Assembly: GCA_028749115.1 (NCBI GenBank) | Contig: JAQURD010000003.1 | Span: forward strand, 1-64,000 | Source of the DNA: Acidobacteriota bacterium | GTDB lineage: Bacteria > Acidobacteriota > Aminicenantia > Aminicenantales > Saccharicenantaceae | Direction of reading: 5' to 3' | DNA length: 64,000 nt | In this document: positions 1 through 64,000 of the stretch, one piece after another | How the letters are laid out: each line of letters begins with the position of its first letter | Position numbering within the stretch: the stretch's first letter is position 1 | The notes under the pieces: model-generated | Databases searched by the model: none | Told to the model about the DNA's origin: nothing | Seen by the model: only the letters and a program-made list of their open reading frames with translations | Program-made: the position numbers and the translations under genes

Positions 1-141
1 AAGCAAATTTTTCCTCCGAATCTTGAAGATATTTTGGCCCCATATTGGGAAAAGGAACTTGGCAGGCTGATCGCTCCGCTGCCTGAGATGAAAACAGTTA
101 TTAGCGATCTAAAAGATATGTTAGCCGCCCTTAACCTTTAG
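1..141 (+). CDS. C-terminal end of an unrecognised protein (partial)
   Basis: Frame 1 is open from the first base to a TAG at 139-141 and encodes 46 residues ending in LAALNL. The segment is amphipathic and Leu/Pro-rich (PPNLEDILAPYWEKELGRL) and has codon use like a real gene. The start lies outside the window. It is too short for a family call, and it was missed by the ORF track because it has no start codon here. It is on the same strand as the nuclease-like gene that follows after a gap of nearly 500 bases, so an operon link is unlikely. Confidence 0.55.
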   Translation, partial: KQIFPPNLEDILAPYWEKELGRLIAPLPEMKTVISDLKDMLAALNL

Positions 142-615
142 GGCTTTTATTATAGCTTATTGATATCTATCTTACATAACCTTCCTAATATGAAAGCAAT
201 ATAAGATATATATCAACCTGGATAGTTGCCCTGGAAGGAATCAGAGGGTTACTGGGATACGTATTAATAGGTACACAGAAAACCGCCCGATAAAAAAATA
301 GGAAATATAGACTGTGTCCCCAGTTTCCACCCATTTTCCTTTCCCTATTTTCCTTCCCTTTTTCTTTTTGACTTTTATTTTGCTAAAGAGTTATCATCAT
401 TTATCAATGAAGTGAAGGGGAAACGTGATTAAAATTATCAGGAGTTCAAAAACAAGTCAGAGGCTCTAGTCCTGTGCCACCAATATGTTTCTTTATGAAG
501 CGGCACTCCTTGGGCAAGAACTTACTAGCTCGGGAGCCAGTCCACTTAAAAAGGGCCTCTCTGGTTAACTGCGACCTTACCCTTACCTCATAAATTCTTA
601 AAGGAGATTTAAGAT
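142..615. other. Intergenic stretch with decayed sequence
   Basis: No convincing gene lies here. Around 309-325 there is a GTGTCCCC-containing segment (GACTGTGTCCCCAGTTT) distantly similar to the dispersed repeat described below. At 461-482 the sequence resembles a worn tRNA 3' end with an encoded CCA (AGGCTCTAGTCCTGTGCCAC, then CA). The reverse ORF at 446-688 runs through that segment and I do not believe it is a gene as it stands. A good Shine-Dalgarno AAGGAG sits at 601-606, about nine bases before the in-frame ATA at 616. Confidence 0.4.
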
Positions 616-699
616 ATAGTAGAAGAGACAAGATCTGAGATATGGCGAGTATTATCAGAAAAAATTGGTCACATTGAGGGATTCGCATCCGAACGGGAC

Positions 700-1626
700 A
701 TGGAATCCTTTCTTATGAACAATCCGTCTGTTATCGGCTGTTCTGTTACTGATGCTCAAAGTAATCAACCACTGGTGAGAGCTCAGGTCATAATCAAATC
801 AGACCAGGGCGGGTCGGGGAAGATTGATATTATTGGCCTCGCGCCACGTGAAGACAATGGTTTTGAACTTCGCATCTTCGAGCTAAAAAAGGGAGAAATA
901 GATGTGGCTGCTGTCGAACAGCTCATCTACTATCTCAGAAACTGGCAACCTAACTCCACCGCCAGAAAACAGGTTAGAGAATGGGCCTTACGTTTAGGCC
1001 TCAAGGGTGTTGATGAGACCACTATTGATGATATTCTTGACCAGCCCATTGGTGTCTTAATAGGGACTAATTTCCAAGCCGAGGCGATCAGAGCAGCTCT
1101 CGACTCAGACTTCAAACAGCAAATACGCGGTTTAAGATTAGCCAGATTCAGGGGGACGTCAAAATCTGAATACTATGTCATTGCCGAAGACCAGATTGGA
1201 ACCATTAGAACTAAAAAGAAACTCTGGAGTTGGGGTGCGCTCATTAAGGCAGGGCTTATTGATAAAGACGATACATTTATTTTGAAAGAGACCGGGCTTG
1301 TCGCCAGACCAGATACTGAGCGTCTTGATTATAACTGGATTATGCTGATCTTTGACGAGCCTTCAACCCAACTTCTACTTTCAAAGGAAGAGGAAATTTT
1401 GGCCAAGGCTGAGGCTCAGAATGATGCCTATGTAAAGAGATGGGTGCCAAGGGCACTGGACGCTCTGAGAAACAGAAACAGCATGGCTATAACCCTGGCA
1501 ACCGGCTTGAGCTTTTTTGCCTTTGGATCACCGGTAAGTTACTGGGTTCCTACTGATTACTGGTTTCATCAAAAATCGGACAAGTCTTTGAGCGAACTCA
1601 AAGGAAGTCTTTTTAAGAAGAAATGA
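700..1626 (+). CDS. PD-(D/E)XK nuclease-like protein (NucS/DUF91-like)
   Basis: The 308-residue reading frame carries a probable PD-(D/E)XK nuclease core near its N-terminus. An acidic residue in GKIDIIGL (about residues 41-48) is followed by the ExK element in RIFELKKGEI (about 58-67), and then an amphipathic helix VAAVEQLIYYL. This order matches NucS/DUF91-type endonuclease domains. The rest is unassigned and has no membrane segment. The frame stays open upstream of the ATG at 700 to base 613 and encodes a plausible N-terminal helix (EIWRVLSEKIGHIEGF), and the only good ribosome binding site lies at 601-606. The native protein is therefore probably about 28 residues longer, with an unusual ATA start or a damaged start codon. 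It sits alone at the edge of the defence-like island. A DNA-cutting role is inferred from the motif only. Confidence 0.6.
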   Translation: MESFLMNNPSVIGCSVTDAQSNQPLVRAQVIIKSDQGGSGKIDIIGLAPREDNGFELRIFELKKGEIDVAAVEQLIYYLRNWQPNSTARKQVREWALRLGLKGVDETTIDDILDQPIGVLIGTNFQAEAIRAALDSDFKQQIRGLRLARFRGTSKSEYYVIAEDQIGTIRTKKKLWSWGALIKAGLIDKDDTFILKETGLVARPDTERLDYNWIMLIFDEPSTQLLLSKEEEILAKAEAQNDAYVKRWVPRALDALRNRNSMAITLATGLSFFAFGSPVSYWVPTDYWFHQKSDKSLSELKGSLFKKK

Positions 1627-1837
1627 AATGTTGTTAGCAAAGTCATTCTGTTTATTCCATATTTTACTGAAAAGAAATATCTGAGATCGTACCCAATTTA
1701 CCAGATTATATCCTTGCCAGGTTGGGCCTACACGGAAGCTAAGGAGAATCTCTAAAAAATCAGACACAGCAGAAGCGAATATGGAGAGATAGAAGCGTTG
1801 AACTTTGAGAGCGACGCCTATGTTATAAATTCATTGG

Positions 1838-2719
1838 CTATTGGCTTGGAAAACAGTGAATATCTAGGGTGTCCCCATTTTTCACCTGCCTGGCAAATCT
1901 GATGAAATCGGCAGTCATCCCCGGCAAGCGACCGTTTTTCCCTATGGATTTAGTGCACTCTTTAAAATTGCCGCTCCCTATTAACCATAAGGCTCTATCA
2001 ACCATGCGGGGTGAAACGCCTGCTTTCTTGGCAATTATGTTCAGGGCGAGACTAAAATCATAATCATGGTCTTTTCTCTCGCACATACCAAGCCCGACAA
2101 GAATGTTTTTTATGTGAACATCGGGTTTTCCGTAATTCCTATAGCCCAGAGCCATGAGAAAATCACAGGCGAGGGCATAACCAATTCCTCTGATGGCATC
2201 TGCTAAAAGTATCGGAACTGCCAGATGAACGCGTGGATCAGGATGATTAGCAAAGGGGTCAATAAACCGATAAAATTCTTCCGCTGATCTAAAACTTGAC
2301 AGAAAGTTGGCGCTGTCGATGATTGTTTTGCAATAATTTGGCCGGGTACTCAGAGACCCCTCGCGCATTTTCCCGCTAGGGTGAAGCTGAGTCTGGATTG
2401 TATTGAACAGGGTCTCCCAGGATGTAAATCTTTCTTTTACATAACAAGGATCAAAATTGCCAAGAACCCGCCCCAGTCGCTCAACCCCTTCTTCGCCTAA
2501 ACTCTTGCCGATAATTTTGGATTTACCTTGGGCATTCTGTGCAGATTTAAGCAGGGTTAGATATATTCCGTTGAGTGAATCGGGTTTCTTTTTGCCCTGA
2601 TCATCTTTTTTAAAGAAGCAATCCAGTAATTCTCTGGTGATCCCTTTCTCTTTCTGATTTAAAAGAAATTTTATAGCTTCCTTGTAAATAGCTCCCTCTT
2701 TTATTTTTCTTTTACTCAT
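1838..2719 (-). CDS. HhH-GPD DNA-glycosylase-like protein, probably lacking lyase lysine
   Basis: This is a 293-residue soluble protein. Its C-terminal half resembles the helix-hairpin-helix glycosylase fold: a hairpin at about residues 185-200 (IRGIGYALACDFLMALG) is followed by PDVHIKNIL, where the Asp would align with the catalytic Asp of EndoIII/OGG/AlkA enzymes. The lysine used by bifunctional members (GVGRKTA) is replaced (GIGYALA), so a monofunctional or non-catalytic role is expected. No C-terminal iron-sulfur cysteine cluster is present. The last dozen or so residues are encoded inside dispersed repeat copy A, so the natural C-terminus may have been replaced by repeat insertion. It lies between the nuclease-like gene and the IS21 remnants. 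A base-repair or base-recognition function is inferred. Confidence 0.55.
   Translation of the reverse strand: MSKRKIKEGAIYKEAIKFLLNQKEKGITRELLDCFFKKDDQGKKKPDSLNGIYLTLLKSAQNAQGKSKIIGKSLGEEGVERLGRVLGNFDPCYVKERFTSWETLFNTIQTQLHPSGKMREGSLSTRPNYCKTIIDSANFLSSFRSAEEFYRFIDPFANHPDPRVHLAVPILLADAIRGIGYALACDFLMALGYRNYGKPDVHIKNILVGLGMCERKDHDYDFSLALNIIAKKAGVSPRMVDRALWLIGSGNFKECTKSIGKNGRLPGMTADFIRFARQVKNGDTLDIHCFPSQ
1852..1883 (+). repeat. Dispersed repeat, copy A
   Basis: This 32-base copy carries the core ATATCTAGGGTGTCCCCAT. Near-identical segments occur at 11196-11227 and 16070-16101 in the same orientation. It overlaps the 3' end of the glycosylase-like gene. The upstream companion segment seen in copies B and C (AATTTTAAATTG...CAGGTTCC) is not present here, so this copy looks partial. 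Confidence 0.7.
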
Positions 2720-2938
2720 ATTTAGGCGCCCTCCTTTTTATTGATGTATTTAATCGACCTTGGACAAATTATATTTGTTAAGCTTTCAATAGGCTATTGT
2801 TTTTTTATCCTGGTTTGGCTGTAAATATCAAGTTGAGATCCATATCAAGAAGGTCCTCTTATCATTCATCCAAATTACCATTACCCCCTTCTTATTTAAC
2901 ACACTTTTGGCTGAACAGCCGTACTATTCCACTACTGT

Positions 2939-3003
2939 GGTAAGGATATTTCCCAGGGGCACGGTAAGGATATTTCCCACCCTCGTGGTAAACAGATTTC
3001 CCA
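2939..3003 (-). repeat. IS21-type multiple terminal repeats (three 17-base units, 24-base period)
   Basis: GGTAAGGATATTTCCCA occurs at 2939-2955 and 2963-2979, and a diverged copy GGTAAACAGATTTCCCA lies at 2987-3003. The units are spaced exactly 24 bases apart. Several repeated units at an element end are typical of IS21-family insertion sequences. They lie just downstream of an IstB-like C-terminus on the minus strand, which is where an IS21 right end should be. Confidence 0.65.
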
Positions 3004-3035
3004 TACCCGATTGGAATGATTCAAGCCTCCTTTCT

Positions 3036-3257
3036 TTATTTATTGATACGATAAGATTCTCCGTCCAGGGTAAAGACCCTGGCGTGATGAAGCAGCCGAA
3101 CTCCCTCCTTAAACTGCAATCTGACCGTCCGACTAAGATAGCCGAGGTAATTGCGGAGAGTCTGCTCGTTGCCCGGTAAACTCCAATATCTCTCCTCCAG
3201 ATAGTCATATACCGTAGCCCAGCACTTAATGTAAAAATTGACGATATTAATGTACAT
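3036..3257 (-). pseudogene. istB: Remnant of IS21 helper ATPase (IstB C-terminus)
   Basis: The last residues of this reverse frame, VRLLHHARVFTLDGESYR, match the conserved tail of IstB proteins (RLLHHSHVI.IRGESYR). No Walker motifs or other IstB sequence can be found upstream in this frame, so only the 3' tip survives and the rest of the ORF is unrelated or scrambled. The terminal repeats follow directly after the stop on the same strand. It is non-functional and marks past transposition into the island. Confidence 0.6.
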
Positions 3258-3677
3258 AGCAGTCTTAATTATATTTTTTCTGAGATAACAATTATTCCCC
3301 CCAACGGTGCTTGCCTTATAAGAGATATTTCGATCAAAGTTCCTGCCGGCGAACCACCAATGAAGAAATTCGATATTGGATATTTACTTGAACACTCAAA
3401 TACTAGAATCCTTCGCTTTAATATGCATTATGATAACTTACTCGGGAGTCACTATATAACTTCGGAACAATTAAGCCAGGAAGTCTTCCATTTTGAGGCT
3501 ACTAAAAAGATCACTTCTCAAAAAGACAAACGCAAAGCATAGACTAATGCTTTTTGTCTGAAAGATGGCTTAACGTGCGTAATCCGATGATTGCGGCCAT
3601 CTAATCCAGTAGAAATCCAATCGTGGATAGCCACCCTTCGGAGCGTAGCAACGATGGGCGTAAATGTTTTATCCTAG

Positions 3678-3726
3678 GTGGCCCGCATCCCATTGGAATA
3701 CCCGGCCGACTTGTGTTGGAATACGC
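3678..3726. repeat. Second IS21-like end repeat
   Basis: Two imperfect units, GGCCCGCATCCCATTGGAAT and GGCCGACTTGTGTTGGAATA, lie about 23 bases apart. The GTGGCCCG...TTGGAATA pattern is familiar from the ends of another IS21 subgroup. The copy lies less than 80 bases from the stop codon of the large helicase gene. The assignment rests on pattern memory and is moderate. Confidence 0.45.
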
Positions 3727-3797
3727 AATGTCCAACAGTCCGAAAAAATTGCCTATAAAAAATGCGCCTATGCAAGGAATCTAATCTTCAACTTTCT

Positions 3798-6700
3798 CTA
3801 TCCTAAGTTGTCAGCCAAAAATCGCTCTACAATCCCTCTTTTAAGTTGTTCATGACAAAATTGATTTTGATAGCCTCTCAAGCAACCATAGCAACTCGTC
3901 TCTTCCCCGCAGGTGCATTTCTTAACTCTCTCCCATGCACTCTCGATCACTTGATAAAGATTATTATCCTCTATAATCCTTTTTACATGACCTGCACCTC
4001 CCGGAACCGTGTCAAACATAACTAGTGAAGTTATGCCCCGCAATGGATATAATGTACCATCAATGTCTTGCCGCCTAATTCCTAAAGATTGGCTCGATCC
4101 TTCTAAAATTGCATATAAAAGAGACAACCAAAAATCCTGGTTCATATTAATTGCATAATTGTTCTGATAATTTTCTAGGGTGAGCGAAATCACGTCCGTT
4201 TTAAATGTATGACCCAGATGAATAGGTCCCTTTGCAGGCGAATAACATTTCATTCCCATTGGGGTTCGATGCGAATCTCTTGGTTGGCTAGAAAATGCTG
4301 CTCCGCAAGTAAAGCAGATATAAAACCCTTGTCCTTTTTTTCCTTTGCAGATAACCGCCAGTTCTCCCGCTGTTGAATATTGGCATTGAATCTTAAGTTT
4401 TTTAACTGCAATTTCTTTTAATAATGGCTCTTTATAGTCGAAAAAATAAGGCCTGGTTGTATATTCTCGTTTTGGCCTTGATTCACCGGGAATTTTCGGT
4501 GGTTGTTCTTTGGCTGTAACAAAACCAAAAATTGGCGTAACAAATCTTTTTATTAATCGTTTGTCTATGTTTTCGTTACAGTTCCTACATGACATTACAG
4601 GTATAGTCTCTTCTATAGTACCACTCTTAATTTGAAATTGATGGCATTGAGGGCAGAGTGCATACCAAAATATGGGCCAATTTCTATCTTTTACGACTTC
4701 TAAGCCAGCACTTTCCCAAATGTATCCATTAGCAATAACCTGACTTCCAGGCGCAAATTCGGCTATTGCCATCCTTAGATCTCTTTCTAATCTGATACAC
4801 TTTGCCTCTTTTAAATCAGAAAACGGGGTCAACTCTACAACATCGACAGGAAATCCATACTTAGGTATTACAGTATTTGTTGCCAGAAAATCTATTAAGT
4901 TTCTATTTTTTATGGTCTCCATTCTATCCTTTGCCCAACTTCGATCATATGTTAGCTTAGTTTCTCTTGTTTTATTACCTCCTTCATCTATTATTTTTTT
5001 CAGTTCTTCACCCTTTTCATGCCAGTAATCCTTTAGATGCTTATATTCCTCCTTTACTTTTGCATCAGCTATTCCTAGAGAACCATCCTTTCCCACTAGT
5101 GCTTCGACCCATCCCCAATTTTCAATTTCAAATCTATCATGCATATTTTTCGGAATCGTTCTTTTCAGTGATATTTTTAGGTCATTTGGCTTGGATTCAA
5201 TAAACTGAATAACCTTTTCCAGTCCTGTCTCTTTTTCCCCTTCAAGGCAGAAAAATGCATTTAAGCAGCCGAAATAATTCTGATTTTCTCGAAAGAATCT
5301 GGACATAACTACTGAATGCAAATGACGTCTAATAATCTTCTCATTACATATTTCAATAATAGGTGGAATAATCTTGCCGTTAACCATCTTTTCTGGCTCT
5401 CTAAAATATGTCAGATCATGGGAACGAAGCTGAGAAAAGGTCAGGGTAAATCCTGCAGAGCTTAATCGCCTCCCTGCTCTCCCGGAACGTTGTATATAGT
5501 TTGATGGTTCTGGAGGCACATTCCGTAAAAATATCGCTTCTAGTTCACCTAGATCAACGCCGAGTTCAAAAGTTGTTGAACAACTTAAGATGTTTATTCT
5601 ACCTTCTATAAATTGTTGCTGGATACTAGCAGCATAATCTGTGTCCAATTGGGCAGTATGCTCATGGACTACCACGCTCTCTGGCAAAAGTTCCCGATAC
5701 AAAAATCTATAATGATTGTTCTCGACTTCCTCTTTATCATTAATAGGATCTAACCCAGATAGTTTCCCCCGGCAATTGTAAGTAGGGCATACACCCTTCA
5801 AGCTTAGAGGCGACATCATTCCACATCTATCGCATATAAACCATCGCGTCGTTGGGTAGCCCGCGACTGCTTGCCAAAATCTATAGTCGAGTTGCGAGAG
5901 TATTCCTTCTTTTTTCTCTGGATCCGAAAAGCTGAAAATACCCCGACCGATCCAGCGGTTCCCTAAGTCTTCCCAAAGCATTTTGAGCAATTCCTTGCAT
6001 TTGTTGCTGTTGTCCTCTTGTCCGTTGATTCTGAGGTATAGTTTTTTTAGGAAATCCAACCTGCTATTTGTTCTATTTTCAGATGGAATCCATGAATATA
6101 TCCCCTTTTTAATATTTGACCCTTCAAGACGAAACTTATACTCCCTGTTTCTATGGAATCGTTCAAATACTTCATCATCGTGTGCTGGCCCTCCTTGTGG
6201 AAGAGTTATGGCTTTATTAAAGCGAAGAGTATTCAAAAGGATTATATACAAACATACTGCTTCCTCTCGATTCAACCCCCAACGAGGAGAAAAAAGTTCA
6301 TCTATCGGGCCCCAGTCTTTAGGTAAGATGGGAAGATAAGTTAATAGGCCGATGCCTTCTAAGCAATTCCTTCTATCCAATGCACAAAATTCTTGAAGAA
6401 TCCATCCCCATATCTCTTTCCTTTCATCTGCACCCGGCAACAATACATTAACCTCTTTAGCCAAACGAAGCAAATCGTTATAAAGTTTTTCTAATGTGTA
6501 TGCATCTTCAGAATCTATGTCTTTGGCTACTTCCGCGATTAGGCGCCTATATAAAAGTCTTTTATGCGTTGACTCGAAATAAGGCGCAAAAAATGCTGCA
6601 TCTTGCCTGCTATCAGAAAAAACTAGTACCTTTTTTCCCTCAGGAGATTTTTTCTTTATGTGCTGGAACAATGCTGTAGCTAAAACGGCAGTAGGAGCAT

Positions 6701-8630
6701 CTTGTTGAAAAATGAATTTTCTTACGATATTCACAGATCTTAATCCACATGCATGGCAAACGTTAAGACTATCGTCTTTTGGGATAATCTCAATCAGGGT
6801 TAGAAAAGCTGCTTTCCCATCGTTCTTCTCTTTCTCGTTACAGCTGCATAAGGGCCGCTGATTCTCTTCCCATATGGCCCCGCATTTAGAACACAGGTTC
6901 CAGATCTTCCCTTTATCTGCCATTTCTTCGGGTACTGCAACTTCTTCATCTTCATTTTGATCCGTACTGATTCCAGAATCGTAGAGGAGAAAGTATCTAT
7001 TTTTCTTTTTGCCTTCACCATATTCGACAGAATGCTTAAGCTTGTTATCAACAATCTCTCCCACCAGATATTCCTGCCCACATCTTCTACATGTAGCAAG
7101 ATCGAAAACTGGATAGCCTCCTTCATTTATCTCTTTCCTCTCGAGATATATCTTTGATTCAGGGAAAAAAGAAACAAAGGCACCCTCAGGGGCTCTGACG
7201 AAAAGATGATAGCGAGCAGGCAGGATGGGAAGGGATTCGTCATCCTTCTTGGCCCAAATGGCAATATTTATCATGTTAACTATCAAAGAGATATCCTTTT
7301 CAGAAAGATTGTCCGATCTACTTAACGCTTTAACACATTTTTCAAGGTGGACAGCTCCTGACTCTAGCATTTCTATTAGTTCTTCAATGTTTGCGTCTCT
7401 GGACACTATTTCATATAAGAATTTTTTAGCGTTATTTTCTGCAATTCTCGCCGCTTCATTTACAACATAGCCAGGAAAATTGTATTTCTCGCATATATCA
7501 GAGAGCTCTTTTATACCCGGCAGTTCTGCCGGGTTATTTTTGATGATTTCTTCAATTTTTGAGTAAAACTCAAGCGGGATTCGGCATTTCCCTCTATCGA
7601 TTCTAAAGGCTGTTCTTTCGCCTTTTATAATATCTTTGTTCTCGTCCTTTGCCTCCCATTCAAACTGTTCTCCAAAAAGATTCCTGGCAAATTCTGCTAT
7701 ACGACCAAAATCCTCTTCTTCCTTCATTAACGTAGCACTGGTCGCTATGCAGCTCAGGACTCCTTCTTTTCCCTCGCAGACTCTATCTTTTAATCTCCGA
7801 ATTAACATAGCCATTTCTACGCCGTTGGCACCATTGTAGATATGAGCTTCGTCCAAAACTAGAAACTTCCAATTTCTCGCATATTCTCCATCGAAAAAGA
7901 AAGAATCATAGGGTCTTAATAAAAGATACTCTAGCATCGCATAGTTCGTTATTAAAATATTAGGCGGACTTTGTCTCATTTCTTCTCTAGATAACAATTC
8001 ACCCTTAACTGGTTCCTGTCCCGGATTATTGAACCTGAAGTTCTCCTCTCCCTCTTTCCTTGTCTCTTTTGTATCACCCACATACCGGCCAAAGGTTATG
8101 GGAATTCCCGGGGACTTTTCTTCAATTTTTCTCGAAATCGAACGGAGCTTTCTTAATTGATCGTTGGCCAGCGCATTCATCGGGTAGATTAAGAGAGCCC
8201 TCACACCCAGATTAAGCTTTCTTTCTTTGTATTCTCTGAGAAGATGGTCATAGATAGGTATTATGAAGCTTTCAGTCTTGCCACTGCCCGTACCTGATGC
8301 TATAACAACATTTCTTTTTCCTAATATTTTTCTTATGGCTTTTTCTTGATGAAGATATAATGGATTATCCTTTAAATAGGGAAGCGCATCATAGATGAAG
8401 TCTTCTATCGTCTTAATCAAGACTCCCTCTTCCACCAAATCTCCAATTGAACGACCTCGTTTGAATGGCGGAGTTGCTTCTATTAGAGGGCCATTTGTAT
8501 AAGAAAATTTTTTAACCTGGTCATAAAATGACTTCCTGAGCCTTTTGTCCTTAAGGCGGAAAGAACTTTTCAAATATCGAACATATCCATCGCTTATATC
8601 CATTGTTAACTGAAGCGGATTGATACTCAT
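3798..8630 (-). CDS. Giant DExH helicase with C-terminal DUF1998 (DruE-like)
   Basis: A 1610-residue superfamily 2 helicase. Motif I is ASGTGSGKTE (111-120), motif II is DEAH (260-263), motif III is SAT (298-300), and motif VI is QRSGRAGRR in the second RecA domain. Several cysteine pairs suggest zinc sites: CRRCG, CSKCG, CHACG, CDRCG, CPQCH...CRNC and CFTCG. The C-terminus has the DUF1998/MrfA-like signature with VPGGAGH and CTCGEETSCYGCL. The combination of an N-terminal helicase, a long cysteine-rich middle and a DUF1998 tail is that of DruE, the shared protein of Druantia defence systems; DISARM DrmA/DrmB and MrfA are more distant alternatives. It begins one base after the stop of the partner gene, so the two are almost certainly co-translated. 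It probably acts on phage or plasmid DNA in the cytoplasm, which is inferred. Confidence 0.8.
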   Translation of the reverse strand: MSINPLQLTMDISDGYVRYLKSSFRLKDKRLRKSFYDQVKKFSYTNGPLIEATPPFKRGRSIGDLVEEGVLIKTIEDFIYDALPYLKDNPLYLHQEKAIRKILGKRNVVIASGTGSGKTESFIIPIYDHLLREYKERKLNLGVRALLIYPMNALANDQLRKLRSISRKIEEKSPGIPITFGRYVGDTKETRKEGEENFRFNNPGQEPVKGELLSREEMRQSPPNILITNYAMLEYLLLRPYDSFFFDGEYARNWKFLVLDEAHIYNGANGVEMAMLIRRLKDRVCEGKEGVLSCIATSATLMKEEEDFGRIAEFARNLFGEQFEWEAKDENKDIIKGERTAFRIDRGKCRIPLEFYSKIEEIIKNNPAELPGIKELSDICEKYNFPGYVVNEAARIAENNAKKFLYEIVSRDANIEELIEMLESGAVHLEKCVKALSRSDNLSEKDISLIVNMINIAIWAKKDDESLPILPARYHLFVRAPEGAFVSFFPESKIYLERKEINEGGYPVFDLATCRRCGQEYLVGEIVDNKLKHSVEYGEGKKKNRYFLLYDSGISTDQNEDEEVAVPEEMADKGKIWNLCSKCGAIWEENQRPLCSCNEKEKNDGKAAFLTLIEIIPKDDSLNVCHACGLRSVNIVRKFIFQQDAPTAVLATALFQHIKKKSPEGKKVLVFSDSRQDAAFFAPYFESTHKRLLYRRLIAEVAKDIDSEDAYTLEKLYNDLLRLAKEVNVLLPGADERKEIWGWILQEFCALDRRNCLEGIGLLTYLPILPKDWGPIDELFSPRWGLNREEAVCLYIILLNTLRFNKAITLPQGGPAHDDEVFERFHRNREYKFRLEGSNIKKGIYSWIPSENRTNSRLDFLKKLYLRINGQEDNSNKCKELLKMLWEDLGNRWIGRGIFSFSDPEKKEGILSQLDYRFWQAVAGYPTTRWFICDRCGMMSPLSLKGVCPTYNCRGKLSGLDPINDKEEVENNHYRFLYRELLPESVVVHEHTAQLDTDYAASIQQQFIEGRINILSCSTTFELGVDLGELEAIFLRNVPPEPSNYIQRSGRAGRRLSSAGFTLTFSQLRSHDLTYFREPEKMVNGKIIPPIIEICNEKIIRRHLHSVVMSRFFRENQNYFGCLNAFFCLEGEKETGLEKVIQFIESKPNDLKISLKRTIPKNMHDRFEIENWGWVEALVGKDGSLGIADAKVKEEYKHLKDYWHEKGEELKKIIDEGGNKTRETKLTYDRSWAKDRMETIKNRNLIDFLATNTVIPKYGFPVDVVELTPFSDLKEAKCIRLERDLRMAIAEFAPGSQVIANGYIWESAGLEVVKDRNWPIFWYALCPQCHQFQIKSGTIEETIPVMSCRNCNENIDKRLIKRFVTPIFGFVTAKEQPPKIPGESRPKREYTTRPYFFDYKEPLLKEIAVKKLKIQCQYSTAGELAVICKGKKGQGFYICFTCGAAFSSQPRDSHRTPMGMKCYSPAKGPIHLGHTFKTDVISLTLENYQNNYAINMNQDFWLSLLYAILEGSSQSLGIRRQDIDGTLYPLRGITSLVMFDTVPGGAGHVKRIIEDNNLYQVIESAWERVKKCTCGEETSCYGCLRGYQNQFCHEQLKRGIVERFLADNLG

Positions 8631-8631
8631 A

Positions 8632-10863
8632 TCAATTGGCCTTTCCCATCCTTTTTAAAGCTTCCACATTTATCGCATGACAAGTTTTTCTTCTTTTATC
8701 ATAAATACAATTCATCTGCCGCAGCTTTTCTATAGTAAGACCAGCCGCGAATATCTCTTTCCTGCTAAAGCCTTTTCCATTTCTAAACCCGTATCTATTT
8801 TGGACAAGAACCAGCATCGGCTGGCCTCTTTTAGAGATCTTGCACGCGTTTTTGAACCTAATTAGTTCAACAATTCCCACTAATTGAGATTCTTTTTTAA
8901 TTTTTACCTTCAGGGCAAGACTGTTCTTATATGTTTTTACAGTATCATATAATTGACCGAGACCCAAAACATAGTCAAGGCCTTTTCTTACCAATTTTGC
9001 CTCTTGCACTTGATTTCCCTTCTTTTCTAAGACGGCAATTAAATCGTATCTATTCTTGAAGTCATTGCTTCTAATCATAATGACGTCACCAAAATCGAAT
9101 CCATCTATTTTAGTAACACATGGTCTATTTCTCCACTTGTTTTCTTTTCTAAATTTCCATTTCAGTCTTGACATTACAACCTTCAAGTTGATTTTTTTAT
9201 CTGCACTGCCCTTTCTTGCAATATAAAACTGGACCCCATCTATCTCAGACTCGACTAACAGTATCATGGTCATTTCGTCTACGATAATTGACTTTATATT
9301 TTCCGCCACACTCAGCTGCCAATCTTTTAGGTCATCCAACTTAATTATGACTCTTTCGGTCCTGCTCCCCGTTTTTGGATCAGGAATTAAAAGTTCTTTG
9401 GGATATTTCAAGTCGATATAATTGATCCATCTAAAAAATAATGTTTCTTCAGAACTATCAGGATTTTTTTGACAAATATCCAACTGAAATTCGCCATATT
9501 CACAGGGCAAATCTTGGGGAAGATTAAGCGTTAAGGTATCCTCTCCGTCCCATCCATCGGCCACCATTTTCGAGCTGGCTTTCTCGGATTGTATCCAGAC
9601 CTGCCATTTGGAGAAATTTTTTCTTGGTGCCCTAATCTTTAAATTACCACCACAGAAAAGTGGGCTTTGATCTACAAAATAATCTTCTACCAAACAATCT
9701 CCCTCGATTGAGAAAGAACCACAACAAGGAATTTTCTTTATAATTCCTCTCGCTTTTTCTTCGATTATCACATGATCAGCTCTTTCCAAATTAACAGTAT
9801 ATAGACTATATGAATCCCACAACAACCGCATATCTTCTACGATTACATCTATTCCATCATCCCTCAAAACATATTCATCACTGAGCGCTACCCAAACCTT
9901 CTTTTTAGGAATTGGATTTATATTTGCCGTCTCATCGCAGAGATAAAAAAGACGACCCCTATTAGCTCCTCCACCAAGGAAAACATAAAGATCTGCACAA
10001 AGATGTTTATAATAATATATTCTTCTTTCTTGAATTTCGCAGGGGTATTTTACTTCAAGGCTTTTCAAAGGTTCTTTAAGCCGAATCCGGCTTTCTTCTA
10101 TATAGGCTAAAGATTGATTTGAGATGTCACACTTAACTGGGATTTTTTCTTTAACTCCATCATTTATCCTAACTTCATAAGCTTTTTCGAGGTCAGGATT
10201 ATCATAAGAAACGGTTTTAAGTCGTTGTTCTGGTAGCACTAAATAGGCCACAACTTCGTCTAATACTTCGTTTCCCAAGTCTATTTCTATAAATGGACAT
10301 TTTATTATAGATTGATACCCACTTTCTTTAGTTGATTTTTCTTTTTTATCGAGTTCACTTTCGTATTCTTTTCTTGGTTTTTTTCGTTTAGGTCTTGTTT
10401 TGCCATGTCCACCCAAATAAATAGGAGTAATCCTTGTTTTTGAGCGGCCAGGTGCCCCATTTCCAGACGCTATCTCGGGATGTCTGGCCTCCCCTTCCGT
10501 TGGCGGCTTAATAATCTTGGGCTTTTTAGGTTTTTCTTCCTCATGAAGTTCGGATTGAACCCAAGGTATAGGGGCCTGTTTTTCTTCAGTCGTGATTAGT
10601 TCTTTTGACTCTGGTTCCGTTTGCGTCTCGTCTTCTTCTTGTCCAAAGACCTCTTTTTCCTTTCTTCTAGTTTCCTCTCCCTGGGGCTCAAAATAGCCAT
10701 CCCCGTATGGTCCAGGTATCTCAATAGGTTCAACGACAGTTTCTTCTTCATCTTTTTCGCCGCGTTTTTTCAACCGAAAACTAAATAAACATCGTATCCC
10801 CAGCAATAAAGCTTTTATTTGTGCCCCTATGCGACCAGCAATATTTCGGAATCTTCCCCCCAT
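8632..10863 (-). CDS. 743-residue helicase partner with basic/acidic linker and L13e-like C-terminus
   Basis: I do not recognise the whole protein. Residues 1-35 are basic with a short hydrophobic stretch (IKALLLGIRCLFSF). Residues 36-185 are a charged, proline-rich, probably disordered linker. About 190-690 form a cysteine-dotted beta-rich region without a known motif. The end, GKGFSRKEIFAAGLTI followed by DKRRKTCHAINVEALKRM, closely recalls the ribosomal protein L13e fold (GRGFSLEELK.AG...D.RRR...NV..LK), an RNA- or DNA-binding module. The start has a good AGAGGCG ribosome binding site. Tight coupling to the DruE-like helicase suggests a dedicated partner, placed like DruH in two-gene Druantia types, although I cannot confirm homology to DruH. 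Confidence 0.6.
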   Translation of the reverse strand: MGGRFRNIAGRIGAQIKALLLGIRCLFSFRLKKRGEKDEEETVVEPIEIPGPYGDGYFEPQGEETRRKEKEVFGQEEDETQTEPESKELITTEEKQAPIPWVQSELHEEEKPKKPKIIKPPTEGEARHPEIASGNGAPGRSKTRITPIYLGGHGKTRPKRKKPRKEYESELDKKEKSTKESGYQSIIKCPFIEIDLGNEVLDEVVAYLVLPEQRLKTVSYDNPDLEKAYEVRINDGVKEKIPVKCDISNQSLAYIEESRIRLKEPLKSLEVKYPCEIQERRIYYYKHLCADLYVFLGGGANRGRLFYLCDETANINPIPKKKVWVALSDEYVLRDDGIDVIVEDMRLLWDSYSLYTVNLERADHVIIEEKARGIIKKIPCCGSFSIEGDCLVEDYFVDQSPLFCGGNLKIRAPRKNFSKWQVWIQSEKASSKMVADGWDGEDTLTLNLPQDLPCEYGEFQLDICQKNPDSSEETLFFRWINYIDLKYPKELLIPDPKTGSRTERVIIKLDDLKDWQLSVAENIKSIIVDEMTMILLVESEIDGVQFYIARKGSADKKINLKVVMSRLKWKFRKENKWRNRPCVTKIDGFDFGDVIMIRSNDFKNRYDLIAVLEKKGNQVQEAKLVRKGLDYVLGLGQLYDTVKTYKNSLALKVKIKKESQLVGIVELIRFKNACKISKRGQPMLVLVQNRYGFRNGKGFSRKEIFAAGLTIEKLRQMNCIYDKRRKTCHAINVEALKRMGKAN

Positions 10864-11080
10864 TTTTACTCGCCTCTTTGATTATAGAACCCAGCCTAAA
10901 TAAAATGAGAATAAAAGCATAGTCGTTAACGCTGTTTTAACTGAAATAGTTTTGCCCTCTCATAATTCATACCAAGACATCATAAATATGTCAACTCATT
11001 GTTACAATTTTGCTATTCCAAGAGTCTTGGTAATCTATACCGTTTCCTGTATATCAGTTTACAACACACGGATTTGGGCA

Positions 11081-11227
11081 GTTAATTTTAAATTGAAAAG
11101 AGGCAGGTTCCGCTTTCGCTTCACGAGGGGAAAAATGGAACATATAGCGACTTCCGATTTTCGGGCTGGCGACAGCATGGTCCGTGCCCGAAAACAATAG
11201 TGAATATCTAGGGTGTCCCCATTTTTC
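11081..11227 (+). repeat. Dispersed repeat, copy B (left border of the NurA-HerA unit)
   Basis: It has two conserved blocks: 11081-11111 (AATTTTAAATTGAAAAG...CAGGTTCC) and 11196-11227 (core ATATCTAGGGTGTCCCCAT). Both blocks recur in the same order and orientation in copy C beyond the herA gene. About 85 bases lie between the blocks here against about 20 in copy C. Confidence 0.75.
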
Positions 11228-11310
11228 GTGGGAGCCGGCCCAGCTGGGGCTGACTTCGTTTCGCATCCCTACACCCGAACAGCATCCCTTAACCTAAACG
11301 ATGAAAGTAC

Positions 11311-11339
11311 TTGACTTTTTATTTATTATTTATTATCAA
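11311..11339 (+). promoter_or_regulatory. Sigma-70-type promoter of the defence operon
   Basis: TTGACT at 11311-11316 and TATCAA at 11334-11339 are separated by exactly 17 bases of T/A-rich sequence. The expected transcription start falls near 11346, inside the tandem decamers, about 45 bases before the HTH start codon. Confidence 0.6.
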
Positions 11340-11340
11340 G

Positions 11341-11370
11341 TAATTATAACTAATTATAACAGTTGATAAC
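11341..11370 (+). promoter_or_regulatory. Tandem decamers, probable operator of the HTH protein
   Basis: Three contiguous ten-base units, TAATTATAAC, TAATTATAAC and AGTTGATAAC, overlap the predicted transcription start. The ten-base spacing places each copy on the same face of the helix. Their position suggests repression by a small DNA-binding protein, most simply the HTH protein encoded next door. Confidence 0.5.
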
Positions 11371-11391
11371 TATGAACAAAAGGATATTGTT

Positions 11392-11580
11392 ATGAACAAA
11401 TGGTTAACTCTTGAACAAATAGCTGAATATTTGCAGATGAGTAAGTCTTCTATTTATAAGATGGCTCAGGGTGGTAAGATCCCTGCTTACAAGGTTGGTA
11501 GGCAATGGAGATTTAAGGAAGAAGAAATTGACACTTGGGTTGCAAAAAGAAAAGTTGTGAGGCAAAAGGATAAAAAATAA
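11392..11580 (+). CDS. Small excisionase/MerR-type helix-turn-helix protein
   Basis: A 62-residue single-domain protein of the HTH_17/Xis family. It contains LTLEQIAEYLQMSKSSIYKM (helix-turn-helix, about residues 5-24) and the typical wing KIPAYKVGRQWRFKEEEIDTW. It ends with a lysine-rich tail. An AAGGA ribosome binding site precedes the ATG, and an ATGAACAAA duplicate 21 bases upstream lacks that site. The gene is the first of the four-gene operon, with two bases between its stop and the next start. Proteins of this type act either as excisionases or as local transcription regulators. No integrase is present, so a regulator of the operon is more likely. Confidence 0.85.
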   Translation: MNKWLTLEQIAEYLQMSKSSIYKMAQGGKIPAYKVGRQWRFKEEEIDTWVAKRKVVRQKDKK

Positions 11581-11582
11581 AA

Positions 11583-12722
11583 ATGACACTAAATCAATCT
11601 CAAAGAAAACTCCGAGAGAAAATCATTCAGGACTTACAAGAACAAGGATTTAAAATAAATCCCCATGTGAGGCCAAAGGGATATAGCAAAGCTACATACC
11701 GCAGAATTCAACAAAAGGCACGATTTGAGCAATTATCTTTGCATAAGACTTCTTTAGTAGATTCAATTAAAAAAGTAAAAAATTATTGTAGAGACGGTTC
11801 TGAAATCATCCCCGAGAGAATTTCTTTAGAATTAAGAGAGGTGCAATCAGATTCTTTCGAAGAAACCTTATTTAGATGGTGGAATTTAATCTGGTGGAGT
11901 ATTCCATTTCAACGCTCATATGGTCGCCAGATGAGATTTTTATTATGGGACACAACACATGACGCACCATTTGGTTTGATTTGTCTCCAAAGTCCAGTAT
12001 TAAAAATGGCCGTTCGTGATAGGTGGCTTGCTTTACCTAATGATGAGTTAGACATATGGGTAAACAGATCATTGAATGCACAGCGAGTTGGAGCTTTACC
12101 TCCTTACAATGAAATATTAGGAGGGAAAATGGTTGCTCTTACTTTGTCCTGCAATGAAATAAGAGAAGCTTATGAGAGGAAATACAAAAATTATGTATCA
12201 ATCATTAAAGAGAGAAAATTAGAACCTAAACTTTTATTTATTACTACTACAAGTGCATTTGGAAGAAGCAGTTTATATAATCGGTTAAAGTATAATGGCG
12301 AGGTTGTGGCAGAATGTTTAGGTTATACGCAAGGTTCAGGCACATTTCATATTCCAGAAGAGTTATATGAGGAAATCCTTGAGTTTTTAAGAGATCGTGG
12401 GGTTGATATAGCAAGGGGCTATGGTTATGGCCCTTCAAGAAAATTAAAACTAATAAGTCTTGGTCTAAAATATCTTAAACTTCCAAAATTTGAATATCAT
12501 GGCATTAAACGCCAGTTTTATTTATTTCCCCTTGTCAAAAACCTAAGAGAAGTTATCCAGAAAAGAAAAAGACCTATTTGGGTTGATCGTCCTTTCAATA
12601 ATCTTGAGGATTTCTGGAAGGAGAGATGGGCAATACCAAGGGCAAAAAGAATGCCTGAATGGAAAAATTTTAATAGCAATAACTTTTTAAAAAACGCAGA
12701 AAGAATGTTGAAGGAGTTATAA
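11583..12722 (+). CDS. DUF4338 protein, DruA-like
   Basis: A 379-residue protein with the DUF4338 (Druantia DruA) signature. The region RFLLWDTTHDAPFGLICLQS...RDRWLAL (about 118-151) is followed by NRSLNAQRVGALPPYNEILG (161-180) and TTTSAFGRSSLYNRL (221-235). A basic N-terminal region (about 1-60) contains RPKGYSKATYRRIQQKARFE and may bind DNA. No membrane segment is present. The gene sits between the HTH gene (two-base gap) and nurA, whose ATG follows its TAA directly, so expression is coupled. DruA is known from Druantia type I defence, and association with NurA-HerA is not something I know as a described system. Its biochemical activity cannot be read from the sequence; a nuclease or nucleic-acid-processing role is inferred. 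Confidence 0.85.
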   Translation: MTLNQSQRKLREKIIQDLQEQGFKINPHVRPKGYSKATYRRIQQKARFEQLSLHKTSLVDSIKKVKNYCRDGSEIIPERISLELREVQSDSFEETLFRWWNLIWWSIPFQRSYGRQMRFLLWDTTHDAPFGLICLQSPVLKMAVRDRWLALPNDELDIWVNRSLNAQRVGALPPYNEILGGKMVALTLSCNEIREAYERKYKNYVSIIKERKLEPKLLFITTTSAFGRSSLYNRLKYNGEVVAECLGYTQGSGTFHIPEELYEEILEFLRDRGVDIARGYGYGPSRKLKLISLGLKYLKLPKFEYHGIKRQFYLFPLVKNLREVIQKRKRPIWVDRPFNNLEDFWKERWAIPRAKRMPEWKNFNSNNFLKNAERMLKEL

Positions 12723-13862
12723 ATGGAAAAAGTTGAACAAACTCCTTTTGCTGAATTGCCGGAAGCTTTGGTAGAAGAACTGCTTTCCAAAAGTGAGCTA
12801 GTCGGTGATATGCTTTATGATTCTTTTAAGGAAATTCAAAATAATAAAGCTAAAATGCGGAAACAGTTGCAAGAACAAAATATTCTGAAACAGGATACAG
12901 AAGTGGGATACCCAGGGATACCAACGACTTGTGGCGTAGATGGTTCGTATGCGGTCGAGAAACTTTTAGCAACTGATTTTGCTGCTTGTGCAGCCGTGGC
13001 AATTGAGGGATTAACTCCACCTTCTGAAAAAAGACACTGGGAAAAACCTCATCACAGAGTATTTATTCATCCAGAAAAGCATGATCCAGACACAGGCACA
13101 ATTATCAGAGGATTAATGATGGAAATGGAACTTGAACTTGGAGCAAAGGCCCCTCATGATATAGTTTTCTTAGACGGTTCTCTCACAACACCTTTAATAT
13201 ATATGAATCAAGCAATAAATAAAATGGCAGAATCTAATAATACCGTCATAGATAAGAATCTTTCAGAAAAGTTTAAGAATTTTCTTGAATCATACAAAAC
13301 TGTTCTAGAGTCCTTAAGAACCGATAAATTATGGGTAAGTATGCCAAAATACACTACAAGAAGGGAGTTAGGCAATAGGCTAAGTTGGTCATCTCATTAT
13401 GATGACAGAGCGATTTTGACAACCATTTTATCTCCGGGCGAATTTACCTCACCGATCCCATTAGAAGAACCTCAACAGCCCTGGCACTTAAGACTTCCTT
13501 TCAAAGATAAAGAACTTGAAGGATTAAGAGATGAGGTTATATCAGCCATAAATAGGCTTTATGTTATGTATTACAGACCTCATAATTGGACACCAGTTTT
13601 TAGGATTGAGATGGCATCTTCAATTGCGACAAATAATTCTCGGATAGCAGTATTACTTCAAGGTCTTAAATATCAATCAGGTACGCCCGGCATTCTTGAA
13701 CCATATCCTCTCTATATAGCAGACCGTATGGTAAAACACCTCGGTAGCGCTATTCCTGCCTTTAGACAAACTGCTACCAGAAGAATGACGGAATTACATC
13801 AAGGAGATATCGGAGAGATTTTTTTTAGCATGCATGGTTATAGAACCGAAAGTGGGAGGTAG
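12723..13862 (+). CDS. nurA: NurA-family nuclease
   Basis: A 379-residue NurA-domain protein. The two hallmark acidic motifs are present: CGVDGSYAVEKL (Asp about 73) and DIVFLDGSLTTPL (Asp about 151). In the family these bind the metal for 5'-3' DNA exonuclease and endonuclease activity. Later conserved parts include the region around DDRAILTTIL and the C-terminal segment with RFEM-like strands (FRIEMASS). In archaea NurA works physically with the HerA hexamer in end resection; in bacterial defence islands such pairs attack foreign DNA. It starts on the base after the DruA-like stop and ends three bases before herA. Confidence 0.85.
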   Translation: MEKVEQTPFAELPEALVEELLSKSELVGDMLYDSFKEIQNNKAKMRKQLQEQNILKQDTEVGYPGIPTTCGVDGSYAVEKLLATDFAACAAVAIEGLTPPSEKRHWEKPHHRVFIHPEKHDPDTGTIIRGLMMEMELELGAKAPHDIVFLDGSLTTPLIYMNQAINKMAESNNTVIDKNLSEKFKNFLESYKTVLESLRTDKLWVSMPKYTTRRELGNRLSWSSHYDDRAILTTILSPGEFTSPIPLEEPQQPWHLRLPFKDKELEGLRDEVISAINRLYVMYYRPHNWTPVFRIEMASSIATNNSRIAVLLQGLKYQSGTPGILEPYPLYIADRMVKHLGSAIPAFRQTATRRMTELHQGDIGEIFFSMHGYRTESGR

Positions 13863-13865
13863 GTT

Positions 13866-15644
13866 ATGAGTGAAGAAAGAAAAAATATCGACCAACTAAT
13901 CAGCACTTCTGAACGTATTGGTACAATAGGTTCCCCATCTTCTACTAGCAATCTTTCATTAGATATCCTTGGAACTGCTGTTGACAAAAAATTAGTAGGG
14001 GAGCTTGCACTTTTTAGATTTTCTCAGGATGGGAAGCCACATTATGCATTAGGCCAAATAACGGAAGTTCAACTAAAGAATATCTGGCTTGAAGACCCAA
14101 CAATGAGGTCCCTTGCAAGACAAAGAGGTCAAGTAAATCCTGTTAGTGGACAGCAAGATACTCATTTAGGTGATATGACTGTAAGTGCAGTATTTAGCAA
14201 CGATGGGCATAGATTTGAACCGAGTATTTTGGGTACTGTTCCAGCTACTGGAACCGCTATCCATTTAGCAACTGACGAGATATTAGATAGGTTGTTAGAA
14301 CTCTACAGGGATGAAATATTTTATTTAGGTCATGTTTATGGTTCAACACCAAAACTACCTCTTTGGTTTAAACATTTTGGAACAGGTCCACATGGAGCGG
14401 GTGAAGCATACCACATTGGAATCTTTGGTAAAACTGGGTCAGGAAAGTCAGTTCTTGCAAAGATGATTGTCTTGGCATATTCACGGTATAAGGATATGGG
14501 GATATTTATATTAGATCCTCAAGGAGAATTTGCAAAAGGGCTTAAAACGTCCTCTATGTTTATTGAAATGGAGAACATTTTGTGTCTACAAACACTATCT
14601 AATCTCCAAAAACCCTTTAAAATATATGACTTAGATAAAATTGCTTTGGACAGATGGAGTCTATTTGCTCAGCTTTTAATGGAATTCAGATTCTTTTTTG
14701 AATTAGGAATTAAGTCCTACGAGTATCAAGAAATAGCTGCAGATTATGTAGAAGATTTACTGAAAAGTGACTCAAACATTACTTTTAAGAATTTAAACAC
14801 AGATGTTTTACTCCGTATTCTTGAGCATTTGAATGGAAATATTCAGAGGATTTATGGTACTTCAACAGGTATAGATAGAGTTAGACAATTTATCAGTGAG
14901 TATAGACAGAAAATTTCGTCTTCTACACAAAATAAGATTCTAGAAATTTGGAATAGAACTGTAGGTTTGTTCAGACCTACCGCTGATAAAAGATCACCTA
15001 AAGAAATTATTAAAGAAATAATTTCCCAGAGTAGTATCCGACCTGTTGTCATTATAGATCTGTCAAAAAAACCGGAAGAAATATCTCAATTTATTTGGGA
15101 TGAAAAAATAAAACCCCTTATAATTGAATGCTTTTTAAGTAATTTAGTTATCACAGCAGATTATTTTTATAAAGGAGATAAAAGTTTAAATACTTTAGTT
15201 ATTATAGATGAAGCACATAGGCTCGCTCCTCGCGGGAAGTTAGAAAACGAAAAGAAAGAGAAAATACGTTCTACTTTAATTGATGCAGTTAGAACAACTC
15301 GTAAATACGGTTTAGGATGGTTATTCATAAGTCAAACACTTTCCAGCCTTGATAAAGAGATTATTGAGCAACTACGAATAAACTTTTTTGGATTTGGATT
15401 ATCTATGGGAACAGAGCTTCAAGCTCTTAAAGAGTTAGTAGGTGGTATTCCCAATGCTCTTAAACTTTATCAATCGTTTCGTGATCCACATAGTGCCTTT
15501 GACATTGCCTCCAGGCAATATGCTTTTATGACTATTGGACCAGTCTCACCTCTCTCATTTGCTGGCACCCCTCTTTTCCTCACAGTTTATAATACCCCTC
15601 AACAATTTTTAAGAGCAAATCAGCTCTTGAGAGACGGTAATTAA
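13866..15644 (+). CDS. herA: HerA-family hexameric DNA-translocase ATPase
   Basis: A 592-residue FtsK/HerA-superfamily ATPase. An N-terminal HAS-barrel-like region (about 35-145) precedes Walker A FGKTGSGKSVLAKM (187-200). Walker B is TLVIIDEAHRLAPRG, and a sensor/arginine-finger region around DAVRTTRKYGLGWLFISQ follows. These elements are typical of HerA motors, which form hexamers that thread duplex DNA and feed it to NurA. Length is usual for the family. The gene is last in the operon, three bases after nurA, and is followed by repeat copy C. In this setting it is likely the motor of an effector complex with NurA and the DruA-like protein (inference). Confidence 0.88.
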   Translation: MSEERKNIDQLISTSERIGTIGSPSSTSNLSLDILGTAVDKKLVGELALFRFSQDGKPHYALGQITEVQLKNIWLEDPTMRSLARQRGQVNPVSGQQDTHLGDMTVSAVFSNDGHRFEPSILGTVPATGTAIHLATDEILDRLLELYRDEIFYLGHVYGSTPKLPLWFKHFGTGPHGAGEAYHIGIFGKTGSGKSVLAKMIVLAYSRYKDMGIFILDPQGEFAKGLKTSSMFIEMENILCLQTLSNLQKPFKIYDLDKIALDRWSLFAQLLMEFRFFFELGIKSYEYQEIAADYVEDLLKSDSNITFKNLNTDVLLRILEHLNGNIQRIYGTSTGIDRVRQFISEYRQKISSSTQNKILEIWNRTVGLFRPTADKRSPKEIIKEIISQSSIRPVVIIDLSKKPEEISQFIWDEKIKPLIIECFLSNLVITADYFYKGDKSLNTLVIIDEAHRLAPRGKLENEKKEKIRSTLIDAVRTTRKYGLGWLFISQTLSSLDKEIIEQLRINFFGFGLSMGTELQALKELVGGIPNALKLYQSFRDPHSAFDIASRQYAFMTIGPVSPLSFAGTPLFLTVYNTPQQFLRANQLLRDGN

Positions 15645-16406
15645 AAAAATGCAGGGTGCAATTCACACAAGGGTATCAAGGATAATCAAGCCGAAAAAGA
15701 ATTTTCATCTTGTGAAGTTCAAGAGCAGAAGCTAAAAGCTTTTGTTAAGAGCCAGAATAACGGGGAGCTTTCTAAGGATTATGCTAACTCGGTTACATTT
15801 GAGAAATAGAAAGTTGATTTTATTCCTATCACTGAAAGGTTTGATACCTATCAATAGGCGAATAGTATTACTAGACCGAAGGCACTGGTCGATGGGATTA
15901 TAAGAACCATTCTTTAATAGCCCTCTTCACTGGAATACACCCTGTGCCGGGAGCTATTAGGAAGATCAGTCAAAACGAGTAGGCGGGGAACATTTTGAGA
16001 AGAAAGGGATTGGGTTGGTTAATTTTAAATTGGAAAAGGACAGGTTCCTCTATCGCTGGGCTCACGAAAAATAGTGTATATCTAGGGTGTCCCCATCTTT
16101 CTGTTGAATATTCGCCCAGAAAAATGATAATAGAGGATAATAAAATAAATATTTGAAAGGCGGCTGAAAGAGTTTTGGAAGGGTTTAGAATGGTTTCGGG
16201 CGGTGATCAAAGGCTCTTAAAGGCTTATGAAAGGCCTTCAGGCAGTTCCCGAAAGGCTCCCTCTTACAACTCCGGCAACCAAATCGACGACAGGAACACT
16301 CCCCGGAGGACTTTTAATACCTCTGGGAAGCCTTTTGATGGCTCTCTGCTCCCCCTTGACCGGAGCCTGACCGCACCCAAAAGCTCTTATTAAAAGGTCC
16401 TCAACC
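15645..16406. other. Intergenic stretch after herA with eroded coding sequence and repeat C
   Basis: At 15672-15809 an open plus-strand frame without a start reads KGIKDNQAEKEFSSC and stops at FEK; it looks like a worn gene fragment. Repeat copy C lies at 16018-16101. From about 16155 to 16270 the sequence is rich in AAAGGC/GAAAGG units. The ORF at 16175-16393 (72 codons) has low-complexity Ser/Arg/Pro composition and I do not call it. Base composition shifts to higher GC from about 16,250 onward, marking the end of the AT-rich island. Confidence 0.5.
16018..16101 (+). repeat. Dispersed repeat, copy C (right border of the NurA-HerA unit)
   Basis: Both blocks of copy B are present: 16018-16048 (AATTTTAAATTGGAAAAG...CAGGTTCC) and 16070-16101 (core ATATCTAGGGTGTCCCCAT). 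Orientation is the same as in copies A and B. It is more compact than copy B, as if copy B had gained sequence between the blocks or copy C had lost it. Confidence 0.75.
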
Positions 16407-17282
16407 ATGGCAACCAGCGACATCATTAGAACACTACGCCCCAAGCAGTGGATTAAAAACCTGTTTGTTTTCGCTCCCCTTGTTTTTTCTGTCCAGTTCT
16501 TAAATCCACCCTCCGTTCTCGCCGCAATCCAGGCCTTCCTCAGCTTTTGCCTCATCTCAGGCGCCCTTTATACCTTAAACGACCTTTTTGATATTGAGGA
16601 AGACCGTCGCCACCCCATAAAGCGCAACCGCCCGCTCGCCTCGGGCCGCCTCAAGAAAAAAACCGCCATAATCACCCTGATTATTTCCGGCGTGGCCGGC
16701 CTCGCCCTCGCCTTCTCCCTCAACCTCACCTTTCTTCTGATAATTCTTGGCTACATCATTCTTCAGTTGCTATATTCTCCCTGGCTCAAGCATGTGGTCA
16801 TCATCGACATCTTTGTGGTCGCCGCCGGCTTTTTGCTCCGGGTCATCGCCGGGGCTGTAGCCATCCGGGTGGCTATATCATCCTGGCTCCTTATCTGCAC
16901 GACCCTCCTCGCCCTCTTCCTGAGCATGACCAAAAGGCGCCACGAATACTTCCTTCTGCCCGGAGAGGCCTCGGCCCACCGCCCCGTCCTCAATGAATAC
17001 AGCCCTTATCTTCTCGACCAGATGATATCGGTGGTTACCGCCTCAACCCTGATCGCCTATTGTCTTTATACCGTGTCGGAAGAAACAATCGCCAAATTTC
17101 AGACACGCAATCTTATACTAACGACCCCCTTTGTCCTTTACGGCATATTCCGTTATTTGTACCTCGTTCACCAGAAGAATCAGGGCAGCACGCCAGAAGA
17201 ACTGATCATCAAAGATAAACCGCTTCTCGTCGATATAATTCTCTGGATAATCTCCGTCGCCGTGATTTTGTATTTCAGATGA
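16407..17282 (+). CDS. UbiA-family prenyltransferase, decaprenyl-phosphate phosphoribosyltransferase-like
   Basis: A 291-residue polytopic membrane protein with about eight or nine hydrophobic segments. The first Asp-rich motif NDLFDIEEDRRHPIKRNRP (about 58-77) and the opening RPKQWIKNLFVFAPL match the decaprenyl-phosphate phosphoribosyltransferase branch of UbiA (the mycobacterial DPPR synthase group). That enzyme transfers 5-phosphoribose from PRPP to a polyprenyl phosphate at the inner membrane, giving lipid-linked pentose donors. The second motif is degenerate (the SVAVILYFR end follows IKDKPLLVDIILW, in which KDKP is typical of this branch). It is followed on the same strand by a DUF362 gene, 57 bases away. 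Classic quinone- or heme-type UbiA roles are less likely. Confidence 0.75.
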   Translation: MATSDIIRTLRPKQWIKNLFVFAPLVFSVQFLNPPSVLAAIQAFLSFCLISGALYTLNDLFDIEEDRRHPIKRNRPLASGRLKKKTAIITLIISGVAGLALAFSLNLTFLLIILGYIILQLLYSPWLKHVVIIDIFVVAAGFLLRVIAGAVAIRVAISSWLLICTTLLALFLSMTKRRHEYFLLPGEASAHRPVLNEYSPYLLDQMISVVTASTLIAYCLYTVSEETIAKFQTRNLILTTPFVLYGIFRYLYLVHQKNQGSTPEELIIKDKPLLVDIILWIISVAVILYFR

Positions 17283-17339
17283 TTTAGAATTGATTTGAAA
17301 CTGGCTTATAATTAGCCGTCTGTATGGAGGCAGCACAGG

Positions 17340-18422
17340 ATGACACGCTCAAAAGTGGCTGTGATTAAAACTTCACCCGCTACCGTCCTTGAAGATTATA
17401 CCCGCCTGATGCACCTGGCCGACTATCAAAGCTACATCCCCAAGGACACCCAGATTGGCCTTAAAATCAACATCTCCTGGCACTTCTACTACCCGGCCTG
17501 CTCTACTCCTCCCTGGCAGCTCGAGGGCGTGATCAAAACTCTCCTCGACGATGGTTACCCGCGTGAGAATCTCTATGCCTGCCACAACCGGACCGTAGTT
17601 GTCTCAGCTAAACGCGGCGAGCGAAATAACAAACATCTCCCGGTTGTTCAAAAATATGGCCTGCGCAATGTCCATCTCTATGAAAATGAAGAGTGGATCC
17701 CATATGAGCCTAAAGGCAAGATTCGTGTCCTCTACGATATTTTTCCCCAGGGCATAAAAATACCGAAGCGCTTCCTGGGCAGCAGCATTATCCATCTGCC
17801 GACGATGAAAACTCATGTCTTTACCACCATGACCGGCGCCATGAAAAATGCCTTTGGCGGCCTGCTCAATGAAAAGCGTCACTATACCCATTCGGTCATT
17901 CACGAAACCCTGGTTGACCTCCTGACGATCCAAAAAGAAATTCATCCCGGCCTCTTCGCTGTTACCGACGGTACAATTGCCGGTGATGGCCCCGGGCCAA
18001 GATGTATGGTTCCTCACATCACCAATTATATCCTTGCCTCGGCCGACCAGGTAGCCATTGACGCTATTGCCGCCAGAATGATGGGCTTTGAGCCACTCGA
18101 TCTCAAGTTTATCCGCTTAGCCCACGAGGCCGGACTTGGCTGTGGCGACCCCAAAGAAATAGACATAGTCGGCGAAGATATTTCAGAAGTCAATTTTCAT
18201 TTCCAGAAAGACAAAAACACCTTAGCCAGCAAAGGTCAGAAGCTAATCTACTGGGGCCCGCTCAAACCTTTAGAGAAAGTCCTGCTGCGCTCTTTCATCA
18301 CCCCCTGGTCTTATGTGGCCTCAGTTATTTTCCATGACTATATGTGGCATCCATTTATCGGTCGGCGAAGAACCAAGCAAATCCTTAAAACTGATTGGGG
18401 CCAATTGTTCAGGCAGTATTAG
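17340..18422 (+). CDS. DUF362 domain protein
   Basis: A 360-residue DUF362 protein. Family features include the LKINISWHFYYPACSTPPWQ segment, in place of the usual KPN..G.....A.TTHP, and HLPTMKTHVFTTMTGAMKN (about 155-173), which corresponds to the conserved PK.KTH...TGA.KN block. DGTIAGDGPGPR (about 212-223) corresponds to the family's D......GPG element. Ferredoxin cysteine clusters are absent. The biochemical function of DUF362 is unknown; several members accompany redox or envelope enzymes. A GGAGG-containing leader precedes the ATG. Co-orientation with the prenyltransferase suggests a shared transcript. Confidence 0.8.
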   Translation: MTRSKVAVIKTSPATVLEDYTRLMHLADYQSYIPKDTQIGLKINISWHFYYPACSTPPWQLEGVIKTLLDDGYPRENLYACHNRTVVVSAKRGERNNKHLPVVQKYGLRNVHLYENEEWIPYEPKGKIRVLYDIFPQGIKIPKRFLGSSIIHLPTMKTHVFTTMTGAMKNAFGGLLNEKRHYTHSVIHETLVDLLTIQKEIHPGLFAVTDGTIAGDGPGPRCMVPHITNYILASADQVAIDAIAARMMGFEPLDLKFIRLAHEAGLGCGDPKEIDIVGEDISEVNFHFQKDKNTLASKGQKLIYWGPLKPLEKVLLRSFITPWSYVASVIFHDYMWHPFIGRRRTKQILKTDWGQLFRQY

Positions 18423-18561
18423 TCCGGAGACTTTTACCAAAATCTATATTCGGTGTTTCAATAATCTTAAGTGAAGCGATAGAGCGCAGAGTTCCCGATA
18501 TTTTTTTATATCCTAATTGCTTTTTCGGTTGCTGAGTCGCATTAAGCTAAGAGAAAGTTCA

Positions 18562-20946
18562 TCACCCGTGGCGCTTTTTCTTAGCATAAAAATATGCCCA
18601 GCCAACAATGACCGAAAATAAGGAAAGCAGGCTGATTATAGAGCCCAGAATGAAACTATCTGGCCAATACCTTAGCATGACCAGATGCTCTCCTGGCGGC
18701 ACGACAACTCCTTTAGAAAAAAGGTTGGCCTCAAAAATATCAACCCTTTTCCCATCTACCCAGGCTTTCCAGCCTTGAGCCCAGTTGCCCGGGAAAATAG
18801 CCAGACCAGCAGCCGGGCTATTTATTTTATATTGGCCGTAGCCAGCTTTTTCTTCCAGAATATCAATAGAATAAGCTTCGCTCCGACCCTGACTACCTGC
18901 ACCAAACATATCCTTAATTCCATTATTTTCGCACATCATGAAATCCTTACTGACAATAGCAGTTTTTTCAGGATCGAATTTAGAATCGATAAAGATGTCG
19001 AGCCTCTCCTGTGCAGTTTCTGCTTTCATCAGGTCATAAACAACCAGAGGCCTGGCTGGTTTTTCAGATATAGTCTCAAGATACTGGGTAAAGCCCTCAA
19101 CTATAATTCTCTTCGATTTTTCCGGCGAGAAAAGCGGTTTATTACCAAGATAATATTGACAACCAACATATCTTAAAAACTTTAATTTTTTTTCAGGCGC
19201 CAGGCTTTTTATTTCCCTGATCATCTCATTTTGCCCGGAGGGATAGGTGGCCATAAAATCACTGCTTAAGGTATAGCAGATACCATAAGGAAACCCGGTA
19301 AAGGGGAAAAGTGTGTGGCGATAAAAAGACATTATCGTGACTTCTGGTATTTCCTCCTGGTTTAAAGTAAAAGACTCATTTTCACTGCGATAAATCAAAG
19401 CAGGAGTGTTCATTTCGTTTAAGACAAGCGGTGTGCGGAAATAAGACTCATCTACCGTCGGGTTAATATACCGGTTATGATAAACAGGATCAATAAGGCA
19501 GATAGCCAGCAAAAAGGTTATCAGATAGGTGCGGGCACGATTGGTTCTGTCTATCAAAATAAAACAGATAGTATATAAAACCAGAATAAGAAGTCCAGAG
19601 ATTATCGAATTCAAAAGATGTTCGGCAGAAGCAGGACTATCTATGACCAATAGCCTGATGAGAAAAGAAACAATTTGCTGCCTGAAAATAATAAAGCCAA
19701 ACACCAAGAGGGCAGAGCCAGCTATCAACCACTTTTTAAAGGCAGCAGGCAGGCCAGGTCTCTCCAGCCTGTCCACTGCCAAACCCGCCATCAGGCTGAG
19801 GCAAAATACCGACCCAATAAAAAACTTTACCGGATATCTTATGGATGAAAGAAAGGGTAGATGCTGATAGATAAAAAAGAAAGGCGAATACCGGCCGCAG
19901 GACATTAGGAAAAACAATGCCCCCAGTATTAACCAGAGTTTTATTTTCCTGTCTTTAAGGCTAAAGAGCGATAAAAAGAAAAGGAACAAAGCTCCAAAAC
20001 CAATATATAGGCTGTAATAAAGAGGATAGCCACGGTTAAAAAGATGACCACCCCAGAAATCATTTCGTCCTGGTTGGCGCTCGTCACCAAAAATCCCAGG
20101 GAAAGCCAGGTTGGCTGTCTGAATCAACTCTAAAGGCCAGATTTCCGCTTGAGATGAACGTTCAGTTTTAGCCAGCATTTCAAAGGAAGGGATAAGTTGA
20201 ACTGAAGAAATCAAAACCGCCAGGAAAACTGTTATGATTAACTTAAAGAAATAGCTTTTAAATGGCTGGCTGGTAATAAAGGCCTGGCCAAGCACGAGGA
20301 TGCCAGCTATTATGATAAACTCAGGTGCCCCGGCCAGAATCAAAAGAACCCAGACCAGAATGTTAAAAAAGAAGGTTGAAGATCTTATCGGCCGGTTCAA
20401 TCTGGCTAAAAGGAGTGCCCACATCATCCAGGCAATAGCCGCTAAGTGGTTATAAAATTCAAAAGAGGAAAGATACATACCACTGAAAAAAAACAGACTG
20501 CTGGCCAGAAAAGAAGCCCTCCTGGAAAGCCCATAAGATTTCCCCAGAAGGTGCATTCCCAACCAGCCGATTATCGGATGAATTAAATAATGAATTTTAA
20601 AAGCCACAAAAAATGGAAGAAATAGATAAAGCCAGGTAGTTGGATAAAAGACAGCGGTTTTCATATTAGCCAGGAAAGGCTGGCCCTGGCCGTGTGAATC
20701 TGTCCAGAGGGCAAAATTTCCTTCCTTTAGAAGCTGAACAGCATGCATTCTAAGCGGTATTTCCAGTAAAGTTGAATCCCGCTCATAAAAGGTTCTGGCT
20801 CTGAAGAAAAAAGAGGAGAAGAGAAGAAGAAAAATTATGATAAAAACAAGAAAATAAAATAAATCAACTCTTCCCAGAAGGGCTGCCCCTCTATTTTTTT
20901 CTGTTTCCATCATCATCGGCTTATTAAATCTTACGGGCTTTTTCAT
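18562..20946 (-). CDS. YfhO-family multi-pass membrane protein
   Basis: A large membrane protein (about 794 residues from the chosen start) with a dozen or more hydrophobic helices in the first two thirds, a soluble extracytoplasmic part, and a final helix before FYAKKKRHG. This layout, and the ending PGNWAQGWKAWVDGKRVDI...GVVVPPGEHLVMLRYWP, is characteristic of the YfhO/GT-C-like family. Its members are thought to modify lipid-linked or wall polymers with sugars, and in Firmicutes are linked to lipoteichoic-acid glycosylation. The ORF track's GTG start at 21054 has no ribosome binding site; the ATG at 20946 or the triple ATG at 20916 is more plausible, and none has a strong site. It stands alone between DUF362 and the pilus locus. 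Confidence 0.75.
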   Translation of the reverse strand: MKKPVRFNKPMMMETEKNRGAALLGRVDLFYFLVFIIIFLLLFSSFFFRARTFYERDSTLLEIPLRMHAVQLLKEGNFALWTDSHGQGQPFLANMKTAVFYPTTWLYLFLPFFVAFKIHYLIHPIIGWLGMHLLGKSYGLSRRASFLASSLFFFSGMYLSSFEFYNHLAAIAWMMWALLLARLNRPIRSSTFFFNILVWVLLILAGAPEFIIIAGILVLGQAFITSQPFKSYFFKLIITVFLAVLISSVQLIPSFEMLAKTERSSQAEIWPLELIQTANLAFPGIFGDERQPGRNDFWGGHLFNRGYPLYYSLYIGFGALFLFFLSLFSLKDRKIKLWLILGALFFLMSCGRYSPFFFIYQHLPFLSSIRYPVKFFIGSVFCLSLMAGLAVDRLERPGLPAAFKKWLIAGSALLVFGFIIFRQQIVSFLIRLLVIDSPASAEHLLNSIISGLLILVLYTICFILIDRTNRARTYLITFLLAICLIDPVYHNRYINPTVDESYFRTPLVLNEMNTPALIYRSENESFTLNQEEIPEVTIMSFYRHTLFPFTGFPYGICYTLSSDFMATYPSGQNEMIREIKSLAPEKKLKFLRYVGCQYYLGNKPLFSPEKSKRIIVEGFTQYLETISEKPARPLVVYDLMKAETAQERLDIFIDSKFDPEKTAIVSKDFMMCENNGIKDMFGAGSQGRSEAYSIDILEEKAGYGQYKINSPAAGLAIFPGNWAQGWKAWVDGKRVDIFEANLFSKGVVVPPGEHLVMLRYWPDSFILGSIISLLSLFSVIVGWAYFYAKKKRHG

Positions 20947-21054
20947 TTTCCAGACGCTTATTAGTTTATCCTTATCCTGATGGTAAATCACGAATTTATT
21001 AGACAATTTTAATATGCATAGATTCTTTATGAAAATGAATATCAAAAAGAGCAC

Positions 21055-21391
21055 CAGGAGCCGACCTGCTCAACAAGCCTATTTCTACTCCAATATCGAA
21101 TGCCAGAACTCAGAGAGTTTATTACGAGGCCTCAATATTAATCTCCTCTCTGGCGAGAAAGAAGTAGATGAGAAGCAAATTTGTGATTGCCGGGCATTCA
21201 CTCTAATCTATCTATCTATATATAACGCCGGATGATAAGGATAATAGTTATCTAACTTTCTATACACTAAAAAACAACTGCTGTTGACATGGGGCACACA
21301 TGGTTTCTCCTTCTTTATTGCAGGTTTGTTTAAGGTATAAAAAAAGGGCGGCCGAAGCCGCCCTTCGCTCATCTGCAAAGTTAAAGTCTGA
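21055..21391. other. Intergenic stretch downstream of the pilin gene
   Basis: It contains the strong terminator at 21338-21365. The remaining sequence (21055-21330) shows no gene I can support; the ORFs here overlap the terminator or lack ribosome binding sites. Confidence 0.6.
21338..21365 (-). terminator. Rho-independent terminator of the pilin gene
   Basis: On the minus strand GGGCGGC, loop TTCG and GCCGCCC form a perfect 7-bp stem extended by A-T pairs, followed by a run of seven or more T. It starts about 27 bases after the pilin stop codon, so the pilin mRNA is probably monocistronic and highly expressed. Confidence 0.9.
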
Positions 21392-21961
21392 TCAGGTACC
21401 AGCTGAGCCAGCAGCTGTACGAGGACCAATAACCAGGCTACCATTCCAGTTGACAATTTCGTTGTTAAAATCCTGCATGGTGTTAACTTCATACAGGCTG
21501 GCGGTAGGATCTTCGGGATCGTATGTTATATCATCGTTGGTTCCATCTCTGCCCCCTGAACCGATAATAAATTCATCATCTCCCATCTCTGCCGCATCGG
21601 CATAAGCAATACCATATTCATTTCCCGCGCAATTAACACCAGTATAAGCATAGAAGAAGTTGCCCCACTGGTCTCTTATCGGGACAGTCTTAAGATAAAA
21701 ACCCTGAAGAGCTTGGACCAAAGGGTCACTGGTTCCAGCAAACACACCATTGTGCAGAGTAGTATCACTAAATCTGCCTTTATCAGTAATATAGTCCATC
21801 AAACCGGTAGCCAGAGTGTTAGTGTCCTTCATGGTGCCTTTTTGCTTGGCTTTCTGCAGGGCGGACATGGCGTTGGGGATTAACAGAGCGGCCAGAATAC
21901 CGATAATGGCCACGACGATGAGCATTTCGATGAGGGTGAATCCTCTCATCTTTCTTAACAT
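21392..21961 (-). CDS. pilA: Type IV pilin / GspG-like major pseudopilin
   Basis: A 189-residue prepilin. The short leader MLRKMRG is followed by the class III cleavage motif G^FTLIEMLIVVAIIGILAA with Glu at +5, then the hydrophobic N-terminal helix. The region VPIRDQWGNFFYAYTG resembles the conserved DPWGN segment of GspG/type IV major pilins. An AGGAGG ribosome binding site lies seven bases before the ATG. A sigma-54 promoter is located upstream and a strong terminator downstream. Neighbouring pilS/pilR and pilB/T/C make it the main structural subunit of this locus; a type II secretion pseudopilus is the alternative, but the presence of pilT favours a retractile pilus. Confidence 0.92.
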   Translation of the reverse strand: MLRKMRGFTLIEMLIVVAIIGILAALLIPNAMSALQKAKQKGTMKDTNTLATGLMDYITDKGRFSDTTLHNGVFAGTSDPLVQALQGFYLKTVPIRDQWGNFFYAYTGVNCAGNEYGIAYADAAEMGDDEFIIGSGGRDGTNDDITYDPEDPTASLYEVNTMQDFNNEIVNWNGSLVIGPRTAAGSAGT

Positions 21962-22308
21962 TTTAATACCTCCTAATTTCTCGCCGACTATCCGCCGGCT
22001 GAGATGTTATTATTTCTTTTTACACTTATTTATATATGCAAATTATGTGCCTGATTCATTATATATGATATCTTATTGATATTAAACAATTTAACAATAA
22101 TGCCATCTTGTATCCACCCCATTAATGAACAAATAATGTCATCCTCAGCCGACAAATATTGCCACTTTCTTCCCCTCCCTGCCACCTTCCTCATATGTAT
22201 CTCTCTCCAGCTCGGTTTTTAAGTTTATCATAAGAAAAAAAACATGTCCAGTGACCGGCTTTTAGCTGAAACATTCTCTCCTGCCTTACCCTCATTTTTT
22301 CTGCCAGC
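21962..22308. other. Intergenic region between pilin and response regulator genes
   Basis: This 347-base stretch holds the pilin ribosome binding site and the sigma-54 promoter. The part beyond (22060-22308) is AT-rich and would be the place for PilR-like binding sites. I see no gene in it; the ORF at 22191-22427 is out of frame with the regulator and rejected. Confidence 0.6.
22037..22051 (-). promoter_or_regulatory. Sigma-54 (-24/-12) promoter of pilA
   Basis: On the minus strand the sequence GGCACATAATTTGCA has GG and GC separated by exactly ten bases and matches the consensus GGCAC-N5-TTGCA. The predicted start lies near 22026, giving a 5' leader of about 65 bases. The next gene upstream encodes a sigma-54 activator, which strengthens the call. 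Confidence 0.88.
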
Positions 22309-23805
22309 TTAGTGGCTGCCCTCTCTTTCGGTTTCTTTTCCGGCTGTCCGACCATTATTGACAGCTGAAACACGCATTTTCTCTGCCTTCCTACTATTTG
22401 CAATCTCCTCCACTTCATCTTCACCAATCAGGTCGCTTACTCTGGGTTTAAGTCCATATTTATTAATCAAATAGCGTAGGGTGCGGTAACTTACCCCCAG
22501 CTTCGGGGCTGCATCTTTTATCTTCCCTCCACTTACTTCCAGAGCTTTAACTATGTACTTTCTGGCGATATCATCAAGGTAGTCATTTAGATTGAAACCA
22601 TTTTTGAGATTCACCCGCTGGCCATTGGACTGCCCCTGGCCGAGCATCTCTGCCGGCAGACAGGCCGGAGTAATTGTCTCCCGATCTTCAATGGCTACAA
22701 TTCTTTCAATCACATTTTCGAGTTCCCTGATATTTCCCGGCCAGCTATAAGCCTCAAAAAGACTGATCACATCAGGCGCCAGCCGCTTCATCTTTTTCCC
22801 CATCTGCTGGCAGTACTTCTGCAAAAAATGCTGGATAAGAAGCGGAATATCTTCCGTTCTTTTCCGAAGTGGAGGCATCTCAAAGGAAATAACATTCAGC
22901 CGGTAATAAAGATCTTCCCGGAATTTGCCTTCCTCAATAAGCTTCTTCAAATCCTGATTGGTAGCCGCTATTAAACGGACATCAACCGGAATCTCCTCCG
23001 TTCCGCCGACCCGCCTGATCTTCTTTTCCTGCAGGGCACGAAGCAGCTTGACCTGCGTCCAGGGAGACATGTCGGCTATTTCATCGAGGAAAAGAGTCCC
23101 TTTATGGGCGACCTCAAACATGCCTTTCTTGTCGGAAATAGCCCCGGTAAAAGACCCCTTAGTATGTCCGAAAAGCTCGCTTTCCAGGAGATTTTCGGGC
23201 AGAGCTGCACAATTGATGGTGATAAAAGGTTTATCCTTTCTCCGGCTCAAATTATGGATAGCCCGGGCAGCCATTTCTTTGCCAGTGCCACTGTCGCCGG
23301 TAATTAGCACTGTGCTGTCCGTACCGGCCACTTTATCAATCAGAAGATAAATTTCCTGCATCAGCCGGCTTTTACCGATCATGTTTTCAAATTTATATTT
23401 CTCTTTAAGGTCTTTTTTGAGCAGGATGTTTTCAATCTCTAAATGCTTCCTCTCCAGCCCCCTGGCCACCAGAATCTTGATCTCCTCTATATCAAAGGGC
23501 TTGACAATATAATCAAGCGCTCCTGCTTTCAGGGCTTCAACCGCCTGTTGAATGCTGCCATAAGCCGTGATGGCGATAACCGGCACCTCCGGCTGATTCT
23601 CTTTGACATATTTGAGAATTTCCATACCGCTGAGATGGGGCATCCTGATATCGGTAATAACCAGGTCAACACTGTTGTTGGTCAAGATATCAAGGGCTTC
23701 GGCCCCGGAAGCAGCCGTCTTAACTTCATAGCCTTCCTTTTTAAACATCATGCCCAGAACATCCAGCAGGCTTTTTTCATCGTCTATAATAAGCAGCGTG
23801 TCCAT
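22309..23805 (-). CDS. pilR: Sigma-54-dependent response regulator (PilR/NtrC family)
   Basis: A 498-residue NtrC-type regulator. The receiver domain covers about 1-120 with acidic pocket DDE (9-11), phospho-acceptor Asp in VITDIRMP (about 54) and Lys in VKPF. The AAA+ domain (about 140-380) has Walker A GDSGTGKE, the sigma-54-contacting GAFTGA loop as GSFTGA, and Walker B GTLFLDEI. The C-terminal Fis-type HTH is SGGKIKDAAPKLGVSYRTLRYL. The tail after the HTH is about 40 residues longer than usual. It is encoded just downstream of a pilS-like kinase, 61 bases away, and next to a sigma-54 promoter in front of pilA. Confidence 0.92.
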   Translation of the reverse strand: MDTLLIIDDEKSLLDVLGMMFKKEGYEVKTAASGAEALDILTNNSVDLVITDIRMPHLSGMEILKYVKENQPEVPVIAITAYGSIQQAVEALKAGALDYIVKPFDIEEIKILVARGLERKHLEIENILLKKDLKEKYKFENMIGKSRLMQEIYLLIDKVAGTDSTVLITGDSGTGKEMAARAIHNLSRRKDKPFITINCAALPENLLESELFGHTKGSFTGAISDKKGMFEVAHKGTLFLDEIADMSPWTQVKLLRALQEKKIRRVGGTEEIPVDVRLIAATNQDLKKLIEEGKFREDLYYRLNVISFEMPPLRKRTEDIPLLIQHFLQKYCQQMGKKMKRLAPDVISLFEAYSWPGNIRELENVIERIVAIEDRETITPACLPAEMLGQGQSNGQRVNLKNGFNLNDYLDDIARKYIVKALEVSGGKIKDAAPKLGVSYRTLRYLINKYGLKPRVSDLIGEDEVEEIANSRKAEKMRVSAVNNGRTAGKETEREGSH

Positions 23806-23866
23806 TTTATTTTCCTTTGTTAATTTATTTAGCAGTTTAATTTATTAAGCAATTTAAGCCATCTAT

Positions 23867-25150
23867 TTATTGCCTGCCATTTAAAGCATTTTCATTGACG
23901 GGAGGTAGAGTAATGATAATTTCTGTCCCCTGACCTTCCTTAGAATTTATTTGAATTTTCCCCTCATAGTCTTCGACCAGGCGCTTGACGGTGGCCAGGC
24001 CCAGCCCCCGCCCTTCACCAAAGCCAGAATAAAAAGGCACAAAGAGATTTTCCTTATCCTTCTCACTCATTCCCTGGCCTGTATCGGACACAATAAATTT
24101 TAAGCCATCTCGTCTGGAATTATAAAAACTCAGGCTCAGCCGTCCCCCATCTGGCATGGCTTTAATGGCATTTTTAACCAGATTCCAGAAAATCTGCTTA
24201 AAATGATTCGGGTTGCCATAATAGGTAATCTTCCTGACTAAATAATTGCCCTCGATGCGGATCCTGTTTCCATCCAGGTCGCCACCAGTGCGCAGTGTCT
24301 CCAGTGTTTCATGCAGGAGCATTCCCAGATCGATCTGGGTAAACATTTTCTTGGAAGGGGCAGAAAAATCCAGAAACTGTTCCAGAAGCTGCGAGACACG
24401 ATTGGACTCCTTGACAATAATCTCCATCAGGCGGGCTTGTTCGCCGTTGCAATTCAGTCCGCTCTTCAAGAGCTGAACAGCACTGGAGATAGAGGCTAAG
24501 GGATTCCGTATCTCATGAGCTAGAGTAGCCGAAACTCTCCCGCCCTCAGCCAGCCTCTCTCTCAAAATGATTTCTTTCTGGGCTTGAGCAAGAGCCTGCC
24601 TGGTTTTGCGCAGGTTGCGTGATAGATAACTCATAAAAAAGGCCACCGCAAAAAACACCGCCCAGGCCAGTATCAGATTAAATAAAACCGTCCCGAAAGG
24701 AGGATTACTGGCCTGCTCCTGATTAAAATGAGGGATATAACCAAAATAAGTCCCATCGACCAGAACACCAAACAGAATAGCTGACAGCCCGGCTGCTAAA
24801 TAAGTTGCTTTGACAGAAATCACCAGGCTGGCCGCAATGATAGCAAAAACATACAAAAAATAAGTGGCAGTAGTCACCCCCTCAGAGATATAGACCAGAA
24901 AGGTAATCAGCAGTAAATCCATAATCAACTGCAGATAGGCCTGCCCGACCAGCCATTTTCCCCAGAGATAAAGCAAATAATAAATAAGCGATAGACCATA
25001 GAAACTGGCCACAGCATAAAGGAAAACGGGCGGGAAAGGATTACCGGTTGAATACTGAATGATTAAAGCCGCAATCAAAATGCAGGTGATAATAAGCAGG
25101 CGAAATAAAATATAGCGGAGAAGATCCTTTTTTTCGACTGTCTCTTTCAT
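23867..25150 (-). CDS. pilS: Membrane sensor histidine kinase (PilS-like)
   Basis: A 427-residue kinase. About six hydrophobic helices fill residues 12-190. A coiled-coil linker leads to the HisKA box LAHEIRNPLASISSAVQLL (His about 215), and the HATPase domain follows with N box FWNLVKNAIKAMPDGG, G1 VSDTGQGM and G2 GEGRGLGLATVKRL. There is no periplasmic sensor domain and no PAS domain, as in PilS, which senses pilin through its membrane part. The pairing with the sigma-54 regulator downstream makes it the probable activator of pilin transcription. Confidence 0.9.
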   Translation of the reverse strand: MKETVEKKDLLRYILFRLLIITCILIAALIIQYSTGNPFPPVFLYAVASFYGLSLIYYLLYLWGKWLVGQAYLQLIMDLLLITFLVYISEGVTTATYFLYVFAIIAASLVISVKATYLAAGLSAILFGVLVDGTYFGYIPHFNQEQASNPPFGTVLFNLILAWAVFFAVAFFMSYLSRNLRKTRQALAQAQKEIILRERLAEGGRVSATLAHEIRNPLASISSAVQLLKSGLNCNGEQARLMEIIVKESNRVSQLLEQFLDFSAPSKKMFTQIDLGMLLHETLETLRTGGDLDGNRIRIEGNYLVRKITYYGNPNHFKQIFWNLVKNAIKAMPDGGRLSLSFYNSRRDGLKFIVSDTGQGMSEKDKENLFVPFYSGFGEGRGLGLATVKRLVEDYEGKIQINSKEGQGTEIIITLPPVNENALNGRQ

Positions 25151-25407
25151 GACATCTGACCTAATAACCTCAGAAATTCCCTCTTCGCTCCCTTTGACCT
25201 GCTTCTGCTTCTTTTCCTTGAGATTTTGAGTTCTGGATCATCCGCCCGGAACTCTGCTCCTTAAAACCAGGAAAAGTCAGCTTCAGAGTCACTCAGCCTT
25301 CTTCGGTGCTGTGGTCACCAGCTAATTACCAGAAATATTTCCATCGAGCTTCTTAAAAGCTCGAATTATCGGCTTGAACTCTTTGCTTCTTTCCCTCCAC
25401 CACTTGC

Positions 25408-26616
25408 TCAGAATTGCTGAATGAGGTTAAATAGCGGCAGATACATCGAAATAACCAGTGTGCCGACAATGCCGCCAACAAAAATCAGAACCAGAGGTTC
25501 GAGAGCCGACAGCAGGGTGCTAACTGAGTTATCAACTTCGTCATCAAAGAAATTGGCCAGTTTGCCGAGCATTTCATCAAGAGTGCCAGTTGATTCGCCG
25601 ACATTAACCATTTGAATCATCATGGGCGGAAACTTGCCCTCGCCGGCCTGTTTAAGAGAATCATTCAAGCTCTTGCCTTCTGAGACCATTTGTCTCGCAT
25701 TTAAAACCTGCCTCTCAATAATGAGGTTATCGGTCGTAGTAGAAGAAATTTTCAAGCTTTCGAGCATGGGCACGCCACCAGAGATCAGGGTGCTCAGGGT
25801 TCTGGTAAATCTCGACAGGGAAATCTTCTGCGTCAGATTACCCATAATGGGCAGCTTTAACTTGGTGCGATCAACAACTTCCCGGCCGGCAGGTGTTTTT
25901 GACCACCGCCGGTAAAAGACAACAATAACAATCAAGCCACCAACAATAATAAGAATATAGCGGCTGACAAAATTGCTCAGGGCAAGGACAGCCGCCGTCA
26001 AGCCAGGTAAACTTGCACCAAGTTCCTGATAAATCCCGCCAAAAACCGGTATAACTTTCCACAGCATAAAAATAGCAACAATTATGGCAAAGGTGACAAT
26101 AGCTGAGGGATAAATCATAGCCTGCTTGACCTTGGCTCTTAATTTGATCATGCTCTCCTGGTAGTCAGCCAGTCTCTTCAGCATGGTATCGAGTGAACCG
26201 CTTTGTTCACCTGAGGCCACCAGGTTGCAGAAAAGGTCATCAAACACCTTGGGATGCTTGCGCAGAGCCTGATTAAAAGCCGAGCCAGCTTCAACATCTT
26301 CTTTAACTTCAGTAATAACCCTGGCGAAATATTTATTTTTCTGCTGTTCAGCCAGGAGCCCCAGGCTCTGGATAAGAGGCAATTCAGCATCAATCAAGAC
26401 TGACAGCTGACGGCTGAAGAAAGACAGTTCTTTGAGTTTGACCTTTTCTCTTTTTAGAAAAGGTATAGCCAGTGCCGCACGTTTTGGTTTTATGCTGATA
26501 ATGGCAATCTGATCCCGCTGGAGAGTTCTGGTCAGATCTTCTATGGATTGAGCTACCCTTTCTCCGCCCACAACATCTCCGTATCTGTTTTTCCCTTTCC
26601 AAACATAAACCGCCAT
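25408..26616 (-). CDS. pilC: Type IV pilus inner-membrane platform protein PilC
   Basis: A 402-residue protein with two T2SF/GspF domains. The first (about 65-190) contains FSRQLSVLIDAELPLIQSL and the hydrophobic segment AIVTFAIIVAIFMLWKVIPVF. The second (about 270-390) contains FTRTLSTLISGGVPMLESL and the terminal helix LEPLVLIFVGGIVGTLVISMYLPLF. Length and domain order are canonical. It anchors the motor ATPases at the inner membrane. It follows pilT on the same strand, 56 bases away. Confidence 0.93.
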   Translation of the reverse strand: MAVYVWKGKNRYGDVVGGERVAQSIEDLTRTLQRDQIAIISIKPKRAALAIPFLKREKVKLKELSFFSRQLSVLIDAELPLIQSLGLLAEQQKNKYFARVITEVKEDVEAGSAFNQALRKHPKVFDDLFCNLVASGEQSGSLDTMLKRLADYQESMIKLRAKVKQAMIYPSAIVTFAIIVAIFMLWKVIPVFGGIYQELGASLPGLTAAVLALSNFVSRYILIIVGGLIVIVVFYRRWSKTPAGREVVDRTKLKLPIMGNLTQKISLSRFTRTLSTLISGGVPMLESLKISSTTTDNLIIERQVLNARQMVSEGKSLNDSLKQAGEGKFPPMMIQMVNVGESTGTLDEMLGKLANFFDDEVDNSVSTLLSALEPLVLIFVGGIVGTLVISMYLPLFNLIQQF

Positions 26617-26672
26617 CTTTTTTCTCCTTCTTTTTTAAAAATCCCCAAGATCTGTTATCATCTTATTTGCCT

Positions 26673-27788
26673 CTATTTTCCGGCCGTGGTAGAGGCAGCG
26701 CCCTTCTTCGCGACTATTCCTTCGTGTCTCTGAATAATATCAATTAATTCCTCCGGATTAGCTGTAACTGACATAGCTGTTTCATAAGTAATAACCCGGC
26801 GCAAATAAAGGCTGGCCAAACTCTGATTCATCGTCTGCATGCCGAACTTTTCCTGACCCATTTGCATAGCCGAATAAATTTGATGAATCTTGTTTTCGCG
26901 GATGAGGTTTCTCACCGCCGGATTGGGAATCAAGATTTCCATAGCCAGCACCCGGCCTTTCCCATCGGCCCTCGGCAGAAGAGTCTGGGTCATAACCGCC
27001 TCCAGAATCATGGAGAGAGTCACCCGAACCTGGGACTGATACTGGCTGGGGAAAATATCAATTATTCTCGTAATTGACTCGGCGGCTGAATTAGTATGAA
27101 GAGTAGAAAAAGTCAGGTGGCCAGTCTCTGCTACCCGCATGGTTGCTTCGACTGTTTCATAATCCCGCATTTCGCCCACAAACACCACATCCGGGTCTTC
27201 CCGCAGGACTGACCTCAGAGCATTAGCATAAGACAGAGTATCAGTGAAGAGTTCTCTCTGGTTAATGATCGCCCGTTTAGGCATAAAGTAATATTCAATC
27301 GGGTCTTCGACCGTCACGATATGAACGTCCCTTTCATGGTTTATATGATCAAGCATGCAGGCAATGGTCGTTGATTTACCGCAGCCGGTAGGCCCGGTGA
27401 CCAGAATTAAACCACGCGGCAGGTTACAAAGCTGCGCCACACGTTGGGGAATTCCCAGTTGAGCAAAACTCCACATTTGCGGCAGGAAACGCCGGAAGGA
27501 AGCCGCCACCGCCCCTTTCTGTTTAAAAACATTGACCCTGAACCTGCCCAGATCTTTCATACCAAAAGATAGGTCAAGCTCCCATTTTTCCTCAAATACC
27601 TTTTTCTGTTTATCATTAAGAATGCTATAAATCAGCTCCTGGGTTTCTGATGGCTGAAGAGGTGGATGATCAATATTTTTTAACCGTCCATCAACTCTGA
27701 TACGCGGGGGTGCGTAGGTAGTAATATGAAGATCACTGGCGTTTTCTTCAACAGCAATTTTCAAGAGTTCATAGATTGCCTTGGCCAT
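26673..27788 (-). CDS. pilT: Pilus retraction ATPase PilT
   Basis: A 371-residue secretion ATPase. The N-terminal PAS-like part begins with ENASDLHITTYAPPRIRVDG. Walker A is GPTGCGKSTT, the Asp box lies in VEDPIEY, Walker B is EDPDVVFVGEMRD, and the His box is GHLTFSTLHTNSAAESITRIID. No MshEN domain or zinc tetracysteine is present, which separates it from PilB. The C-terminal AIRNLIRE motif of PilT appears as AVRNLIRENK. The gene starts 15 bases after pilB. Presence of PilT implies retraction, hence twitching or DNA uptake. Confidence 0.93.
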   Translation of the reverse strand: MAKAIYELLKIAVEENASDLHITTYAPPRIRVDGRLKNIDHPPLQPSETQELIYSILNDKQKKVFEEKWELDLSFGMKDLGRFRVNVFKQKGAVAASFRRFLPQMWSFAQLGIPQRVAQLCNLPRGLILVTGPTGCGKSTTIACMLDHINHERDVHIVTVEDPIEYYFMPKRAIINQRELFTDTLSYANALRSVLREDPDVVFVGEMRDYETVEATMRVAETGHLTFSTLHTNSAAESITRIIDIFPSQYQSQVRVTLSMILEAVMTQTLLPRADGKGRVLAMEILIPNPAVRNLIRENKIHQIYSAMQMGQEKFGMQTMNQSLASLYLRRVITYETAMSVTANPEELIDIIQRHEGIVAKKGAASTTAGK

Positions 27789-27803
27789 AAATTCCTCCTA
27801 TTT

Positions 27804-29540
27804 TCAATCCCGGACAGTCTCTCTCAGGACTTCCTCGACTGAGGTAATGCCATTTTTGATTTTTATCAGGCCGCTGCGGCGCAGAGTCAGCATGCCATTT
27901 TCAATGGCTTTCTTCTTGAGATCCCGGCTGGTTGCCCGGTTGAGAATCATTTCCTTTACTTCATCGGTAATCTTCATGACCTCAAAAAGAGCAATCCTGC
28001 CTTTATAACCCGTATTATTGCAAGCTTCACACCCGTGGGCCTTAAAAATATGGATATCATGAATTTCATTTTCGTTAAAGCCCATATCCAGCAGGGCCCT
28101 CTTCGGCAGATCATGGGGTTCACAACATTTCTGACATAGCCGCCGGATAAGTCTCTGAGCAACTATTAAAACGACCGAGTCGGCAATTAAGAATGGTTCA
28201 GCATTCATATTGATTAAACGGGAAATGGTGGAAGGAGCATCGTTGGTATGAACGGTGGAGAAAACCAGATGGCCGGTCAGGGCAGCCTTGATAGCCACAT
28301 CAATCGTCTCATTATCGCGGATTTCGCCAACCAGCATGATATCGGGGTCCTGACGGAGAAAAGACCTCAGGGCACTGGCAAACGTTAAACCAATTTCCTC
28401 TTTGATCTGCACCTGGTTGATCCCGGGGATATAGAACTCAACCGGGTCTTCCGCTGTCATGATATTGACATCAATGGTGTTCAGATTGGAAACAGCCGAA
28501 TAAAGAGTATTGGTCTTGCCAGAGCCGGTTGGGCCCGTGACCAGAATGATTCCCCAGGGCCGGTGAATAGCTTCCTGGAAAATTTCCAGCGATTCGGGTT
28601 CGAAGCCTAACTGAGTCAGGTCGAGCTTGAGCATTTCCTTATCTAAGATACGGGCAACGATTTTCTCTCCAAACATCGTTGGAAGAGAGGAAACACGCAT
28701 ATCAACTTCCTTCTTCTTGCCATTATCGAGCTTCACCCGGAGTTTAATTCTTCCGTCCTGAGGCAAGCGTTTTTCAGCTATATCCATATTGGCCAGGATT
28801 TTTACTCTGGAAAGAACCGGACTCCTGAATTTTAGAGGCAGATCGGCCATTTCATACAGGTCACCATCTATCCGGTAGCGAATGCGAAATTTCTGCTCGT
28901 AGGGCTCAAAATGGACGTCACTGGCTCCCTTTTTAATGGCATCTATAAAAGTCTGATTGACCAGAGTAATGATGGGCGCTTCATTGCTCGCCTGCTCCAT
29001 CTCGGCCACATCATAATCAGAGCCCTCCGTTATTTCTTTTTCATCTATGAGATTTATTGGGCCTTCTTCAGCCATTTCAATATCTTCAATCAGCTTTTTT
29101 ACTTTGAGAGCATCACTAGTCCCATAATATCTATTGATGGCATTATTAATGCCGGTTTCGGTTGAAATGACCGGCTGAACACTCAGCCCTGTCCGGAATC
29201 TGATATCTTCAATCACCTCTAAATCGGTTGGATCAACCATAGCTAGAGTTAAAAAGGATTTTATCTTGTGGATAGGCATAACGAGATCTTTTTTTGCTGT
29301 TTCAGCCGGAATTAGACTGATAACTTCAGGAAAGACTTCAAACTGGTCAAGATCAATATAAGGATAACCGAGCTGCCGGCTTAAAGCCTGAGCAATCTCT
29401 TCTTCAGTCAGAAAGCCAAGCGCCACCAGGGCGGAGCCTACCGGCAGGTTATTCTTTTTATGATAATCAATAGCCTGCTGCAGTTTATCTGCATCAATAA
29501 TTTTTTCCCTGATCAGGAGTTCGCCGAGTTTGGATGCCAT
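27804..29540 (-). CDS. pilB: Pilus extension ATPase PilB
   Basis: A 578-residue assembly ATPase. The N-terminal MshEN/T2SSE_N domain (about 1-150) begins with KLGELLIREKIID. The ATPase core has Walker A GPTGSGKT, VEFYIPG after the Asp box, Walker B QDPDIMLVGEIRD and the His box HTNDAPSTISRL. A zinc tetracysteine is formed by CQKCCEP and CEACNNTGYKGR, as in PilB/GspE. MshEN domains commonly bind c-di-GMP, and an HD-GYP protein is encoded divergently next door. It is first in the pilB-pilT-pilC run. Confidence 0.93.
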   Translation of the reverse strand: MASKLGELLIREKIIDADKLQQAIDYHKKNNLPVGSALVALGFLTEEEIAQALSRQLGYPYIDLDQFEVFPEVISLIPAETAKKDLVMPIHKIKSFLTLAMVDPTDLEVIEDIRFRTGLSVQPVISTETGINNAINRYYGTSDALKVKKLIEDIEMAEEGPINLIDEKEITEGSDYDVAEMEQASNEAPIITLVNQTFIDAIKKGASDVHFEPYEQKFRIRYRIDGDLYEMADLPLKFRSPVLSRVKILANMDIAEKRLPQDGRIKLRVKLDNGKKKEVDMRVSSLPTMFGEKIVARILDKEMLKLDLTQLGFEPESLEIFQEAIHRPWGIILVTGPTGSGKTNTLYSAVSNLNTIDVNIMTAEDPVEFYIPGINQVQIKEEIGLTFASALRSFLRQDPDIMLVGEIRDNETIDVAIKAALTGHLVFSTVHTNDAPSTISRLINMNAEPFLIADSVVLIVAQRLIRRLCQKCCEPHDLPKRALLDMGFNENEIHDIHIFKAHGCEACNNTGYKGRIALFEVMKITDEVKEMILNRATSRDLKKKAIENGMLTLRRSGLIKIKNGITSVEEVLRETVRD

Positions 29541-29858
29541 TTTTTAAAACCTTTTTACCATTCAGGGCAAAATTTGTCAAAAGAAATCTTTCTTTGCCTG
29601 AAATATCTTCTAAATTTGTATTTTCCTTCTTATCACGTCAATAATCAATCCGGGCTAACTCCGGGGTGAAATTAACATTTTTTGTCTCACCCTAAAAGGT
29701 TAACTACCTGCCTTTGAGATTTACAGTGAACTTACCGCCACAGCGAGTCCCCCTGTTTTCTATCCGGAATTAGAGATACTATTTTACACTTTTTTTCAAT
29801 TTTTAGCTACTCTAGGCGACTCAATATGGTGAGGAGGAGAAGGCTGAGGTGTCTTTAA
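29541..29858. other. Divergent promoter region between pilB and the HD-GYP gene
   Basis: A 318-base, AT-rich stretch without a gene. I see no -24/-12 sigma-54 element on either strand. A purine-rich GAGGAGGAGAAGGCTGAGGTG segment (29831-29851) provides the ribosome binding site for the plus-strand gene. Confidence 0.5.
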
Positions 29859-30869
29859 ATGGCCATTAAAAATATCCAAAGCATTAGCCTGGAAATTATC
29901 AGAACCATTATAGATAATACGAAAGAAAGTATTTATCTTGCATCTTCTGAGGGTTTTGAATACGTTAATCCTGCTTTTGAAAAATTAACCGGATATAAAA
30001 AAGAAGAAATCTATGCCAGGAATTTTAATTTTCTCCGTCTGGTTCACCCCGATGACCGGCATCTATTCTCAGCGGCCAAAGGGTCCTTTCCCAAACCAAA
30101 TATATTGGCAGGAACAGAGCTTCTCGAGTTCAGATTGATGAATCTCAAAGGTGAGCTAAAATATGTCGAAGCCAGCACTTCTCGTCTGGAAGAAAACCCT
30201 TGTTTAACTCTGGTTATTTTGAGAGATATCACTTCAAGGAAAAAAACAGAAATAGAGTTAAAAGAAACGCTGGACAAGCTAAGAAAAACTATGGGGGCAA
30301 CGATTCAGGCCATCTCCCTGACAATTGAGTCAAGAGACCCATACACGGCCGGACACCAGAGGCGGGTATCTGATCTAGCTCGCTCTATTACCACCAGATT
30401 AGCTTATCCGACGGAAGAAATTGATGAAATCAGGCTGGCGGCTCAGGTGCATGATCTGGGAAAGATTTCTGTCCCGGCTGAAATTCTGAACAAACCCGGT
30501 GCACTCAATCCGGACGAATTTGAAATGATTAAAGACCATCCGCGAGTTGGTTATGAAATTCTCAAGACGATAGAATTTCCCTGGCCCGTAGCCCAGATAG
30601 TTCATCAACATCATGAAAGGCTTGACGGCAGCGGTTATCCCTTAGGATTGAAGGATGGGCAGATTCATCCCATGGCTAAGATTCTGGCCGTAGCTGATGT
30701 CGTTGAAGCTATGCTGTCACATCGTCCTTACCGGCCAGCCTTCTCTCCAGAGACTGTTATTCAGGAGATAACCGCTAACGCTGGCAAGTTATATGATCAG
30801 GCAGCCGTCAAGGCCTGTACCGACATCATTCAGCAAAAATTCAAATTGTCAAATGTCAGCTTTGACTGA
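29859..30869 (+). CDS. PAS / HD-GYP domain phosphodiesterase
   Basis: A 336-residue soluble protein. Residues about 8-130 form a PAS domain (FEYVNPAFEKLTGYKKEEIY) with the following PAC segment LVILRDITSRKKTE. Residues 150-330 form an HD-GYP domain: YTAGHQRRVSDLA, HDLGKISVPAEIL, HQHHERLDGSGYP and AVADVVEAMLSHRPYR. All metal-binding His/Asp residues and the GYP triad are present, so hydrolysis of c-di-GMP (or cGAMP) is expected. It is divergent from pilB. Regulation of pilus function by local c-di-GMP turnover is an inference from location. Confidence 0.9.
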   Translation: MAIKNIQSISLEIIRTIIDNTKESIYLASSEGFEYVNPAFEKLTGYKKEEIYARNFNFLRLVHPDDRHLFSAAKGSFPKPNILAGTELLEFRLMNLKGELKYVEASTSRLEENPCLTLVILRDITSRKKTEIELKETLDKLRKTMGATIQAISLTIESRDPYTAGHQRRVSDLARSITTRLAYPTEEIDEIRLAAQVHDLGKISVPAEILNKPGALNPDEFEMIKDHPRVGYEILKTIEFPWPVAQIVHQHHERLDGSGYPLGLKDGQIHPMAKILAVADVVEAMLSHRPYRPAFSPETVIQEITANAGKLYDQAAVKACTDIIQQKFKLSNVSFD

Positions 30870-30994
30870 TTAGATGGGGCCGGTCAAGACTTCCTCTGAA
30901 TAATTTCCTGATTGGCAAAAAGTGTCATCAGATCTAACCAGGTGCCGTCGCCTTGAACAATACGTGAGTGAGCCAGGTGCAGAAAAAGAAAAAC

Positions 30995-31067
30995 GCGCCT
31001 GGAGGGATTCGAACCCCCGGCCCGCTGCTTAGAAGGCAGCTGCTCTATCCTACTGAGCTACAGGCGC
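30995..31067 (-). tRNA. tRNA-Arg (anticodon TCT)
   Basis: A 73-base cloverleaf on the minus strand with a perfect acceptor GCGCCTG/CAGGCGC, a D arm with GCTC/GAGC, anticodon stem GCTGC/GCAGC with loop CTTCTAA (anticodon TCT), and T arm GGGGG TTCGAAT CCCTC (one G-T pair). CCA is not encoded. It lies 23 bases downstream of tRNA-Pro and is probably co-transcribed with it. Confidence 0.95.
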
Positions 31068-31090
31068 ATCATCGCCTCAGGTGAGAAAAT

Positions 31091-31164
31091 CGGGGAGATC
31101 GGATTTGAACCGACGACCTCCTGCTCCCAAGGCAGGCGCGCTAGCCAGGCTGCGCCACTCCCCG
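31091..31164 (-). tRNA. tRNA-Pro (anticodon TGG)
   Basis: A 74-base cloverleaf on the minus strand with perfect acceptor CGGGGAG/CTCCCCG, D arm GCGC/GCGC, anticodon stem CCTGC/GCAGG with loop CTTGGGA (anticodon TGG), and T arm GTCGG TTCAAAT CCGAT with a G-T pair. CCA is not encoded. It is first in the two-tRNA unit. Confidence 0.95.
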
Positions 31165-31211
31165 TCTTCTTAATTTTAATTCCGAAGAACACGAGCCTGT
31201 TTTGAGTAAAA

Positions 31212-31241
31212 ATCTTAACAGAAAAACCCGCAAATTGTCAA
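31212..31241 (-). promoter_or_regulatory. Promoter of the tRNA-Pro/tRNA-Arg unit
   Basis: On the minus strand TTGACA (31236-31241) and TAAGAT (31212-31217) are separated by 18 bases. The predicted start lies near 31205, about 40 bases before the tRNA-Pro 5' end. It lies just past the mutL stop codon. Confidence 0.6.
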
Positions 31242-31242
31242 T

Positions 31243-33009
31243 TTAACTTCCCTGGCCAGGCTGCCGGCCGAGTGTTCTTTCTATTTTATCACGGCTGATT
31301 TCCACGATGACCGGCCGACCATGGGGGCATACGCCAGGGTGCTCAGTTTGAAAAAGTTCGGCTGCCAGAAACTCCATTTCTGGCTGGCTCAACGGCTGTC
31401 CCGCTTTGATAGCTGCTTTACAGGCCATCGTCGCCAGCATCTTATCTCTTTTATCTTTAAACCGCTCAGGTCCGCCCTCATTGAGAATCCCTTTAAGAAT
31501 TTCAATCGCTCTTTTCTCATCAAAAACATCAGGGAAGGCTTTTAAAGCATAACTTTTCTGGCCCATGGTCTCAAGTTCGAAACCTGAGGCGGCCAATTCA
31601 GACTCAAGCTCCTCAAACCGCAGCATTTCCTCTGGCGTTAGCTCGAGGACCTGGGGGAAAAGCATCTGACGGCTGGCCCAGCCATTCTCTTTATCAAGTT
31701 TCTTAAACTTCTCAAATAAGACCCGCTCATGAGCATTGTGCTGGTCAATAATCAGCAGTCCTTCTTCTGATCCAACTACCACATAAGCATTTAAATACTG
31801 GCCAAGAACCCGCCGGCCTGGCCATCCACCAGTTTGTTTTTCCGCTATTTCTTGGCCTCCTGATAGCCATGATGGCCGCCCGGTCTGGCTTTCCCGGGTT
31901 TCAATCTTTTTTTCTCCCTCTTGTTCTTCTTCTGAAAGATTCAAAGATGGCTCTTCAGTGCTCTCTCCCGGCATATCTTCTTCTCTGGGTCCTTCACTTA
32001 TAATCACCGGTTTTATCAGGCTTTCACTTCTGGCCGCAACTTCAATCCCCCGTAGGACCAGGCCATAGACTTCCTGTGGCTCTTTGAACCTGATTTCCGC
32101 CTTAGCTGGATGAACATTGACATCAACCCGGTCGTAGGGCAGATCAAGGAACAGAAAGCATTCCGGGCTTTTTTGCCTTTCCTGCATTCCGAGATAGGCC
32201 TGACTCAGAGCAGCACTCAACACCCGGTCTTTAATCGGCCGGCGGTTGACGAAAAACAACTGGTGCTGGCGGTCAGCCCGCCCGGTAAACGGCCTCGAAC
32301 TCAGGCCGCTCAACCTGTAGCCGTTTTCGGTATAATCCACCGCCATCAAGCCTTCCAGCACCTGGCGGCCATAAAGCTGATATACCCGTTCTTCCAGGCT
32401 GGAAACAGCCGGGCAATTTATCACCTGGCGGTGGTGGTGAATCAAAAGAAATTTTACAGCGGGAAAGGCTAAGGCCACCTGGGTTACATAACTGGTGATA
32501 AGATTTAGCTCTGACCTTTCTCCCCGTAAAAATTTCCGCCGGGCTGGCAGATTAAAGAAGAGGTCTCTGACTTCAACCATTGTTCCCCGGGGGAAAGCTA
32601 TTTCTGAGAAACGGATGAGCTTATCACCTTCCCTCTCCGCCTGATAGCCCTTATCACCCTGGCCATTGTAAGTTTTAAGGATTAACCTCGACACAGATGA
32701 AATACTGGCCAGAGCTTCGCCACGGAAGCCAAGAGTAGCTATTCTTTCCAGGTCTTCTTCCTTTTCTAACTTGCTGGTAGCATGACGTTTAAAGCAGAGA
32801 ACAGCATCCTCCTGACTCAGGCCGCAGCCATTATCCTGAAGGCGAATCATTTTTTTCCCGCCCTCAAATATTTCGATTTTGATCTCCGTCGCCCCGGCAT
32901 CTAAGGAATTCTCAACCAGTTCCTTGACCACAGAAGCCGGACGCTCAACCACCTCCCCAGCCGCAATTTTTTGGGCGACTTCCGCTGGCAAAACTTTTAT
33001 TTTCGCCAT
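31243..33009 (-). CDS. mutL: DNA mismatch repair protein MutL
   Basis: A 588-residue MutL. The GHKL ATPase domain has motifs ELVENSLDAGA, DNGCGL, and TLGFRGEALASIS. The transducer domain contains FFVNRRPIKD and DVNVHPAKAEIRF. A charged linker (about 335-400) precedes the C-terminal dimerisation domain with IDQHNAHERVLFEKF, which corresponds to the endonuclease metal motif DQHA(X2)E(X4)E (Asn in place of Ala), plus ACKAAIKAG and CPHGRP. The nicking-type MutL of organisms without MutH is therefore expected. mutS is not in the window. The gene starts directly after the mtaB stop codon. Confidence 0.95.
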   Translation of the reverse strand: MAKIKVLPAEVAQKIAAGEVVERPASVVKELVENSLDAGATEIKIEIFEGGKKMIRLQDNGCGLSQEDAVLCFKRHATSKLEKEEDLERIATLGFRGEALASISSVSRLILKTYNGQGDKGYQAEREGDKLIRFSEIAFPRGTMVEVRDLFFNLPARRKFLRGERSELNLITSYVTQVALAFPAVKFLLIHHHRQVINCPAVSSLEERVYQLYGRQVLEGLMAVDYTENGYRLSGLSSRPFTGRADRQHQLFFVNRRPIKDRVLSAALSQAYLGMQERQKSPECFLFLDLPYDRVDVNVHPAKAEIRFKEPQEVYGLVLRGIEVAARSESLIKPVIISEGPREEDMPGESTEEPSLNLSEEEQEGEKKIETRESQTGRPSWLSGGQEIAEKQTGGWPGRRVLGQYLNAYVVVGSEEGLLIIDQHNAHERVLFEKFKKLDKENGWASRQMLFPQVLELTPEEMLRFEELESELAASGFELETMGQKSYALKAFPDVFDEKRAIEILKGILNEGGPERFKDKRDKMLATMACKAAIKAGQPLSQPEMEFLAAELFQTEHPGVCPHGRPVIVEISRDKIERTLGRQPGQGS

Positions 33010-34257
33010 TTAAACTACCTTGGCGGTGACTCTAAATGGCGTCACCCCGGTTATTCTTACCGAAATTAGCTCTCCTCTCTCCACTTCCGGCAGTTCATTT
33101 AGAGTGACTTTTATATAATTATCAGTCAGGGCTTCTGCTCCCTGGTCTTTTTTTCTTACCACTATTGCCCTCCGGCTGGTATTTAAAAACGCCTCTTTAA
33201 AAGCCAGATTTTTCCTCTGGGAAATTTTCCGCAGCTCATCTGCTCTGTCTTTTTTTATCTTTTCAGGCACTCCGGGCCAGCGAGCGGCAGGCGTCCCGGG
33301 GCGTGGCGAGTAGGAAAATACATGAAAATAAGTCAGTGGAGAGGCCTCCAGAAAAGTTTTTAGAAACAAAAAATCTGCCTGACTTTCCCCCGGAAAGCCG
33401 GTAATAATGTCAGCCCCGAGATTGGCCTCGGGCCGGTGCTGTCGCAGGTAGTTGAGAATCCTGGTGTATTCCTCTGCCCGGCTTTTCCTCCCCATCTTTT
33501 TAAGTACTTCATTGGAAGCATGCTGAAGCGACAGGTGAAAGTGTGGGCAAATTTTTACTTCGCCAGCGATAAACTCCAGCCAATCTTCTGGCAGAATTCC
33601 CGGGTCAAGCGAGCTCAACCTCAGGAGTTCAAGCTCCGGAATCTTGACTATTTCCTGCAGGAGGCTAACCAGGGAAAGTGCCGGAGTCAGATCCTGGCCA
33701 TAAGCACAGAGATGGATGCCAGCCAGTACAACTTCCCTGTAGCCGCGGGCCAGAGCCCTTTTTATCCTGGCGATAACTTCTTGAGGCGGAGTACTGCGGA
33801 CAGGTCCCCGCAGGTAAGGTATGAGGCAAAATGTGCAGCGGGCATTGCAGCCATCCTGAATTTTAATCAGCGCCCGGGAGCGGTAATTAACTGGCCGAAT
33901 TTCCTCCCCCGCTCCGCCCGCCAGATTAACCAGCTTATTGACCAGCATTTCTTTAGCTGAATTGGGAATAATGGCCGAGACATTTTCATACTGGCTAAAA
34001 TCTTCACGATTTTTCTCAGCCAAACAACCGGTCACCACCACCCGGGTCCGGGGTTTTTCACGCTGGAGTTTCCTCAAAAATTGCCGGACATCAGCTTCAG
34101 CTCTCCCCGTTAAGCCGCAGGTGTTAACCACCACCAGGTCAGATGCACGCCAGTCTTTCTCGACTGGCAGCCCAGCCCCGGCCAGCTTTTCCGACCAGTC
34201 AAAGGCTTCTGCTTGATTCACCCGGCAGCCAAAATTATGAATGAAAACCCGGGTCAT
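33010..34257 (-). CDS. mtaB: tRNA t6A37 methylthiotransferase MtaB
   Basis: A 415-residue radical SAM methylthiotransferase. N-terminal UPF0004 cysteines occur in FGCRVNQAEA, VVNTCGLTGRAE and VTGCLAEKN. The radical SAM cluster is CNARCTFCLIPYLRGPVRS, and a short C-terminal TRAM region ends in RITGVTPFRVTAKVV. NFGCRVNQAE is the signature that separates MtaB from MiaB and RimO. It adds the methylthio group to t6A at position 37 of tRNAs reading ANN codons. Its start overlaps the purE end by four bases. Confidence 0.9.
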   Translation of the reverse strand: MTRVFIHNFGCRVNQAEAFDWSEKLAGAGLPVEKDWRASDLVVVNTCGLTGRAEADVRQFLRKLQREKPRTRVVVTGCLAEKNREDFSQYENVSAIIPNSAKEMLVNKLVNLAGGAGEEIRPVNYRSRALIKIQDGCNARCTFCLIPYLRGPVRSTPPQEVIARIKRALARGYREVVLAGIHLCAYGQDLTPALSLVSLLQEIVKIPELELLRLSSLDPGILPEDWLEFIAGEVKICPHFHLSLQHASNEVLKKMGRKSRAEEYTRILNYLRQHRPEANLGADIITGFPGESQADFLFLKTFLEASPLTYFHVFSYSPRPGTPAARWPGVPEKIKKDRADELRKISQRKNLAFKEAFLNTSRRAIVVRKKDQGAEALTDNYIKVTLNELPEVERGELISVRITGVTPFRVTAKVV

Positions 34258-34745
34258 AATTTTTCTTTGATCCTCCTGGAGCTGTCCTCAACTTTCTCAG
34301 CCATCTTCCGCCTGTAAGCAGCCAGCTTTCTTTTAAGCTCATCATCAGACAAAGCCAGAATTGAGATAGCCAGTAGAGCGGCGTTAGCTCCGCCCGATTT
34401 TCCCAGAGCGACGGCTGCCACCGGAATCCCCTTAGGCATCTGAACAACCGAGAAAAGAGCATCCAGGCCAGCCAGCGCCGTGCTTTCTACCGGAACACCA
34501 ATAACTGGCAGGAGCGTCTGTGAAGCTACAACTCCAGGCAGATGAGCTGCTTTCCCGGCGACGGCGATAAAAACTCTTGTCCCGCTTTTTTCTGCTTCTT
34601 CAATTAGCCGGGATGTCCTTTCCGGCGTCCGGTGAGCTGAAGTTACTTCTAAACTAAAAGGAACTTCAAATTCTTTGAGGATGTCCAGTCCTTCTTTAAT
34701 AATCTCAAAATCAGAATCACTGCCTAAAAAAACCGTCACCCTCAT
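34254..34745 (-). CDS. purE: N5-carboxyaminoimidazole ribonucleotide mutase PurE
   Basis: A 163-residue class I PurE-type protein with GSDSDFEIIKEGLDIL, SAHRTPER and the VAGKAAHLPGVVAS stretch that lines the substrate site. GVPV is followed by FSVVQMPKGIPVAAVALGKSGGANAALLA, the conserved C-terminal helix region. It carries out the carboxyl shift giving CAIR in purine synthesis. Its ATG overlaps the purD stop by four bases. No purK gene is seen in the window. Confidence 0.93.
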   Translation of the reverse strand: MRVTVFLGSDSDFEIIKEGLDILKEFEVPFSLEVTSAHRTPERTSRLIEEAEKSGTRVFIAVAGKAAHLPGVVASQTLLPVIGVPVESTALAGLDALFSVVQMPKGIPVAAVALGKSGGANAALLAISILALSDDELKRKLAAYRRKMAEKVEDSSRRIKEKL

Positions 34746-36019
34746 TTACCCTCCTTCATGGCTCCAATATCCTTGCGGTAAAACATGCCTTCAAAATAAA
34801 TGGCCGGAACATACTCATAGATTTTTTTCATCGCCTGAGTCAAAGTTAGCTCTGAGGCGCAAACATTTAAAACCCGTCCCCCGCTGGTGTAAAAATGGCC
34901 TTCAACCAACTTTGTGCCGGCGTGAAAAATTACCAGGCCCGGGACTTTACTAACCTCTTCCAGTCCGGCTATTAATTTGTTTGTTTCATATCTTAAAGGG
35001 TAACCACCGGAAGCCAGGACGACGCAACCCGATGGCTTTGGACTCCATTTAATTTCTTCCCGGAGTAAATCTTCTTCGACGATCGACATTAAAATTTCAA
35101 CCAGATCAGACTCCAGCCGGAGCATTTGAGCTTGAGTTTCCGGGTCACCAAACCGGCAGTTGTACTCAAGGACTTTCGGCCCTTCCTCTGTAACCATCAA
35201 ACCGGCGTAAAGTGTTCCCTTGAACCGCCGGCCTTCTTCTAGAAGCCGGGTGATGGTCGGAAAAATAATTTCATCCATAATCTGGCTAAACAATTTCTCG
35301 GAAACAAAAGGAGAAGGTGATATGGCTCCCATCCCACCGGTATTAGGGCCTTTATCTCCATCATAAGCCGCTTTATGGTCCATGGTCGTGACCAGGGGCT
35401 GAACCCGGACACCATCAGTAATGACGATAAAGGATAATTCCCTTCCTTTGAGATACTCTTCAATCAAGATCCGCTCCCCGGCCGAGCCAAATTTCTTTTT
35501 AACCATCAGGTCATTAATGGTATCCTCGGCCCGCTTGATATTGGCACAGATTGACACCCCCTTGCCGCCAGCCAGGCCATCCGCCTTAATAACCACCGGA
35601 AAACTGAACTCGCCAGAGTTCAAAATTTTTAGCGCATTTTCTGGAGTGTCAGCTATTTTGAAATGGCCAGTCGGGATACGGTGTCTGGCCATAAATTCCT
35701 TGGCAAAAATTTTACTTCTCTCTATCTCGGCCGCTTTTTTATTTGGCCCGTAAATATTAAGACTCCTGGACTCAAATTCATCTACAATACCGAGGGATAG
35801 AGGGACCTCCGGGCCAACCACCGTTAGATCAATCTTTTTCTCGCCAGCCCAGGCTGCCAGCTCGGAAATATGGCTTTCTTCAATCGGTACAAGCTCAGCT
35901 ATCTGGCCCAGGCCTCCGTTCCCCGGGGCGCAGTAAAGTCTCTTACAGTGCTTGCTCTGACTGATTTTCCAGGCCAGAGCATGTTCACGTCCTCCAGACC
36001 CGACAATAAGAATCTTCAT
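34742..36019 (-). CDS. purD: Phosphoribosylamine-glycine ligase PurD
   Basis: A 425-residue ATP-grasp enzyme of normal length. It starts with MKILIVGSGGREHALAWK, and it carries VIKADGLAGGKGVSIC (ATP-binding loop), LIEEYLKGRELSF, MGAISPSPF and the metal-binding YNCRFGDPETQ. It forms glycinamide ribonucleotide from glycine, supplied perhaps by the glyA product encoded 17 bases upstream. Coupled to purE by overlap. Confidence 0.95.
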   Translation of the reverse strand: MKILIVGSGGREHALAWKISQSKHCKRLYCAPGNGGLGQIAELVPIEESHISELAAWAGEKKIDLTVVGPEVPLSLGIVDEFESRSLNIYGPNKKAAEIERSKIFAKEFMARHRIPTGHFKIADTPENALKILNSGEFSFPVVIKADGLAGGKGVSICANIKRAEDTINDLMVKKKFGSAGERILIEEYLKGRELSFIVITDGVRVQPLVTTMDHKAAYDGDKGPNTGGMGAISPSPFVSEKLFSQIMDEIIFPTITRLLEEGRRFKGTLYAGLMVTEEGPKVLEYNCRFGDPETQAQMLRLESDLVEILMSIVEEDLLREEIKWSPKPSGCVVLASGGYPLRYETNKLIAGLEEVSKVPGLVIFHAGTKLVEGHFYTSGGRVLNVCASELTLTQAMKKIYEYVPAIYFEGMFYRKDIGAMKEGK

Positions 36020-36036
36020 CTTTTCCCCTTTATTAG

Positions 36037-37488
36037 CTAACTGGTCAGCCCCTTTACCTTTCTGGCTAAGCCATCAACCAGTCTCTGACTGAATTCTTTT
36101 GACGGGAAAAGGCTTAACAACAAATTCGAGGCCAGTCCAATAGATTCTTTTTCCGGCAAGCAATAGTGCATCTCAAGAAAATTCTGCCGGTAGCGTCTGA
36201 CCTCTTCCCTGACGGTCTTATTTTTCATAATGACTTCAGCCATCAGACCAGCCAGGATTTCAAAATCTTTTTCCTTCAGGCCAAATCTGGTCATTTCTTG
36301 CACACCCAGCCTTATACCTGATGATTCCAGAAAAGTTGTATCATCAGGCAGAGCCTGGTAGTTTACTATTATATTATTATCTTCAAGCCGGCGGGCAATT
36401 TCCTGACCAACGCCAAAGTTCTTCACCCGGATCAATACCTGATGGGTTTCAGTAAAGCCATCAGCCTCATCACCTTCAACCTGAATCCCGGCATCTTTAA
36501 GATAGCCGGCCAGAGCCTTAGCATTTTTCCTGACCTGGAACTGATAGGCCTCTTTAAATTCATTCATTTCATAAGTGGCTAGAAGGAGGCCCAGCAAAGT
36601 CCCTAAATGATGGTTAGAAGTTGAACCAGGGAAAGCCCGGGCCTGAATATCTGTCCAGAGCTGCTGCCAGGGACTGTCTTGAGCAATATTGCCGGCAATC
36701 ATTCCTCGCTGACTGCCAAAGAAAGTTTTATGTGTGCTGCCAGTGACAATGTCTGCTCCCTCTTCGAACGGTGCCTGAAAAGCCCCGTAAAGGCCAAGCA
36801 CATGTGCCATGTCATACATCAGGAGGGGACGCTCTGGCCAGTCCTTAACCAGTTGATAAACAAATTTTACTGGTTCAGGGTAAATAAACATGCTCTTGCC
36901 AAAGACCACCAGTTCCGGGTGGTGATCCTTTAGCAGCCCGGCCAGCCTGTCCAGATCAACCTTATAAGGATTATCTTCCCGGACAGGGATATTGATTATT
37001 TTCTCTTTCCCTGTAGCAGGATCTTCTTCTACCATATTGAACAGGGCACCCATCGGTTGAGAGCTCAAATGCCCGCCCTTATTAAGGTCATTGTTCATCA
37101 CCAGACGGAGACGGCGAAAAGGCTCACCCTTCGGCCTTTTCCTGTTTACAAATTTGACCAGCCCCTTAAAGACGACCTCATTAGCCATCTGGCCCGAAAC
37201 CGGGCGGAGTTCAACATCCTGGCAGCCGAAATAGGCCCTTAGCTCTTTTCTTGCTTCAAGTTCAACATCACGGATAAAATCCGTTCCCTGATAAAAATAA
37301 ACCTCCTGACCTTTCATTGCCCGGTGTTCAGCATAGCGTCCAGCCGGATCAGCTATTTCAGCTAGTTTAACCAGAAGGGAAGGAGTATTTTCAGAAGGAA
37401 TCAGGTTAAAACATTCCTGCTGGCGCCAGCGATTATTTTCCTCAATCCGGTCTGACCAGAAGGTCAATTTTTCCTTGAGTCGAGTCAT
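36037..37488 (-). CDS. glyA: Serine hydroxymethyltransferase, divergent type
   Basis: A 483-residue PLP enzyme related to SHMT. The N-terminal substrate region reads FNLIPSENTPS (canonical LIASEN). The PLP-lysine block is GSTHKTFFGSQRGMI and the Asp/His block is YDMAHVLGLYGAFQAP. SNHHLGTLLGLLLATYEM replaces the usual HVIAAKA..EA. Between these blocks identity to standard GlyA seems low, and the protein is longer than the usual 410-430 residues. It sits between rpiB and purD, so feeding glycine and one-carbon units into purine synthesis is a sensible role. A related fold-type I amino acid aldolase or transferase cannot be excluded. Confidence 0.75.
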   Translation of the reverse strand: MTRLKEKLTFWSDRIEENNRWRQQECFNLIPSENTPSLLVKLAEIADPAGRYAEHRAMKGQEVYFYQGTDFIRDVELEARKELRAYFGCQDVELRPVSGQMANEVVFKGLVKFVNRKRPKGEPFRRLRLVMNNDLNKGGHLSSQPMGALFNMVEEDPATGKEKIINIPVREDNPYKVDLDRLAGLLKDHHPELVVFGKSMFIYPEPVKFVYQLVKDWPERPLLMYDMAHVLGLYGAFQAPFEEGADIVTGSTHKTFFGSQRGMIAGNIAQDSPWQQLWTDIQARAFPGSTSNHHLGTLLGLLLATYEMNEFKEAYQFQVRKNAKALAGYLKDAGIQVEGDEADGFTETHQVLIRVKNFGVGQEIARRLEDNNIIVNYQALPDDTTFLESSGIRLGVQEMTRFGLKEKDFEILAGLMAEVIMKNKTVREEVRRYRQNFLEMHYCLPEKESIGLASNLLLSLFPSKEFSQRLVDGLARKVKGLTS

Positions 37489-37499
37489 TAGTATTCTCC

Positions 37500-38024
37500 T
37501 TATTTGATCTGAGGCTTTTCAGGCGGTCCTTTTTCAGGCAGCCATTGAATTTGCCCGTTAGAGCCAGGTAAAGGCTGTTTGAAGTTTTCCTCTTCCAGCT
37601 TTTTTATTTTATTAAGACGCCGCTCATGGCGGCCACCTTCAAATTCAGTTCCAAGCCAGATTTTAACGATGGCCAGAGCCATTTCCTGGCTGAGCACTCT
37701 CCCCCCGAGGCAAAGGCAATTAGAATTATTATGACTCCGGCTGGCAGCAGCCGTAAATTCATCCCAGCAAGGGGTAGCGATTATTCCTGGAAATTTATTA
37801 GCAACAATGGCCATGCCGAGTCCTGTCCCGCAGAAAAGTATCGCCCGGTCAAATTCACCGCTAACGACCTTTCTAATCGCCTCCGCTCCATAATCAACAT
37901 AATCTACAGTTTCTCCTACCTGGCAGCCAAAATCTACAAAATTAATCCCGGTTGACTCAAGATAGCGGATGACGGCTAATTTTAAATCATAGCCAGCGTG
38001 GTCAGAAGCTAGAGCGAGTTTCAT
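37500..38024 (-). CDS. rpiB: Ribose-5-phosphate isomerase B
   Basis: An RpiB/LacAB-family protein of about 174 residues from the ATG at 38024, chosen because GGAGTG lies just upstream; the ORF-track start eight codons earlier has no such site. Key elements are ASDHAGYDLK, DYGAEAIRKVVSGEFDRAILFCGTGLGMAIVANK with the catalytic Cys, and SRSHNNSNCLCLGGR. The last 30 residues (QPLPGSNGQIQWLPEKGPPE) form an unusual Pro/Gly-rich tail. It interconverts ribose and ribulose 5-phosphate, upstream of PRPP and purine synthesis, matching its neighbours. Confidence 0.92.
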   Translation of the reverse strand: MKLALASDHAGYDLKLAVIRYLESTGINFVDFGCQVGETVDYVDYGAEAIRKVVSGEFDRAILFCGTGLGMAIVANKFPGIIATPCWDEFTAAASRSHNNSNCLCLGGRVLSQEMALAIVKIWLGTEFEGGRHERRLNKIKKLEEENFKQPLPGSNGQIQWLPEKGPPEKPQIK

Positions 38025-38076
38025 TTCCCACTCCTTTTTGACAGTCAAATAATCAAGTAAAACAGGCTTTATCTCT

Positions 38077-39663
38077 TTACCTTAAAAATCCTGCAGCCTC
38101 AGGCATGACGTCAATGGCTTTCAGCACTACCGGATCAGACTGACGCGAAATCTTTACACCTTCTTCCGGGCCGATGACAGAAGAAAATATTTCCCTTTTA
38201 ATTTCTCCTTTAATTTCATCCAGTGCCTCATTAAACTTATTCTGGTCATAACTGATCTTAGCCTGGTCAAGATATGTCTTGAAATCTTCTATCACTTCTG
38301 ATGTCACTTTGAATTCATCATCAAATATCACCGCCCCAGGAGGCAGCACCTGGCCGGTTTTAAGTTCTTGAGGAAAGACATACTTCTTTGATAGAGAGGT
38401 TTGATGCTGGCCGAATCGCCGGCCATAGCTAAAAAAAGCACCTTTGAACATCAGCTCGACGGTAAAGATTTTATAAGTTGATTTAACTTCATAATCAGGA
38501 GTGATGCCCCCTTCGCCAAAGACTTTGCGTCCCTTCTTCAGAGTGTATTTTATATCCCGCTGGTCTTCAGGAGCCTTTTTAGCCAGATAATACTCCTCCA
38601 GATGAGAAAAATCCCGTTGAATTAGCCGGCCGCTGGGGGTAAGATACTTGGCTGTGGTAAGAGCTAAAGCCATATCGGCGGCCAGTGGGAAAACAGTCTG
38701 AACCAGTCCTTTTCCCCACGAATCTTCCCCGACAATCAATCCACGGTCATTGTCCATAATCGCTCCGGCGACGATTTCCGAAGCGCTGGCCGTTCCCTGA
38801 TTGATCAGAATGACTACTGGTAAAGTTTCATACTGCCCATTGCGGCTGGCATTAAAATCACGGTTATAAGCCTTGTTGCGTCCCCTCATAGAGACAATCA
38901 GAGTTCCTTTTGGCAAGAACTCATCAGCCATATCAACTGCCTGGAAGACAGGCCCGCCAGTATTGCCTCTTAAATCGAGAATGAGGCTCTTCATGCCAGC
39001 AGTGGACAGATCTTTCATCCTGGCTTCAAGTTCACCCACTGTATTCCGGCCAAATGACCGGACAAAAATATAGCCGGTTTTTTTCTGCTCATCTATCATA
39101 AAAGCATAAGGCACACTCAGGAGAGGAATCTCTTCCCGGGCAATGGTCAAATCAAAAGGCTTATCCAGGCCGTCCCGCTGAATGGTAATAGTTACTTTTG
39201 TGCCTTTTTCTCCACGCAGTTTCTGCATGGCCTCAACACTGCTTAGAGGTCTGGTGCTCTGCCCGTCTATCTGGGTAATTACATCTCCAGGTTGAATACC
39301 CAGCCTCCAGGCAGGGGTGCCTTCAATCGGAGCAATGACTACCAGCCGGTCTTCCTGTTTTTGAATCTGAATACCAAGGCCATAATATTTCCCGGTATAA
39401 TCTTCAGTAAAACGCAGGGAAGATTCCGGGTCAAGAAAATAGGAATGTGGATCAAGCGTATCGAGCATCCCCCGGATGGCAGCAAAGGCAAGTTTCTTAG
39501 TATCTTTATCATCGTAGTAATTCTGCTTGACGACGGAACTGATTAGCACAACTTTATTTAGCCCGTGTTCCCAGGGATCAACAGCGACTAAGAACCCGCC
39601 CAGCAGAAAAAGAATAGAAAAAAATAGAGCCAGATAAACAACTTTTTTTCGTTTGCCTGTCAT
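38077..39663 (-). CDS. ctpA: C-terminal processing protease (S41, CtpA-like)
   Basis: A 528-residue S41 peptidase. An N-terminal membrane anchor/signal (VVYLALFFSILFLLGGFLVAV) precedes a PDZ domain (about 90-175, PAWRLGIQPGDVITQIDG) and the catalytic domain with the Ser/Lys dyad in GTASASEIVAGAIMDNDRG and EDSWGKGLVQ. The C-terminal 120 residues are helical and charged. Such enzymes trim or degrade envelope proteins in the periplasm. First gene of the run to mutL, 52 bases before rpiB and divergent from tatA. Confidence 0.92.
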   Translation of the reverse strand: MTGKRKKVVYLALFFSILFLLGGFLVAVDPWEHGLNKVVLISSVVKQNYYDDKDTKKLAFAAIRGMLDTLDPHSYFLDPESSLRFTEDYTGKYYGLGIQIQKQEDRLVVIAPIEGTPAWRLGIQPGDVITQIDGQSTRPLSSVEAMQKLRGEKGTKVTITIQRDGLDKPFDLTIAREEIPLLSVPYAFMIDEQKKTGYIFVRSFGRNTVGELEARMKDLSTAGMKSLILDLRGNTGGPVFQAVDMADEFLPKGTLIVSMRGRNKAYNRDFNASRNGQYETLPVVILINQGTASASEIVAGAIMDNDRGLIVGEDSWGKGLVQTVFPLAADMALALTTAKYLTPSGRLIQRDFSHLEEYYLAKKAPEDQRDIKYTLKKGRKVFGEGGITPDYEVKSTYKIFTVELMFKGAFFSYGRRFGQHQTSLSKKYVFPQELKTGQVLPPGAVIFDDEFKVTSEVIEDFKTYLDQAKISYDQNKFNEALDEIKGEIKREIFSSVIGPEEGVKISRQSDPVVLKAIDVMPEAAGFLR

Positions 39664-39973
39664 CAGTTTCTCAATAAATTAAATTTGAATTAGGTTAAAT
39701 CTTACCAGAGGGGGTAGCCAAAGTAAAGCCGAATCTTACCTGAATGACCAGATGAATTTAAAGGTCGATTCACCGCCATGTTTCTTTATCTTATTTATTA
39801 TAAGCAACCTGCTAATTACCCCTATGAATACATAGTGTCTATGTTTTCTCTTTCTTCATACGTCTGGCTATTCATATTAGCCGGTAGATTGAGGGACTAT
39901 TATTCTGATTTGCTGGTTAACTTGACTCATCCCGCTCTTAAGGTTATAGTCTAGGAAGAAAAGCGAAAAAAGT
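39664..39973. other. Divergent promoter region between ctpA and tatA
   Basis: A 310-base gap that must hold the promoters for the ctpA-mutL run and for tatAC. No RNA gene or repeat is visible; the ORF at 39877-40167 is the shadow of tatA. Confidence 0.5.
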
Positions 39974-40282
39974 ATGTTTGGCAGTATCGGTTTACCCGAG
40001 CTAATTATAATTTTTGTTATCGCCCTGCTTATTTTTGGACCTAAAAAGCTACCTGAGGTTGGTAAATCAGTCGGCAAAGCTATCAAAGAGTTTAAGAAAG
40101 CTTCGGATGAACTAAGAACTAAAGTTGAAGATGAAATTAACGCGACGGAAATCAAAACCGAGATCAAAGAAGTCCAGAAGGATTTGGCCAGTGTGACGAC
40201 TGATCTTAATGAACTTCAAGATTCAATAAAAAAGGATATAAAAGCCGATGAGCCCGAGGAAGGCCACAAAGTCTCCGGATGA
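39974..40282 (+). CDS. tatA: Twin-arginine translocase subunit TatA
   Basis: A 102-residue TatA/B-family protein. MFGSIGLPELIIIFVIALLIFGPKKLPEVGKSVGK is the classic short membrane helix, hinge FGPKKLP and amphipathic helix. The charged tail includes coiled-coil-like EVQKDLASVTTDLNELQDS. It forms the export pore for folded proteins with TatC. No separate TatB is seen, so a bifunctional TatA is likely. It overlaps tatC by 35 bases. Confidence 0.95.
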   Translation: MFGSIGLPELIIIFVIALLIFGPKKLPEVGKSVGKAIKEFKKASDELRTKVEDEINATEIKTEIKEVQKDLASVTTDLNELQDSIKKDIKADEPEEGHKVSG

Positions 40283-41054
40283 AATGACCTTCCTTGAACA
40301 TCTGGAAGACTTGAGGAAAAGGCTTTTTTATTCGGCCATTGCCATTCTGCTGGCCGTTGCTCCTGGCTGGATATTCAGCCGGCAGCTTTATGAAATTCTG
40401 GCCAGGCCAGTTACTCAGTATTTGCCCGAGGGAACCAAACTGGCCTATACTACGCTGACCGCTCCCTTCATGCTCTATATGAAAATTTCTTTTCTGGCCG
40501 CTCTGTTCTTTACTTCACCTTTCGTTTTTTTCCAGCTCTGGATGTTTGTGGCTCCGGGCCTGTATCAAAAAGAAAAGAAATATGTTATTCCCTTTGTCTT
40601 TTTCACTACTTTTTTCTTTATTCTGGGAGCACTTTTTGGCTATTTCGTCGTTTTCCCCTGGGCCTGCCGCTTTTTCGTCAATCTGGCCAAGGGTTTCCAG
40701 CCGGTTATAACTGTTGACCAGTATTTCAGCTTTTCCATCAAAGTCCTGCTGGGCATCGCTCTAATTTTCGAATTACCAACACTGGTCTATTTTCTGGCCA
40801 GGATGGGCTTGATTACCGCCCGCTGGATGACAAAAAGTTTTCCCTATGCGGTTTTAGCTGCTTTTATTATTTCAGCCATCATCACCCCCACTCCAGATGT
40901 TATTACTCAAAGTGTCGTGGCTGTTCCCATGATTGTTCTTTATGGCTTGAGTATTCTAATTGCTCTGGTCGTCGGGCGTAACAAGGAAAAGCAAAGGCAG
41001 AAAATAGCTTTAGAGACAGTTAATGAAAATGGAAAAGAGCACCTGGCTGGCTGA
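40248..41054 (+). CDS. tatC: Twin-arginine translocase subunit TatC
   Basis: A 268-residue membrane protein with six helices. MTFLEHLEDLRKRLFYS is the conserved N-terminal signal-binding region, and FFTSPFVFFQLWMFVAPGLYQKEKKY is the conserved loop before helix 3. The ATG at 40248 lies inside tatA; the ATG at 40284, two bases after the tatA stop, is equally possible and would begin MTFLEHLEDL. It recognises twin-arginine signal peptides. Confidence 0.95.
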   Translation: MSPRKATKSPDEMTFLEHLEDLRKRLFYSAIAILLAVAPGWIFSRQLYEILARPVTQYLPEGTKLAYTTLTAPFMLYMKISFLAALFFTSPFVFFQLWMFVAPGLYQKEKKYVIPFVFFTTFFFILGALFGYFVVFPWACRFFVNLAKGFQPVITVDQYFSFSIKVLLGIALIFELPTLVYFLARMGLITARWMTKSFPYAVLAAFIISAIITPTPDVITQSVVAVPMIVLYGLSILIALVVGRNKEKQRQKIALETVNENGKEHLAG

Positions 41055-41358
41055 CTGGCTGTGCGTTAGGCCAAACACATTGGTAACACTTGATGTAAGA
41101 TAGGTGTGCCATACATATACAACCTACGACCACCTAGGGTTTACTCATTAATGGCTCTGAGTACATCCGGTCGTTAGTCCAGCAAGGCAAGATCTGAGGA
41201 GGCGAGCAGGAGGCTCCGAAGGTATCACGCATGTGCTAACCTGATATATTATTTTCTTTTCTTTGGAGTTAGGATATATTCTTATTTACATTAATATTAA
41301 TGGTTGATATTCATGGCCGGCTCGGGCTGGCCGAATTGCTCTTAACGGTAAATGGACA
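41055..41358. other. Intergenic stretch between tatC and the kinase-like gene
   Basis: About 300 bases without a supported gene. An imperfect inverted repeat, GGCCGGC TCGG GCTGGCC, lies near 41314-41331, shortly before the next gene; it lacks a T run and is not a convincing terminator. Confidence 0.4.
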
Positions 41359-41913
41359 ATGGAAAGAGACATTAAGATTAGTGATTTTCGTTTAATTGGA
41401 TTAACGGGAACAAATGGGGCAGGTAAAGGAGAGGTTGCCGCCTTTTATCAGAAAAAGGGCTACAGCTGCATTTCACTCTCTGACGTGATCAGAGAAGAGC
41501 TCGAAAGCCGTTCGCTTCCGCCTAGCCGGGAGAATTTAATTGCCTGCGGGAATGAACTTAGAGAAAAATTCGGGGCCGACATTCTGGCCCACCGGGCAGC
41601 CGCCAGGATTTCGGGTCCAGCAGTCATTGACAGTATCCGCCATCCGGCCGAAATTGAATATCTCCGCAGCCTGGGGAGTTTTATTCTCATCGCCGTTGAT
41701 GCCCCGGTGGAGATGAGGTTTAACCGGGTAAAAAAAAGGGGGCGGGACGAATCAGCTTCAAGCCTGGAGGAATTTATTCAGCAGGAAAACCGGGAAAAAG
41801 CCAGCGGGGGTAATAACCAGCAGCTTGACCGCTGTTTCGCTTTAGCTGACCTCATAATCATCAATGACGGCAGCTTAGCTGAATTGCATCAAAAACTGGA
41901 AAAATTAGGATGA
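41359..41913 (+). CDS. P-loop nucleotide/dephospho-CoA kinase-like protein (UPF0200-like)
   Basis: A 184-residue small P-loop kinase. Walker A is LTGTNGAGKGEVAAF; SLSDVIREELESRSLPPSRENLIACGNELREKFG resembles the UPF0200/archaeal dephospho-CoA-kinase-like group (DV.REE...G..PT.ENL...A..LR). The DSIRHPAEIEYLRSL segment and the arginine-rich lid FNRVKKRGRDE fit a nucleoside monophosphate kinase fold. Its stop overlaps the start of the dCMP deaminase gene by four bases. Yeast dCMP deaminase has an N-terminal P-loop kinase-like part, so this pair resembles a split version of that enzyme. Substrate unknown; a deoxynucleotide is inferred. Confidence 0.7.
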   Translation: MERDIKISDFRLIGLTGTNGAGKGEVAAFYQKKGYSCISLSDVIREELESRSLPPSRENLIACGNELREKFGADILAHRAAARISGPAVIDSIRHPAEIEYLRSLGSFILIAVDAPVEMRFNRVKKRGRDESASSLEEFIQQENREKASGGNNQQLDRCFALADLIIINDGSLAELHQKLEKLG

Positions 41914-42470
41914 ATGACAAGCCTGGCCAAATCAACCGACAGAACAAACGAATTTCTAAGGATGAATATTATCTGGGTATAGCCCGCGAGGTGTCCAGAA
42001 GAAGCACCTGCTTCCGCCGGGCCATCGGGGCCATTATTGTCCGCGATGACCAGATTATTTCTACTGGCTATGTCGGGGCTCCCCGAAAAACCAAAGATAG
42101 CCTGGAACACGGCTTCTGCCTCCGCGACCAATTGAATATTCCTCATGGCCAGAGATATGAGCTCTGCCGCTCAGTCCATGCCGAACAGAATGCCATTATC
42201 AATGCGTCCCGAGCCGGAGTCAGCCTGCTGGGCGGTGATATGTTTATCTATGGCAGCGATCCCAAAACCGGCCAGCCGATAGATGCCTTTCCCTGCTTCA
42301 TCTGTAAAAAGATGATCATCAACGCCGGGCTCAACCGGGTAGTCTGCTCGACGGCCGACAGCCGGTGGAAAATATTTTCTGTAGGCCGCTGGGCCCGCGA
42401 CTGGCGGGAAAATGATATTCTCGACGATACGCATCAATATGGAAAGACAGGTGAAGGAAATCATGACTAA
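41910..42470 (+). CDS. dCMP deaminase-family protein
   Basis: A 186-residue zinc-dependent deaminase of the dCMP/ComEB type. The zinc and proton-shuttle motif is SVHAEQNAI, and the second zinc motif is PCFICKKM. An internal element with H and Cys residues (DSLEHGFCLRD...YELCRSVHAE) corresponds to the structural zinc insertion of dCMP deaminases. It converts dCMP to dUMP, the thymidylate precursor. Coupled to the kinase-like gene upstream (four-base overlap) and to the SIS gene downstream (eight-base overlap). Confidence 0.85.
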   Translation: MNDKPGQINRQNKRISKDEYYLGIAREVSRRSTCFRRAIGAIIVRDDQIISTGYVGAPRKTKDSLEHGFCLRDQLNIPHGQRYELCRSVHAEQNAIINASRAGVSLLGGDMFIYGSDPKTGQPIDAFPCFICKKMIINAGLNRVVCSTADSRWKIFSVGRWARDWRENDILDDTHQYGKTGEGNHD

Positions 42471-44658
42471 GAATCGACCAGGCTTTAAACTTTTCAGGCG
42501 GGTTGTCTGGTTAGCTTTAATCCCTACTATTTTAGTAGTATTTATGGCCGCTCAGGAAACGCCAAGGCAGGAGGCGGCTAAAAGCCAGTCAGCCAGCCTG
42601 CTGGAGCTGCTGGGAATTGAAGTTTCGCCTGAATCCCTTGATTATCTTCAGGACAAAACTCAATTTCAATTGCATACCCTGCTAACCGAGCAGCGACATC
42701 CTAAGACCTGGAATCTAAGCGAAAAAATCAAAACGGATACGGCCGGCAGCCTCCACCTGCTTTTTTCGGTGGATGAGGACATCGTGGCTAAGCTCAATGA
42801 ATTAGCCGCCTCACCGGAAGTCCTCAAGCAACTATCCTCCGAAATTAAAAAGACCATTCTTAGCGGTCATAAGATTTATTTCTATGGCTGCGGGGCTACT
42901 GGCCGGCTGGCCAAACAAATGGAAAGTGCTTTCTGGCGCCCCTTCTGGAATTCTTTGAAGGCAGATAAAAACCTCTGGCCAAGAATCGAAAAATATTTGG
43001 GCCCGGGAATCAGCGAGAAGCTAATAGGGGAAATGACCGGTGGCGACCGGGCTCTGATCTCTTCTCTTGAAGGATTTGAAGACCTGCAGTTAATCGGCCG
43101 CCTCCAGCTAAAAGACCGGGGAATAGAAAAGGGAGATCTGGTTGTGGCCGTGACTGAAGGTGGTGAAACCTCCTCGGTCATCGGGACAATCCTGGCCGCC
43201 CTGGATGATTGGCGTGAGGCACCTGATTATTCAGTAGCGGAGAGCCGGAAGAAGCTCTATTTCGTCTATAATAACCCTGATGATAAATTGCGTCCTTTTG
43301 AAAGAAGCCGGTTAGTAATAGATGAACCGGGCATCACTAAAATCAACCTAACGACCGGCCCCATGGCCATCACCGGTTCGACCAGGATGCAGGCCACCAC
43401 GATTGAAACCTATGTTCTTGGAGTCGCACTGCAAGCCGCGGTTTATGATCTACTGAAGGATTGTCTGGACTTGAAGGAACTGCCGAAGGCTGGCTTTAGT
43501 CATCCTTATTTAATTACTGACAATCTGAAAGCTCTGGCCCCGGTGCTCACCAGGATAAATCAAGCTGTTCCGGCTATTGCTTCCTGGACAGATCTCGAAT
43601 CCAGTACTTACGAGGGCAGGCACTTTTCTACCTATTTCGCTCAAAAGGCCATGATTACTGTTTTTATTGATAGTACGGAGAGGAGCCCAACCTTCAGGCT
43701 CTACCCGCTTGATACAGTTGATCTGCCCAAACGGCGGTGCTGGATCCAGGTCTGGACGTCTGCCGCCAATGGTCGGCAGGCCTGGCTGTCTTTTCTTGGC
43801 CGCCCTTTCCACGGCTTGAGTGAGGATTTCTACCGGCCGGATTTTGAAGAAAAAATAGACGATCCCTATCTCAAGCAGACTGCCCTGGAAAGCCTTAAGA
43901 AGGCCGGTCAGGAGCAGCAGGATTTATATGATTTCTCTTTCTCAGAATTTAATCTTAAAAAAAGAGGACCTCAGCCAGGAGACACAGGCGTAATCGTTAG
44001 TTTAAGCCCCGAGGAAAATTATCTTCTGACCAGTGCTTCCCCTTCCAGCCAATTTGTCCGGCTATTCCTCGACAAAAAGGCTTCAGTCGTAGCTGTGAAT
44101 GTCACTGGCCTCGATGAGAAAAAAATAACTCAAGGCGAGAAGAGAATAAACAATTTTTATCAGATAAAAGATTTAATATCCGGGCAGAAATTCCTTCAGG
44201 TCTGGCTGCCGGTTGATTCGGCCAATGATCCTTTCCAGCTCAGACAGAACATGGCCCTAAAAATGGTTCTTAACGCTCACTCGACAGCCGTCATGGCGAA
44301 ACTTGGCCGGATTGTTGGTAACACCATGACTAATGTCAGCCCGAGTAATTTAAAATTAATCGGCCGGGCCACCTATCTGATTCAGTCCCATGTTAACGAT
44401 TGCTTGAAAAAGCCTGAGTGGATAAAAAAGTACGGACGGCGTGAAGCTATCAGTTATGGTGAGGCCAATGCCGTCTTGTTTGACTCGATCACTTACCTCA
44501 AAGACAAAGAAAATGTGGCCGGCCAGACAGCCGAAGTTGCACTGTCGATTATCCGAGTTCTGGAATCCTTGAGGCAGAAAAGAGGATTGACCAACGATGA
44601 GGCTCTGGCTATTCTTCAGCAACAGGGCCTGGCCAATTATCTAACAGGAATAAACTGA
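42463..44658 (+). CDS. Exported or membrane-anchored two-SIS-domain protein (GCKR/MurQ-like)
   Basis: About 731 residues from the ATG at 42463, chosen for the AAGGA ribosome binding site five bases upstream. Residues 1-34 (KNRPGFKLFRRVVWLALIPT...VVFMAAQ) look like a signal peptide or anchor. The first SIS domain has YFYGCGATGRLAKQMESAFW, MTGGDRALISSLEGFED and GDLVVAVTEGGETSSVIGT, aligning with the GAG/GGE/ASGRT motifs of MurQ and the glucokinase regulator GCKR. The second half contains another SIS-like unit around SPSNLKLIGRATYLIQ. Sugar phosphates are the usual ligands, which makes the N-terminal export signal unexpected. It overlaps the dCMP deaminase gene by eight bases. Function not established. 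Confidence 0.7.
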   Translation: MTKNRPGFKLFRRVVWLALIPTILVVFMAAQETPRQEAAKSQSASLLELLGIEVSPESLDYLQDKTQFQLHTLLTEQRHPKTWNLSEKIKTDTAGSLHLLFSVDEDIVAKLNELAASPEVLKQLSSEIKKTILSGHKIYFYGCGATGRLAKQMESAFWRPFWNSLKADKNLWPRIEKYLGPGISEKLIGEMTGGDRALISSLEGFEDLQLIGRLQLKDRGIEKGDLVVAVTEGGETSSVIGTILAALDDWREAPDYSVAESRKKLYFVYNNPDDKLRPFERSRLVIDEPGITKINLTTGPMAITGSTRMQATTIETYVLGVALQAAVYDLLKDCLDLKELPKAGFSHPYLITDNLKALAPVLTRINQAVPAIASWTDLESSTYEGRHFSTYFAQKAMITVFIDSTERSPTFRLYPLDTVDLPKRRCWIQVWTSAANGRQAWLSFLGRPFHGLSEDFYRPDFEEKIDDPYLKQTALESLKKAGQEQQDLYDFSFSEFNLKKRGPQPGDTGVIVSLSPEENYLLTSASPSSQFVRLFLDKKASVVAVNVTGLDEKKITQGEKRINNFYQIKDLISGQKFLQVWLPVDSANDPFQLRQNMALKMVLNAHSTAVMAKLGRIVGNTMTNVSPSNLKLIGRATYLIQSHVNDCLKKPEWIKKYGRREAISYGEANAVLFDSITYLKDKENVAGQTAEVALSIIRVLESLRQKRGLTNDEALAILQQQGLANYLTGIN

Positions 44659-44667
44659 ACTGGTTTT

Positions 44668-45771
44668 TTAAACCCGCTGGCTGTCAGCCACAAAACATGG
44701 CGGTTGCGGCCGGCTTCTCTTGCGTCTGACCGTCTTCACCTGTGGATAAACAAAAAGTTCACCGGCATAATTTCTGAGGACAACTTTCTCATCTGAAATT
44801 GACTGGACATATTCAGGGATGAGAGGAATTTTACCACCGCCCCCAGGAGCATCAATAACATATTGAGGCACAGCCAGGCCGGAAGTCCAGCCTCTTAAGC
44901 CCTGGTAAATTTCCAGTCCTTTTTCAACTGTCGTCCGGAAGTGATCCGTCCCACGGACGTAATCAGCCTGATAAATATAATATGGCCTGACTCTGACTGT
45001 CAGGAGCTTCTGCATCAGCTTTCTCATCGTCTCAACATTATCATTAACCCCTTTAAGAAGAACAGTCTGATTGCCGAGAGGAATACCGGCATTAGCCAGA
45101 AGGTTAAGTGCCCGGGCTGCTTCCGGTGTAACTTCGTCCGGATGATTGAAATGAACATTCATATAGAGTGGATGATATTTTTTTAGCCTGTCTGCTAATT
45201 TTTCAGTGATTCTCTGCGGGAGATAGCATGGCATCCTTGTTCCAATTCTAATAATCTCGACGTGAGGGATAGACCTGACCTGACTCAGGATGCTTTCCAG
45301 CTTCTCGTCGTTGAGAATCAGCGGGTCGCCGCCAGAAACAATCACATCGCGGACTTCCGGGTGATCCTTTATGTAATTTATCCCATCTTCAATGTAACGC
45401 GGATTAATTTTGGTGATATCACCGACCTTTCTTTTCCTGGTGCAGAACCGGCAGTAAGAAGCACAATTATGGGCTACCAGGAAAAGAACCCGGTCTGGAT
45501 AGCGATGAACAATACTTGGTACTGGTGAATCGAGATCTTCCTCTAAGGGATCATCGTCGCCAGAGTTTTCAGCCAGTTCGGCCAGATCAGGCACGACCTG
45601 CCGGTAAATCGGATCCCCTTTTCTTTTGATTAAATTGGCATAATAAGGAGTAATCTGGATTTTAAAAGCCTGACTTATTTTTCTAACCTCCTCTACATCC
45701 AGGCAGAAATGTTCTGCTATCTCTTCTGGAGTTCTTAAACTATCGCGCAAAAGTTGTTGCCAGTCGTCCAT
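44668..45771 (-). CDS. kamA: KamA-family aminomutase (lysine 2,3-aminomutase-like)
   Basis: A 367-residue radical SAM, PLP-dependent aminomutase. The 4Fe-4S motif is CASYCRFCTRKRKVG. GGDPLILND and RIGTRMPCYLPQRIT follow. VIDAPGGGGKIPLIPEYVQS contains the PLP-lysine region, and VVLRNYAGELFVYPQ closes the protein. The Asp in VIDAPGG and the overall C-terminus fit lysine (or glutamate) 2,3-aminomutase more than EpmB, though the protein is shorter than clostridial KamA (416). Its stop faces that of the SIS gene. A GNAT gene lies 12 bases upstream, a pairing seen in beta-lysine acetylation pathways. Confidence 0.85.
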   Translation of the reverse strand: MDDWQQLLRDSLRTPEEIAEHFCLDVEEVRKISQAFKIQITPYYANLIKRKGDPIYRQVVPDLAELAENSGDDDPLEEDLDSPVPSIVHRYPDRVLFLVAHNCASYCRFCTRKRKVGDITKINPRYIEDGINYIKDHPEVRDVIVSGGDPLILNDEKLESILSQVRSIPHVEIIRIGTRMPCYLPQRITEKLADRLKKYHPLYMNVHFNHPDEVTPEAARALNLLANAGIPLGNQTVLLKGVNDNVETMRKLMQKLLTVRVRPYYIYQADYVRGTDHFRTTVEKGLEIYQGLRGWTSGLAVPQYVIDAPGGGGKIPLIPEYVQSISDEKVVLRNYAGELFVYPQVKTVRRKRSRPQPPCFVADSQRV

Positions 45772-45783
45772 GTTCCCCTTATT

Positions 45784-46266
45784 TCACTCCTTTTCCCTGA
45801 GATGTTTTCCGAAAATAACCCGGTCATCTCCTGGCCGGTAAAAGTCAGGAATATGGGCCATTTCGGCATAACCTAACTTTTGATAAAATTTCCTGGTCGG
45901 CAGGTATTTGGGCTGTGAAGAAGTTTCAATTATAATGAGCCTGCCGTCTTTTTTTCTAACCTCATTTTCCAGATAGTGAACAAGTAGCTGACCATAGCCC
46001 TGGCCCTGAACTTCGGGAGAAACCGCTATCCAGTAAAGATCCCAGGTGCCTTCGGTCAGCGGGGTTGGTCCATAGGTCATATAGCCAACAACCCGGCCAG
46101 CCTCATCCTCTACCACAACAATAAAGTAGTCCTGTTGATCTGGCTGGTTGAGATAAATATCAATCAGCTCCTCGGCCACTTTTATTTCATCCGGAAGAAA
46201 AAAGTGCGTGGCTTTAATCAGCCTGACAACCTGTTCACGGTCAGTGTCTATCATTGGCCGTAGCAT
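45784..46266 (-). CDS. GNAT-family N-acetyltransferase
   Basis: A 160-residue single GNAT domain. It starts with LRPMIDTDREQVVRLI. The acetyl-CoA-binding loop is VSPEVQGQGYGQLLVHYLE (Q/RxxGxG/A), and the C-terminal strand contains TRKFYQKLGYAEMAHIPDFYRPGDDRVIFGKHL, typical of small-molecule amine acetyltransferases. It lies between kamA and two ATP-grasp ligases. Acetylation of beta-lysine or of a ligase product is a reasonable guess; the dedicated beta-lysine acetyltransferase AblB is larger, so direct homology is not claimed. Overlaps the upstream ligase gene by 26 bases. Confidence 0.85.
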   Translation of the reverse strand: MLRPMIDTDREQVVRLIKATHFFLPDEIKVAEELIDIYLNQPDQQDYFIVVVEDEAGRVVGYMTYGPTPLTEGTWDLYWIAVSPEVQGQGYGQLLVHYLENEVRKKDGRLIIIETSSQPKYLPTRKFYQKLGYAEMAHIPDFYRPGDDRVIFGKHLREKE

Positions 46267-47272
46267 CGCTTTCCTTCCTTTTCAAAGCGTTGGTAATCAA
46301 CAGCTTCCAGAAATCAGCATAATTTATGCCGGCTGCCTTAAGTGCCCGGGCATAACCAGCGTCAAGGCTGACATCCGGATTGGGATTCACTTCGAGAATA
46401 AATAATTCACCCCGGTCGTTCATCCTGAAATCTATCCGGGCATAGTCACGGCAGCCCATAATTTTAAAAGCATTAATGGCCAGAGCCTGCAACCTGGCTT
46501 CCAGACCGGCCTCGATCGGCGCCGGGCAAACCGGACAGGTGGTTTGATATAAAAGGTGCTCTGGATACCACTTGGCCTCATAACTGCAAATATGCGGATA
46601 GCCGGCGGGCATGGTAGAAAAGTCTATTTCTGAGACAGGCAGTGGCCTTGGCTCGCCATCATCGAGAATTGCCACGTTAAACTCCCGGCCATCAATGAAT
46701 TCCTCAACAATGGCCGGCTGCTCATATGCCTCAATAACTTTTTTAATCTGCTCGGCCAGAGCCTGCCGATCATAAGCGACAGATTCTGGATGAACACCAA
46801 GGCTGGCATCCTCAGAGTTAGGCTTAATAATCATTGGAAAATGGAGTTCAACAATTTCATCGGCGCAAGTAATCAACTGGCTGGCAGCTACCGGCAGGTT
46901 AAAAGAACTGAGGATCGCTTTGGCCTGATGCTTATCCTGGCAGAGAGCTAAGGTTCTGGCTCCATTACCAGTGAAGGGAATATGCAGAACTTCCATCACG
47001 GCCGCGACATTAGATTCCCAGTGAGGATTGCCGAAAAAACCTTCACATAGATTGATAATCACCTGCACATTGAGTTCCTTAATTTTCCGCAGAAAATTAA
47101 ACATGCTGCGTTGAAGTGGAATCAGAACAGCTTCAACACTCGATTTAATAAGGGTCTCACAGACGATCTCAGCTACTTTAGCAACAGAGTCCTCAGATAC
47201 TTTTTCCCGGCGGTATATAAATGGCTCGTGAGTATTAAAAGCCACCCCGACTTTCAGGTTATCAGCCGCCAT
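46241..47272 (-). CDS. ATP-grasp ligase 1 (D-Ala-D-Ala ligase-like)
   Basis: About 343 residues from the ATG at 47272 (MAADNLKVGVAFN), chosen because a GGGGG site lies just before it and the ORF-track start 13 codons earlier reads as non-family sequence. ATP-grasp motifs are MIIKPNSEDASLGV, VEEFIDGREFNVAIL and the metal/phosphate site ARIDFRMNDRGELFILEVNPNPDVS. It lacks the full substrate motifs of housekeeping Ddl. LCEGFFGNPHWESNVAAVMEVLHIPFTGNG is the family N-terminal helix region. It is a tandem paralogue of the next gene and overlaps it by 11 bases. Peptide-bond formation with an unusual amino acid is inferred. Confidence 0.8.
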   Translation of the reverse strand: MAADNLKVGVAFNTHEPFIYRREKVSEDSVAKVAEIVCETLIKSSVEAVLIPLQRSMFNFLRKIKELNVQVIINLCEGFFGNPHWESNVAAVMEVLHIPFTGNGARTLALCQDKHQAKAILSSFNLPVAASQLITCADEIVELHFPMIIKPNSEDASLGVHPESVAYDRQALAEQIKKVIEAYEQPAIVEEFIDGREFNVAILDDGEPRPLPVSEIDFSTMPAGYPHICSYEAKWYPEHLLYQTTCPVCPAPIEAGLEARLQALAINAFKIMGCRDYARIDFRMNDRGELFILEVNPNPDVSLDAGYARALKAAGINYADFWKLLITNALKRKESDATANDRH

Positions 47273-48380
47273 GGTTGCCCCCAGCACTCCGGGAAAAGCG
47301 GCGAGTCTCATTGTCAGCTATCTTCTGAAGCAAACCATAGCGCCTTGAGGCCTCTTCCACCACTCTATTTATAAGCTGTTCATAAGCATAACCGGCTGCC
47401 CGGGCAGCTTTAGGCAAACAGGAGTTATCCTCGGGCTTAGGCAGAATCCCGGGCAGAGGATTTATCTCAATGATATTTGGCTCACCATTCTCATCCAGTC
47501 TGACATCTATCCTGGCCCAGTCTCTTATCCGGAAGAGCCGGCAGGTTTTAACGATAACCTGTTTTATTTTTTGCTCAAGGTCCGAAGATATATCGGCCGG
47601 ACAGCAGAAGATATCAAGAGGTTTATCAGGTGTGTCCCAGACCCATTTAGCTTCATAGGAATAAATCGGCCTGGCTCCGGCCGGGAGCTGACTGTGGTCT
47701 ATTTCAACAATGGGTAAAATTTCGAGCCGGGGATAATTGCCCAGAACTCCTACCGTGAATTCCCGCCCGCTGAGAAATCTTTCAACAATAGCTGGCTGTT
47801 TATATAATTCTTTTACCTCGTAAATTCTTAGCTTTAACTCCTCAAGGCTAAAAACAACAGAATTATTTTTTATGCCCTTGCTCGAGCCCTCATATAATGG
47901 TTTGACAATACATGGATAGCTCAAGTCAATCGGCAGATCATCTTCTTCGTCCACCACCCAGAAAGCCGGCGTCGGAAGGCCATGGTAAGCCATGATTTCT
48001 TTCGCCCTGGCTTTGTCCAGGCAGAGTCCAAGCGTTAGCGGATCAGAGCCGGTATAAGGAATGTTTAAAATTTCACAAATGGTCGGGACATGAGATTCAC
48101 GATTGGGACCGAATAACCTTTCGGCCATATTAAAAACAAGGTCCGGTTTTTCTTCAAGCAGCTTGATATAGGCTGACTCATCAGCTTCAATCGGAATTAC
48201 CTGGTGATACCTTTCGAGCGCTTGCTCGACGGCTTTGATCGTCTCGTCACTGTCGCCTTCAGCAAGCAAGTCAGGTGGAGGTTCTTCGCCCTCATCCATT
48301 TTTTCATCAAAAAGGCAGGAAGCGAGTGCCCGGGCCATGCCCTGTTTCGAACTGAAAAGTAATGCTAATTTCATTTTCAT
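47262..48380 (-). CDS. ATP-grasp ligase 2 (D-Ala-D-Ala ligase-like)
   Basis: About 372 residues from the ATG at 48380 (MKMKLALLFSSKQG); neither this nor the second ATG six bases later has a clear ribosome binding site. Core motifs are CIVKPLYEGSSKGI, VERFLSGREFTVGVL and ARIDVRLDENGEPNIIEINPLPGILP, the last with the usual metal-binding Glu/Asn and an INPLPG ending as in Ddl. Residues 30-60 carry an acidic, proline-containing insertion (DEGEEPPPDLLAEGDSDE). First gene of the ligase2-ligase1-GNAT-kamA run. An AT-rich region with ATACAAC-type sequence upstream is the likely promoter. Confidence 0.8.
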   Translation of the reverse strand: MKMKLALLFSSKQGMARALASCLFDEKMDEGEEPPPDLLAEGDSDETIKAVEQALERYHQVIPIEADESAYIKLLEEKPDLVFNMAERLFGPNRESHVPTICEILNIPYTGSDPLTLGLCLDKARAKEIMAYHGLPTPAFWVVDEEDDLPIDLSYPCIVKPLYEGSSKGIKNNSVVFSLEELKLRIYEVKELYKQPAIVERFLSGREFTVGVLGNYPRLEILPIVEIDHSQLPAGARPIYSYEAKWVWDTPDKPLDIFCCPADISSDLEQKIKQVIVKTCRLFRIRDWARIDVRLDENGEPNIIEINPLPGILPKPEDNSCLPKAARAAGYAYEQLINRVVEEASRRYGLLQKIADNETRRFSRSAGGNHGG

Positions 48381-48469
48381 TTGTATATATACAACAATTT
48401 TTGTTGATGTCAATAGTTTTTTTCATATTTGTATACTTTTTTTTGTATTTTTATTTGAAAAAGACACTA

Positions 48470-49081
48470 TTAGTGGTGTCTAACGATTTCTTTGACTCTC
48501 ATCAGCTGAATTTGATAGGAACGCTCTATTTCTTCCAGCCTTGAAGAAATAGCATGAATGGTTTCTTTCAGGTTCGGAATTAAAATATATTCAAGCGCAT
48601 TGACTCTTCTTCTGGTTACTTCTATTTCTGCCGTTAGCAGCTCAAGCTTTTTCCAGAGACTGGCATATTCTAAAAGCTTTGGCCAGAGCTGTTTAAAATG
48701 CTTCAGTGCAACTTCCAGTTCACCTTCTGTCCGGATAAAATCATAGTCACCAGGTTGGAGCTGGCCGGTTTCAAATTCGGGCACAGCCAGATTGAGCAGC
48801 CTTCCGGTTTTAACCTTAAGCTGAAGTATTCCATCTTCAATGATTAGTGGCAGTTCAGATTGAGCTTGATTAACCCGCACCATAGCCAGCGACCTGGTAA
48901 TAACTCTAAATTCTTGATCAACTTCTTCTTTAATCCGGTTGAACTGCCTGGCCGCTTCCAGAAAATTCCGCATCAGCTCTTCGAGCTTGTCTTTAAGAAG
49001 TTTATGTCCCCTTTCGGCCAGAGTCAGACGGCGTCTGAGCCTCATCAACTCCATCCGGTTAGGATTAACTTTAAGCTTCAT
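48470..49081 (-). CDS. atpD: V/A-type ATPase subunit D (central stalk)
   Basis: A 203-residue coiled-coil protein beginning KVNPNRMELMRLRRRLTLAERGHKLLKDK, the conserved N-terminal helix of V-ATPase D. The C-terminal helix VTRRRVNALEYILIPNLKETIHAISSRLEE contains the family RRVNALE motif. It forms the rotating shaft inside the A3B3 head. Last gene of the operon, 26 bases after atpB. Confidence 0.95.
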   Translation of the reverse strand: MKLKVNPNRMELMRLRRRLTLAERGHKLLKDKLEELMRNFLEAARQFNRIKEEVDQEFRVITRSLAMVRVNQAQSELPLIIEDGILQLKVKTGRLLNLAVPEFETGQLQPGDYDFIRTEGELEVALKHFKQLWPKLLEYASLWKKLELLTAEIEVTRRRVNALEYILIPNLKETIHAISSRLEEIERSYQIQLMRVKEIVRHH

Positions 49082-49107
49082 CTAAAGCTCCAGTTTCACC
49101 ACTAGTG

Positions 49108-50478
49108 TCAGCTCCGGTAATATTTTTCCAGATATTCAGGCCTGATTCTTTTCAACTCTTTTTCGGGCAGTATCCGCAAGAGCTTCCATCCAATATCAAT
49201 GGTCTCAGTAATTCCTCTGGCTTCCAGTTCTCCCTGCCGGACAAATTCGTTCTCAAAACGGTCTGCAAATTTTAAATAGAGCTGATCGAGATCACTTAGA
49301 GCAGCCTCACCAAGAATCAGGGCCAGCTCTCGAGCTTCTTTCCCCCGGGCATAACAAGCAAATAACTGGTTGAGAACATCAGCATGATCTTCCCTTGTTT
49401 TGTCAGCACCGATACCTTTATCTTTAAGCCTGGATAATGAAGGCAGAACATCAATAGGAGGATAGATTCCACTACGGTGAAGTTCACGGCTGAGGATAAT
49501 CTGACCTTCTGTGATATAACCGGTGAGGTCAGGAATCGGGTGAGTTTTATCATCATCGGGCATGGTTAAAATCGGGATCATGGTAATTGAGCCTTTTTTC
49601 TCTTTAATCCGGCCTGCCCGTTCATACATAGTGGCCAGGTCAGTATAAAGATAACCTGGATAACCGCGGCGGCCCGGAATTTCTTTCCGGGCGGCTGAGA
49701 TTTGCCGCAGGGCTTCAGCATAAAAAGTCATATCAACCAGAATAACCAGAACATGCATATCAAGATCAAAAGCTAAATATTCAGCGCAGGTCAGGGCCAG
49801 GCGCGGGGTGGCGATTCTTTCAATAGCCGGTTCATTGGCCAGATTGAGAAAGAGGACAGCCCTTTCTAAAGCTCCTGTGCGGCGGAAATCTTCAATAAAG
49901 AAGTTAGCCTCTTCAAAGGTGATACCCATAGCGGCAAAGACCACGGCAAATTTTTCTTCCCGGCCAAGGACCTTAGCCTGCCGGGCGATCTGAGCAGCAA
50001 TCTGGGGATGAGGCAAGCCGCTGCCGGAAAAGATGGGCAGCTTCTGACCGCGAACTAAGGGATTCATTCCGTCAATAGCTGAAATACCGGTCTGAATAAA
50101 CTCCGAAGGATAATCGCGCGCTTCGGGGTTGATTGGACTTCCATTAATATCAAGCATCTTTCTGGCGATGATCCGCGGGCCGCCATCACGCGGTTCGCCA
50201 GAACCATCAAAGACCCGTCCGATGATTTCTTCAGAAACAGGCAGCTGCTGCGACCGGCCTAGAAATCTCACCCGGGATCGGTTGACATCCAGCCCAACTG
50301 TTCCTTCAAAAACCTGAACAACAGCCTGATTGGTCGAAATATCGAGGACTGTCCCCCGCCGCCGGTGGCCGGAAGCATCCTCAATTTCTACCAGTTCGTT
50401 GTATTTAACGGCCGAGATTTTTTCAACAATAATCAGCGGGCCAACAATATTGGAAACTGTTAAATATTCTTTCGCCAT
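49108..50478 (-). CDS. atpB: V/A-type ATPase subunit B
   Basis: A 456-residue non-catalytic nucleotide-binding subunit. It has no P-loop; [21 protein letters not shown] stands at the equivalent place. [47 protein letters not shown] and [30 protein letters not shown] are classic blocks. It forms the head with subunit A. Starts five bases after atpA. Confidence 0.96.
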
Positions 50479-50483
50479 GATTT

Positions 50484-52241
50484 CTAACCTCGACTGGAAA
50501 GTTCTTTGAATGAATTGTCAACCTGCTTTTCTACCGCCAGCAGGGCCTGCTCATCCTGAGGTAAATATTTCATTCTGGCCAGTTGCTCGCGGACATCAAG
50601 AGAAACGATATCTTTAAAATCCAGACCTTCATCCAGTGCCTGGCTGGCTTTATTATGAAAATAAAGCAGGTTGCGAAGCATCAAATATTGCTGGCGCAAA
50701 GGAGTATAAGTATCCTGCGGATGGTAAGCATTCTGGTGGAGAAAATCTTCCCGGATAGAGCGGGCCGTTTCAAGAACCAATCTGTCTTTAAAAGACAGAG
50801 ATTCCACTCCAATTAAGCGGGCAATCTCCTGAAGCTCTGACTCCATTTCCAGGATTTTCATAGCTTCCTGGCTGAGATCGATAAAATCTTCAGCCACTTT
50901 CTCGGCCATATATTTTTTAAGCGTATCTCTGTACAGCGAATAGCTCTGCAGCCAGTTGATGGCCGGAAAATGTCGCATATTGGCCAGCTGATCATCCAGA
51001 GCCCAGAAAACCTTAACCACCTTGAGTGTAGCCTGAACGACCGGATCAGACAGGTCACCACCGGGCGGGCTGACCGCGCCAATAACGCTCAGTGCTCCTT
51101 CCCGGTGGTCTGAACCGAGGCAAACAACCTTGCCGGCCCGTTCATAGAACTCGGCCAGACGGCTGGCTAAATAGGCCGGATAACCTTCGTCACCTGGCAT
51201 TTCCTCCATTCGGCCACCGATTTCGCGCAGAGCTTCAGCCCAGCGAGAGGAAGAGTCAGCCATCAGTGCCACTGAATAACCCATATCCCGGAAATACTCG
51301 GCAATGGTAATACCGGTATAGATCGAAGCTTCACGGGCAGCTACCGGCATATTGGAAGTATTAGCAATAATGATTGTCCTCTCCAGTAATGGCCGGCCGG
51401 TGGATGGATCTTTTAGCTCTGGAAAGCTTAACAACAGGTCGGCTACCTCATTGCCTCGCTCACCGCAAGCTACATAAACAATAATCTGGGCATCTGACCA
51501 TTTGGCCAACTGATGCTGAACAACTGTCTTCCCGCTGCCAAAAGGGCCGGGAACACAGGCTGTGCCCCCTTTGGCTAAGGGAAAAAGTGTATCCAGAATA
51601 CGCTGACCGGTAATTAGCGGTTCGACCGGCATCATTCTTTCTTTAACCGGCCTTTGTTTTCTAACCGGCCAGACCTGAAACAGCTTGATTTCAACTTCGG
51701 AACCGGTCTGAGTTTTTATCAGGCAGATCGTCTCATTCACAGTAAATTCCCCACTTTTAATGTCAGTTATTTCACCGTTGGCGCCATCAGGGACAAGAAT
51801 GCGGTGCTGGATAAGCGGGGTTTCCTGGACATGGCCAATGATATCACCGCTAACCACTCTGTCTCCTTTCTTCTTCTGGGGCATGAAATTCCATTTTTTA
51901 TCACGTCTTAAAGCTGGCATTTCAATGCCGCGCCAGACAAAATCACCGTGCTCGCGGCGAATGACATCAAGCGGCCGCTGGATACCGTCATAAATAGAGC
52001 CAAGAAGACCTGGCCCAAGCTCAACCGATAAGGGGCGTTCGGTTAAAGTCACCGGCTCGCCAGGACCGACTCCAGTTGTATCCTCATAAACCTGGATGTA
52101 AGCCAGGTCATTATTCAGTTCAATTATTTCACCGATGAGCCCCTGCTGGCCGACTTTGACCATGTCATACATTTTGGCCCCTAAACAGTCTGAAGCTACG
52201 ACCAGCGGGCCAGCTACTCTGATTATCTTTCCCTGTTTCAT
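50484..52241 (-). CDS. atpA: V/A-type ATPase catalytic subunit A
   Basis: A 585-residue catalytic subunit. Walker A is [13 protein letters not shown], and the protein contains the long bulge domain (about 115-180) that distinguishes A-type from F-type catalytic chains. [27 protein letters not shown] and [16 protein letters not shown] are conserved catalytic-site blocks. Its stop is five bases before atpB, and its start lies one base after the atpF stop. Confidence 0.97.
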
Positions 52242-52242
52242 T

Positions 52243-52575
52243 TTAAGTCCTTTCTCTAAAAAGTGCGTCTGAACCGGTGGCCCGAATCGAAAGTTCCATG
52301 ATAGCCCTGGCCACCGCTTCGGTAGCTCCTCGATAATCAGAAAAACCGAGGCACACGGGCAGAAATTTATGGCTGAGAGCGGAAATTTCCGCCTTTAATG
52401 GTTCAAGCCATTTTTCCTGGATGAGGCAGAGGCTGTACTTTTCCTGAACAATTTGCTCCAGCCTTGCCCTGGCTTCATCCAGGTTGGCCGGTGAATAGAC
52501 TGCCAGGCCAAAAAGACGGAAGAGCTGGCAGAACTCAGCCTCTCCGATCATAGCAATTCTCGCCGGTTCAGACAT
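52243..52575 (-). CDS. atpF: V/A-type ATPase subunit F
   Basis: A 110-residue subunit with RIAMIGEAEFCQLFRLFGLAVYSP, the usual GD/GE..FRL.G start, and the C-terminal helix EAVARAIMELS. It binds subunit D at the bottom of the shaft. Overlaps atpC by eight bases. A little divergent in its middle, so naming rests partly on position. Confidence 0.85.
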   Translation of the reverse strand: MSEPARIAMIGEAEFCQLFRLFGLAVYSPANLDEARARLEQIVQEKYSLCLIQEKWLEPLKAEISALSHKFLPVCLGFSDYRGATEAVARAIMELSIRATGSDALFRERT

Positions 52576-53356
52576 AGGTCTGGCTTATCCTTTCTTTAAG
52601 TAGAAAAGCTGGAATATTTAACATCTGGCCCAGGATTACCAGTCGGGTAAGCTTGAGCTCCTGCCGTCGGGCCAGACCGTAGGCAAAAAGCGGCTCGGGT
52701 CCGAAAGTGACTTTTTTAGCCGACTGGAGATAATCCATGACGAGATTTTCTGCCTCTCGCTCAAAAGCAATAAAACTATCCTGAGCCTGCAAAAAGTTCA
52801 GTCCTTCCCGCCAGAGCCGTTCATAGGAGGTGGCCTTTAAAAGCTGGGCAAAATCCTCCAGATTAGAGCTATAATTGTCGAGAAACATCTTTTTCTCCAG
52901 CTGTCCGCCAGAGACAAATTTTTCCTCAAATTGACTTACCGGACGGCCAGCATAACGGCAGCGCAGATAAATTTTAAGATTGGCCAGGTCAATTTTCAGC
53001 CGGAAAAAATCAAGAAAAAATGGCTCAGCAAGAAGAGAAAGAGAGCCGGCCACCCTGGCCACCTCATCGGCCAGCCGGTAAAAATCATAAAGTTTTTTGT
53101 CCAGAAAAAGCTCCCCCAGGGTGTCATCCAGAACAGAACGTTCTGCCTCCAGGAAAGCTTCCAGTTCAGCTGGCGTTCTTGCTTCGCGCAAACGGTCGGT
53201 TGTTTTCCCGGCTTCTGAAATTAATTCGGCTGCCCGTTTAAAATCAGGGGCTTCAGCTGCTTCCCTGAAAATACGGGCAGGAATTAAATAGTTTTCCAGG
53301 GCTTTAATTCGCCCGACGGCGAAAGCATAATCTAAAGGAGAGAACTTAGCTGCCAT
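52568..53356 (-). CDS. atpC: V/A-type ATPase subunit C (d-type)
   Basis: A 262-residue V-ATPase C/AC39-like protein. It opens with LDYAFAVGRIKALENYLIPARIF and has FFRLKIDLANLKIYLRCRYAG, the conserved middle, plus KKVTFGPEPLFAYGLARRQELKLTRLVILG near the end. It seats the central shaft on the membrane ring. Shorter than typical members (about 320-350). Overlaps atpF and starts one base after atpE ends. Confidence 0.88.
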   Translation of the reverse strand: MAAKFSPLDYAFAVGRIKALENYLIPARIFREAAEAPDFKRAAELISEAGKTTDRLREARTPAELEAFLEAERSVLDDTLGELFLDKKLYDFYRLADEVARVAGSLSLLAEPFFLDFFRLKIDLANLKIYLRCRYAGRPVSQFEEKFVSGGQLEKKMFLDNYSSNLEDFAQLLKATSYERLWREGLNFLQAQDSFIAFEREAENLVMDYLQSAKKVTFGPEPLFAYGLARRQELKLTRLVILGQMLNIPAFLLKERISQTYV

Positions 53357-53357
53357 T

Positions 53358-53774
53358 TTAGATCTTAAGCCAGGCTAAAATCTCATTCTCGATTTCAGGT
53401 CCTAACTCAGCTAAAAGCCGGTCAGCCTCGAGCGTTTCTTCTACTATCCCTTCTCTGGAGACAATTTCTTTTTTCAGCCTCACCTTTTTTAACTCTTCAT
53501 TCTTTAAAGCTTCAGTCAGTACCCGGGAAATCAACTCCCTTTTGGTTTTAAGGAGTTCCATTCTTCTCTGCAATTGAGCCTGGGTCAGAATCCGGCTGGC
53601 CTCCAGGCTGGCTTCCGTTTCAGCTTGTTTGATAATTGACTCAGCCTGAGCCCGGGCTCTGTCCTCAGCTTCTTTCTTCAGGCTATCGGCTTTTTTTCTG
53701 GCTTCGCCGAGAATAGCCTCAACTTCCTGGCTGGCTTCCTGCTCAATTTTGTCTAGTATCTTCTGAAGACTCAT
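53358..53774 (-). CDS. atpE: V/A-type ATPase subunit E (peripheral stalk)
   Basis: A 138-residue helical protein with a coiled-coil first half (EASQEVEAILGEARKKADSLKKEAEDRA) and a short C-terminal domain. Members usually reach 180-200 residues, so this one is truncated in its globular part. It forms the peripheral stalk with the small coiled-coil subunit encoded by the first gene of the operon. Assignment rests on coiled-coil pattern plus operon position. Confidence 0.82.
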   Translation of the reverse strand: MSLQKILDKIEQEASQEVEAILGEARKKADSLKKEAEDRARAQAESIIKQAETEASLEASRILTQAQLQRRMELLKTKRELISRVLTEALKNEELKKVRLKKEIVSREGIVEETLEADRLLAELGPEIENEILAWLKI

Positions 53775-53789
53775 TTTTACCCTGGCTGA

Positions 53790-54281
<492 letters not shown>

Positions 54282-54296
54282 TCAGCAATTATTTTA

Positions 54297-56216
54297 TCAT
54301 TTGATAAATTCAATATATTTATTTTCTAATTTAACCGGCTGAAAAGGTTTCCCGCCGGCTTCATAAAATCTGCCAAAAAATTCCACAAACTGCAGCCTCA
54401 TCGAATGGACAAAAGCACCAAGAAGACCAATAGCCAGATTAAAAAGATGGCCTCCGGCAAAAATTAGAATAGCAACCAGCCAGCCAATGAAAGGGAAACC
54501 CCAGGCGATCTGAGCCAGCGAGTTAACCACCATGGCAATTACCCCGGTTGCCAGGCCCAGAGCCAGCAATCTGGAATAGGACAATGTATCAGAAAAATAG
54601 TTGGTTATACCATAAAGAGCATAAAGACCATTAAAAAAACGGGCAAAGATGTTTCGCGAAGGCGAACTGAAAAAGACAATACCGGCTGCCCCCACCAGAG
54701 TCAGGATGCCCAGGAGCGGTGGTTGCTTAAGAAGGAAATAAAACAGGAGAGAAGGAAGAAGCAGCAGCCAGCCGCCTTTGACGGCAATAGCAGTTACTTT
54801 GTTTCCCCTTCTGAACTCTTTCACCAGGCTGAGAAAGGTGGAGAGCATAACCTGAATAAAGCCAAGAGCCAGAGATAGAATTAAATAAGGAATCGGATTC
54901 TTAATCGGGTCAATAAGAACCAGAGGCTTGATCGGAAAGCCGAACCAGCCGCCAAAAAGTGTTCCAAAAATCATATTGGAAAGGCCTAAATAAAAAAGAA
55001 GGGTCATAAAGAGCCTGGTTCCGCCTTTGGGTTGAGCTTTTTTCAGATAGAACAAACTGAGCAAAGCCATAACCAGGCCATAACCACCCTCGCTGAGGCA
55101 CAGGCCAACAAAAACAAAGAAGAATGGGGCCAAGTAAATGGTCGGGTCTATACCTCCCGGACGCGGTAAACCATATAAGGTGGTAACTACTTCAAAAGGT
55201 TTAATTACTTCAGGGTTGTCCAGAATAACCGGAATATCGTCTCGCTCTTCCGGTTTTGGTTCCCTTAGATTCAAATAAATATCCTGTGAAAACCGGCTGA
55301 TCCTTTCTGCCAGATAATCAGCTTTGCTGGCCGGTACCCAGCCTGCTAACCAGGCAGTTTTTTCAGTCAGGCCAGCCAGACTGGCCGCCGCCAATTTTTG
55401 TTTCTCATTGAGCAGCACATCATAAACAGCCATCAGAGGCGAGCGGTGAACAGCAAAAGAGGTCATCTGCTTTTCCAGCTCGTTGATTTCTTCCCTGGCC
55501 CTGGACTTCTGCTGTTCCAGCTGGGCCAGCAGGTCAGAGACTTTTTCATCTCCCTTTAACCTCGAGAAGTAAGATTCAAGGGAAATATAAGTGAATTTAA
55601 AGCCAGAAAAAATAGCTTCGACCTCTTCTTTCAGACTCTGATGATAAATAACAAGAATGTAAGCCAGATTTTTCTCGGCTGAGATGACTGAGACAGCGGC
55701 CGGCTGCTCGGTGAGTTGCTCCTTTATATTTTCTAAATCCTCCCTTTTAACTTCAGCCATTTTTAGCTGGCAGCGGTCAAAACCGGTCAGGTGGCGAAGA
55801 GGGGCGTCCAGAGCCAGCAGGGGCTTCAAAAATTCTTCTTCTTTTTCAATCTGCTTTATGTTCTGCCAGAGCTGAGCCCGCTTCGCTTCCAGTGCCTCAT
55901 AATCTTCCACCACTTTCTGGTAACCATAATCAAGGAGAACTTTTCTCAAACTGGCCGAATATTTTGGCTTAGGCGTTAAGAGTTTCTCCAGGCCCTTTTT
56001 GGGCTCTGTTTCGGGCAGGTTTTGAATCACATGGTTGATTCTTCCCAGCCAGCGTTCATATTCTGTCAGCTCGAGCGGTGAGCTGGCCAGTTCCAGTTCT
56101 TCATAAGGAAGCGGGTCAAGCTGAGCTATTCCCAGCTCCTGGAGATAAGAGACAAAGCCTTCCAGCTCAGTTCTGGGCAGAAGGACTTCCATTCTCTTAA
56201 CTGGGGCTATAGCCAT
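54297..56216 (-). CDS. atpI: V/A-type ATPase membrane subunit I (a-type)
   Basis: A 639-residue subunit. The N-terminal cytoplasmic half (about 1-330) has two coiled coils and starts APVKRMEVLLPR. The C-terminal half has about eight helices, with FFFVFVGLCLSEGGYGL, the SNMIFGTLFGGWFG region and TLSYSRLLALGLATGVIAMVVN bearing the conserved Arg for ion translocation. GGHLFNLAIGLLGAFVHSMRLQFVEFFGRFYEAGG is the family ending. It forms the ion channel beside the K ring. Confidence 0.96.
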   Translation of the reverse strand: MAIAPVKRMEVLLPRTELEGFVSYLQELGIAQLDPLPYEELELASSPLELTEYERWLGRINHVIQNLPETEPKKGLEKLLTPKPKYSASLRKVLLDYGYQKVVEDYEALEAKRAQLWQNIKQIEKEEEFLKPLLALDAPLRHLTGFDRCQLKMAEVKREDLENIKEQLTEQPAAVSVISAEKNLAYILVIYHQSLKEEVEAIFSGFKFTYISLESYFSRLKGDEKVSDLLAQLEQQKSRAREEINELEKQMTSFAVHRSPLMAVYDVLLNEKQKLAAASLAGLTEKTAWLAGWVPASKADYLAERISRFSQDIYLNLREPKPEERDDIPVILDNPEVIKPFEVVTTLYGLPRPGGIDPTIYLAPFFFVFVGLCLSEGGYGLVMALLSLFYLKKAQPKGGTRLFMTLLFYLGLSNMIFGTLFGGWFGFPIKPLVLIDPIKNPIPYLILSLALGFIQVMLSTFLSLVKEFRRGNKVTAIAVKGGWLLLLPSLLFYFLLKQPPLLGILTLVGAAGIVFFSSPSRNIFARFFNGLYALYGITNYFSDTLSYSRLLALGLATGVIAMVVNSLAQIAWGFPFIGWLVAILIFAGGHLFNLAIGLLGAFVHSMRLQFVEFFGRFYEAGGKPFQPVKLENKYIEFIK

Positions 56217-56218
56217 CT

Positions 56219-56596
56219 TTAGAACTGCCTTTCTCTTATAATCTGCAGGAGCCGCTCGGTGGTTTTTTCTACCGCCTGATTAAAATTGCCCGAAGCGATC
56301 TCCAGTAGCTGCTTTTTCTCTTCTTCCGTCTTTTCTTTTATCGCCCTGGCCTCTTTTTCAGCTTGCTGACGCGCTTCGGTTTTAATCCGGGCCGACTGGT
56401 TTCTGGCTTCAACCAGAATTTTTTCTGTGAGCTTCGAGGCTTCCTCCGTCGCCTCTCTGATTATCTCGGAGGAAGTTTTCTGCCGGGCTTCCTCAATTTT
56501 CAGGCGGGCCCGGGCCTCAGCCTCCTTCACCTTGAGAAGAATCTCAGAGGTCTGGGTTCCTTCTGATTGGCTTCCATTGGGCTTCTTATCTTCCAT
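56219..56596 (-). CDS. V/A-type ATPase small coiled-coil subunit (G/H type)
   Basis: A 125-residue, almost fully helical protein with Ala/Glu/Lys-rich heptads (KVKEAEARARLKIEEARQKT). It matches the small peripheral-stalk partner of subunit E (G in Thermus, H or F elsewhere). First gene of the set and two bases before atpI. Its sequence is low in complexity, so position carries much of the weight. Confidence 0.8.
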   Translation of the reverse strand: MEDKKPNGSQSEGTQTSEILLKVKEAEARARLKIEEARQKTSSEIIREATEEASKLTEKILVEARNQSARIKTEARQQAEKEARAIKEKTEEEKKQLLEIASGNFNQAVEKTTERLLQIIRERQF

Positions 56597-56695
56597 CTTT
56601 TATCCTGAATAAATAAATTTCTGTGTCTTTTTTCTTAGAATCACAGAGAAAAAATCTCCGTTTCTGGCTGCCCGGGGAACCCGGCTGAGTTTAAC

Positions 56696-57475
56696 TCAAG
56701 CCATGAAATCCTGATAAAGGTAAAATACCTTTTCAGGCAATTTTTTCTTATTCCATGAAGATTCAAGCCTGGATAGCCTGCTTCTGGTTTCAATCGGGCC
56801 AAAATTAAAGATCAAATGGGCACCGCCCTCACTAAGACTATTAATATAATCAAAAGAAGCCGGCATATCAAGATGAATAATCAGATGACTTTTTGTCTTT
56901 TTCATCTTCTTAAGAAGCTCAAGGATAACTGGCTGGCTATTTTCATCAAAAAACCGGTTGGATAGATGCAGCCAGCAGTTTTTTTTAGGCCATTCAGCCA
57001 GACTCTCCTCAGGCTGTCCGTGATGATAATAGACAAGGGTAGTGCCGCCGGCCAGGGTTTCCTCCGCCAGTCCTGCCAGCTGGCTGGTTTCCCAGCTTTT
57101 CTGGCGCGACGAAACAAAAACCGCTTCCAGTTCCGAGGCCAGTTTCGAATCAAAAACCTCAGCCTGAGAGCCATCTTCCAGAAAAAAATATAACGGGCAA
57201 TTTTTTTTCTTTAAAGTTTCAGCCATGGCGGTTAATTGCTGAAAATCAGGCCGGGCCAGGTCTCCACTGTAGAAAGAAAAATGGAAGCGAGAAAGAATGG
57301 TCAATTCATTCAGACCGAAAAGGCCAGTATCGAGGATGATTGGTTTTAGCTTTTTTCTGGAAGCCAGCTCCAGCACTCCCTGCAGTTCATTAAACTCATG
57401 AACATCATCACGGATAATCAGTCGCTGGCTTTTATTGAGCGATTCAACTTGTTCTTCGAGTTTTACCCAATCCAT
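56696..57475 (-). CDS. Hypothetical protein upstream of the V-ATPase operon
   Basis: I do not recognise this 259-residue soluble protein. It shows alternating strand/helix segments (KPIILDTGLFGLNELTILSRFHFSFYSGD, HLIIHLDMPASFDYINSLSEGGAHLIFNFGPIETRSRL) that suggest a TIM-barrel or Rossmann-like fold. Charged and polar residues, including His-Leu-Asp and Tyr-His-His, could line a site, but no catalytic motif is evident. It lies 99 bases upstream of the first ATPase gene in the same orientation and divergent from queC, so it may share the operon's promoter. Confidence 0.6.
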   Translation of the reverse strand: MDWVKLEEQVESLNKSQRLIIRDDVHEFNELQGVLELASRKKLKPIILDTGLFGLNELTILSRFHFSFYSGDLARPDFQQLTAMAETLKKKNCPLYFFLEDGSQAEVFDSKLASELEAVFVSSRQKSWETSQLAGLAEETLAGGTTLVYYHHGQPEESLAEWPKKNCWLHLSNRFFDENSQPVILELLKKMKKTKSHLIIHLDMPASFDYINSLSEGGAHLIFNFGPIETRSRLSRLESSWNKKKLPEKVFYLYQDFMA

Positions 57476-57526
57476 AATTAGATAAAATTAACATCTAAAG
57501 CGGGAGGTGTCAACCGTAGAAACTAA

Positions 57527-57564
57527 CACCTGGCAGCCTTTAATTTGAGACCTGAAGCCAGGTG
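57527..57564. repeat. Inverted repeat upstream of queC
   Basis: CACCTGGC (57527-57534) and GCCAGGTG (57557-57564) form a perfect eight-base inverted repeat with a 22-base spacer in the divergent gap between the hypothetical gene and queC. It does not match the preQ1-I riboswitch pattern I know. It could be an RNA hairpin or a repressor site. Confidence 0.5.
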
Positions 57565-57629
57565 AGGTATGATAGAGGCAAAAGCGTTTGAAAAAGTCAT
57601 CAAGAATACGACAGCTAAAAGAGAAGAGA

Positions 57630-58349
57630 ATGACCCAATCGAGTAAGAAAAAAGCAACAGCTTGCGTGGTGCTGTTCTCAGGCGGAATTGACTCCACGAC
57701 AGCCCTCTACTGGGCCTTAAAGCAGTATCAAAAGGTCCAGCCGGTCATTTTTGATTATGGGCAGAGGCACCGGGTGGAAATAAAAATGGCTAAGAAGACC
57801 TGCCAGCGGCTCGGGCTTGAGCCCAAAATAATAAAAACAGATCTGAGGCAGATCGGCGGCTCAGCCTTGACGGATGAAAAGATAAGAGTGCCAGGGTTTA
57901 AGAAAATAGAAGAAATAAAAGAAGGTCTGCCGGTTACTTATGTTCCTTTTCGCAATGGAATTTTCATCTCGCTGGCTGCCGCCCTGGCTGAAACGCTCGG
58001 TATCGGTCATCTTGTATGTGGCTTCAATGTGATTGACTCGCCGAACTATCCCGACACGACCAGCAGTTTTGTCAGGGCCATGGAGAAGGCCACAAATGAA
58101 GGAACCGGAGCAAGATTGAAGGAGAAGAAATTAAGGATCATCACTCCTTTTCTTAAAATGAAGAAATCAGACATTATCAGGCTCGGTCTGAGTCTCGGGA
58201 CCGACTATTCTTATTCAGTCAGCTGTTACTCTGGTCAGGAAATACCCTGCGGACAGTGTTCCAGTTGCCTGCTTCGGGCCCGGGCCTGGCAAGAGGCCGG
58301 CCAGGAAGACCATCTTCTGCTACGCCTTAAAAAGGAGGGGAAAATATGA
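57630..58349 (+). CDS. queC: 7-cyano-7-deazaguanine synthase QueC
   Basis: A QueC of about 239 residues from the ATG at 57630 (after GAGAAGAG); the ORF-track start adds 14 basic residues. PP-loop VVLFSGGIDSTTAL, the YGQRHRVEIKMAK block, VPFRNGIFISLAAALAE, and the zinc site CYSGQEIPCGQCSSC are all present. It converts 7-carboxy-7-deazaguanine to preQ0 with ATP and ammonia. It overlaps queD by four bases. Confidence 0.95.
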   Translation: MTQSSKKKATACVVLFSGGIDSTTALYWALKQYQKVQPVIFDYGQRHRVEIKMAKKTCQRLGLEPKIIKTDLRQIGGSALTDEKIRVPGFKKIEEIKEGLPVTYVPFRNGIFISLAAALAETLGIGHLVCGFNVIDSPNYPDTTSSFVRAMEKATNEGTGARLKEKKLRIITPFLKMKKSDIIRLGLSLGTDYSYSVSCYSGQEIPCGQCSSCLLRARAWQEAGQEDHLLLRLKKEGKI

Positions 58350-58690
58350 GCTGGAAACTCAAGGTCAAAGATAAATTTTCAGCCGCCCATTACCTTCGGG
58401 AATACCAGGGGAAATGCGAAAAGCTTCACGGACATACTTTTCAGGTTGAGGTGGAAATCGCCGTGGCCGAGCTGGATAAAACCGGCCTGGGCATTGATTT
58501 TGTTGAGATCAAGAAAAAGCTGGCTGAGATTCTGCCCGATCACAAACTCCTTAATGAAGTTTATGACTTCAATCCGTCGGCTGAAAATCTGGCCCGTCAG
58601 TTTTACCGTGAGCTTCGAGCCTTTTATCCGGTTTCAGCTGTGACCGTCTGGGAGTCTGAGGATGCAGCCGCCACTTACACTGAAGATTAG
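58346..58690 (+). CDS. queD: 6-carboxytetrahydropterin synthase QueD
   Basis: A 114-residue QueD/PTPS-family protein. FSAAHYLREYQGKCEKLHGHTFQVEVEI supplies the zinc His residues and the catalytic Cys, LGIDFVEIKKKLAEIL follows, and VWESEDAAATY is the conserved substrate-binding Glu region near the end. It makes 6-carboxy-tetrahydropterin for QueE. Overlaps queE by 29 bases. Confidence 0.94.
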   Translation: MSWKLKVKDKFSAAHYLREYQGKCEKLHGHTFQVEVEIAVAELDKTGLGIDFVEIKKKLAEILPDHKLLNEVYDFNPSAENLARQFYRELRAFYPVSAVTVWESEDAAATYTED

Positions 58691-59291
58691 TGAGATTTTC
58701 TTCTCTGCTGAAGGAGAAGGCGGACGCCAGGGACAGCCAACGATCTTTGTCCGGCTGTCCGGCTGCAACCTGCGCTGCGATTTTTGTGACACGAGCTACG
58801 CCTGGGATGAAGGCCGAGAATTAAGGTTGGAAACAATTCTTAGTATAATAGTAGGATTTAAAAACAAATATAACGCCAACTGGGTTTCGATTACCGGCGG
58901 GGAACCGCTTCTTCAGGACATCAAGCCACTGGTCGAAAAGCTCAGACGGGCTGGTTTTAAAATCCAGATAGAGACGAATGGAACAAAGCCTATAACTTTT
59001 GAGGTGAACTGGCTGACCGTTTCTCCCAAGCCACCGGATTTTTATACAACCACAAGCTGCCGGCAGCAGGCCACCGAAGTTAAGCTGGTAGTAACTAAAA
59101 AATTAAGGCTGGCCGATGTCGAAAAAGTAAGGAAGGATTTTCCAGCGAGAGTTCTCCTCTGGCTTCAACCCCAATCAAATGAAGCCTGGGGTTACCGCCG
59201 GGCCTGGCACCTTTTTCAACAGGCGGCCAGAACTGGCCTTAAAAATATCAGACTGGGTTGCCAGCTTCATAAAATTTACGATCTGAGGTAG
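58662..59291 (+). CDS. queE: 7-carboxy-7-deazaguanine synthase QueE
   Basis: A 209-residue radical SAM protein. ISEIFFSAEGEGGRQGQPTIFVRLSGCNLRCDFCDTSYAWDE carries the CxxxCxxC cluster, and SITGGEPLLQ follows. IETNGTK and the SPKPP element typical of QueE substrate binding are present. It rearranges carboxytetrahydropterin to carboxydeazaguanine. The start lies inside queD, before the family's LKISEIF opening, and is the only reasonable one. Confidence 0.94.
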   Translation: MQPPLTLKISEIFFSAEGEGGRQGQPTIFVRLSGCNLRCDFCDTSYAWDEGRELRLETILSIIVGFKNKYNANWVSITGGEPLLQDIKPLVEKLRRAGFKIQIETNGTKPITFEVNWLTVSPKPPDFYTTTSCRQQATEVKLVVTKKLRLADVEKVRKDFPARVLLWLQPQSNEAWGYRRAWHLFQQAARTGLKNIRLGCQLHKIYDLR

Positions 59292-59728
59292 CTCAAGGTA
59301 AAGTTTGCAGAGCAGAAAGCTTATACCGTGTGCCCATTGTCTTCAATCAATGCAGATTAGAAAAGTTTTAAAAAGCTGTTTTCTCTTGATAACCAGCTTC
59401 TAAGCGGCGCTGGTAGTTAGATACCAGGGCCTGACCACAGGCTTTACCAGCCTCAGAAATCTCCTTTGAAATCAGAAATGGACTTCTATCATCTCGTCGG
59501 CGAGCCAGCCCTACCTTTAAGTATATGCCTTTCTATAAATCTATTCTTTCCCGGTCTAATAAAGGCCTGCCCTTAGTTTATTTATTTCTGCCTGTAACTT
59601 ATTCTATATTGTCAGAGAGCAAACTTCTCATATCATCAGAGTTTCCATTGGTAGGCCAATAACTCAGCTTTAACTATTTGTTATTCTAAGCAGACGACTT
59701 TATTTATAATCTGGTTTTACAGGTTGAC
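59292..59728. other. Intergenic stretch after queE
   Basis: It contains no ORF in the track. On the minus strand a start-less open frame of about 55 codons, with its stop at 59368-59370, reads like coding sequence (SPFLISKEISEAGKACGQAL). It may be a gene fragment or a small gene with a non-standard start. The rest is AT-rich and featureless. Confidence 0.4.
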
Positions 59729-61048
59729 TTATACTCTGCGATTTTGTTTGCCAGAAAGCCTGTGGCCGTTTCTGGCTAAGTAAACACCAAAAAAGATAAC
59801 TGGCACTCCCACCGCCTGAATCCAGGTAATCCTATCATGAAGAAAAATACAGGCAGTGAGGACGCCAAAAACAGGGCTCAGGTTGCCGAAGACACCGGTT
59901 CTGGCTCCACCTATTCTCTCAATTGACTTATACCAGATGATGGAAGCCAGGACGAGAGCCAGCAGAGCTGAGTAGAGAACTCCAAGCCAGCCACCTAAAG
60001 AGACACGAGTAAAATCCGTCCGGGCAAAATCTTTCCAGGCAAATGGTAAGTAGAAAAATGTGCCAAGAATATTAGTAAGAGCAGCCATCTTAAGCGGTGA
60101 CATATTCTTGAGGGCCGTCCGGGCATAAATCGTATATAAAGCCCACAGCAGACAGGAGATGAGATTGAAGGCGACGCCAGAGACTTCCGAGCCTTTAAAA
60201 TTAAGACCATCAGGTCTCCCAAGAATAACGGCATAAAGCCCGCCCACTGACAGCAAGATTCCCAGCCAGCCCGCTGGCCGCAAGCGCTCAAACCCCAGGA
60301 TGGCGCTCAACAAGGCGATTAAAACCGGTATCATGGCATTACTCATGGAAACAAGAGAAGCGGCTGCCCGGCTCAAACCAGCAATGAAGAAGACCTGATA
60401 AAAAGCAATCCCGGTCAGTGACAGAAATATAACGCGGGGAACATCCTGACGTTTAATGGTAAAGCTTTCACCACTTCGCCAGAGAATGAAAGCATAGATG
60501 GCAGAAGAAATAATGAACCTGGTCAGATTAAAGGCCTGAGGAGAAAACTCCGAAAAGGAGACTTTAATAATCGGCACATTGGCTCCCCAGATGATGGTGG
60601 TCAAAATCATCAGGAGATCAGTCAGGCCAAAGGCTGCCGGCCGGTCAACTGGCTCAAGTTTTCTGCTGGCTTTATTTTCATTGTAAAGAGCAAGATCATC
60701 GACTCTCCGGTTGAAAACATTTATCACCGGCTCAGGGGCAAACGAAGCCCCATTTGAATCGACCGCACATCGTCCTTCGGCCAGTAAGCCAGTCTCAAGC
60801 CCATCAGTAGAAGCCGAAGATATCTGTCTGGTAAGATCAAGCCGGGATGGCGAACGGCTAGCCGCCAGATCAGCCGGCTTTATGGGGCTGGACAAATCTG
60901 AGCTGGCGCACCTTATTGACTCTGATTTTGCCCGACCAGGGAAATCTGAACCAACTGCGCTGGTTGATTCTAATCCTGCGTCGATATAGGCTGACGCTGG
61001 CTGGATTTCAGTTTTCTGGTTGTATTTACAAGAATCCTTTTTTTCCAT
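59729..61048 (-). CDS. EamA/DMT-family transporter with long N-terminal extension
   Basis: A 439-residue protein. Residues about 140-435 form two EamA repeats with ten membrane helices, as in the drug/metabolite transporter group (LTDLLMILTTIIWGANVPIIKVSFSEFSP, FNLTRFIISS, GVPVIFFGVYLARNGHRL). Residues 1-135 are a Ser/Ala/Asp-rich, probably disordered region, unusual for the family. The upstream ATG has an AGAAG ribosome binding site, and no internal Met is available before the first helix. It is convergent with queE and just before queF; a metabolite exporter role is the general expectation. Substrate unknown. Confidence 0.8.
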   Translation of the reverse strand: MEKKDSCKYNQKTEIQPASAYIDAGLESTSAVGSDFPGRAKSESIRCASSDLSSPIKPADLAASRSPSRLDLTRQISSASTDGLETGLLAEGRCAVDSNGASFAPEPVINVFNRRVDDLALYNENKASRKLEPVDRPAAFGLTDLLMILTTIIWGANVPIIKVSFSEFSPQAFNLTRFIISSAIYAFILWRSGESFTIKRQDVPRVIFLSLTGIAFYQVFFIAGLSRAAASLVSMSNAMIPVLIALLSAILGFERLRPAGWLGILLSVGGLYAVILGRPDGLNFKGSEVSGVAFNLISCLLWALYTIYARTALKNMSPLKMAALTNILGTFFYLPFAWKDFARTDFTRVSLGGWLGVLYSALLALVLASIIWYKSIERIGGARTGVFGNLSPVFGVLTACIFLHDRITWIQAVGVPVIFFGVYLARNGHRLSGKQNRRV

Positions 61049-61086
61049 TTTTCTTCTTTTTATTTTTGCTGACAGACTGAAATTTT

Positions 61087-61509
61087 TTATTCGCCGCGTG
61101 GATAGCGAGCCTCAACAGTTGAGCTCAACCCACCCCGGGGACTAAATTCTCCCCTGACCAGAGCTTTTTTTGGCTGACAGGCTTGAACCACATCTTCCAG
61201 AATACGGTTCACAGCATTCTCATAAAATATTCCCAGGTGGCGGTAAGCCAGAATATACATCTTAAGCGATTTAAGCTCTATGACTTTTTTGTCTGGAATA
61301 TACCAGATGGTAATAACACCAAAATCAGGCAGGCCAGTTTTGGGGCAAACAGAAGTATACTCTGGAATATCAATGGTAATTTCATAATCAGGAAACTGAT
61401 TGGGAAAAGTTTCTATAGCGGGCAACTTAGCTTTTAGCCCGGCCTTAGCTTCTTTTTCTCCATAAGTTGTAGTTTTTACACTCCCTTTGGATACCATTTT
61501 CTTTCTCAT
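61087..61509 (-). CDS. queF: NADPH-dependent preQ0 reductase QueF (type I)
   Basis: A 140-residue type I QueF. YTSVCPKTGLPDFGVITIWYIP has the nucleophilic Cys, ELKSLKMYILAYR is the NADPH/QueF motif, and FYENAVNRILEDVV with RGEFSPRGGLSSTVEARYP closes the protein. It reduces preQ0 to preQ1 and completes the pathway with queC, queD and queE about 2 kb away. The start could also be the second Met at residue 5. Confidence 0.94.
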   Translation of the reverse strand: MRKKMVSKGSVKTTTYGEKEAKAGLKAKLPAIETFPNQFPDYEITIDIPEYTSVCPKTGLPDFGVITIWYIPDKKVIELKSLKMYILAYRHLGIFYENAVNRILEDVVQACQPKKALVRGEFSPRGGLSSTVEARYPRGE

Positions 61510-61707
61510 CTTAACTTAAGATATTTCTTTGTTTTGTTAATGATAGCCTAAAACCAAACAGGCGGCAAGAAAACGAATTGCCTCATCTAAAATCTGCTTG
61601 AAAATGGTACGTTGCTTCACAAGAAAATCTAGATAAAATCTTTTGCCTTCCGGTTTGGATTCAAGCTAAGATCTGGTCCAGGATCAGCCAGAAAGGACGT
61701 CTTTATC

Positions 61708-62115
61708 TTACTGACTTCGTGAAATAAACCACAGACATTTTTCTTTCCAGCCACAATCTCCACATATATCCTTAATATCAGAAATGCTCTTGAGCTTAGC
61801 CCTGGCCAGAGAAATAAAATCGCGGGCCCTGCCTTTTATCCCTTCCTTCAAATCTAAGTGCTGCAAAACTCGCCGGTCCATATCTTGAATCCCAGGAGCA
61901 GATCCAGGATCTTTCTGGCAAACTCCTTCAAGCTGGTGAGGACAATAAGAACAGATATCATCGCACCCGGTAATTATCTGCAATTCAGAATTTGACTCTA
62001 TCTTCTTGATAATTTCGGCCATGTTCCTGACAAAATCCTGACTGTAACCATATCCCTGAAAACCCAGCAGGCACAAAAGATGGTGAGCCCTGATATTTAT
62101 AATACTGTCATTCAT
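61708..62115 (-). CDS. DUF1284 protein, probably iron-sulfur-binding
   Basis: About 135 residues from the ATG at 62115 (MNDSIINIRAHH), which follows an AGAGGG site; the ORF-track start is a TTG six codons earlier. It opens with the family motif IRAHHLLCLLGFQGYGYS. Cysteines in CDDICSYCPHQLEGVC and CGDCGWKEKC suggest a metal cluster. Function is unknown. It overlaps bioY by eight bases. Confidence 0.8.
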   Translation of the reverse strand: MNDSIINIRAHHLLCLLGFQGYGYSQDFVRNMAEIIKKIESNSELQIITGCDDICSYCPHQLEGVCQKDPGSAPGIQDMDRRVLQHLDLKEGIKGRARDFISLARAKLKSISDIKDICGDCGWKEKCLWFISRSQ

Positions 62116-62764
62116 CTGCCCTCTTCGCATCAACTTCTCCGTTGTAAGCCTCCCTCGGTGTAATAGCTCCGGCCAGAGCGGCAGCAGTTATGATCTTAAA
62201 AAGATCCCCAATAATAAATGGCACAGTTCCCATCCAGAGGAGATTCCTGAGAGTCAAGCCTGTGCCTTTCGCTAAGTAAGACCATAGCCCGAGTTGTAAC
62301 AATCCTGGTATATGTATCAGGATAAAATCCGCAAATAACATTAAACCAAGCATAGGCAGAAAATTCCTGGCTCTAATGTATTTATCGGTAAAATGACCAA
62401 GGAACAAGGCTGCTAAAATAAAGCCAATAAGATATCCTCCAGTCGGTCCAAGAAGAGCACCAACACCTCCGCTAAAGCCAGCCAGCCAGGGAAGACCGGC
62501 TACACCGATTATGACGTAGATGACCTGGCTTATGCCTCCCCACCATCTTCCTAAAAGAACCCCGGCCAATAATACCGCCAGGGTCTGACCTGAAATTGGA
62601 ACCGGAGTCCAGGGAAGAGAAATTTTTAGCTGCGCAACCAGTCCGGTTAGACAGGCCATGCCCACAGCTAAAGCTATCTTATTTACCAGAGCCAGACCAT
62701 GCCGCCATCTAAAAAACAAATATCTTGCTCTGTGTAACTTATCAATCGCAATTATTTCTTGCAT
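62108..62764 (-). CDS. bioY: Biotin transporter BioY
   Basis: About 218 residues from the ATG at 62764, chosen for its AGGAGG ribosome binding site; the ORF-track start adds 22 unrelated residues. Six helices, with ISLPWTPVPISGQTLAVLLAGVLLG (the biotin-binding PVP..GQT motif), GGISQVIYVIIGVAGLPWLAGFSGG and GPTGGYLIGFILAA. It is the substrate-binding S component of an ECF transporter; no energising ECF genes are in the window. Confidence 0.93.
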   Translation of the reverse strand: MQEIIAIDKLHRARYLFFRWRHGLALVNKIALAVGMACLTGLVAQLKISLPWTPVPISGQTLAVLLAGVLLGRWWGGISQVIYVIIGVAGLPWLAGFSGGVGALLGPTGGYLIGFILAALFLGHFTDKYIRARNFLPMLGLMLFADFILIHIPGLLQLGLWSYLAKGTGLTLRNLLWMGTVPFIIGDLFKIITAAALAGAITPREAYNGEVDAKRADE

Positions 62765-63000
62765 CCTTTCCTCCTGCCAATAATTGATGTTAGAGCACAG
62801 GGTAAGAGTGACGAAGCGGGGCAACTCCACTTCTCTTTAACCTTAGGACATGCACGCCATCTGCCTTCTGCCGCCCGCTACTGCCTGTCAACTTTTCACC
62901 CTATCTTAAGTCCTGCCAGGTAGGACTCAAAAATTAATGGCCTTATTATACCTGAATTTTTCTTCTTTTAAACCAGGCCAGCAGATCAAAAAGAAAATTT

Positions 63001-63780
63001 TTATTGTTGCTCCAGATTTTTTCTCAATCTGGCAAAAAATTTTTCCGCTTCTTCGTAATCCTTAGCCTTAATGATATGCTTAAGAAACTCGAGCCGCGAG
63101 CAGATCTTTTCCAGTTGCGGGATTGAGTGCGGATTAAACAGTACTTCTGCCAGCAGAAAATCATCTTCCTGCAGGACTTTCCTGGCGATTTCTTTATGAC
63201 GCTCGAAAGTTGTTCCCGGGACGATCTTTGAAGTCAGACAGGCAGCAAAGGTTATAGATGAAGTAAAAGGAAGTGTCAGGGAATAAGACATCAGCTCATC
63301 ATGTTCACTAAAGGAATATTCAAAGATATTCAGGCGACATTTCTCAAAGAACTTTAGCAAATGCTTTTTAGCTTCTTCATCCGACTCAGAAATGATGATG
63401 AGATTTTCATTTTCTATTTGATTCAGGACAGCAAATCTGGGACCAAACATAGGATGGCAGGAGGCAAAGCGGAAAGGACATTCCCGATAATATTCAGGCA
63501 GCTCACTCTTAATCGAGGTGATATCAGCAATGAAACAATCTCTGTCGAGAAAAGGTGCGGCTGCTTCAAAAGCTTCAATGGTATTTCGGAGGCTCACGGC
63601 ATTGAATAGAAACTCAGGCCGAAAATGACTGAGTTCTTCCAAGCTGGCCAGAGGACGGGCATTTTTTATGTTGGTCAGTCTGCTACTATCGCGGTCATAA
63701 ACCTCCACCTGATGAGAGCCAGCCAGCTCATGCACCAGCCAGGAACCCATATTACCTGCGCCGATAACTGCTATTCTCAT
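63001..63780 (-). CDS. tyrA: Prephenate dehydrogenase
   Basis: A 259-residue NAD(P)-binding protein. Rossmann start RIAVIGAGNMGSWLVHEL, then DITSIKSELPEYY (substrate Ser/Lys region), HPMFGPRF (catalytic-domain His-Pro), and DDFLLAEVLFNPHS. These motifs fit TyrA; the protein lacks chorismate mutase and ACT parts. Its ATG overlaps the pheA stop by four bases, so tyrosine and phenylalanine branches are co-expressed. Confidence 0.88.
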   Translation of the reverse strand: MRIAVIGAGNMGSWLVHELAGSHQVEVYDRDSSRLTNIKNARPLASLEELSHFRPEFLFNAVSLRNTIEAFEAAAPFLDRDCFIADITSIKSELPEYYRECPFRFASCHPMFGPRFAVLNQIENENLIIISESDEEAKKHLLKFFEKCRLNIFEYSFSEHDELMSYSLTLPFTSSITFAACLTSKIVPGTTFERHKEIARKVLQEDDFLLAEVLFNPHSIPQLEKICSRLEFLKHIIKAKDYEEAEKFFARLRKNLEQQ

Positions 63781-64000
63781 CTTTTCTCCTCCTGATAACA
63801 GCCGAGAAACTTATAGAAAGTTGCTTTCTGCTCAACCTCACACAGAGCTTCTTTGACCCTGTCTTCGGAATCTGAGCCCTGAAAATCAGCCAGAAAAAGG
63901 TAATGCCCCGGATGGAATTTCTGTGGTCTTGATTCTATTCTGGTTAGATTAATCCCGCGGTCTGAAAAGACTTTCAGCATCTCACACAAAGCGCCTGCCT
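63777..64000 (-). CDS. pheA: C-terminal ACT domain of prephenate dehydratase (partial)
   Basis: The frame is open to the window edge. It reads AGALCEMLKVFSDRGINLTRIESRP, the ACT domain containing the ESRP effector-binding motif of PheA, and ends in FLGCYQEEKR. The catalytic part lies outside the window. Allosteric control by phenylalanine is expected for the family. Confidence 0.9.
   Translation of the reverse strand, partial: AGALCEMLKVFSDRGINLTRIESRPQKFHPGHYLFLADFQGSDSEDRVKEALCEVEQKATFYKFLGCYQEEKR

What the first reader, a model, noticed from the sequence alone, without database searches (positions are those of the whole stretch)
42463..44658. GCKR/MurQ-like double-SIS protein with an export signal
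SIS-domain proteins act on cytoplasmic sugar phosphates, yet this one starts with a basic stretch and a hydrophobic segment ending in FMAAQ, like a signal peptide. It may work on periplasmic muropeptides, or be anchored with its SIS domains inside. An RR pair before the hydrophobic part, with tatAC genes close by, also raises the Tat route, though the motif is incomplete.
Basis: partly seen in the sequence, partly recalled or inferred. Interest (0 to 1): 0.55.

Follow-up and report, generated by a model that had tools for sequence, protein, structure and literature searches.

The report
Exported MurQ/GKRP-like double-SIS sugar protein
A whole lineage of uncultured bacteria (Aminicenantes) sends a relative of a cytoplasmic cell-wall-sugar enzyme out through the inner membrane, in one branch encoded directly beside a cell-wall-cutting enzyme, which suggests that it processes cell-wall sugar outside the cytoplasm, a step for which no enzyme is known there.

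Summary
ORF 42463-44658 (+) encodes 731 aa of the MurQ/glucokinase-regulatory-protein (GKRP) type with two SIS domains; GKRP is the best fold match. The basic stretch plus hydrophobic segment (residues 1-30) is real: every homologue of its clade with an intact 5' end has one, positive before and neutral or negative after, hence N-in/C-out, i.e. exported. The Tat idea fails: no homologue has a Tat motif, and 85%-identical relatives lack the RR. One genome carries both forms. Predicted ligand-site residues are invariant across both. In one branch of the exported clade the next gene, overlapping or within 4 bases, is NamZ (exo-muramidase); none of the relatives searched has MurQ (60) or AnmK (30) above cut-off. 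Best reading: a periplasm-facing muramic-sugar enzyme, probably lactyl-etherase-like, acting on MurNAc released by NamZ. Location is well supported by sequence; the reaction is inferred. The MurQ catalytic Glu83 position is not kept and MurQ's cut-offs are not met, so it is not filed as MurQ.

The parts
42463..44658 (+). Exported MurQ/GKRP-like double-SIS protein, 731 aa (whole gene with stop)
42454..42458 (+). AAGGA, ribosome-binding-like site 4 nt before the ATG
   Evidence: Sequence itself
42463..42501 (+). Basic n-region, residues 1-13 (net +5)
42502..42552 (+). Hydrophobic segment, residues 14-30, ending FMAA before Q31; signal peptide or signal anchor
   Evidence: KD15 peak 2.70 against 1.55 elsewhere; kept in the whole clade
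42841..43452 (+). SIS domain 1 (about residues 127-330), with G-C-G-A-T146, E206, T231-EGGETSS, G-S-T307-R308
   Evidence: Pfam GKRP_SIS_N 127-243; alignment to GKRP and MurQ; conservation
43627..44211 (+). SIS domain 2 (about residues 389-583) with invariant D403, E406, R407
   Evidence: Model secondary structure and GKRP fold match; conservation
44239..44649 (+). C-terminal helices (residues 593-729), MurQ/GKRP-like, with N629, K631, L632, R635 matching GKRP Lid residues N512, K514, L515, R518
41910..42470 (+). Upstream dCMP-deaminase-like gene, overlaps the SIS gene by 8 nt (conserved neighbour)
39974..41054 (+). tatA and tatC, conserved neighbours; no sign that the SIS protein uses them

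Best explanation
A Sec-exported, periplasm-facing (anchored or cleaved) double-SIS protein related to cytoplasmic members of the MurQ/GKRP superfamily, which kept its whole predicted binding site. Inferred mechanism: exported NamZ releases MurNAc from cell-wall fragments; the SIS pair binds the sugar at the site of T146, E206, T231, T307, R308 and K631 and removes the 3-lactyl group (lactyl-etherase-like); the resulting GlcNAc is imported by a sodium:solute symporter, phosphorylated and passed to NagA and NagB. Shown by sequence: export signal, its conservation over the clade, site conservation, neighbour genes, absence of MurQ and AnmK above cut-off, presence of NagA and NagB. Inferred: substrate, chemistry, order of steps.
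For: Conserved N-terminal segment with inside-positive charge. Clade of 52 with the segment, sister clade of 13 mostly without; same-genome pair L093/L131. Fewer cysteines in exported members, 3.9 against 6.5. Ligand-site residues of GKRP and MurQ Glu114 invariant. NamZ directly downstream in 13 exported loci of one branch, overlaps of 4-23 nt or gaps of 3-4 nt, and adjacent in L104 and L117. MurQ above cut-off in 0 of 60 relatives, AnmK in 0 of 30, controls positive. Own genome: NamZ near NagB and an SSF symporter, NagA elsewhere. Unexported relatives sit before an SSF symporter, the family class of the Tannerella MurNAc importer, whose operon also holds MurQ (PMC5790795).
Against: MurQ Glu83 is not kept (A/T/S/G at 156). 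SIS proteins normally bind phosphosugars, and the phosphate-binding positions of GKRP (Ser to Thr, Lys) are kept. In the window's own genus NamZ is not next to the gene. NamZ is common in the phylum (196 of 247), so co-occurrence alone is weak. The 13 NamZ-adjacent loci may be one event. No biochemical data.
Confidence: 0.42

Rival explanations
1. Exported, but acting on a true sugar phosphate that reaches the periplasm, for example MurNAc-6-phosphate units freed from Gram-positive walls (wall polymers attach at C6 of MurNAc) or other phosphosugars of dead cells.
For: GKRP phosphate-site positions S110, S179, S258, K514 are kept as T146, T231, T307, K631.
Against: The gene neighbours concern unphosphorylated sugars (NamZ, symporter); the loop TEGGETSS carries two acids, E232 and E235.
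Confidence: 0.2
2. Exported binding or sensing protein without catalysis, like GKRP: it binds a muramic sugar or other sugar and controls a partner in the envelope.
For: GKRP is the best fold match; the Glu83 position is lost, as in a protein that only binds.
Against: 111 columns invariant over exported, unexported and chlamydial rows, acidic residues E154, E206, E232, E235, E406 among them, fit an enzyme better; no constant partner gene in all loci.
Confidence: 0.2
3. Exported isomerase, epimerase or dehydratase of amino sugars in the periplasm (compare NagS, a MurQ relative that dehydrates GlcNAc-6P), not an etherase.
For: SIS proteins catalyse several such reactions through a ring-opened sugar; NagS shows that MurQ relatives changed reaction (PMC12680351).
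Against: Would not by itself explain growth-type salvage with NamZ and missing MurQ.
Confidence: 0.12
4. The segment does not export the SIS domains: a start too far upstream, or an anchor with the domains inside.
For: Unexported homologues start near residue 40; the cleavage motif is not enriched over shuffles (49 of 53 against 42.7 expected).
Against: In-frame segment kept in the whole clade, ribosome-binding-like site at 42463, inside-positive charge in 47 of 53, fewer cysteines.
Confidence: 0.06

Closest known systems
[quoted passage not shown]
   Same: Homologous SIS1 core and C-terminal helix block; Glu114 position kept (E206); neighbours of muramic-sugar salvage
   Different: Two SIS domains in one chain, export signal, scores far below MurQ cut-offs, Glu83 position not kept
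Glucokinase regulatory protein (GKRP/GCKR)
   Same: Double-SIS plus C-terminal helices, best fold match, fructose-phosphate-site residues kept
   Different: Bacterial, exported, no glucokinase partner evident; V180 and S183 positions are E232 and E235
NagS, GlcNAc-6P dehydratase of Streptomyces (PMC12680351)
   Same: MurQ-related SIS protein with its own reaction
   Different: Single SIS, cytoplasmic; direct sequence comparison not made here
Tannerella murT-murK-murQ operon (PMC5790795)
   Same: Sodium symporter family gene beside a MurQ-type gene, as in the unexported clade
   Different: No kinase gene directly beside the present genes; exported clade has NamZ and not the symporter as neighbour
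Unidentified MurNAc lactyl etherase of mycobacteria (PMC6572805, PMC13041923)
   Same: The same kind of missing step: MurNAc use without MurQ, enzyme and compartment unknown
   Different: Not searched for this family in mycobacteria; no claim that the enzyme is shared

Membership tests
MurQ (MurNAc-6P etherase) | Score over the curated cut-off (TIGR00274 302 bits, PRK05441 168 bits) | tested here: not met
   78.8 and 97.5 bits
MurQ (MurNAc-6P etherase) | Catalytic Glu83 (E. coli numbering, from memory of Hadi et al. 2008) | tested here: not met
   Aligned position 156 is T, S, A or G in all exported rows
MurQ (MurNAc-6P etherase) | Glu114 | tested here: met
   E206 invariant
MurQ (MurNAc-6P etherase) | Lactate release from MurNAc-6P | not testable with these tools
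   Needs an assay
GKRP | GKRP_SIS_N domain over the gathering score | tested here: met
   31.2 against 27 bits
GKRP | Fructose-phosphate-site residues (list in PMC4109836) | tested here: met
   E153, S258, R259, N512, K514, L515, R518 kept as E206, T307, R308, N629, K631, L632, R635; S179 as T231; V180 and S183 replaced by Glu; E348 and H351 not mapped with certainty
GKRP | Binds and inhibits glucokinase | not testable with these tools
   -
Sec signal peptide or signal anchor | Basic n-region and hydrophobic h-region, positive side in | tested here: met
Sec signal peptide or signal anchor | Signal-peptidase site | tested here: inconclusive
   Motif not enriched over shuffles
Tat substrate | Twin-arginine motif RRx[FLIVM] | tested here: not met
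   0 of 53; RR lost in 85% identical relatives

The most novel reading that the evidence does not exclude
The first extracytoplasmic muramic-acid lactyl etherase: a MurQ/GKRP-type SIS protein that works outside the cytoplasm on unphosphorylated MurNAc released by NamZ, so that GlcNAc and lactate, not MurNAc, are imported.
Probability: 0.28. Interest if true: 0.8.

Novelty: new variant of a known kind. Interest (0 to 1): 0.6.

Why it matters
SIS proteins are known as cytoplasmic phosphosugar proteins, and MurQ was described in 2019 as the only known lactyl etherase, with all growth-supporting MurNAc recovery routes ending at cytoplasmic MurQ (PMC6572805). Mycobacteria cleave MurNAc by an unidentified etherase whose compartment is unknown (PMC13041923). 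A lineage-wide exported relative in genomes without recognisable MurQ gives a concrete, testable candidate for that kind of step, and the paired exported and unexported clades give a natural control.

Tried and rejected
Tat export: rejected (no motif in any of 53). Mis-called start: rejected. Anchoring with domains inside: disfavoured by charge. A phosphate-free site argued from the Gly at 233: dropped, because GKRP has Gly there too (G181) and still binds fructose phosphates. Matching compartments of SIS and NamZ as a general rule: dropped, since genomes with unexported SIS also carry NamZ with exported-type N-termini; only the adjacent pair in L117 lacks a signal on both. NamZ co-occurrence as evidence: weak, NamZ is in 196 of 247 phylum genomes. 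Cleavage-site motif: not enriched. Net charge of the body differs between the groups (p 4e-5) but varies widely and rows are related. Papers on bacterial GKRP relatives: none found in the held library. The MurNAc etherase review PMC11131651 is not held.

Full report
What is there. The ORF 42463-44658 (+) gives 731 aa. The ATG at 42463 has AAGGA four bases upstream, and the gene overlaps the end of a deaminase-like gene by 8 nt. Pfam gives GKRP_SIS_N above cut-off; the MurQ models of NCBIfam match significantly but far below their cut-offs. HMMER against the PDB finds MurQ and GKRP. An AlphaFold2 model (mean pLDDT 74) has GKRP as its seven best PDB matches, then GlmS-type and MurQ structures.

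The organism. The nearest named homologues are Candidatus Saccharicenans and other Candidatus Aminicenantes. Of 60 relatives, 55 have the protein; the five without it may be gaps in assemblies.

The N-terminus. Residues 1-13 carry +5, residues 14-30 are the hydrophobic core, and residues 29-58 carry -3. The hydropathy peak is 2.70, against 1.55 at most elsewhere in the protein; 23 of 20000 shuffles reach it. Homologues across the order have such a segment despite little sequence identity there, followed by a strongly conserved body from about residue 46. The sequence of the segment drifts while its character stays, as in signal peptides. Of 53 scored N-termini (four of them chlamydial), 47 are more positive before than after the core. 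RR occurs in 12 and a Tat motif in none; the 85% identical relatives lack the RR. The tatAC genes are part of a neighbourhood conserved in the clade. Whether the signal is cleaved is open: the cleavage motif is not enriched over shuffles.

Homologues without the segment. They exist: L037, L041, L107-L109, L111-L113, L116, L117, L127, L129, L130 and L133 begin within a few residues of residue 40, most with an in-frame stop just upstream. On a tree of the body only, the segment-bearing Aminicenantes plus L104 form one clade (52 rows, support 100; three of these, L099, L100 and L102, are cut at their 5' end by the contig and were not seen), 13 rows form another (support 100; nine without the segment, four with unclear starts), and four chlamydial homologues with signal-like N-termini a third. 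Labels of unclear rows were given by eye, and whether the exported and chlamydial groups share one origin is not resolved (support 77). The complete genome CP070825.1 has one of each: L093 with the segment and L131 without, 52% identical over 561 positions. The exported members have fewer cysteines (3.9 against 6.5 per protein, Mann-Whitney p 5e-7, rows not independent).

The binding site. Residues of GKRP around the bound fructose phosphate are listed in PMC4109836. Through the HMMER alignment they map to E206 (E153), T231 (S179), T307 (S258), R308 (R259), N629 (N512), K631 (K514), L632 (L515) and R635 (R518), and by motif T146 (S110). All but T231 (one Ser in an unexported row) are invariant over 52 exported, 21 unexported or unclear and 4 chlamydial rows. 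E206 also matches MurQ Glu114. The MurQ Glu83 position is A, T, S or G in exported rows; an invariant E154 lies two residues earlier. The loop TEGGETSS has two acids where GKRP has V180 and S183. So export came without change of the site, which argues for the same or a similar ligand inside and outside; the exact chemistry cannot be read off.

Neighbours. In 13 exported loci of one branch the next gene on the same strand is NamZ (PF07075 and PF20732), with overlaps of 4-23 nt or gaps of 3-4 nt; in the distant L104 it lies convergent, 9 nt away; in the unexported L117 it lies 467 nt downstream. Unexported or unclear forms are followed by an SSF symporter in 11 loci. A sodium symporter family protein imports MurNAc in Tannerella, in an operon with MurK and MurQ (PMC5790795). 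L115 and L121 have an amidohydrolase gene nearby. In the window's own genome NamZ (C27) has a lipoprotein-like N-terminus and lies a few kb from NagB, an SSF symporter and a kinase-like protein without a Pfam match; NagA is present. MurQ above cut-off: 0 of 60 relatives, with 6 of 14 control genomes positive. AnmK: 0 of 30, with 5 of 14 controls positive.

Reading. A muramic-sugar SIS protein is sent across the inner membrane in the Aminicenantes lineage and keeps its site. Its neighbours, and the lack of recognisable MurQ and AnmK, suggest that MurNAc freed by NamZ is handled outside and that GlcNAc is imported. This is inference: no assay exists, Glu83 is missing, and a phosphosugar ligand or a non-catalytic role remain possible. 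The literature held here names the missing step: MurQ as the only known lactyl etherase (2019), and an unidentified one in mycobacteria whose compartment is unknown (PMC6572805, PMC13041923).

Verdict. Observation confirmed; export well supported by sequence (about 0.9); a muramic-sugar role likely (about 0.6); a lactyl-etherase-like reaction plausible (about 0.4).

Noticed in passing
window 44668-46266 (-): A lysine 2,3-aminomutase-like gene followed by a GNAT acetyltransferase gene, the arrangement of ablA-ablB (N-epsilon-acetyl-beta-lysine, a compatible solute); recognised by eye, not tested.
   Followed up: no
window 46241-48413 (-): Two neighbouring paralogous ATP-grasp genes resembling D-Ala-D-Ala ligases, conserved beside the SIS gene in many relatives (cluster c6).
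   Followed up: no
L145:1076-2476: A 467-aa protein that looks like a sugar kinase beside NagB and an SSF symporter has no Pfam match at all; a candidate GlcNAc kinase.
   Followed up: partly
L114, L118, L120, L123 (Chlamydiae MAGs): Chlamydial homologues of the SIS protein have signal-peptide-like N-termini (for example ending PLIAQAHP) and form their own clade, so export may have arisen or been kept outside Aminicenantes too.
   Followed up: partly
L097 and G014:C117:20222-22356: The homologue is split between two frames in these assemblies (frameshift or assembly error).
   Followed up: no
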